Shown here: positions 1 through 64,000 of the stretch, piece by piece
Layout: every line of letters starts with the position of its first letter
Position numbering within the stretch: position 1 is the first letter of the stretch
From: Ferrovaceae bacterium
GTDB lineage: Bacteria; Pseudomonadota; Gammaproteobacteria; Burkholderiales; Ferrovaceae
Direction of reading: 5' to 3'
Assembly: GCA_027311025.1 (NCBI GenBank)
Contig: DAICZS010000001.1
Coordinates: 62,001-126,000 of the forward strand
DNA length: 64,000 nucleotides
Position numbers and translations under genes: made by a program
The notes under the pieces: model-generated
Seen by the model: only the letters and a program-made list of their open reading frames with translations
Databases searched by the model: none
Told to the model about the DNA's origin: nothing

Positions 1-87
1 CATGTTTATGCTGGTTTAGGGCCAAGAACTCGCGGGACAGGCATGATACTGCATTGCGCAGGGAATACCAAAATCATTCCGGGGGGA

Positions 88-103
88 TGTTTCACGTGAA
101 ACC
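88..103. promoter_or_regulatory. parS: parS site 1 (ParB-binding centromere)
   Basis: The 16-mer TGTTTCACGTGAAACC matches the widely conserved chromosomal parS consensus TGTTTCACGTGAAACA at 15 of 16 positions and keeps the full inner palindrome. ParB loads here and spreads, organising the newly replicated origin for segregation by ParA and for SMC loading. The location, about 4 kb from dnaA, is typical. Confidence 0.93.
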
Positions 104-117
104 AGCCTTGCAGGAAT

Positions 118-133
118 TGTTTCACGTGAAACA
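118..133. promoter_or_regulatory. parS: parS site 2 (ParB-binding centromere)
   Basis: TGTTTCACGTGAAACA is a perfect copy of the chromosomal parS consensus and a full 16-base palindrome. Its start is exactly 30 bases from that of the first site, so both sites present nearly the same helical face. Both are in the spacer after mnmE and not inside a gene. Confidence 0.96.
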
Positions 134-161
134 TGACCCTGCAGGATGTCGGCTTGACGCC

Positions 162-1493
162 CTATTTTCCGATGCAGAACCTGGAAAAGATCTCCCCCAG
201 CAGGTCGTCCGAAGAAAATTCTCCGGTGATCCGGCCCAAGGCATTCTGGGCAAGACGCAGCTCCTCGGCAAGCAGTTCAACGCTTGCCGACAGATCCAGC
301 GCACGCTGCAAATGCTGGCGGCCCTCACGCAAGGCATCCACGTGGCGTTCACGCGCCAGGAATGGCGGCTCGTCCTGGTTTTGCCATCCGGCCAGCTCCA
401 GCAGCAATTGCTTCAAGGCTTCCAGTCCAGCACCTGTTTTGGCAGAAACCCCAACAGTGCCTTCCCATGGAACAGCCGCACCGTCGAGAAGGTCCATTTT
501 GTTGCACACGATCTGTCGGGGCAAATCTGCTGGCAATCTGGTCATCAACAGGCGGTCTTCACCGGTCAGGCCTGAAACCACGTCGGTAATGATCAACGCC
601 AGGTCTGCATGGGCCACTGCGGCCCAGGTTCTGCGGATGCCGGCCTGTTCGATCGTGTCTGCGGTGTCCCGGATGCCGGCCGTGTCCACGATGTGGAAAG
701 GGATCCCCTGGATGAGGATGGTGCTTTGGATCACGTCGCGGGTGGTTCCCGGGATGTCGGTGACAAGGGCCCGATCTTCTTCCGCAAGCGCGTTGAGCAA
801 GCTCGATTTACCCACGTTGGGCGCACCAATCAACACCACCTGCCGGCCGGAGCGCATCAAGGCGCCCTGAACCGCTGAATCCATCAGGGCATCAAGCGTA
901 CCCAGCATCCCGGTGATGCTGCGCTGGGGATTCACCTGCTCCAGGAAGGCAACGCCCTCCTCCGTAAAGTCGATGCTCCCTTCCACATGCAGGCGAAGGT
1001 CAATGAGCTGTTGCACCAGCGTCGTGACCTTGCGGGAAAAAACGCCGGCCAGGGACCGCGCTGCGCCACGGACGGCCGCAGCGCTTTCCGCACAGATCAG
1101 GTCGGCAACCGCCTCGGCCTGGGCAAGGTCCAGCTTGTGATTGAAATAGGCACGTTGGGTAAACTCGCCCGGCTGCGCGATGCGGGCACCAAGCTCGAGA
1201 CAGCGCCCCAGCAGCAATCGCAGGACAGCGTCGCCGCCGTGGGCCTGCAATTCCAGCACGTCTTCACCGGTAAAGGAGGCCGGGGCGGCAAAGTAGAGCA
1301 ACAGCCCTTCATCGATGGCCTCTCCGGCAGCATCGAGAAAACGCGTCCATTGCGCCTGGCGTGCGACCGGGGGATTCTTGCCAGTCAGCTGGACGGCCAG
1401 GGTTTTGAGGTCAGGTCCTGATACCCGGACCACGCCAATTCCGGCGCGGCCCGGTGCAGTTGCGATGGCTGCAATGATCTCAGCGTTTTCCAT
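162..1493 (-). CDS. mnmE: tRNA modification GTPase MnmE
   Basis: MnmE works with MnmG to install the (carboxymethyl)aminomethyl group on wobble uridine 34 of several tRNAs. The 443-residue protein has normal family length. An N-terminal folate-binding domain is followed by a G domain with G1 GAPNVGKS (about 223-230), the G2 region TDIPGTTRD (245-253), G3 DTAG (270-273) and NKMD (331-334). It ends in FCIGK, the family C-terminal C(I/L)GK motif. A GTG-ATG pair lies at the start; I chose the ATG at 1493. The gene overlaps the 3' end of yidC by 14 bases, so the two are probably translationally coupled in the rpmH-rnpA-yidD-yidC-mnmE operon. Confidence 0.97.
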   Translation of the reverse strand: MENAEIIAAIATAPGRAGIGVVRVSGPDLKTLAVQLTGKNPPVARQAQWTRFLDAAGEAIDEGLLLYFAAPASFTGEDVLELQAHGGDAVLRLLLGRCLELGARIAQPGEFTQRAYFNHKLDLAQAEAVADLICAESAAAVRGAARSLAGVFSRKVTTLVQQLIDLRLHVEGSIDFTEEGVAFLEQVNPQRSITGMLGTLDALMDSAVQGALMRSGRQVVLIGAPNVGKSSLLNALAEEDRALVTDIPGTTRDVIQSTILIQGIPFHIVDTAGIRDTADTIEQAGIRRTWAAVAHADLALIITDVVSGLTGEDRLLMTRLPADLPRQIVCNKMDLLDGAAVPWEGTVGVSAKTGAGLEALKQLLLELAGWQNQDEPPFLARERHVDALREGRQHLQRALDLSASVELLAEELRLAQNALGRITGEFSSDDLLGEIFSRFCIGK

Positions 1494-3141
1494 CACCCAT
1501 CATGCGGGTGATCTGCCATTGCTGCGTAATCGACAGCACGTTGTTGACCACCCAATACAGGACGAGGCCCGCGGGGAAAAAGAAGAACATGAAGCTAAAA
1601 GCCAGGGGCATGAACATCATGACCTTGGCCTGGATGGGATCAGGCGGTTTCGGGCTCATGCGCTGTTGCAGGAACATGGACGCCGTCATGAGTACGGGCA
1701 GGATGTAATAGGGATCCTGTGCGGACAGGTCATGAATCCACCCAAAGAAGGGGGCATGACGAAGCTCCACAGACCCCAGCAAGACCCAATAAAGTGCAAT
1801 GAAAACAGGGATTTGTACCACCATAGGCAGACAGCCGCCCAGGGGGTTGATTTTCTCGGTTTTGTAAAGCTCCATCATGGCCTGATTCATCCGGGCCCGG
1901 TCGTCGCCATACTGTTCCTTGATCCTTGCCATCTTGGGCTGAACCACCCGCATGCGCGCCATGGACTTGTAGCTTGCTGCAGAAAGCGGGAAGAAGATGG
2001 CCTTGATCAAAACGGTCAGGAGAATGATCGCCACACCCCAATTGCCGACCCAGCCGTGAATCCAGGACAACACATAGAATAACGGCGTGGCGATGATGGT
2101 CAACCAGCCATAATCGATGGTGAGGTCCAGGCCAGGAGCCAGCGACTTGAGCTTGGACCCCTCTTGAGGACCGGCATAAAGGGGTACAGAGACGGTCCCT
2201 GTCGCCCCAGGTGCGATGGCGCCCATTGGAAGAATCACCCCCGCGGTATACAGGTCACTGCCCACCTTGCGGGTGAAAAACTCTCGTTGTGCGCCAGGCG
2301 TTGGCAACCAGGCCACCACAAAGTAGTGCTGCAGCATGGCAATCCAGCCGTCGTTGGCCGTGCTGGGATAATCGCGCTTGCCCTTGTCAATATCCTTAAA
2401 AGGGATCTTCTGGAACTTCGATGCTTCCGTGTAAACCGCGGGGCCCGTGTAGGTGCTCACAAACCTCGGGTCTCCCGGAGGTGCGGTGGAAACCCTTAAA
2501 AACTGAAAATAGGCCTCTGGCGATATCGGCGCGGCGCCAAGATTATGCACGGCAGTTTCCACGGTCACCACATAGCTGCCACGGGTGAAATGGAACGTCT
2601 TGGCAACCTCCACCACGCCAGGTGTTGTGGCCCGAAGCGTCACATCAACGCTGTTCTGACCAGGCGCCAGAGCGGCCTCCTGCTTGTCTGCAGTAAATAC
2701 CGTTGTGTGGTTGGGCAGCCCCGTTCCCAACAGGCCGCTTTGCGCAACATAGACCAGGTCGCCCTTGTCTTCCAGCAAATCCACGGGCTTGCTGCTTTCC
2801 TGGGCAGAAAAATGCTGGAGTAATTTGAGGCTCCGCAGATCGGCCCCGTCCGTATCGATCACCGCGTCCACCACATCGGTGGTAACCCTAACGCGCTGAC
2901 CCTGTTGCAAGCCGTCCGCATGGGGCGCGGCCGTTGCAGACGCAGCAGGAACCGCTGTCGCAACCCTGGCGCTGGGAGTGGGGACTGTGGCAGAAGCAGC
3001 GGTCCCGCCAGGGACCGAGGCCATCGTTGGCGGTGGGGTCGTGGCTTGCAGCGACTCGCGCTGGTGTGTCTGCCAGGCATCCCATAACATGAAGCTGGAA
3101 GCCGTGAAAATAGCGAGCGGAATGATGCGTTGCAGGTTCAT
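1480..3141 (-). CDS. yidC: Membrane protein insertase YidC
   Basis: YidC inserts and folds inner-membrane proteins, alone or with SecYEG. The 553 residues match the long Gram-negative form. A first transmembrane segment lies near residues 5-22 (starting NLQRIIPLAIF), followed by an Ala/Pro/Thr-rich linker and a large periplasmic beta domain to about residue 350. The conserved 60-kDa insertase core follows, with hairpin helices such as WIHGWVGNWGVAIILL and the segment INPLGGCLPMVVQIPVF, and a basic tail ending GKR. The gene lies 8 bases downstream of yidD and overlaps mnmE at its end. Confidence 0.97.
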   Translation of the reverse strand: MNLQRIIPLAIFTASSFMLWDAWQTHQRESLQATTPPPTMASVPGGTAASATVPTPSARVATAVPAASATAAPHADGLQQGQRVRVTTDVVDAVIDTDGADLRSLKLLQHFSAQESSKPVDLLEDKGDLVYVAQSGLLGTGLPNHTTVFTADKQEAALAPGQNSVDVTLRATTPGVVEVAKTFHFTRGSYVVTVETAVHNLGAAPISPEAYFQFLRVSTAPPGDPRFVSTYTGPAVYTEASKFQKIPFKDIDKGKRDYPSTANDGWIAMLQHYFVVAWLPTPGAQREFFTRKVGSDLYTAGVILPMGAIAPGATGTVSVPLYAGPQEGSKLKSLAPGLDLTIDYGWLTIIATPLFYVLSWIHGWVGNWGVAIILLTVLIKAIFFPLSAASYKSMARMRVVQPKMARIKEQYGDDRARMNQAMMELYKTEKINPLGGCLPMVVQIPVFIALYWVLLGSVELRHAPFFGWIHDLSAQDPYYILPVLMTASMFLQQRMSPKPPDPIQAKVMMFMPLAFSFMFFFFPAGLVLYWVVNNVLSITQQWQITRMMGDGKR

Positions 3142-3149
3142 GAAAATTC

Positions 3150-3359
3150 TCAGGGTACGGGATCATAACCGCCGGGATGCCACGGATGGCAACGGCACAG
3201 ACGCCTCAAGGCCAGTGATCCGCCATGAGCAAGACCGTGGCGACCAATGGCTTCATGGGCGTAATGGGAACAGCTGGGTTCAAAACGACAGGACCGGCCC
3301 AACAAGGGGCTCAGGCCAAGTTGGTAGGCGCGGATGAGAATTTGAATGAATCGCGACAT
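3150..3359 (-). CDS. yidD: Membrane protein insertion efficiency factor YidD
   Basis: This 69-residue protein belongs to the YidD family, which assists YidC-dependent insertion at the inner face of the membrane. It shows the N-terminal amphipathic stretch ([19 protein letters not shown]), the Cys-containing core [14 protein letters not shown] and the closing [15 protein letters not shown], all family signatures. Its ATG at 3359 lies inside the 3' end of rnpA (49-base overlap), and yidC follows after 8 bases. Position and motifs make the call secure. Confidence 0.95.
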
Positions 3360-3691
3360 TTCTGAACGCTCTGAGCCAGTATCTCAAATTCTGTCGAGAG
3401 TAAAACGAACGTGCCTGGCATGAACTGCTTCTTGTGGAGGATGACCACATCCAGTCCTGCAAGCCGGTCCACGTATCGCCGAAACAACTCGCGGCACACC
3501 CGTTTCATGTAATTTCGCCCGACGGCCGTTGGGCAAACCTTGCGGCCTACGACCAGTCCCAGGCGAGCATAAGGCAAGCCATTGGGGCGCGCCATCATGC
3601 GCAAATAATCCCCTGAACGTCCACAGCGTCCGTTCAGGACCGCCTGGAAATCGCGGCTATCGGAAAGCTTTCCGAAAGCAGGCTGCTTCAG
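3311..3691 (-). CDS. rnpA: Ribonuclease P protein component
   Basis: RnpA binds the catalytic RNA of RNase P and helps mature tRNA 5' ends. Homology extends upstream of the first TTG at 3604: the frame is open back to the rpmH stop and reads [14 protein letters not shown], the usual N-terminal RnpA region, then [10 protein letters not shown] and the RNR-like motif [12 protein letters not shown]. No ATG or GTG exists in that stretch. The best start is a CTG at 3691, preceded by AAGG (3702-3699) with 7 bases between, giving 126 residues, normal for the family. rnpA is in the same frame as rpmH, separated by the rpmH TAA. The 3' end overlaps yidD. Confidence 0.85.
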
Positions 3692-3700
3692 GGAACAGCC

Positions 3701-3835
3701 TTAAACGGCTAGGCGAGCCCGGCCGCGCGCCCGTCGTGCGTTGATGATGGCACGACCCCCGCGGGTTTTCATCCGCACCCGGAACCCGTGCGTGCGCTTG
3801 CGCTTGGTCACTGACGGCTGGTATGTACGCTTCAT
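3701..3835 (-). CDS. rpmH: Ribosomal protein bL34
   Basis: A 44-residue, very basic protein that starts [18 protein letters not shown] and contains [19 protein letters not shown], the textbook bL34 sequence of the large ribosomal subunit. It is the first gene of the minus-strand operon rpmH-rnpA-yidD-yidC-mnmE and faces away from dnaA, the standard origin-proximal arrangement. The TAA stop at 3703-3701 is followed in the same frame by rnpA. Confidence 0.97.
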
Positions 3836-4031
3836 GATTGAACTCTCGAACCAAATGACAGAACCCGCGATTTAACCCTGAAACGCCATCTGCAGTCAAG
3901 AAATTTATATCCACAAGGCAATGAAATGACAGTGGATAAGTTATTCATGGAGCGCTAGAATCGCTGGTGGATAAGTATTCTGCTACCGCCCAAAAAATTA
4001 TAAATAACCATAATAATCAGCGTACTAAAAT
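3836..4031. promoter_or_regulatory. rpmH-dnaA spacer with imperfect DnaA boxes
   Basis: This 196-base divergent spacer must hold the promoters of rpmH (minus) and dnaA (plus). Three 9-mers each differ by one base from TTATCCACA or its complement: 3907-3915 (ATATCCACA), 3931-3939 (AGTGGATAA) and 3966-3974 (GGTGGATAA). An AT-rich tract follows from about 3989 to 4031. The boxes fit DnaA autoregulation of dnaA and may be part of a bipartite origin together with the perfect boxes downstream of dnaA. I see no clear -35/-10 pair. Confidence 0.65.
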
Positions 4032-5360
4032 ATGAACGACTTTTGGGGTGAAACACTCGACCAAATCCGCTCCGAGCTTCCGGAGCAGCAATTCACGACC
4101 TGGATCAAACCATTGCAAGCAGAAATGGGCGATGGCTTCGTCACGCTGTCGGCGCCCAACCGGTTCATCCTGCAGTGGGTCAAGGATCGCTACCTTTCAC
4201 GCATCGAAAGCATGGCTCGGCTCAACGGCATTCACGCCATCAAACTGGTTCAACGCAACGAAGCGCCACCTTCCAGCAATGAGAAAACCAGCCACGCGTA
4301 TGCGGAACCTCTCGATGAAACCCCAAAGCAGGCGGACAACAGACACCGCCTCAACCCAAACTTTACCTTTTCCACATTCATCGGCGGTAAAGCCAACCAA
4401 CTGGCAAGGGCGGCAGCACTTCAGGTCGCTGAAAACCCCGGCGCCGCCTATAACCCCCTCTTTATTTATGGTGGGGTGGGGTTGGGGAAGACGCACCTGA
4501 TCCAGGCCATTGGCAACCAGATCCTGGAACGGCAACCCAACGCCAAGGTGCGCTACATGCACGCTGAAAAGTATGTCTCGGATGTGGTCCGGGCCTACCA
4601 GCACAAATCCTTCGACAGCTTCAAGCGCTATTACCACTCGCTCGACCTGTTGATGATTGACGACATTCAGTTCTTCGGAGGCAAGGCCCGAACGCAGGAA
4701 GAGTTCTTTTTCGCGTTCAATGCCCTGGTGGAGTCACACCGACAAGTCATCATCACCTGCGACAGCTTCCCGAAGGAAATTGCCGGCATGGAAGAACGGC
4801 TCATTTCCAGGTTTGGCTGGGGGTTGACCGTTGCCATCGAGCCGCCTGAGCTGGAAATGCGTGTCGCCATCCTGATCAATAAAGCCCGCCTGGAGGGCCT
4901 TGCCCTCGACGAGAATGTCGCGTTCTTCATCGCCAAACACATCCGCTCGAATGTGCGCGAACTGGAAGGGGCGCTCAAGCGTGTCCAGGCCTACGCGCGC
5001 TTCACGGGAGACGCCATTACCCTGCAATCGGCAAGGGAATCGCTCAAGGACTTGCTGGCGCTGCAACACCGGCAGATTTCCATTGAAAACATCCAGAAGA
5101 CCGTCGCCGACTATTACAAGATCAAAGTGGGCGACATGTTCTCCAAGAAGCGCACCCGCGCCCTGGCAAGACCACGTCAAATGGCCATGGCCCTGGCCAA
5201 GGACATCACCAACCTCAGCCTTCCGGACATCGGTGAAGCCTTTGGGGGACGGGATCACACGACGGTGCTGCACGCCTGCAGAAAGATGCAGGAACTTTGC
5301 GAAAACGACAACACCATTCAGCGTGATTTTCTGGCGCTTCAGCAGATTCTCAACGGTTGA
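4032..5360 (+). CDS. dnaA: Chromosomal replication initiator DnaA
   Basis: DnaA binds DnaA boxes, unwinds the origin and recruits the DnaB helicase. At 442 residues it is on the short side because the linker domain II (about 80-108) is small. Domain I starts at the N-terminus ([13 protein letters not shown]). Domain III has Walker [10 protein letters not shown] (147-155) and Walker [10 protein letters not shown] (206-214). Domain IV ends with the DnaA-box recognition signature [15 protein letters not shown]. The ATG at 4032 is preceded by an AT-rich tract without a strong Shine-Dalgarno sequence. dnaN follows after 213 bases that carry two perfect DnaA boxes. Confidence 0.98.
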
Positions 5361-5573
5361 TAAGTCTGATGATAACCTTGGGATACTTTGGGGACGGTTT
5401 GTGGATAAATCAGGCCATTCAAAAAAATGAAAACTTATCCACAATTCGTTCAAATAATATACCGCGGTTACCCCAAGCGATGGCCGATACGCAATATAAT
5501 GTTTCGCTAGGGATTTTCCGGTTGTTCCACCGCAAGAGCCCCGCTCCAATCTATTAACTATCAGGTTTATTTC
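5361..5573. promoter_or_regulatory. oriC: Candidate oriC in the dnaA-dnaN spacer
   Basis: Two perfect DnaA boxes face each other: TGTGGATAA at 5400-5408 and TTATCCACA at 5435-5443, 26 bases apart with an A-rich stretch between them. An AT-rich segment (about 5444-5461) follows and could be the unwinding element. The region is non-coding and also carries the dnaN leader, with AGGT 8 bases before the dnaN ATG. Whether this spacer, the one upstream of dnaA, or both form the functional origin cannot be settled from sequence alone. Confidence 0.6.
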
Positions 5574-9130
<3,557 letters not shown>

Positions 9131-9165
9131 CGCGGCCGACTGATCTGAGGCAAGCCGCACCGGCC

Positions 9166-10005
9166 ATGCTTTCCATCATCATTCCTACCTGGAACAACCT
9201 CGGGTTGTTGAAGTGTTGTATTGCCAGCATCCAGCGTTGCACCACCCTGCCCTTTGAGATCGTCCTGCATGTCAACGATGGCAGTGACGGTACGCTGGAG
9301 TGGGTGCGTTCCCAGGACATCCTGCACACGCATTCACCAGAGAACATTGGAATCTGCCTTGCCATGAATCAGGCTGCGGCGCTTTCCACGCAGCCTTATC
9401 TGGTATACCTCAACGACGACATGGTGTGCTGTCCGGGTTGGGATACTGCATTGATGGCGCGGATAACCGCGCTCGGCACCGATGCCTTCATGGTTTCAGG
9501 AACCATGATCGAGCCGCGCGAAACGGGCAATCCTTGCGTCATCGTTCGGGATTACGGCAACGGCCCCGAGAATTTCAGGGAAGAGGCCTTGCTGCGCGAC
9601 CTGCCAGGCCTTCACAAGGACGACTGGTATGGCGCCACATGGCCGCCCTCCATCGTGCACCGCGATTGGTGGGCCAAGGTGGGGGGCTACAGCCCCGAGT
9701 TTTCACCGGGCATCAGTAGCGACAATGATTTTTCCATGAAAATGTGGCATGCGGGCTGCCGGATCTTTCTGGGCGTGGGCGCCTCGCGGGTTTACCACTT
9801 CATGTCCCGTTCCACCGGCAAGGTGGTGCGTAACGATGGACGGAAGCAGTTTCTGCACAAGTGGGGCATGACGCAGTCCACCTTTGACAGACATTTCCTG
9901 CGGCGCGGCCAGCGTGCACGGCAAGCCAGTCTCCCTGAGCCCGTCAAGTCCGCCCGGTATTACTGGGATTTGCTGCGAGGAAAAATCAAGCTGATCTGGC
10001 GCTGA
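9166..10005 (+). CDS. Glycosyltransferase family 2 protein
   Basis: A 279-residue GT-A-fold glycosyltransferase, acceptor unknown. The N-terminus SIIIPTWNNLGLLKCCIASI is the classical GT2 nucleotide-binding start, with DGSDGT near residue 43, the DXD-like YLNDDM near residue 84, and late SDNDFSMKMW and VYHFMS segments found in rhamnosyl/hexosyl transferases of cell-surface glycans. There are no membrane segments, so it probably acts on the cytoplasmic face. It stands alone 35 bases after gyrB, away from the main polysaccharide run, and ends 4 bases before the topA stop on the other strand. A terminator-like hairpin follows. Confidence 0.85.
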   Translation: MLSIIIPTWNNLGLLKCCIASIQRCTTLPFEIVLHVNDGSDGTLEWVRSQDILHTHSPENIGICLAMNQAAALSTQPYLVYLNDDMVCCPGWDTALMARITALGTDAFMVSGTMIEPRETGNPCVIVRDYGNGPENFREEALLRDLPGLHKDDWYGATWPPSIVHRDWWAKVGGYSPEFSPGISSDNDFSMKMWHAGCRIFLGVGASRVYHFMSRSTGKVVRNDGRKQFLHKWGMTQSTFDRHFLRRGQRARQASLPEPVKSARYYWDLLRGKIKLIWR

Positions 10006-10009
10006 GCAC

Positions 10010-12643
10010 TCAGGCCCCTGCGGCAGGGGTTGTCTTCTTTTTGGCTGCCGGTTTTTTGGCAGCAGTCTTCTTCACGGTTGTTGTTGCGGCTTTCCTGGCG
10101 GGCGCTTTCTTTGCCGCGGGTTTTTTCGCAGCCGCTTTCTTGGGGGCAGCGTTCTTTTTGGGTGCGGCCTTCTTCTTGGGCGCGGGCTTGCCGCTCTTGG
10201 CGGCCTTCTCTGCCAGCAGGGCCAGGGCCTCATCCAGCGTCAATGTTTCCACCTCAACGCCGCTGGGTATCGTGGCATTGACCTTGCCGTGTTTGACGTA
10301 AGGTCCGTATCGTCCACTGTAAACTCCCACGGGTTGCTGGTCCTCTGGGTGGGGCCCCAGTTGCCGCAACGAGCCGCGTCCCGCACTCTTGGGTTCAGCC
10401 CAGATCTGCAAGGCGCGCTCCAGTGCGATATCGAATACGTTGTCGGATTTCGGAATGGAACGAAAGGCCCCGTCATGTTGAATGTAGGGGCCAAAGCGTC
10501 CAATGTTGACGGTGACTTTTTTGCCGGTATCCGGGTGGATTCCAAGCTCGCGCGGCAGTGACAGCAGCCGCAAGGCGATATCCAGGGTGACCTGGGTGGG
10601 CAACAGGTTTTTGGGCAGCGAGATGCGTTTGGGCTTTTTGCCTTCGGGAGCCGTGTCTCCCAGTTGCAGGTACGGTCCGTAGGGACCATTGAGCAGCAGG
10701 ATGGATTGGCTGCTTTCCGGGTCTGTCCCCACAACGACGGGCTCTGCCAAGCCGGTGGCGCCATCCAGGTTTCGGGTGAAATCGCATTCGGGAAAACCGC
10801 TGCACCCCACAAACTTGCCGCGTCTCCCCAGGCGAATGGACAGGGGTTTGCCGCACTTCGGACAGGCTTCATCCAGGGATTCCTGGGTGACATCTGCACG
10901 CGAAACGGAAGCCTTCTCTTCCACCTGGCTGGAAAACCCTTCCCAGAACTGGGCCAGAACCGGAATCCACTCCAGCTTGCCTTCAGAAATCAGGTCCAGC
11001 TGGTCTTCCAGACGCGCGGTGAAGTCGTAATCCACATAGCGTGAAAAATGTTCCGTCAGGAATTTATTGACCACAACACCCACATCGGTGGGCGTAAAGC
11101 GCTTTTTATCCAGCAGAACATATTCGCGGTGAACCAGCGTACTGATGATGCTGGCGTACGTGGAAGGCCGCCCGATGCCGTATTCCTCAAGGGCCTTGAC
11201 GAGGCTGGCCTCCGAGTAGCGGGGTGGGGGCTGGGTAAAGTGCTGTTCACCCCATAACTGGTCAACGGGTAACCCTTCTCCTTCCTCCAGCTGGGGCAGC
11301 CGGGCCTCGTCATCCGATTCTGCCGAAGGACCCTTTTCGGACACGTCATCCTCATCTTCCCGGTAGACCGCGATGAACCCGGGGAAAACCAGGGTTTGCC
11401 CATTGGCACGAAACAGGTTTTGCGCACCACCCACGCTGATATCCACCTTGACCGTGTCAAACTGTGCCTGGTTCATCTGGCTTGCCACAGTGCGTTTCCA
11501 GATCATTTCGTAAAGTCGAAACTGATCGGGGTTGAGGTGTCCCCGCAAATTGGCCGGGGTCCGCGCGATGGAAGTGGGGCGGATGGCCTCATGCGCTTCC
11601 TGGGCGTTTTTGGACTTGTTGGCATAGAGTACGGGCTTTGATGGCAAATACTCGCGATCAAAATTACTCTGGATATGTGAACGGATATCCTGCAGGGCCT
11701 CTTGCGACAGGCTGACCGAATCCGTACGCATGTAGGAGATCAGGCCTACGGCGCCGCCGCCGATATCGATCCCCTCATAAAGCTGTTGCGCCACCTTCAT
11801 GGTGCGATCAGTGGTAAACCCCAGTTTGCGCACAGCCTCCTGCTGCAAGGTGGATGTCGTAAACGGCGCGGCAGGGTGCCGCTGCTTGCGCTTCTTCTCC
11901 ACCTGGACGACTTTGGCAGGTTTGCCCTTGAGCGCAGTGAGAATTTCCGTCTGCCGTTCTTCTGTACCCACGCTCATCTGCTGAACTTTCGTGCCTTCAA
12001 ACTGGATCAGGCGTGCTGTAAAGGGTTGTCCGTCCTTATGGCTATCCAGGTGAAGTGACCAGTACTCTTCGCTTTTAAAGGCGGCGATCTGGTTTTCGCG
12101 TTCCACGATGAGACGCAAGGCCGGGCTTTGTACGCGTCCAGCCGATAGTCCGCGGCGAATTTTCTTCCACAACAGGGGCGAGAGGTTGAAGCCCACCAGA
12201 TAATCCAGTGCGCGTCGCGCCTGCTGGGCATTGACGAGCGGCATGGAAATTTCGCGCGGATGGGCTACGGCCTCCTGAACGGCGTTCTGTGTGATTTCGT
12301 AAAACGTGACGCGCTGCAACGACTTGTTCTTCAGCAGCTTTTTGGACTTTAAAATCTCGGCCAGGTGCCAGGCAATGGCTTCGCCTTCGCGGTCCGGATC
12401 GGTTGCCAGATAGATGTGATCAGCGGCCTTGACGGCGCGGGTGATGGCATCAACGTGCTTTTCGTTGCGCTCCACCAACTGATATTTCATGGCGAAATGA
12501 TCGTCAGGGTCCACCGCGCCTGATTTGGGTACCAAATCGCGCACATGGCCGTAGGAAGCCAGGATTTCAAATCCCGGGCCGAGATACTTTTTTAGAGTCT
12601 TCGCCTTGGAAGGCGATTCGACGATGAGCAGGTTTTTGGACAC
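10010..12643 (-). CDS. topA: DNA topoisomerase I
   Basis: Type IA topoisomerase that relaxes negative supercoils, balancing gyrase. The 877-residue protein starts with the TOPRIM domain (LLIVESPSKAKTLKKYLG, later ATDPDREGEAIAWHL), contains the active-site segment ISYMRTDSVSLS whose Tyr is the nucleophile, and AGRVQSPALRLIVERE. One four-Cys zinc ribbon follows (CPKCG ... GCSGFPEC), then repeated C-terminal units GPYGPYLQLGD, GRFGPYIQHDG and GRYGPYVKHGK. It ends in a tail of about 50 residues of almost only Lys, Ala and Pro, likely a flexible DNA-binding extension. smg lies 14 bases upstream. Confidence 0.97.
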   Translation of the reverse strand: MSKNLLIVESPSKAKTLKKYLGPGFEILASYGHVRDLVPKSGAVDPDDHFAMKYQLVERNEKHVDAITRAVKAADHIYLATDPDREGEAIAWHLAEILKSKKLLKNKSLQRVTFYEITQNAVQEAVAHPREISMPLVNAQQARRALDYLVGFNLSPLLWKKIRRGLSAGRVQSPALRLIVERENQIAAFKSEEYWSLHLDSHKDGQPFTARLIQFEGTKVQQMSVGTEERQTEILTALKGKPAKVVQVEKKRKQRHPAAPFTTSTLQQEAVRKLGFTTDRTMKVAQQLYEGIDIGGGAVGLISYMRTDSVSLSQEALQDIRSHIQSNFDREYLPSKPVLYANKSKNAQEAHEAIRPTSIARTPANLRGHLNPDQFRLYEMIWKRTVASQMNQAQFDTVKVDISVGGAQNLFRANGQTLVFPGFIAVYREDEDDVSEKGPSAESDDEARLPQLEEGEGLPVDQLWGEQHFTQPPPRYSEASLVKALEEYGIGRPSTYASIISTLVHREYVLLDKKRFTPTDVGVVVNKFLTEHFSRYVDYDFTARLEDQLDLISEGKLEWIPVLAQFWEGFSSQVEEKASVSRADVTQESLDEACPKCGKPLSIRLGRRGKFVGCSGFPECDFTRNLDGATGLAEPVVVGTDPESSQSILLLNGPYGPYLQLGDTAPEGKKPKRISLPKNLLPTQVTLDIALRLLSLPRELGIHPDTGKKVTVNIGRFGPYIQHDGAFRSIPKSDNVFDIALERALQIWAEPKSAGRGSLRQLGPHPEDQQPVGVYSGRYGPYVKHGKVNATIPSGVEVETLTLDEALALLAEKAAKSGKPAPKKKAAPKKNAAPKKAAAKKPAAKKAPARKAATTTVKKTAAKKPAAKKKTTPAAGA
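10015..10042 (+). terminator. Rho-independent terminator inside the topA 3' end
   Basis: CCCCTG (10015-10020), loop CGG and CAGGGG (10024-10029) form a perfect 6-bp GC-rich stem directly followed by TTGTCTTCTTTTT. It sits 10 bases after the GT2 stop and would end the gyrB/GT2 transcript. On the other strand the same bases encode the last residues of topoisomerase I, so the terminator is embedded in a convergent gene. Confidence 0.65.
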
Positions 12644-12657
12644 GAGAAGGTGAGCGG

Positions 12658-13113
12658 TTATTGCAACATCCAGTCTTGGTAGTGAATCAGTTCTTCAACC
12701 AGCAGCGCATCCATCGGGTGCCCCTGACGCCAAAGCACCATCAAGACGATCAGCTTCAGGCGCTCCAGGTCGACTTCGGGCTCATCCAGCGCCATGACTC
12801 CGGCAAGAATCCATTCCCGCTGGCGCGGCGCCAGAATCTGGTTATTCTCAAGAAAGGCCAGGAAGCCCCAGCCCTGTGAGCCAATGCGTTCGTATTCCGA
12901 CGGGTCGAGGCAGCGTTGTGATACCGAATGGGTGAGTGCGCCACCATGGTCGGGTTGACCGATTTGATCGATGTCGTCCAGCCAGGCCAGCGCCTCTTCA
13001 ACCTCGGTTTCTTCAAAACCTGCCGCAAACAGCCGGTTTTGCAGCACGGTGTGCGTGGGATAAATACCGCTGGCAAAAAAATTTTCGTAAACGAAAATAA
13101 GAATGTCGACCAT
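12658..13113 (-). CDS. smg: Smg family protein (DUF494)
   Basis: A 151-residue acidic protein of the Smg/DUF494 family, starting MVDILIFVYENFF and containing EVEEALAWLDDI and FLENNQILAPRQREWILAGVMALD. The biochemical role is not established; the family is nearly always found between dprA and topA, as here. A good ribosome site (AAGGGG) lies upstream of the ATG. dprA ends 45 bases upstream and topA starts 14 bases downstream, so the three genes are probably one transcript. Confidence 0.93.
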   Translation of the reverse strand: MVDILIFVYENFFASGIYPTHTVLQNRLFAAGFEETEVEEALAWLDDIDQIGQPDHGGALTHSVSQRCLDPSEYERIGSQGWGFLAFLENNQILAPRQREWILAGVMALDEPEVDLERLKLIVLMVLWRQGHPMDALLVEELIHYQDWMLQ

Positions 13114-13158
13114 GAGTACCGCCCCTTAGAATGATGAATCACTTCAGGCGGAGTGCGG

Positions 13159-14136
13159 TCAACGCCGCCCGAAATCCAGTCGCTGATAACGGCCGCCCGG
13201 CAATACTGCAATCTGGCCGAAGAGCTCAAGCGAGGTCAGCATGAGGGATACCTGTCCGGTCGTCAAGCCGGTACGGTGACAAATTTGGTCCAGGGACAGG
13301 GGACCCTGAATCAATTCATGGAGTACGGATTGCGAATTTTCAGGAAGTTCGGCAATCACGGCGGGTGGCTCTGGCGTGTCCGGCGCAAGGTCAGGTGTCT
13401 GGTAGCGCAGCTCCTCCAGGATGTCCCGGGCCGTTTCCACCAGTTTGGCGCCATCCCTGATCAGGCGATGGCAACCCTTTGAGAAGGGGGAGTGAATCGA
13501 CCCCGGAATGGCAAAGATTTCACGCCCTTCCTCCAGCCCAAGACGGGCGGTGATGATGGAACCACTGGTGAGGCTGGCCTCGACGACCAGGCAACCCATG
13601 GAGATTCCGGCAATGATCCGGTTGCGCTTGGGAAATTGCCATTTTTGGGCTGGCGTGCCCAATGCAAACTCGCTGATGATGGCGCCCTGGGCTGCAATAT
13701 CCTGCGCGAGGTTTTTGTTGCGGGCGGGATAGACGCGGTCGGCTCCGGTCCCGATCACGGCGATCGTGCTGCCCTTCCCTCTTAACGCTCCGCGATGTGC
13801 GGCGGCATCGATTCCCTCGGCAAGCCCGCTGACAATGGTGATCCCGGCATGGGAAAGCGCTTCGGCAAAGGCTTCGGCGTCGAGGCAGCCCTGTCGGGTG
13901 GCATTGCGACTGCCGACGATGGCCAGCATGGGGCGGGACAGCAAGGCAGGGTTTCCCTTCACGAACAGGTAATCCGGACGATCCGAGAGCTCCTTCAGTA
14001 ACGCGGGGTAGGCCTGCTCGTCGTGAAGCACGAAATGGTTTTCTGGATGCGCCAGCCAGTCCCTGGTCTCGGCAGCTTGTCCGGAAGTAAACCAGCGAAG
14101 CAAGGGGTCTGGGCCTGGGGGGGTGACAGCTTTCAA
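13159..14136 (-). CDS. dprA: DNA processing protein DprA
   Basis: DprA loads RecA on incoming single-stranded DNA during natural transformation. The Rossmann-like core is clear: [50 protein letters not shown] and [12 protein letters not shown]. The C-terminus has a winged-helix domain ([20 protein letters not shown]). The frame is open to a GTG at 14187, but a TTG at 14136 is preceded by GGAGAG with 5 bases between, so I favour it (325 residues). Either way the N-terminal SAM-like domain of about 50 residues seen in typical DprA is missing. The gene is divergent from def. Confidence 0.9.
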
Positions 14137-14159
14137 TGGGGCTCTCCGGTCAGGACCGC

Positions 14160-14165
14160 TATAAT
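14160..14165 (+). promoter_or_regulatory. Candidate -10 element upstream of def
   Basis: TATAAT lies 43 bases upstream of the def ATG. No good -35 hexamer is present at 16-18 bases, so the assignment rests on the perfect -10 alone. It would drive the long def-fmt-rsmB plus-strand run. Confidence 0.35.
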
Positions 14166-14208
14166 AGTATCCTTGAGGCAGGAACACTGTCGGAAACAGA
14201 CTTTAATT

Positions 14209-14712
14209 ATGGCGCTTCTCCCCATACTTCATTATCCAGACCCTCGTTTGCACACCCGCGCAACGGAAGTGACCGAGGTGGACGCACAAATCCGAAAGCT
14301 GGTGGACGACATGGCCGAAACCATGCGTGCCGCAGTGGGCATCGGCCTTGCCGCAACCCAGGTGGATGTGCATAAGCGTTTGATTGTTCTGGATGTATCT
14401 CAAGATCAGCAGCACCTGCAGGTCTTCATCAATCCGAAACTGGTTTCAAAGGACGGCATCCAGGAGCGCGAGGAAGGCTGCCTCTCGGTTCCCGGAATCT
14501 ATGACAGGGTCACGCGGGCGGAACGCATCGTCGTGGAAGCGCTTGATCGTGAAGGAAAGCCCTTCACGCTGGAGGCCGAAGGCTTGCTGGCCACCTGCAT
14601 CCAGCACGAAATGGACCATCTGGATGGCAAGGTTTTTGTAGAGTACCTGTCCCAACTCAAACAAAACCGGATTAAAACCAAGTTACGAAAACGAGCCCGG
14701 GAAACCTTGTAA
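14209..14712 (+). CDS. def: Peptide deformylase
   Basis: Removes the N-formyl group from nascent proteins using a bound metal, usually Fe2+. The 167-residue protein has all three motifs: [18 protein letters not shown] (metal-binding Cys) and QHEMDHLDG (two His ligands and the catalytic Glu). The frame is open further upstream, but homology starts at [14 protein letters not shown], so the ATG at 14209 is used. Its stop TAA overlaps the fmt ATG by one base (TAATG). It opens a run of tightly packed plus-strand genes. Confidence 0.97.
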
Positions 14713-15644
14713 TGCGCATGGTCTTTGCAGGAACCCCGGAGTTTGCTGCGCGCAGTCTGGAGGCGTTGATTGCTGCAGGTCACGACGTGGTTGCGGTCCT
14801 CACCCAGCCCGACCGCCCAGGCGGTCGGGGGTTCAAGGTCCTTCCCAGTCCGGTCAAGCGCGTGGCTTTGGCGGCCCATGTGCCTGTGTACCAGCCAGAA
14901 ACCCTGAAATCTGCTGAAGCGCTGGCACTGATCCAGGGTTTTGCCGCGGAAGTCATGGTGGTCTCGGCGTATGGCCAGTTGCTGCCCGGAGAGATTTTGC
15001 GCGCAACCCCTCGTGGCGCCATCAACATTCACGCCTCCCTGTTGCCGCGCTGGCGCGGTGCAGCACCCATTCAACGCGCACTCCAGGCGGGTGACGCGGT
15101 AACCGGCATCAGCATCATGCAGATGGACCCGGGGCTGGACACTGGCCCCGTTTTGCTGGAACGGCCCTGTCCCATCCTGGCCCTGGACACGTGTCACACC
15201 CTTCACGACCGATTGGCCGATCTGGGCGCGCGAACCATCATCGAGGCGCTTGAGGGCATACGGTCAGGCCAGTTGAAACCGGTGCCCCAGCCGGCTACAG
15301 GGGTGACCTACGCACATAAAATCACGAAGGCAGAAGCATTGCTGGATTGGACAAAAACTGCTGAACAGCTGGCGCGGGACGTGCGTGCGTTCAACCCGTC
15401 GCCGGTATCCAGAACGTTTCTGCATGGCGAATTGATCAAGGTTTGGCAGGCCCGGGCAGTGCCGGAACTGCCAGGTGCCGCACCGGGAACGGTGCTGGTT
15501 GCGAATGATGACGGCGTTGACGTGGCGTGCGGCGAGGGGCGGCTGGCGTTGCACATGTTGCAACGCGCGGGGGGAAAACCCATGACTGCAGGTGAATTTA
15601 TCAAAGGCTTTCCAGTGATGCTGGGCGAGCAAATGGGGGTTTGA
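14712..15644 (+). CDS. fmt: Methionyl-tRNA formyltransferase
   Basis: Transfers a formyl group from 10-formyl-tetrahydrofolate to initiator Met-tRNA. The 310-residue protein begins [19 protein letters not shown], contains the catalytic signature NIHASLLPRWRGAAPIQRAL with its Asn and His, then DTGPVL, and has the C-terminal oligonucleotide-binding-like domain (VRAFNPSPVSRT). It overlaps def at one end and rsmB at the other (TGATG), consistent with translational coupling. Confidence 0.97.
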   Translation: MRMVFAGTPEFAARSLEALIAAGHDVVAVLTQPDRPGGRGFKVLPSPVKRVALAAHVPVYQPETLKSAEALALIQGFAAEVMVVSAYGQLLPGEILRATPRGAINIHASLLPRWRGAAPIQRALQAGDAVTGISIMQMDPGLDTGPVLLERPCPILALDTCHTLHDRLADLGARTIIEALEGIRSGQLKPVPQPATGVTYAHKITKAEALLDWTKTAEQLARDVRAFNPSPVSRTFLHGELIKVWQARAVPELPGAAPGTVLVANDDGVDVACGEGRLALHMLQRAGGKPMTAGEFIKGFPVMLGEQMGV

Positions 15645-16921
15645 TGCTCGAAATTCAGCGATTGGCCACATTGGCCCTGACCCAGGTATTGGGTGGGAAA
15701 AACCTGGATCACGCCCTGACCGATGCGCGCGGCCAGGCAAAAGGCCAGTTGACCGACCACCAACGCGCGTCATTGCAGGACGTGGGGTATGGTGTTTTGC
15801 GGCATCGCACGGAAATCGAGCGGGTGCTGCAACAGCTCTTTGCCAAAAAGAAGCCGGAACCGCCGCTGGATGCCTTGTTGATGGTGGCCACCTACCAGTT
15901 GCTTCATACGCGTGTGGCACACCACGCGGTTGTAAGCCACGCCGTGGAGGTTGCAGGCCTGTTGGGAGCAACCAGTGCCAAGGGTTTTGTGAATGGGGTC
16001 CTGCGTAACCTGCTGCGTCAGCGCGACGAATTTTTAAATGTGGCGCACGAAACGCCAGAAGGACGGTTTAGCCATCCCGCATGGTGGATCGACAAGGTCA
16101 GCGCACAATATCCCGAGCGCTGGGAGGCGCTGCTTGGCGAAGCGCAGGCGCACCCACCCATGACATTGCGGGTCAATCGCCGCAACAGCAGTCGCGACCA
16201 GTATCAGGCGCGTCTCAAGCTTGCCGGCATCGAGTCCGTGCCAGTGGGGCTCGAGGGGTTGATCCTTGCTGAGCCGGTCAACGTCAAGCAGCTGCCGGGC
16301 TTTGACCAGGGCGATGTTTCAGTGCAGGATGCTTCGGCGCAATACGCTGCGGAGCTGCTGGCGCTGCATCCCCGGCAACGGGTTCTGGATGCCTGTGCGG
16401 CGCCGGGGGGCAAGACCGGCCATATTCTGGAACGCGGCAACGCCCTGGAATTGCTGGCCCTGGACAAGGATGCCGGACGAATCAAGAAAGTGGAGGCCAA
16501 TTTGCGCCGCCTGAACCTTGAAGCGCAATGCCTTGCTGCCGATGCCGGCGACCTCAAGTCCTGGTGGGATGGGCGCCCTTTTGATCGCGTGTTGCTGGAC
16601 GCGCCTTGCAGCGGTTCGGGCGTGGTCAGAAGGCACCCTGACATCAAATGGCTGCGTCGGGCCGAGGACATTCCGGCGCTGGTGGCAACCCAGGAGCGTT
16701 TGCTGGAAACCTTGTGGCAGGTGGTGCGTCGCGGTGGAAAACTGGTTTATGCCACCTGTTCCATTTTTCGGGAGGAAAATCAGGGGCAGGTGGAAACCTT
16801 CCTGGCAAAACATCCTGAAGCACGACCCCAGTGGATTGATGACCCTTTATTTCATGAAGGACAGATTTACCCTGATCAGGCACATGATGGGTTTTTCTAT
16901 GCCATATTTCAAAAAGCTTAG
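15644..16921 (+). CDS. rsmB: 16S rRNA (cytosine-967-C5) methyltransferase RsmB
   Basis: Methylates C967 of 16S rRNA using S-adenosylmethionine. The 425-residue protein has an N-terminal NusB-like RNA-binding domain (to about 145), the SAM-binding motif DACAAPGGKTGHIL, the catalytic Cys in DAPCSGSGVVRRHPD, and a second Cys in VYATCSIFREEN. The ATG at 15644 overlaps the fmt stop; a TTG just before it is less likely. Its 3' end overlaps the next gene by 23 bases. Confidence 0.96.
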   Translation: MLEIQRLATLALTQVLGGKNLDHALTDARGQAKGQLTDHQRASLQDVGYGVLRHRTEIERVLQQLFAKKKPEPPLDALLMVATYQLLHTRVAHHAVVSHAVEVAGLLGATSAKGFVNGVLRNLLRQRDEFLNVAHETPEGRFSHPAWWIDKVSAQYPERWEALLGEAQAHPPMTLRVNRRNSSRDQYQARLKLAGIESVPVGLEGLILAEPVNVKQLPGFDQGDVSVQDASAQYAAELLALHPRQRVLDACAAPGGKTGHILERGNALELLALDKDAGRIKKVEANLRRLNLEAQCLAADAGDLKSWWDGRPFDRVLLDAPCSGSGVVRRHPDIKWLRRAEDIPALVATQERLLETLWQVVRRGGKLVYATCSIFREENQGQVETFLAKHPEARPQWIDDPLFHEGQIYPDQAHDGFFYAIFQKA

Positions 16922-17456
16922 CCTGCTGGTGCTGCTAGGCGTCCTGTTCCTTGGCATGGCCACGGTACGCGCCGAGGGCATTTCCGTTCGTCATGCCGAA
17001 GTGGTTGCCACGGAGGATGGCTATTTCCTGAATGCGGATTTTGATCTGGAACTCACTCCAGCTCTGGAAGAGGCACTCAACCGCGGCGTTTCCCTGACGT
17101 TTACCGTTTCCATGGAAATTATCGAGCCTCGCTGGTACTGGTTCAACAAGGATATCGTCAACCTACGCCAGGAGCGGCGACTGAGCTTCAATCCCCTGAT
17201 GCGGGTTTACCGCTTTTCCATCGGATCCCTCTATCTGAGCTTCAATACCCTCAGGGATGCATTACAAGCCCTGTCGCGATTGAATGGCGTTCGCATTGCC
17301 GATTTGGGGAGCATGAACAAAGGGGGGCACTACGAAGCGCGCACGCAAATGCGATTGGACGTTTCGCAGTTGCCCAAGCCTTTTCAGGTGGATGCCTTGT
17401 CATCCAATGACTGGAACCTGGCATCAAAACCCTTGAGCTGGACGGTTTCCCCATGA
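16899..17456 (+). CDS. DUF4390 exported protein
   Basis: A 185-residue protein of the DUF4390 family, function unknown. It starts with a signal-peptide-like stretch (FKKLSLLVLLGVLFLGMATV) ending near Ala-Glu, then a beta-rich domain with DGYFLNADFDLELTPALEEA and PRWYWFNKDIVNL, typical of the family. The start ATG at 16899 lies inside rsmB; another ATG at 16884 is possible. It is placed between rsmB and ntrY, the usual neighbourhood for this family in betaproteobacteria, and overlaps ntrY by an ATGA. It may feed an envelope signal to NtrY, but that is speculation. Confidence 0.85.
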   Translation: MPYFKKLSLLVLLGVLFLGMATVRAEGISVRHAEVVATEDGYFLNADFDLELTPALEEALNRGVSLTFTVSMEIIEPRWYWFNKDIVNLRQERRLSFNPLMRVYRFSIGSLYLSFNTLRDALQALSRLNGVRIADLGSMNKGGHYEARTQMRLDVSQLPKPFQVDALSSNDWNLASKPLSWTVSP

Positions 17457-19609
17457 AATGGGCTTCCGTATTCTCGTTCCATCGCATGAAATGGGTCATT
17501 GCCCTGGTGGTGCTGGCGGGGGGGGCCTTGCTCTATCTGCTCTCCGCGGCAACCGCAAACACGTCCCTGTTTTCGCAACATTATCCGCGTTTACTGGGCC
17601 TCGGGGCTGGCGTGGCCCTGGCGCTGCTGGGTTTGATTTCTTACCAGTTATGGACCCTCTACGGAAAATTGCGCGACCGGGTTTTTGGTTCCAAGCTAAC
17701 ACTCAAGCTGGTGGTGGTTTTTGCCCTCATGGCCGTGCTGCCCGGAACCCTGGTCTATGGCGTGTCCGTCAGGTTTCTGTCCAACAGCATTGAGTCCTGG
17801 TTTGACGTCAACGTGGACAATGCGCTGACCGCCGGGCTGGATCTGGGGCGAACCACTTTTGACAGCCTGCTCAATGACCTGGCCCATAAGGGCGAAGCCA
17901 TGTCGGCGGCGCTGGCGGACGCTTCAGCTCTGGAAGAGACGACGCTGCTCTACCACCTGCGTGAACAGTTTGGCGTACAGGAGGCCACCCTGTTTTCCAA
18001 GTCAGGAACGGTTCTGGCATTTTCCAGCGGGCTCAACGATGCATCCATGCCGGATGCCCTGCCCATCAATGCCTCCATCAGTCACCAGATTCGTTCACAA
18101 CGCGCGTACAAGATGGTCGAAACCATTCCCGGGAAAGGGCTTTATTTGCGCGTGGTCGTTCCGGTCAATCGTTTGACCTATTCCGAAGACTTGCGTGCCC
18201 TGCAATTGATGCAGCCTGTGTCGAGGGAGCTTGCTGCCGATGCGGACAGCGTCGAGGCGGCTTACCGTGGGTATCAGGAGCTCTTGCTGGCACGCACGGG
18301 ATTGAAACGCATCTACGGGCTAAACTTGACGCTGGCCCTGTTGTTGACGTTGCTGACGGCCATTGCCCTGGCATTTGTGATTTCGGAGCGGTTAGGTGCC
18401 CCCCTGGGGGCGCTGGCTGAAAGCACCAAGGCCATTGGCGCGGGGGACTATACCAAGATGACGCCGGTGATCAGTGACGACGAGCTCGGCACGCTGACCC
18501 GTTCCTTCAATACCATGACGCAGCAATTGCATGAGGCCGCGGCCGACCGCCTACGCGACCAGGAGCGGCTGACTGCAGCCAAGGCCTATCAGGAAAGCAT
18601 TCTGTCCAATCTGTCCACGGGGGTGATCGTTTTTGATGCCCAGTTTCAGCTCAAAAGCGCCAATCTCAGTGCCAACCAGCTATTGGGCGTTGATCGGGCA
18701 CGCGGCGTATCGCTGGAAAACTGGGGCGTGTCGGTTCCAGAGCTGCAGCCCATCGCCCAGTATTTGGCGGAACAGTTTCATGCCGCACAGGATGTGGCCT
18801 GGGAGGGAAACGCGGACTGGATGGATGGCACGGACAAGCGCAAGTTTCATTTTCGCGGAACGCGACTTCCGGGCGAACGCGGTGGAGATTACGTCCTGGT
18901 GTTCGATGACATTACCCAAATGGTTCAGGCGCAGCGCGATGCGGCCTGGGGCGAAGTAGCGCGACGGCTGGCCCATGAAATCAAGAACCCCTTGACGCCG
19001 ATCCAGCTTGCGGCCGAACGCATGCGACTGAAGCTCAGGGAAAAACTCCCCCTTGCAGAGTCGGACATTCTGGAGCGCTCCACTGCAACCATCATCAATC
19101 AGGTGGATGCACTGAAAAACATGGTCAACGATTTCAGTGAATACGCGCGTTCTTCCAAACTGGCTACGCGCAGCCTCGATCTGAACAAGTTGATCCAGGA
19201 AGTGCTGGTTTTATACGAATCGATGGGAGAGAAAATCGAACTCAAGCTGGCAGCAGCACTGCCGCTGGTTGATGGCGACGCCACTCGCCTGCGCCAGGTG
19301 ATCCACAACCTCATACAGAACGCCCTGGACGCGTTGCAGGGTCAGGCTGATCCTCGCGTGACCGTAGCGACCGAAGTGCAGGGGAGCTGGATCAAACTGT
19401 CCATTTTTGACAATGGTCACGGATTTTCTGAAGCGTTGCTGGGTAGAATTTTTGAACCCTATGTCACCACCAAGAGCAAGGGAACGGGACTGGGTTTGCC
19501 CATCGTCAAGAAGATTGTTGAAGAGCACCATGGCAAAATCCAGGTGTCCAACCTGGAGCAGGGGGGCGCCATCATCAGCATCCTGCTCCCGTTACCGGAG
19601 AATACTTAA
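17453..19609 (+). CDS. ntrY: NtrY-like sensor histidine kinase
   Basis: A 718-residue membrane sensor kinase. Hydrophobic helices lie near residues 9-30, 44-68, 82-106 and 288-312. The segment between the last two is a probable periplasmic sensor of about 180 residues. A HAMP domain follows (GAPLGALAESTKAIGAGDY), then a PAS-like domain, the phospho-acceptor box RRLAHEIKNPLTPIQLA with intact His, the N box VIHNLIQNALDAL, and ATP-binding motifs DNGHGF and KGTGLGLPIVKKI. All catalytic residues look intact. It overlaps its partner regulator by one base (TAATG). NtrYX systems respond to nitrogen or redox state in other proteobacteria; the stimulus here is unknown. Confidence 0.93.
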   Translation: MKWASVFSFHRMKWVIALVVLAGGALLYLLSAATANTSLFSQHYPRLLGLGAGVALALLGLISYQLWTLYGKLRDRVFGSKLTLKLVVVFALMAVLPGTLVYGVSVRFLSNSIESWFDVNVDNALTAGLDLGRTTFDSLLNDLAHKGEAMSAALADASALEETTLLYHLREQFGVQEATLFSKSGTVLAFSSGLNDASMPDALPINASISHQIRSQRAYKMVETIPGKGLYLRVVVPVNRLTYSEDLRALQLMQPVSRELAADADSVEAAYRGYQELLLARTGLKRIYGLNLTLALLLTLLTAIALAFVISERLGAPLGALAESTKAIGAGDYTKMTPVISDDELGTLTRSFNTMTQQLHEAAADRLRDQERLTAAKAYQESILSNLSTGVIVFDAQFQLKSANLSANQLLGVDRARGVSLENWGVSVPELQPIAQYLAEQFHAAQDVAWEGNADWMDGTDKRKFHFRGTRLPGERGGDYVLVFDDITQMVQAQRDAAWGEVARRLAHEIKNPLTPIQLAAERMRLKLREKLPLAESDILERSTATIINQVDALKNMVNDFSEYARSSKLATRSLDLNKLIQEVLVLYESMGEKIELKLAAALPLVDGDATRLRQVIHNLIQNALDALQGQADPRVTVATEVQGSWIKLSIFDNGHGFSEALLGRIFEPYVTTKSKGTGLGLPIVKKIVEEHHGKIQVSNLEQGGAIISILLPLPENT

Positions 19610-20874
19610 TGGCAAATCACATCCTCGTAGTCGATGACGAGGTCGGCATTCGCGAACTGTTGTCCGAAATCCTGAGTGACGAGGGCTATCGGGTCAGGCT
19701 GGCCGCCAATGCGATGGAGGCCAGGTTGTTGCGCCAGGAAGAGCGCCCTGATCTGGTCCTGCTGGATATCTGGATGCCCCAGATGGATGGCATCACCCTG
19801 CTCAGGGAATGGGGTTCTGCAGGACAGCTCAACATGCCCGTCATCATGATGTCCGGCCACGCTTCTGTAGATACGGCTGTTGAGGCAACCCGTATTGGCG
19901 CGTTCGACTTTCTGGAAAAACCCATCGCGCTTCCCAAGCTGCTGGCAACGGTTGAACGCGCCTTGCGCAAGGGAGAAGCCGAATTCCGTCCTGAGCTCTC
20001 GAGCATTCAGTTGGGCAAGGGACAGTTGATCAGCGACCTGCGGCGCCGTCTGGATCAAATCGCCAATCATAATGCGCCGGTTTTGCTGGTGGGTGAGCCC
20101 GGTTGTGGGGTTGAGCTTGCAGCACGCCATCTGCACCGACCCAATACGCCCTGGTTTGCTCCGGCAGATAACCAGTGGATGGCCGAGAATCCATTCGAAC
20201 CCCTGACCGCATGTCAGGGTGGCCTGATCTTCATTGCTGAAATCAGCGATCTTTCCAGGGCGCAGCAAAAGGGGCTGTCACAGTTGTTGGGCAAACTCGA
20301 AAAGCACCATGTTCGTCTGGTATGTGCCAGCAGTTACCCCGCAGCGACGCTGATTCAGGAAAACATGATGGATCCGGAACTGGTTACCCGGCTCTCTGCC
20401 CTGATCATCACGGTTCCGCCCCTGCGTGACCATGCGGAAGACATTCCTGAAATTGCCACGGCATTGTTAAGCCGGATGACAGAAGCAGGGGAAGTTCCTG
20501 TCAAGACCCTGAGCACCGGCGCCCTGAACATGCTGCGGCAGATGTCCTGGCCCGGTAATTTGCCTGCACTGACCAATGCCGTGAGAACCCTGGCGCTCAC
20601 CACGACAGCTTCGGAAATTCTTGCCGACGATGTCGCGAAAGTCGCCAATCAGTTCGACAGGACCACGCCCATGGCCGCCAAGCTGGCCGGCTTTGACCTG
20701 CCCCTGCGAGAGGCTCGCGACCAGTTTGAGAAAGCCTATTTCGAGTATCACATCCGCCTGGAGTCGGGAAACATGTCCAGGGTTGCCGAACGTGTGGGCC
20801 TTGAGCGCACGCATCTGTATCGCAAGCTCAAACAACTGGGCGTCAGGCTGGCTTCGCAGCGAGGAGAAGAGTGA
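19609..20874 (+). CDS. ntrX: NtrX-like response regulator with degenerate AAA+ domain
   Basis: A 421-residue partner of NtrY. The receiver domain is intact: acidic DDE near residues 10-12, phospho-acceptor Asp in LVLLDIWMPQMDG, and the Lys in FLEKP. The central domain resembles sigma-54 activators but is eroded. Walker A reads GEPGCGVE where GESGTGKE is expected, so the ATP-binding Lys is gone. Walker B reads GGLIFIAEI, without the Asp, and no GAFTGA loop is present. The C-terminal Fis-type helix-turn-helix is kept (MSRVAERVGLERTHLYRKLKQLG). It most likely acts as a plain DNA-binding regulator, not as a sigma-54 activator. It overlaps the following glycosyltransferase gene by GTGA. Confidence 0.9.
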   Translation: MANHILVVDDEVGIRELLSEILSDEGYRVRLAANAMEARLLRQEERPDLVLLDIWMPQMDGITLLREWGSAGQLNMPVIMMSGHASVDTAVEATRIGAFDFLEKPIALPKLLATVERALRKGEAEFRPELSSIQLGKGQLISDLRRRLDQIANHNAPVLLVGEPGCGVELAARHLHRPNTPWFAPADNQWMAENPFEPLTACQGGLIFIAEISDLSRAQQKGLSQLLGKLEKHHVRLVCASSYPAATLIQENMMDPELVTRLSALIITVPPLRDHAEDIPEIATALLSRMTEAGEVPVKTLSTGALNMLRQMSWPGNLPALTNAVRTLALTTTASEILADDVAKVANQFDRTTPMAAKLAGFDLPLREARDQFEKAYFEYHIRLESGNMSRVAERVGLERTHLYRKLKQLGVRLASQRGEE

Positions 20875-22172
20875 GTCGTGACACTCACCCACAGCGCTGG
20901 CTGATTTTGTCCCACGGCTTCAACATGGATGGCCGGGCAGCGAGCCTGACCATCACGGACAAGATTCCCCATCTCATGGCAGCCGGAATCGAGCCCATTG
21001 TATTGAGCGCCGTGACCGGCAGTCGCGACAGGCGATTCAGGCATGTTCAGTTGTTGCCCTGGGGGCCGTCCGGTTTACGCTTTGATTTACGCCATATGAT
21101 CGCCTTGCGGTGGGGGCGGGACTGGCGCTATCGATTGGTGACCGGTTCCATTTCCCTGCTGCTGCTTCCCTTTATATTGCTGGAACGAGGCCTCATTGGT
21201 TTGCAAAGCCAGTGGTCCTGGACGCCCGCAGCGGTCGCGAGAGGCTGCTGGTACATCCTGAAGTACCGGCCGGCGCTGGTGTATTCGACAGGGGGTGCCT
21301 ATTCGGCGCATTGGGCAGGCTATTGGTTGAAGCGTCTCACGGGGATTTGCTGGATTGCAGAAATTCATGATCCGATGTTGTTTCCGGGCACCGTGCCTGC
21401 AACGCGCAACCTCAGGTTCTGGGCAAAACTGGAAGGCATGATTTGTGAGCGCGCGAATCTGGTGTGGTGGTTTACGGACCAGGCGCTGGCCAGCGCCAGG
21501 CGGCGTCATCCCATGCTGGGCGACCGGGGCCTTGTGATTCTCCCAGGTGCCGAACCACCACAGGCCAGGGCTTCGTATGCCAAGGGAGCGCATCTGGTAC
21601 TTGGGCATTTTGGCTCGCTGTCTTCCGTTCGCAGCCTGCGTCCGCTGGTGGAGGCTTTTGCCGCATTTCGCGAGTCCCATCCCGAGATGGCCGAACGCGT
21701 CTTCGTGCATTGTTACGGTGGTCCCATCGATGGGCCTGGACAGCAGGCCATCCGGACCCAGGGGCTGGAGGCGCATTTTGTAAACCAGGGGCGCCTGGAG
21801 TGGGACCCGGTGACACGGCTTACTGGCCGGGAGCGCATCCAGCAGCGCATGCATCAAGTGGATGCCCTGCTGCTGCTGCACGGTACCACGGCGGATTGTG
21901 CCGAATATATCCCGTCAAAATTTTACGATTACTTGTGGGCAGGGCGCCCGGTAGTGGGGTTGGTGCACATCAATCCGCAATTGGCCCGCCTGATTGCGGA
22001 TCATGGGGGCTATGCGGCCGAAGTCGACAACCGGGAGGATGTGCAGCAGCTGTTTGTCAGGGTTTTCGAGGACTGGCGCGATGACCGGCTGCGAGGCAGT
22101 CGGCTGCCGCCCATTGGCGCGGCACAAGCGGTTGACGCCATTTTGGCCCGTACGGAGCAGCTTGTGAAATGA
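20871..22172 (+). CDS. Glycosyltransferase, GT4-like
   Basis: A 433-residue GT-B-fold glycosyltransferase. The N-terminal part has a hydrophobic helix near residue 80-100 (ISLLLLPFILLERGLIGL) and the acceptor-side segment YRPALVYSTGGAYSAHWAGY. The C-terminal part has HFGSLSSVRSLRPLVEAF and YIPSKFYDYLWAGRPVVGL, the donor-binding E/K-rich signature of GT4-type enzymes. Donor and acceptor cannot be read from sequence. The GTG start at 20871 has GAGGAGAA just upstream and overlaps the ntrX stop; the gene ends in an ATGA overlap with the O-antigen ligase-like gene, so it is tied to both. Confidence 0.85.
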   Translation: MSRDTHPQRWLILSHGFNMDGRAASLTITDKIPHLMAAGIEPIVLSAVTGSRDRRFRHVQLLPWGPSGLRFDLRHMIALRWGRDWRYRLVTGSISLLLLPFILLERGLIGLQSQWSWTPAAVARGCWYILKYRPALVYSTGGAYSAHWAGYWLKRLTGICWIAEIHDPMLFPGTVPATRNLRFWAKLEGMICERANLVWWFTDQALASARRRHPMLGDRGLVILPGAEPPQARASYAKGAHLVLGHFGSLSSVRSLRPLVEAFAAFRESHPEMAERVFVHCYGGPIDGPGQQAIRTQGLEAHFVNQGRLEWDPVTRLTGRERIQQRMHQVDALLLLHGTTADCAEYIPSKFYDYLWAGRPVVGLVHINPQLARLIADHGGYAAEVDNREDVQQLFVRVFEDWRDDRLRGSRLPPIGAAQAVDAILARTEQLVK

Positions 22173-23353
22173 TCGCACGCTTCATGGCCTACGGCATGCT
22201 GTTGATGCTTCCAGTGAGCGTGGCCGGCGTCAACCTTTTTGGGGGAGGGCTGTTGCTGGCTGCACTCCTGTCCAGGGAGTTTTGGTGCGCGGCACGCAAG
22301 TTGTTGACCAACCCCATGGTGCTGGTGACGATGGCCATGCTGGGCTTGCTGTTGCTGGGCATGCTGTATACCTCAGGCCCCCGCCAGGAAGCCTGGGCTG
22401 TGTTCATGAAGTATCGCAAGTTGTTGTTTTTGCCCTTATTGCTACCCTTTTTCCAGGAAGATCGCCATCGTCTGACAGCCATGCGCCTGCTGGCGCTCTC
22501 GATCTCCATCACCGTCATGGCCTCCTGGAGCGAGTTTCTGGGCTGGACGCATATCAGCGATCCCGCTTACGGAGGCCCTCCCGGTGATGCGGTTTTTAAA
22601 ATGCACATACCCCAGGGAACGCTGTTTTCCCTCCTGATTGCGCTCTGTATAGGCCTGGCTTTCGCTACGCGCTCCAGGCTGATGCAGGCGCTGCTCCTGG
22701 GAATGGCGTTGCTGACGGCGCTGGATATTTCCTGGGTCATGGTCGGCCGAACGGGAAAGGCGATTTTGCCCGTGCTGGCCATATGGGCCGTGTGGGAGGC
22801 GCTGCGATTTTGCCGCCCGCCTGCCAGGGTTTACTGGAGCATCGTCCTGGGTGCGTTGGCCCTCATCTTGGGCGCCACCCTCTGGGTGGCTGCCACGCCG
22901 ACTACCCTTCTGGGCTCGGTCCCCAGGGAAATCCATCAGTCCGAGGAAACGGGCATTCCAACCTCACAGGGAATCCGGATGGCGTTTTACCGCAAGAGCG
23001 CCGAACTGATTTCGCAACGACCCTGGAGCGGTTACGGAACGGGATCCGTGTTGACGGAAACCGAAATCCTGGCGGCAAAGGGCCAGACGGAAGTGGCGCG
23101 GATCCCCACGGTCAACCTTCACAATGAATTCCTGATGTGGACCGTTCAATTGGGAGTCGCCGGATTGACGGCCATCCTGCTGTTCTTTGGCATCATGCTG
23201 CGTGCTTCGTTTGGGCGCCCCGTCCCGATAGCAATCCTGCTGCGCGGACAATGGGTGGTTTTTGTCGCAGGTTGCCTGTTCAATTCCTATCTGCTGGATT
23301 TTGCCGAGGGCTATGCAATGGTCCTGAGCGCTGGGATACTGCTCCCGTTATGA
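22169..23353 (+). CDS. O-antigen ligase/polymerase family membrane protein
   Basis: A 394-residue integral membrane protein with about ten hydrophobic helices across its length (for example ARFMAYGMLLMLPVSVAGV, TMAMLGLLLLGMLYT, ILLRGQWVVFVAGCLF). A large extracytoplasmic loop contains SQRPWSGYGTGSVL and VNLHNEFLMWTVQLG, the HNEFL-type motif of the Wzy_C/WaaL family. Members either ligate glycan to lipid A core or polymerise repeat units in the periplasm; sequence alone does not tell which. It overlaps both neighbours by four bases (ATGA). Confidence 0.86.
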   Translation: MIARFMAYGMLLMLPVSVAGVNLFGGGLLLAALLSREFWCAARKLLTNPMVLVTMAMLGLLLLGMLYTSGPRQEAWAVFMKYRKLLFLPLLLPFFQEDRHRLTAMRLLALSISITVMASWSEFLGWTHISDPAYGGPPGDAVFKMHIPQGTLFSLLIALCIGLAFATRSRLMQALLLGMALLTALDISWVMVGRTGKAILPVLAIWAVWEALRFCRPPARVYWSIVLGALALILGATLWVAATPTTLLGSVPREIHQSEETGIPTSQGIRMAFYRKSAELISQRPWSGYGTGSVLTETEILAAKGQTEVARIPTVNLHNEFLMWTVQLGVAGLTAILLFFGIMLRASFGRPVPIAILLRGQWVVFVAGCLFNSYLLDFAEGYAMVLSAGILLPL

Positions 23354-25257
23354 AACTCGTCGATCTGTTCAGGGTCATTCCCACTTCCATTGAGGTACCC
23401 ACGCCATTTGCCGTGTGCAACCCTTCCGTGATGGCTACGGGAAGCGGCTGGTCCGTTCTGGTCCGGGCGTTGGACCCTCTCCCCTATTCCGGCCCAGAGG
23501 CGCCTTATCTCAGCAGCGAAAACTGGCTCGTGAAGTACGATGCCTATCTGCGACCGCAATTCACAACCAGGTTACTGGATCAGGAGGTTCGGGAGCGCTG
23601 CATCGAGGCGCGCAATGGGCTCGAAGATGGCAGGCTCTTTATGTGGTCAGGTCGGCAGTGGGCGTTGTTCAGCGGGTTGCAACGCAGCCGTCGGGGGTAC
23701 ATCAACGCCATGATCCTGGCGGAGGTGGAGGGTGACCGCTTGTGCAACCCCATCGTCCTTCCTTCGCCGCATCAACTGTCCCGGGAAAAAAACTGGATGC
23801 CCTGGGTGATGGACAACGAACTGTATCTGGTTTACTCGACGCAGCCCCTCGAAGTTTATCGTTACACGCCGGATGGGCTGATTCGGGTGCATGGCGGGGT
23901 TGCTGTCCCCAAAAATTCTGGCGCCATGATATCCGGGTCCTCGCAAGTCATCCCGTGGGGAGAGGATTACCTGGCCATCACGCACCAAAGAAACCGCGCA
24001 CCGTTGGCAACGCGTCTGATGCAGAAATATGTGACTCGAGATCCGGACTACCAAAGAAAGAAAGTACTCTTCACCCACCACATGCTGTTGCTGGATCGCC
24101 ATTTCAACATCAAGGCGCAGTCGCGGGCCTTCCATTTTGAAACCTCTGGAATCGAATTTTGTGCCGGATTGGCCAGTCAGGACGGTCGTGTCCTGATTTC
24201 CTATGGTGTGATGGATGAAAAAGCGCGTCTGCTGGAACTGGACCCCTCACAGGTGGATCGAATCCTGGGTCAAAAGGTGCGGCACCCCAACATGACGAGA
24301 ATTGCACCGCCTGTACAGCCTGACCGGACGCTACCCAGTATCGATCTCATCGTGCTCAATTACCGGAATTTCGAGACCACGGCGGCGCGCTGCCTCGACT
24401 CGTTATGGCCGCAGCACGATGCGTCAAGAATCCGCGTGACATTGCTGGATAACGGCTCTCCCGACAGCAGCCCTGCACAGATCAGGGAATATGCAAAAGG
24501 GCACACCCAACTGGAATACGAGTGCCTGACGGACAATTTGGGGTTTGCAGGAGGGATGAACCACGCCGCCCGGAAGGGACAGGGTGAGTGGCTGCTGCTG
24601 GTGAACAACGATACGATTTTCCCGCCGGGCACCCTGAAAAACCTGTCGCGAGCCCTGGCTTCTGCGGGGCCTGACATTGCCGCCATCGGACCCGTGACCA
24701 ACGCTGCAGGAAATGAACAGGATTACTATCTTGAGGGGACGGCGGAAAGTGTGCTTGCGACCGCTGCCCTGTTTCATCAAACCCCGATCAATCGCCTCCT
24801 GCCAGTGTACCGTCTGGATTTTTTCTGTGTGGCCATACGCCGATCGGTCTGGAATGAGCTGGGGGGGCTGGATACCACCTATGGGCTGGGCTACTACGAA
24901 GATTTCGATTTCAGCGTCAAGATGCGCCATGCAGGGTATCGCTTGATGATGTGCGAAGACGCCTTCGTTTATCATCAGGGGGGCAGCAGCTTCAAGCAGT
25001 CGGCGAGTTCCAGGAATTTGATCCGTGCCAACCGTGACCTGTTCACCGGCCGCTATCCCGAGGTTGCCTTGCCCCACAAGCGGGAGGGTAATCTCGAAAC
25101 GCTGCGCTTGTACCAGCATTTGATCGAGTCGGGCTATCCTGCCGCTCAGCTGCTGGAACGGATTGCCCTGCGCATGAAGGCGCTGGCCCGAGAGGCCCCC
25201 AAAAGCCTGCACAAACGTCGCCAATGGGAAAAGGCCCAGGCATCGCTTCATCTTTAG
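23350..25257 (+). CDS. GH130-like beta-propeller fused to GT2 glycosyltransferase
   Basis: A 635-residue two-domain protein. Residues 1 to about 320 resemble the five-bladed propeller proteins related to GH130 mannoside phosphorylases: GLEDGRL (90-96) parallels their EDPR motif, followed by EKNWMPWV (146-153), SGSSQVI (195-201) and GIEFCAGLA (267-275). From about residue 330 a GT2 domain begins (IDLIVLNYRNFETTAARCLDSL), with LDNGS (367-371), DNLGFAGGMNHAA, VNNDT (418-422) and YYEDFDFSVKMRHAG. There are no membrane segments. The GT2 half is confident. The propeller assignment is by motif only, and whether it is a transferase, phosphorylase or binding module is unknown. Start ATG overlaps the previous stop. 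Confidence 0.75.
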   Translation: MKLVDLFRVIPTSIEVPTPFAVCNPSVMATGSGWSVLVRALDPLPYSGPEAPYLSSENWLVKYDAYLRPQFTTRLLDQEVRERCIEARNGLEDGRLFMWSGRQWALFSGLQRSRRGYINAMILAEVEGDRLCNPIVLPSPHQLSREKNWMPWVMDNELYLVYSTQPLEVYRYTPDGLIRVHGGVAVPKNSGAMISGSSQVIPWGEDYLAITHQRNRAPLATRLMQKYVTRDPDYQRKKVLFTHHMLLLDRHFNIKAQSRAFHFETSGIEFCAGLASQDGRVLISYGVMDEKARLLELDPSQVDRILGQKVRHPNMTRIAPPVQPDRTLPSIDLIVLNYRNFETTAARCLDSLWPQHDASRIRVTLLDNGSPDSSPAQIREYAKGHTQLEYECLTDNLGFAGGMNHAARKGQGEWLLLVNNDTIFPPGTLKNLSRALASAGPDIAAIGPVTNAAGNEQDYYLEGTAESVLATAALFHQTPINRLLPVYRLDFFCVAIRRSVWNELGGLDTTYGLGYYEDFDFSVKMRHAGYRLMMCEDAFVYHQGGSSFKQSASSRNLIRANRDLFTGRYPEVALPHKREGNLETLRLYQHLIESGYPAAQLLERIALRMKALAREAPKSLHKRRQWEKAQASLHL

Positions 25258-25270
25258 AGAAAGGTTGCAG

Positions 25271-26068
25271 ATGAACAAATATCTGCTTTACAGGATTTCC
25301 AGCCGCATCAATGCAAAACCCAGAATTGCCGGATTTTCGAAACTGGCTTGCCTGGATAACCTGCTGGCTTCGTTTCCGGGATATCGCATGATCTGCATTG
25401 CCGATCATTGCGATGAGGAGACGGTGGCGCTGTTGTCACGAAAGGATTTTTACAGGCTGGAAGTGACGCGCCTGGGGCAGACTCCCGCCTTTTACCATCT
25501 CGTGAATCGCGCCTTGGCGCAACTGGATGATGATGACATCGTTTATTTCATCGAAGATGACTATCTTCACGTTCCGCAAGCGGGCGAAATACTGGAAGAA
25601 GGACTGACGGTGTTCGATTACGTCACGCTCTATGACCATCCAGACAAATATGGCGTTTTTGGCAAGGGCAGAAACCCTTACGTCGACGATGATCGTCTTT
25701 CAGAACCCACCAGGATATTCAAGGGTCGTCGGGTGCTGTGGCGCACCACCAATTCCACGACCCATTCATTTGCCTGTCTTGTTCGTACCTTGCGGGAAGA
25801 TCGTTGGGTATGGCTGGGAAAGCTGAAGCTGCGTCCCAAGCTGCAGGATTTTTACGACTGGATCTTTTTAACCCGGCCCGGGTTTAACGGAGGCCGGCTC
25901 AAGGCGAAGTTGCTCCTGCGCCAGTTGGGAGCTCATCTGGCACCATTGGTGGGGTTTCGAAAGCGCACCCTGGGTGTGCCCATTCCTTCGGCATCAGCGC
26001 ATCTGGAGGAAAAATATCTTCCGGATGGTTTCGACCTCAAGGGCCTTCAGCGCAGCAGTGAGTCGTGA
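25271..26068 (+). CDS. Uncharacterised glycosyltransferase-like protein
   Basis: A 265-residue soluble protein I cannot place in a named family. It has a GT-A look: an N-terminal alpha/beta region with YRMICIADHCDEETVALL, then a very acidic stretch LAQLDDDDIVYFIEDDYLH (about 84-100) that could be the metal and nucleotide-sugar binding DXD site, and later TTNSTTHSFACLVRTL. Position within the polysaccharide run, 13 bases after the propeller/GT2 gene and overlapping the acyltransferase gene (TGATG), supports a role in glycan assembly. The start ATG at 25271 has GAAAGG upstream; a TTG two codons earlier is an alternative. Confidence 0.7.
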   Translation: MNKYLLYRISSRINAKPRIAGFSKLACLDNLLASFPGYRMICIADHCDEETVALLSRKDFYRLEVTRLGQTPAFYHLVNRALAQLDDDDIVYFIEDDYLHVPQAGEILEEGLTVFDYVTLYDHPDKYGVFGKGRNPYVDDDRLSEPTRIFKGRRVLWRTTNSTTHSFACLVRTLREDRWVWLGKLKLRPKLQDFYDWIFLTRPGFNGGRLKAKLLLRQLGAHLAPLVGFRKRTLGVPIPSASAHLEEKYLPDGFDLKGLQRSSES

Positions 26069-28011
26069 TGCGCGCCAGTGCGCCATTTCATTTGAGTCAC
26101 CCCAAGTATCGCACCGACATTGACGGGCTGCGAGCGGTAGCCATTCTGTCGGTGGTTGGGTTTCACGCGTTTCCGGACTGGGTTCAGGGCGGTTTCGTCG
26201 GGGTGGACATCTTTTTCGTGATCTCGGGTTTTTTGATCAGCACCATCATTTTCGAGAATCTGGAAGAGGGGCATTTCAGTTACGCCGAATTTTATGCACG
26301 CCGGATCAAGCGTATTTTTCCGGCGCTGATTGTGACCCTGCTGACCAGCTTCGTTCTGGGCTGGGTCATGTTTCCCTCCGAATACTTCAAGCTGGCTGGC
26401 AAGCATTTGTTTTCTGGCGCGGCCTTCCTGTCCAACTTTGCGCTACTGAGAGAGTCCGGTTACTTCGATGCTTCAGGAGAGATGGATCCCTTCCATCACT
26501 TATGGTCACTGGCCGTTGAAGAGCAGTTTTATATTTTGTGGCCCCTGCTGCTGGGGCTGGTGTGGAAGCGGCGCTGGAATTTTCTGCTGATGACGCTGGT
26601 GGTTGCGGCGAGCTCTTTCTCTTTTGACATCAGCACGCTGGGCACTGATGCCGCGGTGGCTTTTTACTCTCCCCTGTCCCGTTTTTGGGAGTTGATGATT
26701 GGCGGCGTGCTGGCGTACCTTTCCCTGCACAAGCCGCATCTGCTGAAGCAGAGGCCACAGTGGATGTCCGCGGTGGGCGGCCTGCTGCTGGTCCTTGGGT
26801 TTGCCTTCATCAGCCCGCGCAGCGATTTTCCGGGGTGGCTGACCTTGCTGCCCACGCTGGGGGCTTTCCTGCTCATGGGTGCGGGCCCCGGGGCCTGGCT
26901 GAACCGGCTGGTCCTGTCCCGGAAGGTGCTGGTGTGGTTTGGCCTGATCAGTTATCCGCTGTACCTGTGGCATTGGCCCCTGCTGGTTTTTGCCCGTGTT
27001 CACGCACTGGGGGACCCTACGTTGCTGGAGCGCGTGCTGGTGGTGGGGTTGAGCATTGCACTGGCCTGGGGCACCTATCAGTTTTTGGAGAAGCCCGTGC
27101 GTTGGCGCTGGCCGGGCAAGCCGGTGGTGGCGACGCTGCTGGTATTGCTGGGGGCATTGGTGGTGACGGGAAAGCTGACTGATCGGGCCGAAGGCTTTCC
27201 GCAACGGGCAGCCAACCTCAAGGTCTTTCGGTATCACTACGATGCAGCGCAGGGATACAGGAGCGGTCAGTGTTTTCTGGATGCGGCCGCGGGGCGGTAT
27301 TTGGGCAGTGATTTTAAGGAAGTCTGCACGGGGCGATTCCCGGAAACGCTGGCCATGCCGCTGGTTCTGTTATGGGGGGATTCCTATGCGGCTTCACTGT
27401 ATCCGGGGCTGAAACATCAAAGTGAAGTGCGCGGCTTTGCGCTGGCGCAATACACGGCCAACAGCTGCCCACCCGTCGCAGGCCTTCCTATCGACAAAAG
27501 AAAGAACTGCATGCCGGTCAATGAATTCATATTGGACAAGATCAAGACACTCAAGCCGCACACGGTGGTGCTTGCCGCCAACTGGCTGCTCTATGACCGC
27601 AGAAATCGCAACTGGACCCAGATGGATCCGGACAAGCTGCGCGCCACGATTGCGGCGTTGAAAGGCCTGGGCATTGCGCACATCGTGCTGGTGGGGCAGC
27701 TGCCCACCTACAAGATCGATCAACCCATGGTGGGTAGCAGGGTATTCGAGGCAGATGCCACCGACCGCACGTTACTCAGCCTCAATCCGCAGGCCTTCAC
27801 CATCAACGATGGGATGCGTCAGTTTGCAAGGGAGAATGGCGTGGACTTTTTGTCTCCCATGGATGCCTTATGCAATTCCCAGGGCTGCCTGATCTCGGCT
27901 TCACCCCATGAATTGATTCCCACATCATTCGATTATGGTCATCTCACGGGAGAGGGTTCACGCCTGCTGCTGGAGCGGGCACTGGGCTCAGGCCAGATTG
28001 CGCTGCCCTGA
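26068..28011 (+). CDS. Acyltransferase 3 with C-terminal SGNH domain (OafA-like)
   Basis: A 647-residue membrane protein that probably O-acetylates a surface polysaccharide. The N-terminal acyltransferase-3 domain (about ten helices, to residue 370) starts YRTDIDGLRAVAILSVVGFH with the catalytic His, then FVGVDIFFVISGFLI and FYARRIKRIFPAL. The periplasmic C-terminal part is an SGNH-type esterase fold: block I Ser in LLWGDSYAASLYP and the late His in YGHLTGEGS. This fused layout is that of OafA and related O-antigen acetylases. It is the last gene of the run, and its final 68 bases overlap the convergent heptosyltransferase-like gene. Confidence 0.92.
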   Translation: MRASAPFHLSHPKYRTDIDGLRAVAILSVVGFHAFPDWVQGGFVGVDIFFVISGFLISTIIFENLEEGHFSYAEFYARRIKRIFPALIVTLLTSFVLGWVMFPSEYFKLAGKHLFSGAAFLSNFALLRESGYFDASGEMDPFHHLWSLAVEEQFYILWPLLLGLVWKRRWNFLLMTLVVAASSFSFDISTLGTDAAVAFYSPLSRFWELMIGGVLAYLSLHKPHLLKQRPQWMSAVGGLLLVLGFAFISPRSDFPGWLTLLPTLGAFLLMGAGPGAWLNRLVLSRKVLVWFGLISYPLYLWHWPLLVFARVHALGDPTLLERVLVVGLSIALAWGTYQFLEKPVRWRWPGKPVVATLLVLLGALVVTGKLTDRAEGFPQRAANLKVFRYHYDAAQGYRSGQCFLDAAAGRYLGSDFKEVCTGRFPETLAMPLVLLWGDSYAASLYPGLKHQSEVRGFALAQYTANSCPPVAGLPIDKRKNCMPVNEFILDKIKTLKPHTVVLAANWLLYDRRNRNWTQMDPDKLRATIAALKGLGIAHIVLVGQLPTYKIDQPMVGSRVFEADATDRTLLSLNPQAFTINDGMRQFARENGVDFLSPMDALCNSQGCLISASPHELIPTSFDYGHLTGEGSRLLLERALGSGQIALP

Positions 28012-29053
28012 TTTGCCTGATTTCACGCATGACGGTATCCACGCTGAGTTCGTCCAGACATTGGCTATGGCTGTACCTGTTCTTTTCACAGCCCTCCTCC
28101 CGGCAGGGCACACAGGCCCCCTCTCCCTGAATCAAACTGACGTTGCCCGACCGTTGTGATCCCTTCATGTGCCAGGGGCTTTCGTCGCGCGCGTGGCTGG
28201 ATGGCCATGGGCCCCATTTGACGGGGTTGGATGGGCCAAACAATGCAAGAGTGGGAATGCCAACGGCAGCCGCAATGTGTGTGACCCCGGTGTCAGGTCC
28301 CACAAACAGGGTGGCCCGGGCAAGCAGATCCGCCGTCTGTGCAAGGCTCAGTGTGCCGCACAGGTTGATGGCATCGCTGGCTTCGGCAATTGCGTCTACA
28401 TACTGCCGTTCTTCAACATCGGGGCCGCCCGTCAGAACAACCTGAAACCCTTCAAGGCCAAGTTCGTGGGCGAGTGCCATCCAGTTGGTTTGCGGCCACA
28501 TCTTGTAGCTGAATTTTGGATAGGGGTGAAGTACCACATAAGGTTTTTTTCCGAGCACGCCCGGGATGGCTCCGCCTGCCGTCGGTGGAATCACCCGGTA
28601 TTGTTTTGCCACGCCCAGAAGGTCCAGTACCTTGAGGCCCATGGACACGGTGTGCGTATGCAGGTCGTCAAACAGCAGTCGTTTGCCCAGCAGCCGCGTT
28701 GAAAGCCAGGCACTGTGGGCGTTGTACAAACCAGCAGAACGTTTTCCGGCAACGAAACAGTACCATCGCGCGCGATCGGAAGAGACGGTGGTCAGTGCGA
28801 CATCATAGCGTCGCCACAATAGGGAGAACTCCTTCAGTCGGGCAAGGAAACCTGCGCGATGGGGAACGATCCTGATGTGGTCAACATCGGGGTTGCCCTC
28901 GAGAACGCCTTCCATGCCACGCAGGACCATGACATCGATTGTTGCTGCAGGGTCGGCTTCGCGGATGGCGCGAATGACGGGTGTGGTGAGCAGTACATCC
29001 CCGATACGCAGGGTGCACACGACCAGATATTGCTTGCGATAAGGGGTCTTCAT
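27944..29053 (-). CDS. Glycosyltransferase family 9 (heptosyltransferase-like)
   Basis: A 369-residue protein of the WaaC/WaaF/RfaF type that adds heptose or a similar sugar to lipopolysaccharide core. It shows RIGDVLLTTPVIRAI near the N-terminus and the donor site FVGPDTGVTHIAAAVGIPTLALFGPS in two blocks. The end carries a Cys cluster (GACVPCREEGC, then SQCLDEL) seen in a subset of these enzymes. I chose the ATG at 29053; a TTG at 29065 is also open. A large inverted repeat sits immediately before the ATG. The 3' end overlaps the acyltransferase gene on the other strand. Confidence 0.85.
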   Translation of the reverse strand: MKTPYRKQYLVVCTLRIGDVLLTTPVIRAIREADPAATIDVMVLRGMEGVLEGNPDVDHIRIVPHRAGFLARLKEFSLLWRRYDVALTTVSSDRARWYCFVAGKRSAGLYNAHSAWLSTRLLGKRLLFDDLHTHTVSMGLKVLDLLGVAKQYRVIPPTAGGAIPGVLGKKPYVVLHPYPKFSYKMWPQTNWMALAHELGLEGFQVVLTGGPDVEERQYVDAIAEASDAINLCGTLSLAQTADLLARATLFVGPDTGVTHIAAAVGIPTLALFGPSNPVKWGPWPSSHARDESPWHMKGSQRSGNVSLIQGEGACVPCREEGCEKNRYSHSQCLDELSVDTVMREIRQIRAAQSGLSPVPAPAAGVNPLP

Positions 29054-29090
29054 ACGGTCCGCCAATCTATCATAGATTGGCGGAGACCGT
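29054..29090. repeat. 37-base near-perfect inverted repeat
   Basis: Positions 29058-29070 and 29072-29084 are perfect reverse complements (13 bp) around a single central C. With a two-base bulge (29084-29085 region) the pairing extends to the outer arms ACGGT (29054-29058) and ACCGT (29086-29090). It lies between the phosphoesterase stop (29108) and the ATG of the GT9 gene (29053). There is no T-run on either side, so an intrinsic terminator is unlikely; an operator or a structured leader hiding the ribosome site is possible. Confidence 0.8.
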
Positions 29091-29107
29091 CCGGCGCTGG
29101 TGCGTGA

Positions 29108-30811
29108 TTACAGCGGTGCCGGGGTTTGCTTGAGGATGACGGGCGGGGTGTTCAGTGGCGTGCCAAACGTCGTGTCGAGGTAGAGCGGTGCAACGTTGCC
29201 AGTGCCCGAGAAATTGAACAGGTTCATCAGGCTGCCGGCACTGGCATCAAAGGAGCCTCCACCAAGGCGCTGCCCTGCCAACCAGTTGTCTTCGATGAAA
29301 CGCACGATCGAGGCCTGGCTGATGGGGGTGTGGTCCACATAATTGGACTTGGCCCAGGGTGAGATTACCAGGAAAGGAATGCGCGTTCCGGGACCGCAAC
29401 GACCATTGACGGGTTTTCCGTTGACGCCCGCAAGCGGTGTACCGCTGCCGCAAATGCCCGCTCCATTCAACTGGTCGGCCTGACCATCGAAGGAAGGGCT
29501 GGTCGTTGTGGCAAATGCGTGGTCATACCAGCCGTCCGAGTCGTCGTACGTCACGATGACCGCTGTGTCTTTCCACTCCGGCTGCTGCTGCAAAAAGTTG
29601 ACCACCTGCGCAATGAAAGCCTGCTCGTCCAGTGGATTGGAGTAACCGGCATGGGCATCCTGGAACGCGGGCGCCTTGAGGTAGCTCACGGCTGGAAAGT
29701 TTCCGGCTTTCACGGCACTGAAAAAATCCTGCAAGTCGTATTGGTGATTGGCCGGATCCAGTGTCTTGCCATCTGCCTGGAAGGTATAGCCTACAGTCTG
29801 AACCGAGCTGGGGCGCGCATGCGTCGGGTTGGATGTGGATTTGTAATATTGAAACCAGTTGTGATGCGGGATGTAATCCGTGATGCTGGCGCCAACCACG
29901 GTGGAATAGGTGCTGAGTTTGCAGCCTGTCGTTCCATTGGCATTGGTGGCGCTCAGGTTGAAGCCGCCCATGAAGCCGCCCCAGGGAATGTTTGCACCAT
30001 TTAACAGGTCACCAATGTTTTTGCCGCTCATCATGATCTGGTCCGTGGTGCTGGAGCAGACATCGTAGCCAGGGTCCACGTCGTTGATCAGGGTATATCC
30101 GCCCTGACCATCGTTGATGTAGTAGGAATAGGCGGACAGCGTGAAAGGTTGTTTGGTGGTTGCCACCAGCTGGACGCCGTTGGTTTGCCCGGAAATGGCT
30201 TCAAGTGCACCGGGGGTGGAAGGGCCATAGGTGTCCGTAAAGGCGTTGTCGTTCATGGCAAAATGCTGCGCGTAGTTCCACAGTGCGGTAACGGTGTTGC
30301 CATCGTAATAGCCCATGACCTGACCGCTCGTCCCTGCCCCACCGACGCTGCCCGCGGTGGCATGACCGGCGTATTTTGGAAACAGATCCACAAGGCCATT
30401 ATCGTAGGCCTGTTCTTCCGCCGTGTAGGCATGATTCTGGTCCGCCGTTGCTGCCTGGGTGCGATCCAGGCGGAAAGGGTTGACGGCACCGGATCCATTT
30501 GCGGCATTCAGGAAGTTGGGATTGCTGGTCAGCAGGGCACCGGACAGTCCATTGACCGTGGGTGTTCCGGCAGCTGCGATGAAATGGGGGGACCCTGCAG
30601 GATTGGTGGCATTGGGATAGGTTGCAAAATAGTGATCGAACGAAACATTCTCGTTATAAATGACCACCACATGCTTGATGGGGGTTGCCGTCGTCAGGGC
30701 GGCGGCAGTGACGATCGGGGGTGTCGTGGCCGTGCTGCTGCTACCACCACAGGCAGCCAATGCAAGTGTCAGACTGGCGACAGACAGGGGCATGATAGGG
30801 ATGCGAAACAC
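29108..30811 (-). CDS. Secreted phosphoesterase (AcpA/phospholipase C family) lipoprotein
   Basis: A 567-residue exported enzyme of the PF04185-type phosphoesterases (acid phosphatases and phospholipases C). The N-terminus is a lipoprotein signal, with LTLALAACGG placing the lipobox Cys near residue 21. Catalytic-domain landmarks are TPIKHVVVIYNENVSFDHYF, TYGPSTPGALEAISG, YIPHHNWFQYY and TAVIVTYDDSDGWYDHAF, all matching the family. The GTG start at 30811 has a strong GGAGGT site 7 bases upstream. It would release phosphate from organic esters or lipids at the cell surface. No clear Pho box is visible in the 147-base leader (30812-30958). Substrate is not predictable. Confidence 0.85.
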   Translation of the reverse strand: MFRIPIMPLSVASLTLALAACGGSSSTATTPPIVTAAALTTATPIKHVVVIYNENVSFDHYFATYPNATNPAGSPHFIAAAGTPTVNGLSGALLTSNPNFLNAANGSGAVNPFRLDRTQAATADQNHAYTAEEQAYDNGLVDLFPKYAGHATAGSVGGAGTSGQVMGYYDGNTVTALWNYAQHFAMNDNAFTDTYGPSTPGALEAISGQTNGVQLVATTKQPFTLSAYSYYINDGQGGYTLINDVDPGYDVCSSTTDQIMMSGKNIGDLLNGANIPWGGFMGGFNLSATNANGTTGCKLSTYSTVVGASITDYIPHHNWFQYYKSTSNPTHARPSSVQTVGYTFQADGKTLDPANHQYDLQDFFSAVKAGNFPAVSYLKAPAFQDAHAGYSNPLDEQAFIAQVVNFLQQQPEWKDTAVIVTYDDSDGWYDHAFATTTSPSFDGQADQLNGAGICGSGTPLAGVNGKPVNGRCGPGTRIPFLVISPWAKSNYVDHTPISQASIVRFIEDNWLAGQRLGGGSFDASAGSLMNLFNFSGTGNVAPLYLDTTFGTPLNTPPVILKQTPAPL

Positions 30812-30958
30812 TCGGGGTACCTCCAGGTGCTTTGAGTGAGAAATGTGGGGTGCAAGTCACAGAAAGCGCATCTGCTTGCGAGGCAGACTATGAAGGTCGT
30901 AGATGACACGATGATGAATCGGCAGGGTTGCAAACGCCAACGCTATCAGGAAGATCGA

Positions 30959-32527
30959 TCAGTATAAATCGAAGAAGGCCCTGGCAGCCACGGTGCAATA
31001 AGGTTCTTCTGCGGTGTGGTAACCCTCCAGTCCCAGCAGCAGGATCAATTTGTCGACGGCATTATGATACTGATGGTTGACAAAGGCTGACTGTACATCC
31101 CGGGCAACGCGTTGCATCGTGCTGCCCTGGCTATCGGACAACCCCTGACTGGTGAAGGTGCCGGGCGTTCCACGGGTGTCGAGGTCCAGGGTGGCGAATC
31201 GCAAAGACGGATCATGCCTGGCCTGAAAATCCAGCATGGCGGACATTGTCCCCGTACCCTGATTCCAGAAGACTTCAGGATCCCTGTTTGCTCCGCACAT
31301 CAACAGGGGTGATCGGGGCACATAGTTGCGCAGGTCGTTGGCTTTCAGAAGCTGCCGCATGGGATTATCCGGGTGCTCCGGTAAGGTGGGCAGATGGTCA
31401 TTGAATTCCGGTCTTGAGCCGTCAAGAGGTGCTGCGCCATCCGGATGGTTGAGGATGTCGGTGACATAGGCCTCGCGAAAATCGGTACTGACCAGATAAT
31501 GGGTGGGATCAAACCAGATGGCGTTGAGCAGTCCCTCGTGCAAGGCATCAATGTTGTCATAGCCCGTTGGAGGCGTCTGGAACACGGCAGTCATGGGGAT
31601 TTTTCCTTCACGAACCAGCGTGTCAAAGTGAGCCTGGTCTACGGCACCGGGAAATAATGTGGGCGCATCGGCAAACATCGGATTGAATATCGGGGTAAGG
31701 TCTATCTGATGACGGGGTAGATGGGCGTAGGAGTTGGCAATCATCGAAAGATAGACCGTGGCGCCAAAATTTGGGTGGCCCAGGAATACTTCATCACCCG
31801 CCGCCGCCAATGCATAGGGTCCTGACATGGGGGCACCGGCTGTTGCCGGGTGTTGCCGGGCGTCCAGCGCCTTGAGCGTGGCCATGGCGACATAACCGCC
31901 CTGCGAGTATCCGGTGACAAATAATTTACCGTTGTCGCGGGTGCCGTTATCGAGCAGATCCAGCATCTGTCGGCCTGCGTTGAGACCATCCAGCATGTCC
32001 TGTGCCTGCTGCCTTTCGTTGAGATAAGGGGCATAAGGCAGTCGGGAGAGGTCGTACCCCGCATAATTTGGCGCGATCACGATGTAACCCTGAGCCGCAA
32101 AAATCAGGGCGAGGCGCGTGGCGGCTGAGTAAGCAGGATTTTCAGGGGCAAGGACTGCCGAGAAATCTTCGGCGCGGTCGATGGCAGTACCGTGGGCATA
32201 CAACACGATTGGTCTTGATCCGTGGCATTGCGGTGCTGTCCCTGTGGGGGTCATCAGCGCCGCGGAGGCGTTGGTGGCCTCTTCTTCACCACCTACAGTG
32301 GCATATTCAAACTTGCTGACCGTAACGCCACAAACGGGAACCTTGAACAAGGCTTGCTGGTCATCAGGAAACTGGCTGAGCCACTGGGTTTGCAAGGCTG
32401 CAGGGTCCAGCGAGGCGACCGCATGGGCAACCCTGGTGATCAGGGTATCGTGGGTGCCGCTGAGTGGAAGTGTGCTGCCCGCATGGGTGTGAGCAGAAAT
32501 GCTCATGAGGGCCAGCAAGGCCAGCAT
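30959..32527 (-). CDS. Exported alpha/beta hydrolase (lipase/esterase-like)
   Basis: A 522-residue putative secreted hydrolase. The N-terminus LALLALMSISAHTHAGS looks like a signal peptide with cleavage after AHA. The fold has RPIVLYAHGTA (oxyanion-hole region), GYIVIAPNYAGYDLS, and the nucleophile elbow TGYSQGGYVAM with the catalytic Ser near residue 209. The closest recognisable type is the secretory lipase/prolyl-oligopeptidase-like group; the substrate is unknown. It lies between the phosphoesterase and the HD-GYP gene on the same strand with spacers of 147 and 188 bases, so it may have its own promoter. Confidence 0.78.
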   Translation of the reverse strand: MLALLALMSISAHTHAGSTLPLSGTHDTLITRVAHAVASLDPAALQTQWLSQFPDDQQALFKVPVCGVTVSKFEYATVGGEEEATNASAALMTPTGTAPQCHGSRPIVLYAHGTAIDRAEDFSAVLAPENPAYSAATRLALIFAAQGYIVIAPNYAGYDLSRLPYAPYLNERQQAQDMLDGLNAGRQMLDLLDNGTRDNGKLFVTGYSQGGYVAMATLKALDARQHPATAGAPMSGPYALAAAGDEVFLGHPNFGATVYLSMIANSYAHLPRHQIDLTPIFNPMFADAPTLFPGAVDQAHFDTLVREGKIPMTAVFQTPPTGYDNIDALHEGLLNAIWFDPTHYLVSTDFREAYVTDILNHPDGAAPLDGSRPEFNDHLPTLPEHPDNPMRQLLKANDLRNYVPRSPLLMCGANRDPEVFWNQGTGTMSAMLDFQARHDPSLRFATLDLDTRGTPGTFTSQGLSDSQGSTMQRVARDVQSAFVNHQYHNAVDKLILLLGLEGYHTAEEPYCTVAARAFFDLY

Positions 32528-32715
32528 TGCAAGTCGAGAGACTATTGCGCCTCCATGTCAATGTGGATGGATCTGGATATAGCGAAAAGACTTTTCCGCA
32601 TCGGACCAGCCTTTTGATTTCATTGTATCGTGTCCCGGGCAAGAGGATTCTGGATTTACATTCTGTAATTCGTCCGGGGAGTGCCACGAAACACCAGAGT
32701 CCCACAGGGTCAGAA

Positions 32716-33987
32716 TTATTTGAGCCAGGAGAGCAACGCTTCGTATTTCTGGTCTCCGATCTCTTCGGGGAGGTTTGGAAAAATCCGGTGAAGCTCTGTA
32801 CTGATGCCCCGACGATGCCAGTCGGCTTCTTTCAACACTGCCGTCGCTTCGGACTGCAATGCAGGCTCTTCCGAAAGAATGGATTGCGCCGCCCCAATAT
32901 TGGCCGGATCCAGTCCCGCGCGATTGAGATAGATTTCGAGCAGGCGGACGCGCCGGTCTAGCAGTGACAGCAGCGATTCAGATCGACCCTCAAGCTGTGG
33001 GCGGATTTCTCCACGCCAACTATCCAGAAACTGGATAATGCCACCCAACAGCGCTTCGGCGTTTTGGGAAGGGATATCCTCACCACCACCGTCCTTGTGG
33101 TTTTTGGATAACAGGTTTGCCATTTCAAGACCTACGGTATTGATACCCTGGTCAAATTTGTGCGCAACCAGGCGAAGAATGACGCCCAGGCCTTCTGGAT
33201 TGGCGCAACGCCCATTCGCGTCGAACTGACTTACGAACGTATCGATGATCGCCATTGCAGGGGAAAGCGAATGCAGCTCATCGGCTAACAATCCGGCCGG
33301 GTAGCCGCTGCCGTCAGCCCGTTCATGATGTTCGAGGACCAACCGGGCCGTTCCGTTTTTGTAGTCCGGAATGGTGGCTAACATGAGATAGCCGGTGACT
33401 GGATGCGTAAACATCTGTCGCCATTGCTCGGGATTCAATGGGCCTTCCTGATCCAGGATCGCAGGATCAATGTGGAGTTCTCCAATATCGTGGAAAATTG
33501 CGGCGCTCACCAGCATTTCCAGCTCACTGTCATCCAGCCCAATCCGGGCGCCAAACTGGAGTGCCAGGGCAGCAGAAATGCAGGCACTCGTGTATAGCCA
33601 GGGTATACGATCTTTCAGAATGGTCAGCTTGGTCGCTATGGTGGGATGAATGAACAGGTGCCCGGGAATCTGGTACAGGGCAGTCCTTTCACTGCCAAGC
33701 GATTGCAGGTCGGTCGAGCGGGCGACGAGATTGATGATGTCGCTTCGAATGCTGAATGCCGTCAATACGCCATCCACTAAAATGGATGCTTCCAGGGGCC
33801 TCAACAATTTGTGCGCCACCAGCCTGTCGAACACCCCCCGATTGATCGGCGCTCCTTTGGCAAGAAGCTTGATCCCGTTTTGGGAAAAAATATGTTCACT
33901 GGCTGAAACGCTTCTTGACTCTCCGGTCTCCGTCACATGGTGAATGAAGTACCGATCATCCTTTTGGGGCGTCTGGATTGGTTTCAT
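32716..33987 (-). CDS. HD-GYP domain phosphodiesterase
   Basis: A 423-residue signalling protein. The C-terminal two thirds is an HD-GYP domain, with the metal site FHDIGELHIDPAIL and the signature HHERADGSGYPAGL fully intact, so cyclic-di-GMP hydrolysis is likely. The N-terminal 110 residues show no recognisable sensor and no membrane segment, so the protein is cytoplasmic. Its ATG at 33987 overlaps the stop of the EAL/HDOD gene (ATGA), indicating coupled translation and a shared role. An upstream in-frame start at 34017 would lie inside that gene and is less likely. Confidence 0.9.
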   Translation of the reverse strand: MKPIQTPQKDDRYFIHHVTETGESRSVSASEHIFSQNGIKLLAKGAPINRGVFDRLVAHKLLRPLEASILVDGVLTAFSIRSDIINLVARSTDLQSLGSERTALYQIPGHLFIHPTIATKLTILKDRIPWLYTSACISAALALQFGARIGLDDSELEMLVSAAIFHDIGELHIDPAILDQEGPLNPEQWRQMFTHPVTGYLMLATIPDYKNGTARLVLEHHERADGSGYPAGLLADELHSLSPAMAIIDTFVSQFDANGRCANPEGLGVILRLVAHKFDQGINTVGLEMANLLSKNHKDGGGEDIPSQNAEALLGGIIQFLDSWRGEIRPQLEGRSESLLSLLDRRVRLLEIYLNRAGLDPANIGAAQSILSEEPALQSEATAVLKEADWHRRGISTELHRIFPNLPEEIGDQKYEALLSWLK

Positions 33988-35252
33988 GCGCCGCCACACC
34001 CAATGGAGTCCACCCATCCCAAAGCTTCAATCTGCAGTTGCAGCATGGCCGGCTCGCTCAGTGCTGCAGGACGCAGGGCGGCCACGGCAGCAAAATTGCC
34101 CAACTCCAGTGCCGTGACGAGACGCAGCAGCAATCCAAGTTCACCAGTTTGAGTCAAAAGCGTTTCGCGCATGTCGCTGGCGATTCTGATTTCATCAAGC
34201 AGATCCACCATGGGCATTTCGAAAAGCACGTCAAGCAGTGACAGCATGCCGGCCATGAACGCCTGATTCCGCTGTTCCTTCGAAGCGCCGAGATGATTGC
34301 AGATCAACTCCATCAGCTTTGCGCGCCCTGCGGCAAGCACCATCAACGGACTGGGCGTCGAGTCGGTCCCGTGCTGGGCAAACATCAAGATTTGTAGCCA
34401 GCGCTGCAGCGGCTCCCGGCCGAGCGCGAAGATGGCCTGTTGCAGCGAGGAAATCTGGAGCAATCTGCCGCTGGCGCTCGAATTGACCAGCCGCAACAGC
34501 TTGAAGGACAGCTCGGGGGCTTTGTGCAGCGTTTGCTCGATTTCGGCCGTGTCTGCACCAGTCGTCAACTGCTGTAACAGGCGCAGCAGGATTTGTTTGC
34601 TGGGGTCGGCGCGACGACCGCTCACAATCACCGGACGGGCGTAGAAATAACCCTGGAAGAGATCGAAACCGAGTTGTTTGCAATGCTCAGCCTCTACCCG
34701 GCAATCGACTTTTTCGGCAAGCAGTATTGGAGCGAGTTTTCGTAACTTGCGAACAGTATCTGGCAGCGCTTGCGCATCGATGGCTTTCAGGTCCAACTTG
34801 ATGATGTCGATCATTCCAGCCAGTTGCACATAGCTGTCACTGTATTCCGTAACATCGTCGAGGGCGAGCTGATACCCCAGTTTTTTCAGTTGTCGACAGC
34901 GCGTTGCGATTTCTGGGGTGATCTCGATCGTCTCGAGCAACTCGATCACGATCTGATTGGGAGGCAACACTTCCACGACGTCAGAAAGCAGCAGGTCGGC
35001 GTTGAAATTGATGAAACCCCGATGCTGGCCCAGCAAGGACTGGATACCCAACTCGGTAAAGCAACGGGTGATGACCGAAGCCGATGCAATGAGATCATCA
35101 AGGACGTCGGCACGCTCGGTTGCCCCATTTCTGAAAAGCAATTCATAGGCGACGATGCGCTGTGCACGGTCGAGAATGGGTTGTCGGCCAACGAAGAAAT
35201 GGCTTTCCTGAGGCGCTACCGCCTGTTCTTCATTCAAGGTCCGTTGCGTCAT
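33984..35252 (-). CDS. EAL-like plus HDOD domain signalling protein (YuxH type)
   Basis: A 422-residue protein of the YuxH family. The N-terminal domain resembles EAL phosphodiesterases (FVGRQPILDRAQRIVAYELLF), but EAL reads ELL, and the catalytic DDFG region reads LALDDVTEYSD, so it is probably not an active enzyme and may only bind cyclic-di-GMP. The C-terminal HDOD domain (about 205-400) has KAPELSFKLLRLVNSSASG and lacks a catalytic HD pair, as usual. I chose the ATG at 35252; the frame is open to 35306 without homology. It is coupled to the HD-GYP gene. Confidence 0.88.
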   Translation of the reverse strand: MTQRTLNEEQAVAPQESHFFVGRQPILDRAQRIVAYELLFRNGATERADVLDDLIASASVITRCFTELGIQSLLGQHRGFINFNADLLLSDVVEVLPPNQIVIELLETIEITPEIATRCRQLKKLGYQLALDDVTEYSDSYVQLAGMIDIIKLDLKAIDAQALPDTVRKLRKLAPILLAEKVDCRVEAEHCKQLGFDLFQGYFYARPVIVSGRRADPSKQILLRLLQQLTTGADTAEIEQTLHKAPELSFKLLRLVNSSASGRLLQISSLQQAIFALGREPLQRWLQILMFAQHGTDSTPSPLMVLAAGRAKLMELICNHLGASKEQRNQAFMAGMLSLLDVLFEMPMVDLLDEIRIASDMRETLLTQTGELGLLLRLVTALELGNFAAVAALRPAALSEPAMLQLQIEALGWVDSIGCGGA

Positions 35253-35428
35253 GTGTTGTTCAGCAGATGGCCACCAAAGTTCGCCACAAGAACAGCAGTT
35301 GGACAAAACCCGGTTGGGCTATGCCAAATTGGGGGCAAGCGCCCGGATGCGCGTTGGGCGTAAAATAATTGCGATGCCTCCGGAATTAACTGTAAACCAT
35401 GTCTCCGGAATGCACCACTCTGATGTGG
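35253..35428. other. Spacer between EAL/HDOD gene and tRNA-Arg
   Basis: No gene is visible in these 176 bases. Just after the tRNA 3' end (reading on the minus strand) CACCAC and GTGGTG (35413-35430) form a 6-bp hairpin without a T-run, which overlaps the CCA end. Two TCCGGA copies nearby form a second possible pairing. The spacer presumably carries the promoter of the minus-strand signalling pair; no convincing hexamers were found. Confidence 0.4.
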
Positions 35429-35505
35429 TGGCGCGCCCGACAGGAATCGAACCTGTGACCTTTGGCTTCGGAAACCAACACTCTATCCAACTGAGCTACG
35501 GGCGC
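35429..35505 (-). tRNA. tRNA-Arg (anticodon CCG)
   Basis: A 77-base tRNA on the minus strand including an encoded CCA. The acceptor arms GCGCCCG and CGGGCGC pair perfectly with discriminator G. The D arm contains GCTCAGTTGGATAGAG. The anticodon stem TTGGT/GCCAA frames the loop TTCCGAA, giving anticodon CCG, which reads the Arg codon CGG. The T arm has the usual GGTTCGATTCC. It stands alone, with no other tRNA nearby. Confidence 0.97.
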
Positions 35506-35580
35506 GTGCGGGAGTGAAACTCTAACAAAATTGAGGGGTTGCGTCCACCTCGCCCCGTGGTTCGGGCCGGGATCACGGAG

Positions 35581-35586
35581 TATAAT
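35581..35586 (+). promoter_or_regulatory. Candidate -10 element for the cytochrome c gene
   Basis: A perfect TATAAT lies 40 bases before the cytochrome c ATG, in the spacer shared with the divergent tRNA gene. The -35 region at 16-18 bases spacing is poor (GTGGTT/TGGTTC), so an activator may be needed or the hexamer may be chance. Confidence 0.4.
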
Positions 35587-35625
35587 TGCCCATTCAAACT
35601 TTCAATACCTGCAAGGATGCAGTTC

Positions 35626-36213
35626 ATGGCAAACACCAACGCCGGTTCAAAATTCTCCGTGGCCAGGTGGTTATTGATCCTGGCTCTCGTCGTTGTCGCC
35701 ATCGTGTTGATTCAGAACATGCTGGCACATCGTCAAAGCGCCGGCGTCGTGCCCCAGGATGCGGCGACCACCAAGGCGATTGAAGATCGCATCAGACCTC
35801 TGGGTGAAGTATCCATCGCGGCGCCCACACATGCCGCAACGCCAGTTGCCGTGGTGGCCGCCCCCTCCGAAACGCCTGCGGTAGCTACAGTTGCCCCTGC
35901 CACTCCTGTCACTCCTGCCACGACTGCCGTAACCGCTACCGAGCCTGCTCGTACCCAGACTGGCCCAGTGAGCAAGGTGGGCGAAAAAACCTTCAATACC
36001 ATTTGCACCGGGTGTCACAGTACCGGTGCGCTCGGCGCGCCCAAGCTGGGTGACAAGGCAGCCTGGGCACCCCGTATCGCCCAGGGTATGGAGGTGCTCT
36101 ACAACAGTGCACTCAAGGGCAAGAACAGCATGCCTGCCAAGGGCGGTAATCCCTCCCTGTCAGACGCCGACGTCAAGGCAACGGTGGACTATATCGTCGC
36201 TGCGTCCAGATAA
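35626..36213 (+). CDS. Membrane-anchored c-type cytochrome (c5-like)
   Basis: A 195-residue electron carrier. One N-terminal hydrophobic helix (WLLILALVVVAIVLIQNML, about 16-34) probably stays uncleaved as an anchor. A periplasmic linker of about 65 residues rich in Ala, Pro, Thr and Val follows, then a single haem domain with CTGCH as the covalent site and NSMPAKGG supplying the axial Met. The haem fold matches the cytochrome c5 group. ATG 35626 has AAGGA 8 bases upstream and is preferred to ATG 35617. It likely shuttles electrons to a terminal oxidase; the partner is not in the window. apaH follows after 24 bases. Confidence 0.9.
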   Translation: MANTNAGSKFSVARWLLILALVVVAIVLIQNMLAHRQSAGVVPQDAATTKAIEDRIRPLGEVSIAAPTHAATPVAVVAAPSETPAVATVAPATPVTPATTAVTATEPARTQTGPVSKVGEKTFNTICTGCHSTGALGAPKLGDKAAWAPRIAQGMEVLYNSALKGKNSMPAKGGNPSLSDADVKATVDYIVAASR

Positions 36214-36237
36214 TCGCCGCGCAGGAAGGAGGGGCCC

Positions 36238-37086
36238 ATGAGCACTTATGCCATTGGCGATCTCCAGGGCTGCTTCACATCGCTTGAAGCACTGCTGGTT
36301 AAATTACCGCTGGATTGGGCCCATGACCGGTTGTGGTTCGTGGGCGATCTCGTCAATCGAGGTCCGCAATCCCTCGAAACCCTGAGATTCGTAAAAAGCC
36401 TCGGTTCGAGGGCGCTGACGGTGCTGGGCAATCACGACCTGCATCTGCTTTGCGTGGCCGAGGGTTTTGCCCGGCACCATGAAGGCGATACGTTGCAACC
36501 GATCCTGGCGGCTGACGATGGCGACGCCCTCCTCTACTGGTTGCGCCACCGTCCCCTGATGCATCGTGAAGGGGGGTTTGCCCTGGTTCACGCCGGCCTG
36601 TTGCCGCAATGGACGGTCGCCCAGGCCTGCTCCCTGGCGCTGGAAGTGGAAACGGCGCTGCAGCGACCCGATTACCGCGAATTCCTCAAGGTCATGTATG
36701 GCAACCGGCCGCACCAGTGGTCAGAATCGTTGGCGGGAATGGACCGGTTGCGCGTCATCACCAACGCCATGACCCGTCTTCGTTTATGCACCGCCGATGG
36801 GGTCATGGAGTTTTCCCACAAGGCAGAGCCCAAAGACCTGCCCCAGGGATTCATGCCCTGGTATGACGTTCCAGGGCGCCAGTCCAGTAACGATAAAATC
36901 ATTTTCGGCCATTGGTCGGCCCTGGGGCTCCATCTGGGTTCCAATGTGCTGGCCCTGGATACGGGATGCCTTTGGGGCGGGCAGCTTACTGCGGTGCGGC
37001 TGGAAGATCAGGCGTTATTCCAGGTGCCTTGTGAACGGCGTTCGCATCATGCGGGCCATGCTCGCTCAGCAACAGATCCAGCGTGA
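36238..37086 (+). CDS. apaH: Bis(5'-nucleosyl)-tetraphosphatase, symmetrical
   Basis: Hydrolyses diadenosine tetraphosphate to two ADP, and in other bacteria also removes Np4 caps from RNA. The 282-residue protein has the calcineurin-type metal motifs AIGDLQGC, FVGDLVNRGPQS and LGNHDLHLL. The start is fixed by AAGGAGG at 36226-36232, 5 bases before the ATG. Its last 101 bases overlap the lysophospholipid acyltransferase gene on the opposite strand, and the C-terminal residues past FQVPCERR are encoded in that overlap. Confidence 0.96.
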   Translation: MSTYAIGDLQGCFTSLEALLVKLPLDWAHDRLWFVGDLVNRGPQSLETLRFVKSLGSRALTVLGNHDLHLLCVAEGFARHHEGDTLQPILAADDGDALLYWLRHRPLMHREGGFALVHAGLLPQWTVAQACSLALEVETALQRPDYREFLKVMYGNRPHQWSESLAGMDRLRVITNAMTRLRLCTADGVMEFSHKAEPKDLPQGFMPWYDVPGRQSSNDKIIFGHWSALGLHLGSNVLALDTGCLWGGQLTAVRLEDQALFQVPCERRSHHAGHARSATDPA

Positions 37087-37801
37087 TCTGCTCCAGTCGC
37101 TGTGCCAGTTCGCGCCGATGCATCTGCGCGGGTTGGACCAATGCCCCCACGCGAATGTGTATTTGTGACGGAGGGGCCGTCAATACCTTGATCAGCGAGT
37201 GTGCGAAGGTCATCTCGCCCACAAAGGGGAGATGGGTATTGGCCCTGCCATCATGCAATCGATATTGCAATGCCACAGGCAGGATCGGGGTCTGGCGGCT
37301 GACGGCTGCCTGAAGCATGGCGCTGCGAAAGGGCAGGACCGAGTGCCCCTCGGAAGTCGTGGACTCTGGAAATAGCCCCAGACTGTCACCCATACCCAGC
37401 ACCCTTTCCATTTCTTCACCAATCGCGGCCGTTTGCTTGCGCGAGGCGCGCACCAGAAACAGGGTGCCGGTTTTGGCAGCCAGCCAGCCGAATACAGGCC
37501 ATTGACGGACTTCAGCCTTGGACACGAAACGCACCGGGCGCACCGAATGAATGGCAAAAATGTCCACCCAGGAAATATGGTTGGAAGTGAGTACTACGGG
37601 CATCTGTCCGGGCTGGGGCAAGGCGCCATGGACCTGGACGGTTAGCCGCAGCTTGCGCAGCAAACCGATGGACCAGTTCTGGATCAGGCGATCACGGAAT
37701 CTTGGGCTCACCCACGGCAAGACAACCGCGCTGGTGACGACCCCGCGAAAGATGTGCCAGTTGATCAGGGTGATTCTGTAAGTAAGCGCTAACAGTCTCA
37801 T
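36986..37801 (-). CDS. Lysophospholipid/1-acyl-sn-glycerol-3-phosphate acyltransferase
   Basis: A 271-residue PlsC-family enzyme that acylates lysophosphatidic acid or a related acceptor. An N-terminal hydrophobic stretch (ITLINWHIFRGVVTSAVVLP) precedes the catalytic HX4D motif in SNHISWVDI (near residue 77) and the substrate motif LFPESTTSEG (near 144). The ATG overlaps the stop of the PfkB kinase gene (ATGA). The 3' end overlaps apaH on the other strand by 101 bases. The exact acceptor (LPA, ornithine lipid or other) cannot be told. Confidence 0.9.
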   Translation of the reverse strand: MRLLALTYRITLINWHIFRGVVTSAVVLPWVSPRFRDRLIQNWSIGLLRKLRLTVQVHGALPQPGQMPVVLTSNHISWVDIFAIHSVRPVRFVSKAEVRQWPVFGWLAAKTGTLFLVRASRKQTAAIGEEMERVLGMGDSLGLFPESTTSEGHSVLPFRSAMLQAAVSRQTPILPVALQYRLHDGRANTHLPFVGEMTFAHSLIKVLTAPPSQIHIRVGALVQPAQMHRRELAQRLEQITLDLLLSEHGPHDANAVHKAPGITPDLPAAPQ

Positions 37802-38736
37802 GAATCCAGGGGGATGCCGAACGCCTGTTCATAACGACTGGAAATCTCGGCGCGGGTCAGGCGGTGATTTTGCCCGCCCCGATGGGCAATTTTGATGGCT
37901 CCCATCAGGGAAGCCAGCCGACCCGTCTGGGCCCATGTCCAGCCCTTTGAAATGCCGTAGACCAACCCTGCGCGATAGGCATCGCCACAACCCGTGGGGT
38001 CAGCAATCTTCTCGGGCCGCACCGCCGGAATGTGGATGACGCTGCCTTCAGTATGGATCCTGGACCCTTCGGCGCCCCGGGTGACGATGGCTGCGTTGAC
38101 GCGTTCGGCCAGTTGCTCAAAGGACAGGCCGGTTTTTTCCGTCATCATCTGGGCTTCGTAATCATTGACGGCAAAATAGGTGGCCAGCTCCAGAAACTCC
38201 AGAAGTTCAGGGCCGGAAAACATGGGCAGCCCCTGTCCGGGATCAAACAGAAAGGGAATGCCGGCTTCATGAAACTGCCGCGCATGCAGCAGCATGCCCT
38301 CTCGCCCATCCGGTGCAATGATGCCGAAGTGGGCCTCGCGCGCCTCTGAAACGTGGTTGAGGTGAGCGTAGCTCATGGCCCCCGGATGAAAGGCGGTGAT
38401 CTGGTTGTCGTCCAGGTCCGTGGTGATGAAGGCTTGCGCCGTGAAGGCGTCCGCCACTTCGCGGATATAGGTTTGCGGAATATCGAGGGCTTCCAGACGA
38501 TGGCGGTAGTCTGCAAAATCATGCCCCACCGTGGACATGATCAGGGGTTCACCCTCCAGCAACTTGAGGTTGTAAGCGATATTTCCGGCAGTGCCGCCAT
38601 ATTCGCGGCGCATTTCCGGTACCAGAAATGCCACGCTCAGAATATGGATTTTTTCGGGCAGGATGTGGTTTTGAAATCGGTCCCCGAACACCATGATGGT
38701 GTCATAGGCCAGGGACCCGCAAATCAGGGTTTTCAT
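37798..38736 (-). CDS. PfkB-family carbohydrate (adenosine-type) kinase
   Basis: A 312-residue ribokinase/PfkB-fold kinase. It starts [21 protein letters not shown], contains YGGTAGNIAYNLKLLEG, and carries the anion-hole and catalytic-base motif DPTGCGDAYRAGL near residue 250. The family sequence is typical of the proteins annotated as adenosine kinase in betaproteobacteria; the true substrate (adenosine, a pentose or another sugar) is not proven. ATG 38736 overlaps the tpx stop (TGATG), and the gene overlaps plsC at its end. Confidence 0.88.
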   Translation of the reverse strand: MKTLICGSLAYDTIMVFGDRFQNHILPEKIHILSVAFLVPEMRREYGGTAGNIAYNLKLLEGEPLIMSTVGHDFADYRHRLEALDIPQTYIREVADAFTAQAFITTDLDDNQITAFHPGAMSYAHLNHVSEAREAHFGIIAPDGREGMLLHARQFHEAGIPFLFDPGQGLPMFSGPELLEFLELATYFAVNDYEAQMMTEKTGLSFEQLAERVNAAIVTRGAEGSRIHTEGSVIHIPAVRPEKIADPTGCGDAYRAGLVYGISKGWTWAQTGRLASLMGAIKIAHRGGQNHRLTRAEISSRYEQAFGIPLDS

Positions 38737-39236
38737 CAACCCAGGGCAGCCAGGGCCGCATCGTAGTTGGGTTCCTGCTTGATTTCAGGGACCAGCTCAG
38801 CGTGCAGGACACGGTTGTTTTCATCCAGGACGACGACGGCACGCGCGGTCAGTCCGCGCAGCGGACCATCGGTAATGTCCACGCCATAGCGCTCGTGAAA
38901 CGCGCGATCCCGGAACGTGGAGAGGGTGACCACGCGCTCCAGTCCCTCGGCACCACAAAATCGCGACATGGCAAAGGGAAGGTCGGCCGCAATGACCAGA
39001 ACCACGGTGTTGCCGAGGCTGCTGGCCTTCTCGTTGAATTTGCGGGTGGAAGTGGCGCAGGTCGGGGTGTCCAGACTGGGCACGATGTTGAGAATCTTGC
39101 GCTTGCCGGCATAGGAGGCCAGCGTATTGTCGGCAAGGTCTTTGCCCGTGAGTGAAAAATCAGGAACAACGGCGCCTTTCTGGGGAAAGTTTCCGGCAAC
39201 GTTAACGGGTTTTCCTGCAAGTGTGACTGTAGACAT
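38736..39236 (-). CDS. tpx: Thiol peroxidase
   Basis: An atypical 2-Cys peroxiredoxin that reduces lipid and other hydroperoxides with thioredoxin. The 166-residue protein has the peroxidatic Cys in [14 protein letters not shown] near residue 60 and the resolving Cys in [10 protein letters not shown] near 94. The N-terminus [15 protein letters not shown] is the standard Tpx start. The ATG directly abuts the gcvH stop (no spacer). It probably protects against peroxide in an aerobic, metal-rich setting. Confidence 0.96.
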
Positions 39237-39623
39237 TCAGCTCTCCTGGCTTATGAGTGTTTGATATTGCGCTGCGCTCATCAGGTGTTCATAGGCTTGC
39301 GCAGCATCGGGCTGTAATCTGAAAAACCAGCTGTCGTAAGGGGTGGTGTTGATGGTCTCCGTGGTGCCGGGCAGTGCCTCATTGACCGCAATGATCTTGC
39401 CAGCCACCGGTGCGTGCACGTCCGAAGCCGATTTGACCGACTCCACCACGGCACAGGCCTCGTCCGCACCAACAATTTTCCCCACGGGGGGTAACTCCAC
39501 GAATACCACGTCACCCAGCTGGGACTGGGCAAAATCGGTAATCCCTACGGTGAGTGAACCATCGGGATCTTGCCGGGCCCATTGGTGGGTGGCGGTGTAA
39601 CGACGATCATCAGGATCGGACAT
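39237..39623 (-). CDS. gcvH: Glycine cleavage system H protein
   Basis: The lipoyl carrier of the glycine cleavage complex. The 128 residues include RRYTATHQWARQDPDGSLTVGIT and the lipoylation motif VVESVKSASDVHAPV with the acceptor Lys near residue 66. GAGGA lies upstream of the ATG. Neither gcvT nor gcvP is next to it; instead it sits between prmA and tpx. It may serve a glycine cleavage complex encoded elsewhere or act in lipoate relay. Confidence 0.95.
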   Translation of the reverse strand: MSDPDDRRYTATHQWARQDPDGSLTVGITDFAQSQLGDVVFVELPPVGKIVGADEACAVVESVKSASDVHAPVAGKIIAVNEALPGTTETINTTPYDSWFFRLQPDAAQAYEHLMSAAQYQTLISQES

Positions 39624-39655
39624 GGGTCATCCTCTTCTTTCCAGTGCAGTATAAC

Positions 39656-40546
39656 TTATCCCTTCATACCCAAAAGACAGACCCAGTCGCCCGACTGGGA
39701 ATGCAGCGCGAGGGCACAGGCGGGCTGGTAGGCTGCGATGACCATGTCAGCCTGACGAGCCAGGATGCCTGACAGGGTGATCCAGCCGCCTGACTTGAGC
39801 CGGTCCATCAACAGCGGAGCCAGTACGGCCAGGGGGGCTGCAAGAATATTGGCCACAATCCCGTCAAATTGTCCTGGAGGAAGCGCGTCCGGCAGACAGA
39901 AATCCACATCCACGCCATTGCGCACGGCGTTGTCATGGGCCGCTTCCACCGCTGCCGGGTCGATGTCGACTCCCGTCACACGCGCGGCGCCCAGCATCCG
40001 GGCCGCAATGGCGAGAATGCCCGAACCACAGCCATAGTCCAGAACATGCTGGTTTGTGGGTCGATGGGCCACCAGCCAGGCGAGACAGAGCTGTGTCGTG
40101 GGATGGCTTCCGGTCCCAAAAGCCTGGCCGGGGTCCAGGCGAATATTGAGTGCATGCGGGTCAGGGGGATGATGCCAGGTGGGCACGATCCACATTCCCG
40201 GCGCAGCCGGAATGGGGTCAAACTGGCTTTGCGTCAGGCGCACCCAGTCCTGGTCGGCCACCACATCGCTTTGATAGGCGGGTGTTTCTGAAAGCCCCGC
40301 AGCGATTGCTGCTTCACGCATCAGGGCGTGCGCGTCCACCGTCAGGGGAATCAGGGCATCCACAAGGCAATGGGGCCAGAGGGCTGGCGGGGGTTCACCC
40401 GGTTCGCCAAAAACCTCGATTTCCGGGTGGCCCGTGACGAGGTTCTGTTCGATGCCGGCAGAGAGTGCCCCACATGCCATGAGCGCATCCGACAATGTCT
40501 CCGCCTGGTCGGCGGAAACCTCTGCAATCAGGCGTGTCCAGGCCAT
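39656..40546 (-). CDS. prmA: Ribosomal protein L11 methyltransferase
   Basis: Trimethylates lysines of ribosomal protein L11 with SAM. The 296-residue protein has the N-terminal L11-recognition domain (MAWTRLIAEVSADQAETLSDAL), the family segment DPGQAFGTGSHPTTQLCL, the SAM site VLDYGCGSGILAIAARMLGA and the catalytic-loop IVANILAAPL. It lies directly after accC with no spacer, a common association in proteobacteria. Confidence 0.97.
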   Translation of the reverse strand: MAWTRLIAEVSADQAETLSDALMACGALSAGIEQNLVTGHPEIEVFGEPGEPPPALWPHCLVDALIPLTVDAHALMREAAIAAGLSETPAYQSDVVADQDWVRLTQSQFDPIPAAPGMWIVPTWHHPPDPHALNIRLDPGQAFGTGSHPTTQLCLAWLVAHRPTNQHVLDYGCGSGILAIAARMLGAARVTGVDIDPAAVEAAHDNAVRNGVDVDFCLPDALPPGQFDGIVANILAAPLAVLAPLLMDRLKSGGWITLSGILARQADMVIAAYQPACALALHSQSGDWVCLLGMKG

Positions 40547-41905
40547 TTATGACAGCTTGGCTTTATCGCTGGCCAGTTTTTCCTGGAGGTAATGAATGCT
40601 GGTTTGCCCGGCAATGAACCCCTTGTCTTGCAACAGTTGCTGATGCAGGGGAATATTGGTTTTGATGCCTTCAACCACCATTTCGGACAGGGCGATGCGC
40701 ATCCGGGCCATTGCCTGTTCTCGCGTGGCACCATGGGTCAGTACCTTTGCGATCAGCGAATCATAATAGGGGGGGACAAAATAGTTGTGATAGATGTGGG
40801 AATCAATCCGGACCCCCGGTCCCCCCGGCGCATGGTACTGCGTGATTCGCCCGGGTGAGGGCACGAACGTAAAGGGGTCTTCGGCGTTGATCCGGCACTC
40901 GATGGCGTGCCCACGCAACACCACGTCCTTCTGGCGGAAGGACAGCTTGTTGCCGGCCGCAATCAGGATTTGTTCCTGGACGATGTCAATGCCCGTGATG
41001 AGTTCGGTCACCGGGTGTTCCACCTGCACCCGGGTATTCATTTCGATGAAATAGAACTCGCCGTTTTCGTAGAGAAATTCAAAGGTGCCCGCACCGCGGT
41101 ATTTGATGCGTTTGCAGGCAGCCACGCAACTTTCCCCGATTCTGTTACGCATCTTTTCGGTAATGCCAGGAGCCGGTGCCTCTTCGATGATCTTTTGGTG
41201 GCGGCGTTGCATCGAGCAATCGCGTTCGCCCAGAAACACGGCATTACCATGTTCGTCGGAGAGCACCTGGATTTCGATGTGGCGTGGTTGCCCCAGAAAT
41301 TTTTCCAGGTAAACCGTGTCATTGCCGAAGGCTGTTCGCGCTTCCCCCCGCGTCATGTCGAGGGATGGGAAGAGGTCCTCTTCCCTTTCCACCACGCGCA
41401 TGCCCCGGCCCCCTCCCCCCGCGGCTGCCTTGATCAAAATGGGGTAGCCGATCTGTTCGGCCAGTTTTTTAATCTCCTTTGGGTCTTCGGGAAGCTGTCC
41501 TTCCGAACCGGGAACAACCGGAACGCCTGCAGCTTTCATGGCGCTCTTGGCGCTGATTTTGTCGCCCATCAGCCGGATGGTCTCGGCGCGCGGTCCGATG
41601 AAGACAAAACCGCTGTTCTCAACCCGTTCCGCGAAGTCCGCGTTTTCTGACAGGAATCCGTAGCCGGGGTGGATGGCTTCGGCTCCTGTGACTTCGGCGG
41701 CGGAAATGATGGCCGGAATATTGAGGTAACTGCCCTGGGAGGGTGGCGGTCCGATGCAGACCGATTCGTCAGCCAGCATGACGTACTTGGCGTCTGCGTC
41801 AGCCTCCGAGTGCACGGCAACGGTTTTTATGCCGAGTTCTCGGCAGGCTCGCTGCACCCGCAGGGCGATTTCGCCGCGATTGGCGATCAGGATTTTTTCA
41901 AACAT
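40547..41905 (-). CDS. accC: Acetyl-CoA carboxylase biotin carboxylase subunit
   Basis: ATP-grasp enzyme that carboxylates biotin on AccB in the first step of fatty-acid synthesis. The 452-residue protein starts [20 protein letters not shown], contains [11 protein letters not shown] (Gly-rich ATP lid), [33 protein letters not shown] and [13 protein letters not shown], all diagnostic. It lies 14 bases after accB, as in most proteobacteria. Confidence 0.98.
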
Positions 41906-41919
41906 GGCGTGTCGATCGC

Positions 41920-42396
41920 TCAGGCAGCAGCAATGACGAACAGCGGCTGGCCATATTCGATGGGCTGCCCGTTTTCCACCAGAATTCGCTTGACGGTGCC
42001 GGACACATCGGACTCGATTTCATTGAGCAGCTTCATGGCTTCGATGATGCACAGCGTCTGGCCCTCTGAAATGCTTTGGCCGATTTCCACAAAGGCGGGG
42101 GCTCCGGGCGAAGGGGACCGGTAGAAAGTACCCACCATGGGTGATTTCACCACATGTCCTTCGTCTTCGGGGGTGGCTGCAACGGCTGCGGCTGCAGGCG
42201 CTGTGGGCTGGGCCGGCGCAGCGCCGCCGCCCTGGACCGGATAGTGGTAAGCCATGGGGCTTGAAGCAAGAATGGTCTGGCTGTTTGGCGCCACTTTGGC
42301 GATGCGGACTTTTTCTTCGCCCTCCGTGATTTCCAGCTCGGCGATGCCTGATTCTTCCACCAGGTCGATCAGTTTCTTCAGTTTTCGGAGATCCAT
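41920..42396 (-). CDS. accB: Biotin carboxyl carrier protein of acetyl-CoA carboxylase
   Basis: A 158-residue biotin carrier. The N-terminal segment [19 protein letters not shown] is the family start, followed by an Ala/Pro-rich linker (about 50-75) and the biotinyl domain with [13 protein letters not shown], where the Lys is biotinylated. It lies 3 bases after aroQ and just before accC. The aroQ-accB-accC order is standard. Confidence 0.98.
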
Positions 42397-42399
42397 GGT

Positions 42400-42834
42400 T
42401 TATTTCTCTTCCAGCAGGTAGTCAAGCGCCAGTTCGTAGCCCCGCGCCCCCAGTCCGCTAATCACCCCAAGTGCAAGCTGGGAGAGAAAGGACTGGTTAC
42501 GGAAAGCTTCTCGAGCGTGGACGTTCGACAGATGAACTTCAATGAAGGGGATGGCCGCGGCCGCCAGGGCGTCGCGCAATGCGACGCTGGTGTGCGTCAG
42601 CCCCCCCGGATTGATGATGATGGCTTGCGTGCCATCTTTGCGCGCCTCATGGATTCGGTCGATGAGCGCACCTTCCCAGTTGCTTTGGAATGAACGGACT
42701 TCACAATGGCGCTCTCGCCCCCTGGCCGTCAGACGCGCATCGATGTCTTCCAGTCGGGTGGTGCCGTAAATCTCGGGTTCGCGGTCGCCCAACAGGTTCA
42801 AATTGGGTCCGTGAAGGATCAGGATTTTTTGCAT
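42400..42834 (-). CDS. aroQ: 3-dehydroquinate dehydratase, type II
   Basis: Third step of the shikimate pathway. The 144-residue protein has all type II landmarks: [36 protein letters not shown] and [14 protein letters not shown]. The frame is open to 42858, but homology begins at [11 protein letters not shown], so ATG 42834 is used; GGGGGAAAA lies upstream. It heads the aroQ-accB-accC-prmA-gcvH-tpx-kinase-plsC block. Confidence 0.97.
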
Positions 42835-42891
42835 GAAAGGATTTTCCCCCACAATCACGGGAGTTGTCCAGCTTTTTGACGAAGATCGGGG

Positions 42892-43788
42892 CTATTCAAG
42901 TTTGAGATCCCCAATATTCCTGACGGGGATGGTACGCAATAAATCGTCAATCGTTGGATAGTACCACGACAGGTGCAGCTCACTTTTGATTCTGGTATTG
43001 GCAATCTGACGCGATTCGGCCATGAAACTCCAGTGAATTTCGCTGATGAGCCGTTGAATGGCGGTCATCGGCAGGCGTTCTGGCATGGGCAGGCCAAAAT
43101 GGTGTGCCAGTCGCTCATAGTAGTCGCCCAGCCTCAGGCGGTTGTCATCCACAGCGTTGTAGACCCGGTTGGGACGTCCCCGGCGCGCCGCCTGAAGGGC
43201 AGCGCGGGCCAGATCGAGGGCGTGGATGTGGTTGGTCCAGGGGTCCTCGGCGGAGGCCGGAATCGGACCGCCCTGCTGCAAGCGTTTCAGGGGCAGGCGG
43301 TCCTCGGCATAAATGCCGGGAGCGCGCAAAATGGAGACCAGGCAGCCTGAGCGTGCGCCAAAGTCCCGAAGCTGGCGTTCGGCATCGGTGCGGCGACGGG
43401 CTCGCGGCGTGCCGGGGCATGCAGGGCGGGTTTCATCGATGAGCGCCCCCTGGCAGTCGCCGTAGACGCCGGTGGTGCTGATGTAAATGAGGCGCTGTGG
43501 TAGACTTCCACCCCGCTCCAGAGCTGCGATCAGGTTTCTGGTCCTGGGGTCGTCCGGGGTGTGGGTGGGCGGTGGTGCGAAGTGGAAGACCACTTCGGCC
43601 AGCCCTGACAGGCGTCGGAGGGAGGCAGGAAGATCCAGGTCGCCTTTCAGTGGAATGGCTCCCAGATCACGCCACTGTGCCGCGCAGTCGCGATCCCGGC
43701 ACAGCGCGAAAAGCTGCACTGGCGCGCGCACGAGAGATGCCATTCGGCGCGCGATGTCGCCTGAGCCTACGATTAACCAACGTTGCAT
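42892..43788 (-). CDS. NAD-dependent epimerase/dehydratase-like protein (SDR)
   Basis: A 298-residue Rossmann-fold protein of the extended/atypical SDR group, similar in layout to E. coli YeeZ. The N-terminal nucleotide site reads WLIVGSGDIARRMASL. The region LIYISTTGVYGDCQG holds the Ser/Tyr expected for SDR chemistry, and WTNHIHALDLARA and VYNAVDDN follow typical epimerase positions. Substrate unknown. The ATG is 31 bases from the divergent reductase gene, so both may share a control region; it is 57 bases upstream of aroQ. Confidence 0.82.
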   Translation of the reverse strand: MQRWLIVGSGDIARRMASLVRAPVQLFALCRDRDCAAQWRDLGAIPLKGDLDLPASLRRLSGLAEVVFHFAPPPTHTPDDPRTRNLIAALERGGSLPQRLIYISTTGVYGDCQGALIDETRPACPGTPRARRRTDAERQLRDFGARSGCLVSILRAPGIYAEDRLPLKRLQQGGPIPASAEDPWTNHIHALDLARAALQAARRGRPNRVYNAVDDNRLRLGDYYERLAHHFGLPMPERLPMTAIQRLISEIHWSFMAESRQIANTRIKSELHLSWYYPTIDDLLRTIPVRNIGDLKLE

Positions 43789-43819
43789 AGCGTAATTCTA
43801 GCAGTCATCAGGATAAACC

Positions 43820-44848
43820 ATGTCAGTGCATGTCACGATTCAACCCAGTGGGCACCAGTTTCAGGTCGAGGATGGCGAGACCATCCTGCAGGCGGCGATA
43901 CGCGAGGGTTATACGCTGCCCTTTGGGTGTCGTAGCGGTGCGTGTGGCAGTTGCAAGGGGAAGGTGTTGAGTGGCGCCGTGGACCACGGCGACTACCAGG
44001 CCTCTGCATTGAGCGCCGAGGAAATAGCCCAGGGCAAGACGCTGTTTTGCTGCGCAAAGCCCCTGGGTGACGTGGTGATCGAGGCTCGTGAAGTTAGTGG
44101 AATCAAGGATATACAAGTTAGAAAACTGCCTTGTCGCGTGGAGAGCATCGAGCGCCCCAATCACGATGTGATCATTCTCAAACTGAAGTTGCCGGCCAAC
44201 GAGAAATTTGAATTCCTGGCAGGGCAATACATCGATTTTCTGCTGAAGGACGGCAAACGCCGCAGTTTTTCCCTGGCCAACGCGCCCCATGACAGGGATT
44301 TTCTTGAGCTGCACATTCGCCATTATCCCGGCGGAAACTTTTCGGATTTTGTTTTCAATGAACTGAAAGAGCGGGCCATTTTGCGTTTTGAAGGGCCGTT
44401 GGGGACTTTCTTTTTACGCGAAGATACCGATAAGCCCATCATCCTGATGGCAGGTGCCACCGGGTTTGCGCCCATCAAGGGCATCATCGAGTCGGCACGC
44501 CATAAGGGCATGACCCGACCCATGGTGCTCTATTGGGGCGTGCGAACCAAGGCCGACCTCTATCACGCGGCCCTTGCCAGCAGCTGGCAGACCACCGACG
44601 GCCAGTTCACCTTCATTCCCGTATTGTCCGAGCCGCGCGCTGAAGACCAGTGGGAGGGTCGTACCGGCCTCGTTCACCAGGCCATTCTGGACGACTTCAA
44701 GGATTTGTCTGGTTACCAGGTCTATGCGTGCGGTGCGCCCCGCATGGTGGAATCCGGTTTCAAGGCTTTCACCGAGTCGCGCGGATTGCCCGAGGAAGAG
44801 TTTTATTCCGACCCGTTCACGCCTTCTGTGGACAAGAGTCAGAAGTAA
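43820..44848 (+). CDS. Ferredoxin-type flavin oxidoreductase (AscD-like)
   Basis: A 342-residue electron-transfer protein. An N-terminal plant-type 2Fe-2S domain (1-90) has ligands in CRSGACGSCKGKV and a fourth Cys in TLFCCAKP. A FAD domain follows (RSFSLANAP near residue 155), then a NAD(P)H domain with GATGFAPIKGI and YACGAPRMVES. This layout is that of CDP-6-deoxy-delta-3,4-glucoseen reductase and of many oxygenase reductases. No deoxysugar dehydratase or oxygenase gene is adjacent, so the partner is unknown. Faces hemY with 10 bases between stops. Confidence 0.87.
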   Translation: MSVHVTIQPSGHQFQVEDGETILQAAIREGYTLPFGCRSGACGSCKGKVLSGAVDHGDYQASALSAEEIAQGKTLFCCAKPLGDVVIEAREVSGIKDIQVRKLPCRVESIERPNHDVIILKLKLPANEKFEFLAGQYIDFLLKDGKRRSFSLANAPHDRDFLELHIRHYPGGNFSDFVFNELKERAILRFEGPLGTFFLREDTDKPIILMAGATGFAPIKGIIESARHKGMTRPMVLYWGVRTKADLYHAALASSWQTTDGQFTFIPVLSEPRAEDQWEGRTGLVHQAILDDFKDLSGYQVYACGAPRMVESGFKAFTESRGLPEEEFYSDPFTPSVDKSQK

Positions 44849-44858
44849 ACCTGCCCGG

Positions 44859-46037
44859 TCAGGCCGCGCCGTATTCGGGATCGAGATCCGGATTGTTGCG
44901 TGGCGTCTGTCTTCCGGGCCCCATCTTTTCCATCAGCCTGGCCTTGAGATGCTGTCCCTCGCGTGAATGTTCGATGAACAGGCTGGCGTCGAGGTAACTT
45001 TGTGCCTTGCCCCACAGGGATTGCCGGATACAGAGTTTGGCCAGTGTCAGCAACAGCACAGCATTTTCGGGATGTTCGCGCAGCCAGCGCTCGGCCTTTT
45101 CGATCTGACTGAGCGTGGATTCGCCAACGCATTCGCCGTACAGGGCAACCAGGGAGGAATCCCACTCCTTTTCAAGATTGCGCTCGATGATGGCCTGGGC
45201 TTCCTTGTGCAGACCAAGGTCGATCAGGTAACCGGCTGCGGTATGGGCCAGGACGTTGTCGGAACGAACCGATGAAGGAATGCTGCGCCACAAGGCCAGC
45301 AGGTCTTCGCCGTGGTGTGCATTGTGCCGCAGCAACTGTTGCCAGGCGTTTCGGCGCACCCGTTCGGCCTGGGTAGCATCGATTCCGGAGAGGTGTTCCA
45401 GCAGGTCGACGGTATCCAGGACGGCTTTCCATGAGCCCGTGGCCACCTGGGCCTTGAGAAGCAGTTGATGGGCGCGCACCTGTTTGGGCGCGACCCGGTG
45501 GGCTTCACGCAGCAGATCAAGGGCTTCGGTAAAGCGCCGTTCATCCAGCAGCAGGTCGGCACGGGTTGTGAGGTGCATCAGACGCGCTTCCTGACCCAGG
45601 CCGGCCGCTTTTTCCAGATAGCGGTCACGCGCCTCGTAATGGCGTTGCTCATGGGCCGCGCGTGCGGCAACCACGGCGCTCAAGGCTGGCGATTCGTCGG
45701 CTTCCAGAGCGAGTTCGGCCTGACGCTCGGCCTTCCTGAAATTCCCTTCAAAATAAGCTGTCAGACCCTGGTAGAGGGCACTCCTGGCGCGATTGCGTGA
45801 ACGCCGCAGCCGGTAGGCCTGCACGCGATTGGGCAGGCTCAAGGTGGTGATGACCAGGCGCGAAAGCGCGTACAGGCCCAGACAGCCCAGCACGACGCCA
45901 ATGATGAATACGGCCAGCGACACCTCCACGCGCCAGGGGGCGACCACAATCAGCACATAGCCCGTATTGAGGCTGACCGCAAGCGCAATGGCCGTGGCCA
46001 CGGTAAACAGGGTGATGAACCAGAACAGGCTTCTCAT
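44859..46037 (-). CDS. hemY: HemY-type haem-biosynthesis-associated TPR protein
   Basis: A 392-residue inner-membrane protein with two N-terminal helices (LFWFITLFTVATAIALAVSL and VSLAVFIIGVVLGCLGLYAL), then the HemY N-terminal region and TPR-like helical repeats through the rest. This HemY is not the protoporphyrinogen oxidase of the same name; its function is poorly defined. It is the last gene of hemC-hemD-hemX-hemY, overlapping hemX by four bases (ATGA). Confidence 0.93.
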   Translation of the reverse strand: MRSLFWFITLFTVATAIALAVSLNTGYVLIVVAPWRVEVSLAVFIIGVVLGCLGLYALSRLVITTLSLPNRVQAYRLRRSRNRARSALYQGLTAYFEGNFRKAERQAELALEADESPALSAVVAARAAHEQRHYEARDRYLEKAAGLGQEARLMHLTTRADLLLDERRFTEALDLLREAHRVAPKQVRAHQLLLKAQVATGSWKAVLDTVDLLEHLSGIDATQAERVRRNAWQQLLRHNAHHGEDLLALWRSIPSSVRSDNVLAHTAAGYLIDLGLHKEAQAIIERNLEKEWDSSLVALYGECVGESTLSQIEKAERWLREHPENAVLLLTLAKLCIRQSLWGKAQSYLDASLFIEHSREGQHLKARLMEKMGPGRQTPRNNPDLDPEYGAA

Positions 46038-47068
46038 CGTCTGATGACCTCACGCGGCGCCCTGGCACCCCGAACTGCGCTCAGGGTGGCATTCACGTCG
46101 GGCAGGGCAATGTTGACGGGCGTATCGCTGAGTTGATGCAATGTTTCAAGCGCGGCCTGGACGGGTTTTGCGCTACGGTCAAAATAGCGGTTCATCCAGG
46201 CGATGGACGCCCGAAGGTCTGCCTTGTAACTGGACTCGTTACGCGACAGGGCACCCAACCGGGCAGACATCAGGCGCAGTTTGAGGTTTTCACGCAGAAA
46301 GAAAGCCTGGTCCGGGCTCAACAAAGGCAGCTCGGGGGTGTCCATGCGCCGGATCTGCACGGCCCGGGAGAGTTCCTGAGCCAACTCGTGGGTCATGCGC
46401 GACAGGAAGCTGTCACGGGCACTGCCGGACACTGTGGGCTCAGGGTTGGGGCGGGTATCCGAAGCCAGCGGCAGCGTGTCCGCGGCTGCGGCCACGTTGT
46501 CCAGGCGAATGCTGATGCCGGTGGTGTCCACATAGGGCAGGGCTCTCAGGCGATCGATGTCCTGATTGAGCACCTTGCGCAGGTTGACCAGGGTAGGCTT
46601 GTTGATTTTTTGCAGGCGCAGGTCCGCCGCCTGCAATGCAGACAGCGCAGACTGGACGTTACCCGTCAATTGCAACTGCTGGTTGGCAATCACCACCAGT
46701 TGCTCCACCTCGGCAAGGATCCAGTCGTCCCGGTTGCGTGAGAGTTCCTGATAGAGTGCTTCAAGCTCCACCTGTTGGTTTTGCGAATCGGCAAAGCGGG
46801 ATTCCAGCGTTGACAGGCGGGATTCGGCCTCGCGGGTGCCCTCTGCAGCCTGCTGTGACGCAGTCTGATTTTGTTTGACCAGGCTGTCTGCATCGCGCAG
46901 GCGTTGACTGAGATCCTTCCTCAAACCGGCAATTTCTGAACGCGATTCCAGCCATTGGGCGCCCAGCAACAGCAGCGCCAGCAGGGCCAAAATACCGGCA
47001 CCGCGAGGGCCGAGACGGTCCAGTACGGCACTCCAGCGCCAACGGGAAGGTGCATTCGAGTCAGTCAT
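46034..47068 (-). CDS. hemX: HemX protein
   Basis: A 344-residue membrane protein of the HemX family, often labelled uroporphyrinogen-III C-methyltransferase although it lacks the methyltransferase motifs. One helix (GAGILALLALLLLGAQWLE, about 18-37) is followed by a coiled coil (about 40-110) and a helical periplasmic domain with ELEALYQELSRNRDDW. Its start overlaps the hemD end by 8 bases and its stop overlaps hemY. Confidence 0.93.
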   Translation of the reverse strand: MTDSNAPSRWRWSAVLDRLGPRGAGILALLALLLLGAQWLESRSEIAGLRKDLSQRLRDADSLVKQNQTASQQAAEGTREAESRLSTLESRFADSQNQQVELEALYQELSRNRDDWILAEVEQLVVIANQQLQLTGNVQSALSALQAADLRLQKINKPTLVNLRKVLNQDIDRLRALPYVDTTGISIRLDNVAAAADTLPLASDTRPNPEPTVSGSARDSFLSRMTHELAQELSRAVQIRRMDTPELPLLSPDQAFFLRENLKLRLMSARLGALSRNESSYKADLRASIAWMNRYFDRSAKPVQAALETLHQLSDTPVNIALPDVNATLSAVRGARAPREVIRR

Positions 47069-47822
47069 GATGGCGATGTTTCAGGTTTTTCCAATAATCC
47101 ATGAGGGCGTCCTCGCCCGCTCCGGTCACGTGGGTCTCGAGGATGCCAAGGTTCAGGGCGGCTTCCGCCACGCGCGGGTGGGGGACCAAAAAAGTCAATT
47201 CCCGCATGACGGCTTGCCTGGGCTCTCCCGCGAGGCGCCACAAATTGTGCAGGGCCTCGGCACTCTGGACGCTGATGGCGGCATTTCCAGCCAGGGCATC
47301 GTCCAGGACGGCCAGTTCGGGCTGGGGCAGGCGGCGTTCATAGCATTCCAGGTAGCGGACCTTGGCACCCCTCGATTCGAGAGACTGTTTCAACCATTCA
47401 CGCCCACCACGGCCACGCACGATGACCACCTTCTGCCCGTCCATCCGTGTCAGTTCCGGCAAGGCCAGCAGGGCCTCGCTGTCCGCGCCCTCGCCAGGAA
47501 ACAGGACGGGCTCGTGGCTGACGTCCATCAACCGCTGTGCCGTGGCGCGCCCTACCGCAGCCAGGCGTGATTGCCGGGGAAGTGGCTGTACCAGGGGCCA
47601 TCCCTGCTGGACAGCGTTGGCACTAATGAATATCAGCCAGTCCACATGGGCCAGGGTATCCCGTATCTGCAGGGGATCAGGCGCCAGAGCCCCGATCTCG
47701 ATGGTGGGAAAGAGCCAGGCTTTTCCTCCTGCTTCCACGATACGCCGGGCAATTTCGATCCCCTGTTCCCGGGGCCGGGTCACGAGCAAACCGGCACATT
47801 GCGGCGCAGGGGGTGCGTTCAT
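47061..47822 (-). CDS. hemD: Uroporphyrinogen-III synthase
   Basis: Cyclises hydroxymethylbilane with ring-D inversion. The 253-residue protein is divergent as usual for HemD but shows LLVTRPREQGIEIARRI, DWLIFISANAVQQGW, AAVGRATAQRL and ISVQSAEALHNL, the expected two-domain pattern. It lies 10 bases after hemC and overlaps hemX. Confidence 0.94.
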   Translation of the reverse strand: MNAPPAPQCAGLLVTRPREQGIEIARRIVEAGGKAWLFPTIEIGALAPDPLQIRDTLAHVDWLIFISANAVQQGWPLVQPLPRQSRLAAVGRATAQRLMDVSHEPVLFPGEGADSEALLALPELTRMDGQKVVIVRGRGGREWLKQSLESRGAKVRYLECYERRLPQPELAVLDDALAGNAAISVQSAEALHNLWRLAGEPRQAVMRELTFLVPHPRVAEAALNLGILETHVTGAGEDALMDYWKNLKHRHHD

Positions 47823-47832
47823 CCTGAAACGC

Positions 47833-48768
47833 CTAGGCGGCTCCTCGACATGATTTCAGAATATCCGCGGCTCCCTGGGCAAGCAACTGTTCTGCAATAC
47901 TTTCGCCCAATTGTTCAGGCGCTGTGGCATCTCCGCGACCTGTAGCCCGAACGATCCGGCTGCCTTCCTGATTACCGACGAAGGCCGTCAGGGCCAGCTG
48001 ACCGTCTTCAACCGATGCATGCGCTCCCAGAGGCACATCACAACTGCCCGCCAGGCGCCGGGAGACGGTCCTCTCGGCCCAGACGCAGGCCTCGTTGAGC
48101 GGATTGCGCAAGGGGGCCAGCCATTGCGCCAAAAAGGGGTGCGTGGTGCGAAACTCGATACCCAATGCGCCCTGTCCCACGGCAGGGATGCTGTCCTCCA
48201 GCGCCAGCAGGGCCCGAATTCGCTGGCCCAGGCCCAGGCGGCGCAAGCCCGCCGCTGCCAGAATAATGGCTTGATAGTCGCCGGCGTCCAATTTGCGCAG
48301 GCGGGTATCCAGATTGCCCCGCAGGGGTTGGATGACAAGGTGCGGGAAGCGGGCGCGCAACTGGCATTCGCGTCGCAGGCTGGAGGTTCCCACGATGGCG
48401 CCGGCAGGCAGTTCGGCAAGGCCGGCGTAGTGGTTGGAGATAAATGCATCCCGGGGATCCTCGCGACTGCCCATGACGCTCAAGGTAAACTCGGGGGGCA
48501 AGTCCATGGGCACGTCTTTCATGGAGTGTACGGCCATGTCGGCACGTCCCTCCAGCATGGCCACCTCCAGTTCCTTGACAAATAGGCCCTTACCGCCTAC
48601 CGCGGCCAGCGTTCTATCGAGAATTTGATCACCGGTGGTGGTCATTCCCAGCAACGCGACCGCTGCATGCGGATATAATCCAAGGAGGAGATCCCGGACA
48701 TGTTCGGCTTGCCATAAGGCCAAGCGACTTTCGCGGGTGGCAATCGTGATTTTTGGAGCGGATGACAT
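47833..48768 (-). CDS. hemC: Porphobilinogen deaminase (hydroxymethylbilane synthase)
   Basis: Joins four porphobilinogens using a dipyrromethane cofactor. The 311-residue protein begins [20 protein letters not shown], contains [42 protein letters not shown], and the cofactor Cys in [14 protein letters not shown]. The reading frame stays open for another 318 codons upstream, but that part is antisense to ppc and has no homology; ATG 48768 is the start. The 78-base spacer to ppc must hold both divergent promoters. Confidence 0.97.
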
Positions 48769-48846
48769 GGTGTTTGAGTGGATTGGGCGCGAATCGTCTG
48801 TTGGCAAGGAGTTTAGCACGAAGCATGCCTTTTGCCGGGAGGTTGC

Positions 48847-53556
<4,710 letters not shown>

Positions 53557-53564
53557 GGGTAGCC

Positions 53565-54848
53565 TCAGTCGATCGCTGTTGCGGCCATGTCTTCCAGTTC
53601 GACAGCAGCGGCAAGCATGGCCAGTCGCGCCACAACGCCGTAGGTGTAAAAACGGTTGGGCGTGGCGTCAGGATCCTGGGTTTGGTCCGGGGCAATGGCG
53701 TTGGTTTCAAACGCCAGCGGTACAAAGCGCGCGCCGGGAGCGTTGAGGTTTTCATTGACGCCCCGTTCCATATGCACGCGATAAAACCCGCCGACCACGT
53801 AATGGTCGATCATGTAGATCACGGGTTCTGCCACGGCACCTTCTACCGATTCGTAGGTGTACACCCCCTCCTGAATCAACACCTCGCTCACGGTCTGCCC
53901 TTCCTTGATGACCGACATCTTGTTGCGCTGCTTGCGATTCAGGGTTTTGAGGTCGTCAGGACTCTTGACCGTCATGATGCCCATGCCATAGGTGCCCGCA
54001 TCCGCCTTGACGATCAGAAACGGGTCATCATCAATGCCGTTCTGGGCGTATTTTTCCCGAATCTTTCCGAGCAGCATTTCAACCTGTGATGAGAGGCAGT
54101 CCAGGCCCTGCTTTTCAGAAAAGTCCACCTGGCCACAATGGCTGAAATAGGGGTTGATGAACCAGGGGTCGATGCCAATCAGCTTGGCAAAATCGGCTGC
54201 CACGCGATCATAAGCGGCAAAGTGCCTTGATTTTCGCCGCGTGCTCCAGCCCGCATACAAGGGGGGTACGACGGGCTGGGACAAGCCTTTCAATAGCTCG
54301 GGGACGCCGCCGGAGAGGTCGTTGTTGAGCAGGATGGCGCAGGGGTCAAACCCCTTCAGTGACAGTCGGTTGCCTGAACGGGACACGGGTTCCAGGGTCA
54401 GGATCTCGCCGGATGGCAGTGTCACCGGCGTGGCTTCCGTGATTTCGGGGAGCAGGCTACCAATGCGCACGGAAAAGCCGGCGCGTTGCAAAATGGATTT
54501 GAGGGACGCCACATTCTGCAAATAAAACAGGTTGCGGGTATGGTTTTCCGGGATCAACAGGAACTGACGGGTGTCAGGACAGATTTTCTCGACCGCCGTC
54601 ATGGCAGCCTGGATACAAAGCGGTTCAAACTCCGGTCGCAGATTGTTAAACCCTGCAGGAAAGAGGTTGGTGTCCACGGGGGCAAGCTTGAACCCCGAGT
54701 TGCGCAGGTCCACCGAGGTGTAAAACGGGGCGGAATGGTCTTGCCATTGTTGACGAAACCAATGCTCGATGCTGGGCATGGCGTCCAGGATATGGTGTTC
54801 TAAGGCCTGTAGGGGGCCTGTCAGCGCAGTGGTCAGATGGGGAACCAT
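53565..54848 (-). CDS. gshA: Glutamate--cysteine ligase, Acidithiobacillus ferrooxidans type
   Basis: First step of glutathione synthesis. The 427-residue protein is not of the E. coli GshA type; it matches the ligase family first described in Acidithiobacillus ferrooxidans and found in many beta- and gammaproteobacteria. Landmarks include FYTSVDLRNSGFKLAPVDTN, FPAGFNNL, FLIVKADAGTYGMGIMTVKS, and VIYMIDHYVVGGFYRVHMER. Paired with gshB and divergent from the suf operon across a 137-base control region. Confidence 0.93.
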   Translation of the reverse strand: MVPHLTTALTGPLQALEHHILDAMPSIEHWFRQQWQDHSAPFYTSVDLRNSGFKLAPVDTNLFPAGFNNLRPEFEPLCIQAAMTAVEKICPDTRQFLLIPENHTRNLFYLQNVASLKSILQRAGFSVRIGSLLPEITEATPVTLPSGEILTLEPVSRSGNRLSLKGFDPCAILLNNDLSGGVPELLKGLSQPVVPPLYAGWSTRRKSRHFAAYDRVAADFAKLIGIDPWFINPYFSHCGQVDFSEKQGLDCLSSQVEMLLGKIREKYAQNGIDDDPFLIVKADAGTYGMGIMTVKSPDDLKTLNRKQRNKMSVIKEGQTVSEVLIQEGVYTYESVEGAVAEPVIYMIDHYVVGGFYRVHMERGVNENLNAPGARFVPLAFETNAIAPDQTQDPDATPNRFYTYGVVARLAMLAAAVELEDMAATAID

Positions 54849-54894
54849 GGTTATCCTGTGAGGTAAGTGCCCTGATTCTAGCAGCAGGGCCGCG

Positions 54895-54927
54895 TTGCTA
54901 ATCGGTGCAAAATAGTACTATAATAGT
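54895..54927 (+). promoter_or_regulatory. suf promoter with overlapping palindromic operator
   Basis: A -35-like TTGCTA (54895-54900) and a perfect -10 TATAAT (54919-54924) are 18 bases apart, 62 bases upstream of the regulator ATG. The -10 is embedded in two overlapping palindromes made of repeated half-sites: ATAGTACTAT (54912-54921) and ACTATAATAGT (54917-54927). A regulator bound here would block RNA polymerase, which suits autorepression by the Rrf2 protein encoded just downstream. A third palindrome, ATTGGCCAAT, lies at 54945-54954. Confidence 0.6.
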
Positions 54928-54985
54928 CTTGTATTGTGTAACCCATTGGCCAATCAATGATTTTTTACAGAGCCCTTGCCTGAAC

Positions 54986-55444
54986 ATGATCAGGATAGGG
55001 AAAATGACCGATTACGGCACCCTGATCATGACCTATCTGGCGCGTGATCCGGAAATGCTGCATGCCGCCCATGAAATTGCGCAGGCGGTGGGGGTAACCT
55101 TGCCCACGGCCAACAAGGTGTTGAAAACCCTGGCGCGCGGCGGGCTGCTGGAATCACACCGCGGCATCAAAGGGGGTTATGTCCTGTCCCGGATGCCCGA
55201 AGACATCACCATGGCCGACATCATCGGGGCGCTGGAAGGTCCGGTTGGATTGACCGACTGCGGTACGGCCCAGCAGCCCGGAAATTGCCAGCGCCAGCCT
55301 TCCTGTTCCGTCAAAACCAACTGGCAACGCATCAGCAAGGCGGTCCATGATGCCCTGGCCAGCGTGACGCTGGCAGAGCTGACCGTGCCGTCCCACCCTG
55401 TTCACATTACGCGCCAACCGGTGCAACCCATGGTGCAATCATGA
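54986..55444 (+). CDS. Rrf2-family SUF operon regulator
   Basis: A 152-residue IscR-like transcription factor that probably senses Fe-S status. The start [19 protein letters not shown] and the winged-helix region [21 protein letters not shown] are typical of the SUF-linked Rrf2 group. Three cysteines (about 92, 101 and 107, in [17 protein letters not shown]) could hold a 2Fe-2S or 4Fe-4S cluster. The ATG at 54986 is chosen by homology; the frame is open to 54905. It overlaps sufB by ATGA, so regulator and scaffold are made together, and an operator-like palindrome covers its promoter. Confidence 0.93.
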
Positions 55445-56889
55445 CCAACACAACATCCACACTCGAAGAAATCATCAGCCAGGAGTATCAGCACGGGTTT
55501 GAAACGGCGGTCGAGGCGGATGCCATTCCGCGCGGCCTGTCGGAAGAAACCGTCCGGGTGATTTCAGCCAAAAAGAACGAGCCTGAATTCCTGCTGGAGT
55601 GGCGGCTTGCCGCTTATCGGCGCTGGCTGGAAATGACGCCCCCCGACTGGGCCAGCGTCCATCACCCTGCCATCGACTATCAGGACATCATTTACTACTC
55701 GGCGCCAAAATCTCAAAAAGATGGCCCCAAGAGCCTGGACGAAGTGGATCCCGAACTGCTCAAAACCTACGAGAAACTGGGCATTCCCCTGCATGAGCGG
55801 GCCATTCTTGCGGGCGTGGCCGTGGATGCCGTATTCGACAGCGTTTCCGTGGCAACGACCTTCAAGGACAAGCTGGCGGAAAAGGGCATCATCTTCTGTT
55901 CGTTTTCCGAGGCCGTGCAGCATCATCCCGAGCTGGTGCGGCAGTACCTGGGGTCTGTGGTGCCCGTACAGGACAATTTTTATGCGGCGCTCAACTCCGC
56001 CGTATTCAGCGACGGCTCGTTTGTCTACATTCCGCCGGGCGTGCGTTGCCCCATGGAGTTGTCCACTTATTTTCGCATCAATGCCAAAAATACCGGGCAA
56101 TTTGAACGCACCCTGATCATTGCCGACCGGGATGCCTACGTCAGTTACCTCGAGGGCTGCACCGCTCCCATGCGCGACGAGAATCAGCTGCATGCTGCCG
56201 TGGTGGAGCTCGTGGCCCTGGAAAACGCCCAGATCAAATACTCGACGGTGCAAAACTGGTATCCGGGAGACAAGGAAGGCCGTGGGGGCATTTACAATTT
56301 TGTGACCAAACGCGGCGATTGCCGTGGCGCCCATTCCAAGATTTCCTGGACCCAGGTGGAAACCGGTTCGGCCATCACCTGGAAGTATCCCAGCGTGATC
56401 CTGCGCGGGGATCACTCGGTGGGAGAGTTCTACTCCGTTGCGCTGACCAACCACCGGCAACAGGCGGATACCGGCACCAAGATGATCCACATGGGCAAAA
56501 ACACCCGCAGCACCGTTATCTCCAAGGGGATTTCGGCCGGGCACGGCCATCAGGCCTATCGGGGACTGGTGCGCATTGCCCGTGCCGCGACGGGCGCCCG
56601 CAACTACACCCAATGCGATTCCCTGCTGCTGGGGGACAAATGCGCAGCACACACCTTTCCATACATCGAGGTGAAAAACGCTTCGGCCAAGGTGGAACAC
56701 GAAGCCTCCACCTCGCGCATCGGAGAAGACCAGCTGTTTTTCTGTCGCCAGCGTGGGCTGTCTGCAGAAGATGCCGTTTCCATGATCGTGAACGGATTCT
56801 GCAAGGAAGTGTTCAAGGAATTGCCCATGGAGTTTGCCGTGGAAGCCCAAAAGCTTCTGGGCGTCAGTCTGGAAGGCAGTGTCGGCTAG
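55441..56889 (+). CDS. sufB: Fe-S cluster assembly protein SufB
   Basis: Scaffold subunit of the SufBC2D complex on which clusters are built. The 482-residue protein has [58 protein letters not shown] and [20 protein letters not shown], where the Cys and later residues contact the cluster. Length matches the family. First structural gene of the operon, coupled to the regulator; sufC follows after 22 bases. Confidence 0.98.
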
Positions 56890-56911
56890 AGTCACAAATC
56901 AGGAATTCATC

Positions 56912-57685
56912 ATGCTCATCATTAAAGATCTTCACGCGTCAGTGGGCGACAAGCCCATCCTCAAGGGCATCAACCTCGAAATCAAGGCAGGCGAAGTCCA
57001 CGCCATCATGGGGCCCAACGGGTCCGGCAAAAGCACCCTGTCCAATGTGCTGGCAGGACGCGAAAACGCCACGGTGACTTCCGGTTCCGTGCTGTATCAG
57101 GGCAAGGATCTGCTTGCCCTGGATGTGGAAGAACGCGCCCGGGAAGGGGTTTTTCTGGCGTTTCAATACCCCGTCGAGATCCCCGGTGTGGGCAACGTGT
57201 ATCTGCTGAAGGCGGCATTGAATGCCCAGCGCAAACATCGTGGCTTGCCTGAACTGGACGCCATGGATTTTCTGGCGCTGGTCAAGGACAAGATGAAGTT
57301 GATGGAAATGAATGAAACCATGCTGTATCGCTCCGTGAATGAGGGGTTTTCAGGCGGGGAAAAGAAGCGCAACGAGATTCTGCAAATGGCGGTGCTGGAA
57401 CCACGACTCGCCATCCTCGACGAAACCGATTCGGGGCTGGATATCGATGCGCTCAAAATCGTGGCAAATGGCGTCAACAGCCTGCGGGCGCCAGACCGAT
57501 CGATGATTTTGGTGACGCACTACCAGCGCCTGCTGGACTACATCAAGCCGGATTATGTGCATGTGTTGGCAGAGGGTCGAATCGTTCGTTCCGGTGGGCC
57601 GGAACTGGCCCATGAACTGGAAAAACAGGGTTACGCCTGGATTGGCGATGAACCTGCGGGCGCAGGGGTGAAGCACGGATCATGA
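56912..57685 (+). CDS. sufC: Fe-S cluster assembly ATPase SufC
   Basis: ABC-type ATPase that drives conformational change of SufBD. The 257-residue protein has Walker [19 protein letters not shown], the Q loop [11 protein letters not shown], the signature [17 protein letters not shown], Walker [13 protein letters not shown] and the switch His in [16 protein letters not shown] lies 7 bases before the ATG at 56912. It overlaps sufD by four bases. Confidence 0.98.
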
Positions 57686-58980
57686 GCGCGGTCATTCAAC
57701 ATTATCAATCCGAGTTTGAACGGGCAGCACCCCTGCTGCCCTGGCGGGACGCCACGGGCTGGCAGGCCTGGCGGCAGTCGGCCTGGTCGCGTTTTGCCGA
57801 GCAGGGGTTTCCCTCCACGCGCCATGAAGAGTGGAAATACACCAGCGTGGCCGCACTGGAAAAGCTGTCGCTGTCCTGTGCGCCGGCGACGCCGGTATCC
57901 CTGGAGTGGGCTTCGCTGAAGGATAGGGTCGTCTTGCCCGAGGCGTGTGGGCGTCTGGTGTTTGTGGATGGCGTGTTCCAGCCGACGCTCTCCCGGGTGG
58001 ATGGACTGCCTGCGGGGTTGCGCATGGGAGCCCTCTCAGGACGGTCAACGCAGGACAGCCTCAAGCTGCAAGGGTTGCTGGAGCAGGGGCAGGCGCGGAC
58101 GCCTTTTACTGCCCTGAACGCTGCTTTCGTGGCGGAGGGTGCCTGGGTGGCGGCCGAGGCCGGAGTCCGGATGGAAGAGCCGCTCCTGATATTGTATGTG
58201 GTGACTGAGGGCCAGCGTGCCATGCATCTTGCCAATGCCTATGAGGCAGCGGAGGGCAGTGCATTTTCCGTGGTGGAGCAATATCTGGGCATGACGGACG
58301 AACCTTACCTGGTCAATGGGGTGACGAGTGCAACCCTGGGTGAAGGCGCAAAAATATCCCATGTCAAGATTCAACAGGAAGGCGCCCGTGCGTACCACAT
58401 CGCCGCGTTGCAGGCGGTGCAAAAACGCAGCAGCCAGTTCAATTCGCATTCCTTCGCGCTGTCCGGTGCCCTGGGGCGCAACGATATTGAAGCCGTTCTG
58501 GCAGAGCCTGAAGCCGCCGTATCCATGAAGGGGCTGTACCGGGTTTCCGGACGCGAACTCCAGGACTTTCACACCACCATCCGTCATGACAGCCCGGATT
58601 GCACCAGCGACGAATGCTTCAAGGGGGTTCTGAATGAATCCGGTCGTGCGGTGTTCAATGGCAAGATCCGGGTTGCTCCTGACGCGCAGCACACCCTGTC
58701 GCAACAGTCCAACCACAATCTGCTGCTATCGGACCAGGCAGAGGTGGATACCAAGCCGCAGCTGGAAATTTTTGCCGATGACGTCAAATGCAGCCATGGT
58801 GCCACGGTGGGCCAGCTGGATGAGGAGCAGTGGTTTTATCTGCGTTCGCGCGGTTTGGCTGCGGACCATGCCCGCGCGCTGCTGATAGAAGCCTTTGCCC
58901 TGGACATCCTGACGGGCATCGAACGGCCTGTCCTGCGCGATGCCCTGGAGTCCCTGCTGCGGAGGACGGCCCATGTTTGA
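57682..58980 (+). CDS. sufD: Fe-S cluster assembly protein SufD
   Basis: Partner of SufB in the scaffold. The 432-residue protein has an N-terminal helical part with [20 protein letters not shown] and the beta-helix core ending in [26 protein letters not shown] in two blocks, which includes the His needed for cluster formation. It ends in SLLRRTAHV, overlapping the sufS start by 8 bases. Confidence 0.97.
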
Positions 58981-60193
58981 TGTTGCGGCATTGCGCAGCC
59001 AGTTTCCCATCCTGCAGCGTGAAGTACACGGTCGCCCCCTGGTCTACCTGGACAACGCGGCGACCAGCCAGAAACCGCGCTCGGTGATTGAAGCAGAACG
59101 CCACTATTACGAAGCGCTGAATGCCAACATTCACCGCGGGGTCCATACCCTGAGCCAGGAAGCGACGGATGCCTTCGAGGCTGCGCGCGACAAGGTGCGC
59201 GACTTTTTGAAGGCGCGTCGACGCGAGGAGATCATCTTCACCCGGGGTGCCACGGAGGCCATCAATCTCGTTGCCCACAGTTGGGGTCGTTCACAGCTCA
59301 AGCCGGGCGATGAGATTCTGGTCAGTGAAATGGAGCATCACGCCAACATTGTGCCCTGGCAGTTGTTGTGTGAAGCCACGGGTGCCGTGCTGAAGGTCAT
59401 CCCCATCGACGAGCGCGGGGCGTTGGTGCCAGGCGCCGTGGAATCCATGATCAATGCGCGCACCAGACTGGTGGGGATTACCCAGGTCTCCAATGCGCTG
59501 GGCACCATCAACCCGGTGGCCAGGATCATTCGTCTGGCGCACGCAGTGGGTGCCGTGGTGCTGGTGGATGGGGCCCAGGCGGTGCCGCACCTGGCAACGG
59601 ACGTCACGGCCCTGGATTGCGACTTTTATGTGTTTTCCGGTCACAAGCTTTATGGCCCCACCGGGATCGGCGTGCTGTATGGCAAACAGGCCCTGCTGGA
59701 AAAAATGCCCCCCTATCAGGGTGGCGGCGACATGATTTCCCAGGTCACCTTCAAGAAAACCACCTACAACGATTTGCCTTACAAGTTTGAAGCGGGCACG
59801 CCGCATATTGCCGGGGTGGTGGGATTGGGCGCAGCCATTGATTTCGTCCAGTCCGTGGGGCTGGAGGCCATCGCGGCCCATGAAGACCGGTTGCTGGCCC
59901 ATGCCACGCAACTGGCTGAAGGATTCGAGGGCCTCAAGATCATCGGCACGGTTCCCGGCAAGGCCAGCATTCTGTCCTTTGTGCTGAAGGGGGTCCATCC
60001 CCATGACATTGGCACCATCCTGGACAATGAAGGGGTGGCCATCCGCACGGGGCATCATTGTGCCATGCCGGTCATGGATCACTTTGGTGTGCCGGCCACC
60101 GCCAGGGCCTCGTTTGCCCTGTACAACACGACCGCTGAAGTGGATGCGCTGTTTGGCGCCCTGCGACGGGTCGAGGAGTTATTTTTGAAATGA
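58973..60193 (+). CDS. sufS: Cysteine desulfurase SufS
   Basis: PLP enzyme that provides sulphur from cysteine. The 406-residue protein shows RPLVYLDNAATSQKPRSVI, the His in EMEHHANIVPWQ, the PLP Lys in VFSGHKLYGPTGIGVLYG and the active-site Cys in RTGHHCAMPVMDHF. It is a class II desulfurase, which needs a SufE or SufU partner; SufU is encoded next. GGAGG is 7 bases before the ATG at 58973. Confidence 0.98.
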   Translation: MFDVAALRSQFPILQREVHGRPLVYLDNAATSQKPRSVIEAERHYYEALNANIHRGVHTLSQEATDAFEAARDKVRDFLKARRREEIIFTRGATEAINLVAHSWGRSQLKPGDEILVSEMEHHANIVPWQLLCEATGAVLKVIPIDERGALVPGAVESMINARTRLVGITQVSNALGTINPVARIIRLAHAVGAVVLVDGAQAVPHLATDVTALDCDFYVFSGHKLYGPTGIGVLYGKQALLEKMPPYQGGGDMISQVTFKKTTYNDLPYKFEAGTPHIAGVVGLGAAIDFVQSVGLEAIAAHEDRLLAHATQLAEGFEGLKIIGTVPGKASILSFVLKGVHPHDIGTILDNEGVAIRTGHHCAMPVMDHFGVPATARASFALYNTTAEVDALFGALRRVEELFLK

Positions 60194-60630
60194 GCGATCT
60201 GCGCGATCTCTATCAGGAAGTGATCTTTGATCACAACCGGCATCCCAGGAATTTTGGTCCACTCACCGATGCCAACCGCCATGCTGACGGATTCAATCCG
60301 CTCTGCGGTGACCGGCTGACCCTGAATTTGCGGGTTAAGGACGGCGTCATTCAGGACGCGCGTTTTGAAGGATCGGGCTGCGCCATTTCCACCGCTTCAG
60401 CATCGCTCATGACCGAAGCCCTGAAAGGCAAAACGGAGGCCGAGGCTGCAGTCCTGTTTGACGGGTTTCACCATATGGTCATGGGAGAACCAACAACCGT
60501 CGATCTGGGCAAACTTGCCGTACTGGCAGGCGTGAGCGAGTTTCCGGCGCGGGTCAAATGTGCCTCCCTGGCCTGGCACACCCTGAATGCTGCCCTTAAA
60601 AACGAAGCCGATCCAGTGTCCACGGAGTAA
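60190..60630 (+). CDS. sufU: SufU sulfur acceptor/transfer protein
   Basis: A 146-residue SufU-type protein that accepts persulphide sulphur from SufS. The zinc ligands typical of SufU are present: Cys39 and Asp41 in PLCGDRL, Cys64 in GSGCAISTASASLM and Cys124 in VKCASLAWHTL. The extra segment between Cys64 and Cys124 (longer than in IscU) marks it as SufU, not IscU. Overlaps the sufS stop (ATGA). Confidence 0.94.
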   Translation: MSDLRDLYQEVIFDHNRHPRNFGPLTDANRHADGFNPLCGDRLTLNLRVKDGVIQDARFEGSGCAISTASASLMTEALKGKTEAEAAVLFDGFHHMVMGEPTTVDLGKLAVLAGVSEFPARVKCASLAWHTLNAALKNEADPVSTE

Positions 60631-60632
60631 TC

Positions 60633-61010
60633 ATGTCAGTGTTTGAATGGTTGGGAAAATCAGAGCCCCCGCCTGCTGATGAGCCGGAGGGGCCCAGTGC
60701 CCGGGAGGCGCTGGAAGAATCCGTGATCGCAGCCCTCAAGACGGTTTTCGATCCGGAAATACCGGTCAATATTTATGACCTCGGCCTGATCTATGGCATC
60801 TCCATCGATCCGGAGTCTGCCCACGTGGACATTGAGATGACGCTCACCGCACCAGGGTGCCCCGTGGCGCAGACGTTTCCAGGCGAAGTAGAACGCCGGG
60901 TCATGGAAGTACCCGGAATCAACAGTGCCAAAGTGGAACTGGTCTGGGAGCCTCCGTGGACCCGGGATCGCATGACCGAAGCGGCCATGTTGAGCTTGGG
61001 CATGCTCTGA
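60633..61010 (+). CDS. sufT: SufT/MIP18 family Fe-S assembly protein
   Basis: A 125-residue DUF59 protein. After a short variable N-terminus (EWLGKSEPPPADEPEG) the domain runs TVFDPEIPVNIYDLGLIYGI, MTLTAPGCPVAQTFPGE with the conserved Cys, and ELVWEPPWTRDRMTEAAML. SufT helps mature particular Fe-S proteins, notably under high demand for clusters. Last gene of the suf operon, 2 bases after sufU. Confidence 0.95.
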   Translation: MSVFEWLGKSEPPPADEPEGPSAREALEESVIAALKTVFDPEIPVNIYDLGLIYGISIDPESAHVDIEMTLTAPGCPVAQTFPGEVERRVMEVPGINSAKVELVWEPPWTRDRMTEAAMLSLGML

Positions 61011-61090
61011 AGGCAATTTCACGCCACTATTTCGCATCCGGGCAGTCATGACCTCCTGAATAATGGGGAGGGTTGATTGCCGGGGGTGCC

Positions 61091-62593
61091 ATGGCGTTTG
61101 CGTTGGTCTACAGCAGGGCCCTGGTCGGCGTTGCCGCACCGCTGGTGCAAGTGGAAGTGCATCTTGCCAATGGGTTGCCGCAGTTTAACCTGGTGGGGTT
61201 GCCCGATGCCCAAGTGCGAGAAAGCCGGGAGCGGGTGCGAGCCGCCCTCGCCAACTGCGGATTCAAGTTTCCATCGCGCCGAATTACCGTCAACCTCGCG
61301 CCCGCCGACCTTCCCAAACAGTCCAGCCGTTTTGATTTGCCCATAGCCCTGGGCATCCTCGTGGCATCGGGTCAGATTGCAGACCAACATCTCGGAAACT
61401 ACGAATTTGCAGGGGAGCTGGCGCTCAGCGGCGAATTGCGCCCGGTACAGGGCGCACTACCGATGGCGGTGGCTGTGGGCAAAAACGGCAGACAGTTTGT
61501 GCTTCCTGCTTCCAGTGCCGCTGAAGGCGTGCTGGCTGGACAGACCTCAATCCTGCCCGCGCGTCACTTGCTGGACGTTTGCCAGCATCTGACGGGTGCC
61601 CGGCAACTTCCGGTTCAGCGTTCGGCAGTGGTTGTGGCGGGGCCAGAATATCCCGACATGGCCGACGTACGGGGGCAGCAACACATCAAGCGCGCGCTTG
61701 AAATTGCAGCTGCAGGGGGCCATCACGTATTGATGGTGGGCCCGCCGGGAACCGGAAAGTCCATGCTGGCTGCGCGTTTTCCCGGAATCTGTCCACCCTT
61801 GAGCGATGATGAGGCGCTGGAGGTGGCCACCCTGCAGGCGTCCAGTCAGGATCGCTTTTCTGTAGACCAGTGGCGCCGCCGCCCTTTTCGACACCCCCAT
61901 CATTCCGTAACTGCCGCAGCCATGACTGGCGGCGGGCCACACGCCCGTCCGGGTGAAGTCTCGCTGGCGCATTGCGGCACCCTGCATCTGGATGAAATGG
62001 CAGAATTTGCAAGAAGCGTCCTGGAAATGCTGCGCGAACCCATGGAAACCGGTGCCATCACCATATCGCGCGCAGCGCGCAAATTGAATTACCCTGCCCG
62101 GTTTCAACTGGTGGGCGCCATGAATCCCTGTCCCTGCGGGTACCGTGGCCATCCTTCAGGACGCTGCCACTGTACCCCGGAGCAGGTTGCCCGATATGCG
62201 CGCCGCATTTCCGGGCCGTTGCTGGACCGCATTGATTTGCAACTGGAGGTTCCGGCGCTTGCTCCCGGTGAGTTGCAGGAGGGCCCCGCTGGCGAATCGA
62301 GCAGCCAGATTCGGGCCAGGGTGATGCAGGCAGTCGATCGTCAGTTACGGCGACAGGGGCGGTGCAATGCCCTGCTCACAGGCGCTGAATTGACGCGCCA
62401 TGTGGCTCTGGACGAGGCCGTGCAACGCTTTCTGTTGCAGGCCGCACAACAATTCCAGCTGTCCGCGCGTGCGATGCATCGGGTGTTGCGGGTTGCGCGA
62501 ACGGTTGCTGACATCGAAGGCCGGGACCAGGTGGACCGTACGGCCCTGGGTGAGGCCTTTTGCTATCGGGGCAGTCTGTACAACCCCTGGTAA
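61091..62593 (+). CDS. comM: YifB/ComM Mg-chelatase-like AAA ATPase
   Basis: A 500-residue AAA+ ATPase of the YifB family. Haemophilus and Vibrio ComM are branch-migration helicases that aid recombination in natural transformation. It has an N-terminal Lon-protease-like domain (VGLPDAQVRESRERVRAAL), Walker A MVGPPGTGKSMLA, Walker B HLDEMAEF, and a C-terminal region with the Cys pair AMNPCPCGYRGHPSGRC. Start ATG 61091 by homology to family N-termini; a TTG at 61073 is possible. With dprA also in the window, transformation genes are represented twice. It converges on the RND gene with 7 bases between stops. Confidence 0.94.
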   Translation: MAFALVYSRALVGVAAPLVQVEVHLANGLPQFNLVGLPDAQVRESRERVRAALANCGFKFPSRRITVNLAPADLPKQSSRFDLPIALGILVASGQIADQHLGNYEFAGELALSGELRPVQGALPMAVAVGKNGRQFVLPASSAAEGVLAGQTSILPARHLLDVCQHLTGARQLPVQRSAVVVAGPEYPDMADVRGQQHIKRALEIAAAGGHHVLMVGPPGTGKSMLAARFPGICPPLSDDEALEVATLQASSQDRFSVDQWRRRPFRHPHHSVTAAAMTGGGPHARPGEVSLAHCGTLHLDEMAEFARSVLEMLREPMETGAITISRAARKLNYPARFQLVGAMNPCPCGYRGHPSGRCHCTPEQVARYARRISGPLLDRIDLQLEVPALAPGELQEGPAGESSSQIRARVMQAVDRQLRRQGRCNALLTGAELTRHVALDEAVQRFLLQAAQQFQLSARAMHRVLRVARTVADIEGRDQVDRTALGEAFCYRGSLYNPW

Positions 62594-62600
62594 TGGGTCC

Positions 62601-64000
62601 CTACTCGATCTCAGGCGCGACGTCAGTCGGCTTCTTCTTTCCCAGAAACATCATTTGCAGTGCCGGAGCCACCACCAGAAGCATGATGGGCCCCAACAGC
62701 ATGCCCCCCACGACGACCGTTGCAAGCGGTCGCTGCACCTGGCTGCCAATACCCGTGGACAGGGCCGCGGGCAATAGTCCAATACAGGCAGAAAGGGCTG
62801 TCATCAGCATCGGTCTCATGCGTTGTTCCGCAGCATTGAACATGGCTTCCAGTGGTTGCATGCCCTCTACCACCAGGTGATTGTAGTAGGTGATGACGAG
62901 AATGCCGTTCATGACGGATACGCCGAAAAGCGATACAAACCCGATGGCCGCCGAAACGCTGAGATGCAGCCCGGTAACATATAGCGCGATGATGCCGCCC
63001 GCGATGGAAAACGGAATCGCTGCCATGGCGAGGAGGCTGTCGCGCAAGGAGCTGAACAAGGTGTACAGCAAGACCAGGATGATGGCGATGGCAACGGGCA
63101 GAATCAATTCCAGTCGTTTCTTGGCCAGTTGCAACTCCTCAAATTCGCCTGCCCAGACCAAGCGATAGCCTTCGGGCAAAGTCACCTTTCTGGCAATGCG
63201 CTCCTGGGCTTCTGCCACCGTGCTTCCCAGGTCACGGCCCCGGACACTGAACTTGACAGGGACGAAGCGCTGGTTTTTTTCGTGATAAATATAGGAAGCT
63301 CCGGTGTCCAGTGAAATGGTGGCCAATTCGTTCAGCGGAATGTAGGCAGTATCTCCGGTGGCCGTCTGGTATCCCACCTTGATGCGTCCCACCGCTTCGA
63401 TATCTTTCCGGTATTCCGGAGAAAGGCGTACCGTCAGGGCAAATTGCCGGTCTCCCTCATAAACTGTGGTGGCTTGGGTGCCGCCCAAGGCGGCTTGCAC
63501 GACGGTGTTGACGTCGCCGGTATTCAGTCCGTAACGGGCTGCCTTGGCACGATCAATCGTGATGTTCAGATTGGGTTGCCCCATGACCCTGAAAACGCCC
63601 AGATCGGTAACCCCCTTGATTTGTGACATTTCGGCCTGTACCTGATCGGCAAGCTTTTCAAGGACACCCAGGTCAGGACCAACGATCTTGATGGAGTTGG
63701 CACCCTTGATTCCGGATAACCCTTCTTCCACGTTGTCCTGGATGTACTGGGAAAAATTAAGCTCTACCCCGGTATATTCCCTGGAAAACTCCTGCTGGAG
63801 CTGGTCAATCAGGTGTTTCTTGGTCATGCCGCTGGGCCATTCATCATACGGTTTGAGCGGGACAAAAAATTCGGCATTGTAAAAGCCGGCAGCATCGCTG
63901 CCGTTGTCAGGGCGGCCATGCTGTGAAACTGCCGTGATGACTTCGGGATGGCTGATCAGGATCTGGCGCATCCGGTCCACCACGGGGGCCCCGGCCTCAA
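62601..64000 (-). CDS. Heavy-metal efflux RND transporter (CzcA/CusA type), 3' part
   Basis: The C-terminal half (at least 466 residues) of a proton-driven metal exporter; the 5' end lies beyond the right edge, and the frame stays open to base 64000. Visible segments are the periplasmic docking region (YIQDNVEEGLSGIKGANSIKI in two blocks, RAKAARYGLNTGDVNTVV) and transmembrane helices such as LILPVAIAIILVLLYTLFS, ISVSAAIGF-like LSVSAAIGFVSLFGVSVMNG and ATVVVGGMLLGPIMLLVV. The end is KKKPTDVAPEIE. The metal (Cu, Ag, Co, Zn or Cd) cannot be told because the N-terminal signature part is missing. Confidence 0.93.
   Translation of the reverse strand, partial: EAGAPVVDRMRQILISHPEVITAVSQHGRPDNGSDAAGFYNAEFFVPLKPYDEWPSGMTKKHLIDQLQQEFSREYTGVELNFSQYIQDNVEEGLSGIKGANSIKIVGPDLGVLEKLADQVQAEMSQIKGVTDLGVFRVMGQPNLNITIDRAKAARYGLNTGDVNTVVQAALGGTQATTVYEGDRQFALTVRLSPEYRKDIEAVGRIKVGYQTATGDTAYIPLNELATISLDTGASYIYHEKNQRFVPVKFSVRGRDLGSTVAEAQERIARKVTLPEGYRLVWAGEFEELQLAKKRLELILPVAIAIILVLLYTLFSSLRDSLLAMAAIPFSIAGGIIALYVTGLHLSVSAAIGFVSLFGVSVMNGILVITYYNHLVVEGMQPLEAMFNAAEQRMRPMLMTALSACIGLLPAALSTGIGSQVQRPLATVVVGGMLLGPIMLLVVAPALQMMFLGKKKPTDVAPEIE

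Follow-up and report, generated by a model that had tools for sequence, protein, structure and literature searches.

Gene organization of the locus

The window, a stretch of 64,000 nucleotides from a Ferrovaceae genome, carries an envelope-glycan operon, one gene of which encodes a propeller module fused to a glycosyltransferase. The ORF of this gene starts with an ATG at 23350 and its stop codon ends at 25257, giving a single chain of 635 residues; the start codon overlaps the 3' end of the upstream O-antigen-ligase-like gene as ATGA. The genes of the locus and the parts of the fusion are listed below.

20871..22172, + strand: protein of 433 aa without a Pfam match, with a very weak likeness to a PEP-CTERM system glycosyltransferase
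22169..23353, + strand: O-antigen ligase/polymerase-like membrane protein (PF04932, 39 bits, cut-off 31.7)
23350..25257, + strand: fusion gene, GH130-like propeller followed by GT2, 635 aa
23350..24279, + strand: module predicted to be a five-bladed beta-propeller, from residue 1 to near residue 310 (AlphaFold2 model and VIA-align)
24340..25011, + strand: GT2 (GT-A) domain, residues 331-554, with LLDNGSPD, NNDT, YYEDFDF and YHQGG (PF00535, PF13641)
25012..25254, + strand: C-terminal helical extension, shared with a stand-alone GT2 orthologue
25271..26068, + strand: protein of 265 aa without a Pfam or NCBIfam match, adjoining the fusion in relatives too
26065..28011, + strand: acyltransferase-3 plus SGNH protein (PF01757, PF19040)
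27944..29065, - strand: GT9 heptosyltransferase-like protein (PF01075), end of the locus

The order of the ligase-like, acyltransferase and GT9 genes is kept in relatives. The complete fusion is present in six of 32 Ferrovaceae genomes, the source genome counted among them, and is interrupted by a contig end in two further genomes; it occurs in two genera of the family, and the other five complete proteins share 66-75% identity with the window protein. An assembly join as the origin of the fusion is excluded by the presence of the same fusion in five other genomes, and both the ORF and the fusion are confirmed as real, not an artefact of a single assembly.

The original prediction of a GH130-like propeller with a complete GT2 domain behind it drew on the motifs GLEDGRL (90-96), EKNWMPW (146-152), SGSSQVI (195-201) and GIEFCAGLA (267-275), all of which are contained in the translation. 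Its GT2 part was upheld: PF00535 scores this domain at 67.4 bits against a cut-off of 23.3 and PF13641 at 48.5 bits, and the GT2 assignment of residues 331-554 is unambiguous. The domain contains DNGS, NNDT and YYED, which are the donor-binding and catalytic acidic motifs of GT2 enzymes; eight aligned proteins all keep the D, D and ED of these motifs. A linker-like stretch at about residues 311-330 separates the GT2 domain from the propeller. The stand-alone GT2 of a relative (L049) aligns from end to end at 39% identity, with a PKS motif in common.

Fold of the propeller and its relationship to GH130

The AlphaFold2 model of the propeller (pLDDT 75.4, pTM 0.80) has a confidence of only 50-65 at residues 181-200, 211-240 and 261-270, where several of the residues discussed below lie; the model of the full-length fusion (mean pLDDT 60.6, pTM 0.46) was set aside. 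The best VIA-align match of the propeller model is 9fj8 (Z 24.7, model range 2-307), and the first 21 of the 50 fold matches listed are GH130 proteins or chains matching a GH130 query (Z 21.6-24.7), GH43 coming next after the GH130-type entries with a Z of 20.0. Foldseek matched the model to GH130-type structures with an E of 3e-9. The module is thus predicted to be a five-bladed propeller of the GH130-type fold.

Single-sequence searches with the window propeller alone found nothing in Pfam, NCBIfam, PHROGs or PDB, and the window protein does not match PF04041 and so stays below its curated cut-off of 26 bits. The GH130 likeness emerges via relatives, profiles and fold. A profile was built from 26 aligned members chosen by hand, which come from 11 of the 21 propeller-bearing Ferrovaceae genomes, from G243, from two of the three g230 genomes (three copies) and from viruses, the viral part consisting of three phage records and eight of the nine viral representatives left after near-copy removal. 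This profile matches 7fip at an E of 1.6e-4 and 9fj8 at 8.1e-4, and hhalign against six GH130 sequences gave 95.6% with an E of 1.2e-8 over 258 columns. Nine of the 26 members match PF04041 at E up to 0.1, and one relative, L054, reaches 26.6 bits against the cut-off of 26; a phmmer search of PDB with L054 found nothing. Matches to nec1, DUF3660, Phage_B, Neopullulanase-like_C, Cupredoxin_1, DUF7628, MzaC and an antibody chain were isolated and weak and were put down to chance. The predicted GH130-like propeller at the N-terminus was thus borne out by the fold searches and profile comparisons; it had been placed within the first 320 residues, and it does lie there, with its end near residue 310, not 320.

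Conserved residues and distribution of the propeller family

Five positions of the propeller are of particular interest.

23419..23421, + strand: N24, aligned to the mannose-holding GH130 Asn of subsite -1 (Teth514_1788 Asn28), 26 of 26 members
23626..23628, + strand: D93, aligned to the proposed GH130 catalytic acid (BF0772 Asp131, BT3780 Asp142, Teth514_1788 Asp92), 26 of 26
23788..23790, + strand: K147 in EKNW, which may correspond to BT3780 Lys199 (beta-1,2 linkage determinant), 26 of 26
23983..23985, + strand: H212, aligned to the His conserved in the GH130 YHG motif, 25 of 26
24214..24216, + strand: D289, aligned to the GH130 -1 site Asp (Teth514_1788 Asp281, BF0772 Asp344), 26 of 26

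PMC4264767 names an Asn, an Asp and an Asp as the subsite -1 mannose residues of Teth514_1788, and the roles of the GH130 catalytic acid, the phosphate-binding basic residues and the hydrolase Glu pair are taken from PMC4599007. The catalytic Asp, whose conservation was in question in the original prediction, is kept throughout as D93. All 26 members, the farthest of which is 19% identical to the window protein, have N24, E92, D93, K147, E269 and D289, and N148 and W149 are invariant too; for these two, for E269 and for H243, which is nearly invariant, the alignments show no clear GH130 equivalent. As the viral members were fetched by matching to two short peptides, REKNW[MI]P and GLEDGR[LI]F, the invariance at ED 92-93 and EKNW is partly favoured by the search. 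The match of N24 rests on 7fip plus L155, L157 and 1vkd, since the 9fj8, 5b0p and 9eqq segments in the GH130 alignment lack their N-termini, and the equivalence of K147 to Lys199 was judged by inspection, in a register uncertain by about two residues. A relative outside the 26 members (G579) has Gln at position 146.

The Arg ('hRP') and Lys/Arg ('KIG') of the phosphorylases map to positions 165 and 194, as inferred from profile alignment and spacing, and these positions are mostly not basic in the 26 members; H212 is the one presumed phosphate-binding position that is kept. At the presumed hydrolase Glu positions, mapped by spacing, 165 is Glu in one member and Asp in six of the 26, and 194 is never acidic. 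Among 80 viral loci N24 is retained in 78, E92, D93, K147 and H212 in all 80 and D289 in 77, the remainder being gaps; position 165 is occupied by His in 39 of the 80 and position 195 by Arg in 33, which suggests that part of the propeller family may keep a basic site around 165/195. The apparently changed phosphate and base positions are equally compatible with a loss of catalysis.

The propeller family is a broader finding than the fusion, as it includes separate genes, phage copies and other fusions. Of the 21 Ferrovaceae genomes in which the propeller was found, 10 have it as a gene of its own. In related genera the separate gene lies at the same locus and twice adjoins a separate GT2 orthologue; eight of the 10 genomes with a separate propeller gene have no close GT2 within the fetched stretch. 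Relatives also occur in phages and within larger multi-domain proteins, and other glycan enzymes are often joined to the module or encoded next to it. The peptide-pattern search of IMG/VR yielded 143 propeller loci; six phage propellers were compared with PHROGs, none of them matching any family there, and a plasmid search by tblastn returned no propeller relative. The phage proteins of OR032571, OQ999401 and PQ898602 align with 83-88% of the window propeller at 21.6-26.1% identity. Two of these three GenBank matches were deposited as 'beta-mannosyltransferase', and MGP protein is the other name used in this set; the names were given by the depositors and may be homology guesses. Most of the scanned phage neighbours are biosynthetic in type; at two phage loci a cytidylyltransferase and a mannose-6-phosphate-isomerase-type cupin protein are encoded two genes downstream of the propeller. 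The source genome itself encodes a ManC/PMI protein (576 bits) on another contig. ManC has many purposes, which weakens its value as a pointer to the mannose donor.

Proposed function and comparison with known systems

If the propeller were a non-catalytic glycan-binding or scaffold module positioning the acceptor for the GT2 domain or for other glycosyltransferases, the changes at the positions presumed to specify the reaction (Arg/Lys or Glu/Glu) and its frequent place in or beside glycan enzymes would be accounted for, but one would expect the proposed acid to have drifted in a module that only binds, whereas six residues stay invariant down to 19% identity; separate propeller genes, mostly with no close GT2 in the fetched stretch, also argue against a scaffold, and we regard this role as unlikely. 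The three mannose-contact residues are all retained, which likewise tells against a glycosyltransferase in which the GH130 pocket has been re-purposed for another sugar or donor, such as another manno-configured sugar; N148, W149, E269 and H243, which lack clear GH130 equivalents, and the cytidylyltransferase proteins adjoining two phage copies point in that direction, and we consider such a specificity rather improbable.

The original prediction had left open whether the protein adds two sugars or builds and trims a linkage. A propeller working as a GH130-type mannoside phosphorylase or beta-mannosidase, trimming or recycling mannose alongside a GT2 domain that builds, would agree with the phosphorylases and mannosidases that are the nearest structures among the matches listed, with the weak match of one member each to two NCBIfam mannobiose phosphorylase models, with the correspondence of H212 to the conserved GH130 His, and with the viral His and Arg at 165 and 195. 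Yet the bacterial members seem, by the inferred mapping, to lack two of the three presumed phosphate-binding positions as well as the hydrolase Glu pair, and both the operon and the scanned phage neighbours are mostly biosynthetic, so that trimming strikes us as unlikely; the addition of two sugars would fit the operon better.

We propose, at close to even confidence, that the fusion protein is a two-site glycosyltransferase whose propeller adds a beta-linked mannose, probably from GDP-mannose, in the manner of Leishmania GT108. We know of no member of the propeller family with a measured activity. The protein would be cytoplasmic and work in an operon for an envelope glycan (LPS or a lipid-linked oligosaccharide), with N24, D93 and D289 of its propeller forming a GH130-type pocket for a mannose unit. 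An activated donor, in the likeliest case GDP-mannose, would supply the mannose, which would pass to the growing oligosaccharide in beta linkage by single displacement with inversion; the linkage may be beta-1,2, provided that K147 acts like Lys199 of BT3780. The GT2 domain would add a second sugar to the same or a neighbouring acceptor, and would do so before the ligase-like protein encoded by the overlapping gene upstream acts. More broadly, and more tentatively, the propellers may constitute an undescribed family of GH130-fold glycosyltransferases, making beta-mannosides from a nucleotide-activated donor and occurring in some Pseudomonadota, in phages and, as judged by fold only, in giant viruses; its fusion to a GT2 domain in this lineage would have given a single-chain enzyme for a two-sugar unit that contains beta-mannose.

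If this is true, bacterial and phage propeller transferases would join the few folds other than GT-A, GT-B and GT-C that form glycosidic bonds, the GH130 pocket would have been adapted to synthesis outside Leishmania, with a natural GT2 fusion, and a function would be assigned to the viral gene set from IMG/VR. The occurrence of fused and separate forms at one common locus makes the function of the propeller directly testable. The pairing had been put forward as one not known from a characterised enzyme, and none was found among the matches listed by a literature search outside CAZy and most subscription papers; a term search of PMC9614988 yielded nothing on the propeller fold.

The GT2 half differs from ordinary GT2 enzymes (PF00535) in bearing a propeller at its N-terminus, and the nearest NCBIfam GT2 models, EpsD (49.2 of 370 bits) and the rhamnosyltransferase TIGR01556 (30 of 200.55), stay far under their cut-offs; the three phage genes, in contrast to the window gene, stand alone. 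For the propeller, the best structural and profile matches are Teth514_1788 (9fj8) and Teth514_1789 (7fip), GH130 beta-1,2-oligomannan/mannobiose phosphorylases that share with it five blades, the Asn/Asp/Asp mannose site, EDxR and, in the last blade, FxxG and YGxxD; however, the identity in structural alignment is 13-14%, and the window protein seems to lack the presumed phosphate-binding Arg and Lys, lies in a biosynthetic operon and is fused to GT2. The beta-1,2-mannosidase BT3780 of GH130 (5a7v) has the same fold (Z 21.6), and its N74, R89, E141, D142, F344 and D363 correspond, at equal or nearly equal spacing, to N24, R39, E92, D93, F270 and D289 of the window protein; the window protein has no Glu at the presumed equivalents of Glu227 and Glu268, as mapped by spacing. 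GT108 chains are absent from the 50 fold entries listed for the propeller model and from the six sequences matched by the 26-member profile at E up to 10, and the propeller family differs from GT108 in being bacterial and viral and here GT2-fused. GT108 enzymes are described in PMC8950772 and PMC8476585 as dual glycosyltransferase-phosphorylases with the GH130 fold, and Leishmania MTP (6Q50), described as a GH130-type propeller with glycosyltransferase activity, serves as the functional model for the window propeller.

The fusion gene and its operon

The fusion gene is a single open frame of 635 codons plus a stop, and its start codon shares bases with the stop of the upstream gene (ATGA overlap). 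The operon opens with a 433-aa protein and a PF04932 ligase-like protein; the fusion comes next, followed by a 265-aa protein and an acyltransferase-SGNH protein, and a GT9 gene converges on it.

Window 20871-22172: 433-aa protein, present in 16 of 19 family stretches (G243, a genome carrying the propeller in a larger protein, left out of the count)
Window 23350-25257, forward strand: propeller-GT2 fusion gene
Residues 331-554 of the fusion protein: GT2 domain, PF00535 at 67.4 bits (cut-off 23.3) and PF13641 at 48.5 bits (cut-off 27)
Window 25271-26068: 265-aa protein adjoining the fusion; those relatives that have it show 68-88% identity

The GT2 domain, which the original prediction placed behind the propeller, is thus borne out by two Pfam families above cut-off. 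Residues 1-332 alone matched nothing in Pfam or NCBIfam (E up to 1). The 433-aa protein has no Pfam match, and shows a very weak likeness to glycosyltransferases of the PEP-CTERM system; the 265-aa protein has no match in Pfam or NCBIfam, and its FIEDDYL stretch gives the impression of a GT-A donor motif. Within window 4032-10005, the dnaA and gyrB regions have an unexpected neighbour after them, another GT2 gene (9166-10005). The genome encodes ManC/PMI (576 bits versus 373) and RmlB (501 bits versus 365), which makes a supply of GDP-mannose and dTDP-sugars probable in this organism. The fusion seems to join two genes of one pathway, in which the fused GT2 is predicted most likely to catalyze an adjacent step.

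Distribution and origin of the fusion

The propeller was found in 21 of 32 genomes of the same family. The fusion is complete in six (G000, G020, G022, G025, G026 and G027), belonging to two genera (g1 and g7), and the copies of G023 and G024, cut by contig ends, are both compatible with fusion. Ten genomes (G001, G003, G005, G007, G008, G009, G011, G012, G028 and G029) have a stand-alone propeller gene, 308-384 codons long when measured from the first possible start, and three (G014, G015 and G030) have broken or cut copies. Loci L004-L012, which by length are the same contigs as those of G022, G027, G025, G026, G023, G020, G024 and G005, were counted once. On a tree of 18 propellers, from which the short copy L010 was left out, one switch between the fused and the separate state suffices (support 71/93; 90% of bootstrap trees), with firm support on only 4 of 15 inner branches; this is compatible with one origin of the fusion. 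The propeller is rare: it occurs in 6 of 300 genomes sampled from the order, five of them from the same family including the window's own, and in 4 of 398 sampled from the phylum, the window's own again counted.

In genus g2 (G005 and G003), a separate GT2 gene directly adjoins the separate propeller gene in divergent orientation. The G005 GT2 is 39% identical to the fused GT2 over a full-length alignment including the C-terminal extension; that of G003 is broken into two frames. At the other fetched loci of g2, g4, g5 and g8 the propeller gene has the same neighbours (433-aa protein, ligase-like protein, GT9), with no close GT2 in the 7-20 kb fetched. The propeller therefore seems able to act without the GT2. 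Locus L047 gave one weak GT2 match (49 bits).

Larger proteins also contain the propeller: one of 1134 aa with a C-terminal methyltransferase in G243, and others of about 1214-1310 aa in G392, G487 and G579 (loci L062, L063 and L064, with two such frames in tandem at L063). The G392 protein, the one scanned, runs from GT2 and TPR through the propeller to Gly_transf_sug, followed by a methyltransferase match below cut-off, so that propeller and GT2 share one chain there too, in another order.

Fold and viral relatives of the propeller

An AlphaFold2 model made from nine sequences (mean pLDDT 75.4, pTM 0.80; low confidence at residues 41-50, 181-200, 211-240 and 261-270) gave as top Foldseek match in the PDB the beta-1,2-oligomannan phosphorylase 9fj8 (E 3e-9, TM 0.60 by query length). 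In a second comparison with 987 chains, the best 21 listed entries (Z 24.7 to 21.6, rmsd 3.1-3.9, 264-276 residues) were GH130 enzymes or putative glycosidases matching a GH130 query by sequence, and GH43 came next among the matches listed (Z 20.0). PF04041, the GH130 family, was matched by five of the 19 sequences in the first alignment (E up to 1) and by nine of the 26 in the second (E up to 0.1), L054 exceeding the cut-off with 26.6 bits. The 19-member profile by itself was not significant against PDB sequences (best E 0.29); the 26-member profile had six matches up to E 10, all GH130-type (7fip 1.6e-4, 9fj8 8.1e-4, 5b0p 0.16, three Uhgb_MS chains 0.39-0.41). Profile-profile comparison with six GH130 sequences reached 87.5% (E 3.6e-6) for the first alignment and 95.6% (E 1.2e-8, 258 columns) for the second. 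Fold, profile and profile-profile searches therefore uphold the predicted N-terminal GH130-like propeller, for which the libraries searched name no family save PF04041 and one weak NCBIfam match to each of two mannobiose phosphorylase models. The literature searched gave no propeller-GT2 fusion, in line with the original prediction, in which the combination is not known as a characterised enzyme. In G018, a relative that showed no propeller, a 682-codon frame (L065) matches PF04041 above cut-off (44.2 bits), and its N-terminal part gives the impression of extracellular repeats.

A scan of IMG/VR with two peptide patterns turned up relatives at 143 loci, and the analysis went on with the best 80. 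These 80 ORFs span 268-441 aa (most 310-381; some end at contig ends), lengths by which most viral copies look like stand-alone modules. Three GenBank phage records, each covering at least 80% of the query, were deposited as beta-mannosyltransferase (two) and MGP protein (one). The best six viral models listed reach TM 0.63-0.71 by query length at 15-22% identity; they are uncharacterised proteins of an uncultured Caudovirales phage, Pithoviruses and a Mimivirus. Ten neighbouring proteins from six of the 80 loci were scanned: three match GT25 (one below cut-off), and two carry cytidylyltransferase and mannose-6-phosphate-isomerase C-terminal domains. The other five are a TPR protein, a methyltransferase-like protein (below cut-offs), a protein matching a DUF (below cut-off) and two that match nothing.

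L142:5920-6672 and L144:6032-6811: phage proteins that each join a cytidylyltransferase-like domain to a mannose-6-phosphate-isomerase-type cupin, two genes downstream of the propeller gene

In a Synechococcus phage, a protein with TPR, FkbM methyltransferase and radical SAM/SPASM parts adjoins the propeller (L150:6902-9055), annotated merely as FkbM family methyltransferase.

Active site and predicted activity

Thirteen residues are invariant in the 26-member alignment (N24, R39, E92, D93, E146, K147, N148, W149, P166, G196, E269, G273 and D289), and H212, H243, F261 and F270 are kept in 25. The 80 viral copies keep them too, gaps aside, the patterns used to fetch them favouring ED and EKNW. 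G579, which belongs to neither set, carries Gln at 146 and retains N24, ED, KNW, H212 and D289. With tag offsets in the PDB chains allowed for, N24, D93 and D289 align with Asn28, Asp92 and Asp281 of Teth514_1788, subsite -1 mannose residues according to passages of PMC4264767; D93 answers the call to check the catalytic Asp, which is conserved. The Arg of GH130 'hRP' maps to position 165 (Asp 6, Asn 6, Gln 5, Ser 4, Ala 2, Glu, Gly and His 1 each; n=26) and the Lys/Arg of 'KIG/RVG' to 194, hydrophobic or Pro in all 26; at position 195, 15 members have Ser and 11 have Arg. By their spacing, 165 and 194 would be the phosphate-binding positions that become Glu227 and Glu268 in mannosidases, and on this mapping the window protein would keep the mannose site and acid with neither a hydrolase nor a full phosphorylase signature. 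Unlike it, the viral copies have His at 165 in 39 of 80 and Arg at 195 in 33 of 80; some may keep a basic site, and the donor or the handling of phosphate may be different in the viral branch.

We favour the prediction, from sequence, model and analogy, that the propeller would be an inverting beta-mannosyltransferase with activated mannose as donor, given the biosynthetic setting, the mannose-shaped GH130 pocket with its acid, the apparently altered positions for phosphate and base, and the precedent of GT108 (Leishmania mannosyltransferase-phosphorylases on the same fold). Weighed against the retained acid, a binding-only module is unlikely; against the mannose-shaped pocket, a transferase for another sugar is slightly less likely; and a trimming enzyme, set beside the apparently altered phosphate and base positions and the biosynthetic setting, is the least probable of these alternatives.

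Both the GH130 fold and the concept of a transferase built on it, the kind to which a beta-mannosyltransferase would belong, are already known. Passages of PMC4599007 report that changing Glu141, Asp142, Lys199 or Asp363 of BT3780 abolished activity, and give the Lys of NKD as the beta-1,2 determinant. Glu141, Asp142 and Asp363 correspond to E92, D93 and D289, and K147 lies about where beta-1,2 GH130 enzymes carry that Lys, the register being uncertain by about two residues. The spacing of 15, 54 and 19 in the window protein (N24-R39, R39-D93, F270-D289) agrees with the 15, 53 and 19 of BT3780 (N74-R89, R89-D142, F344-D363).
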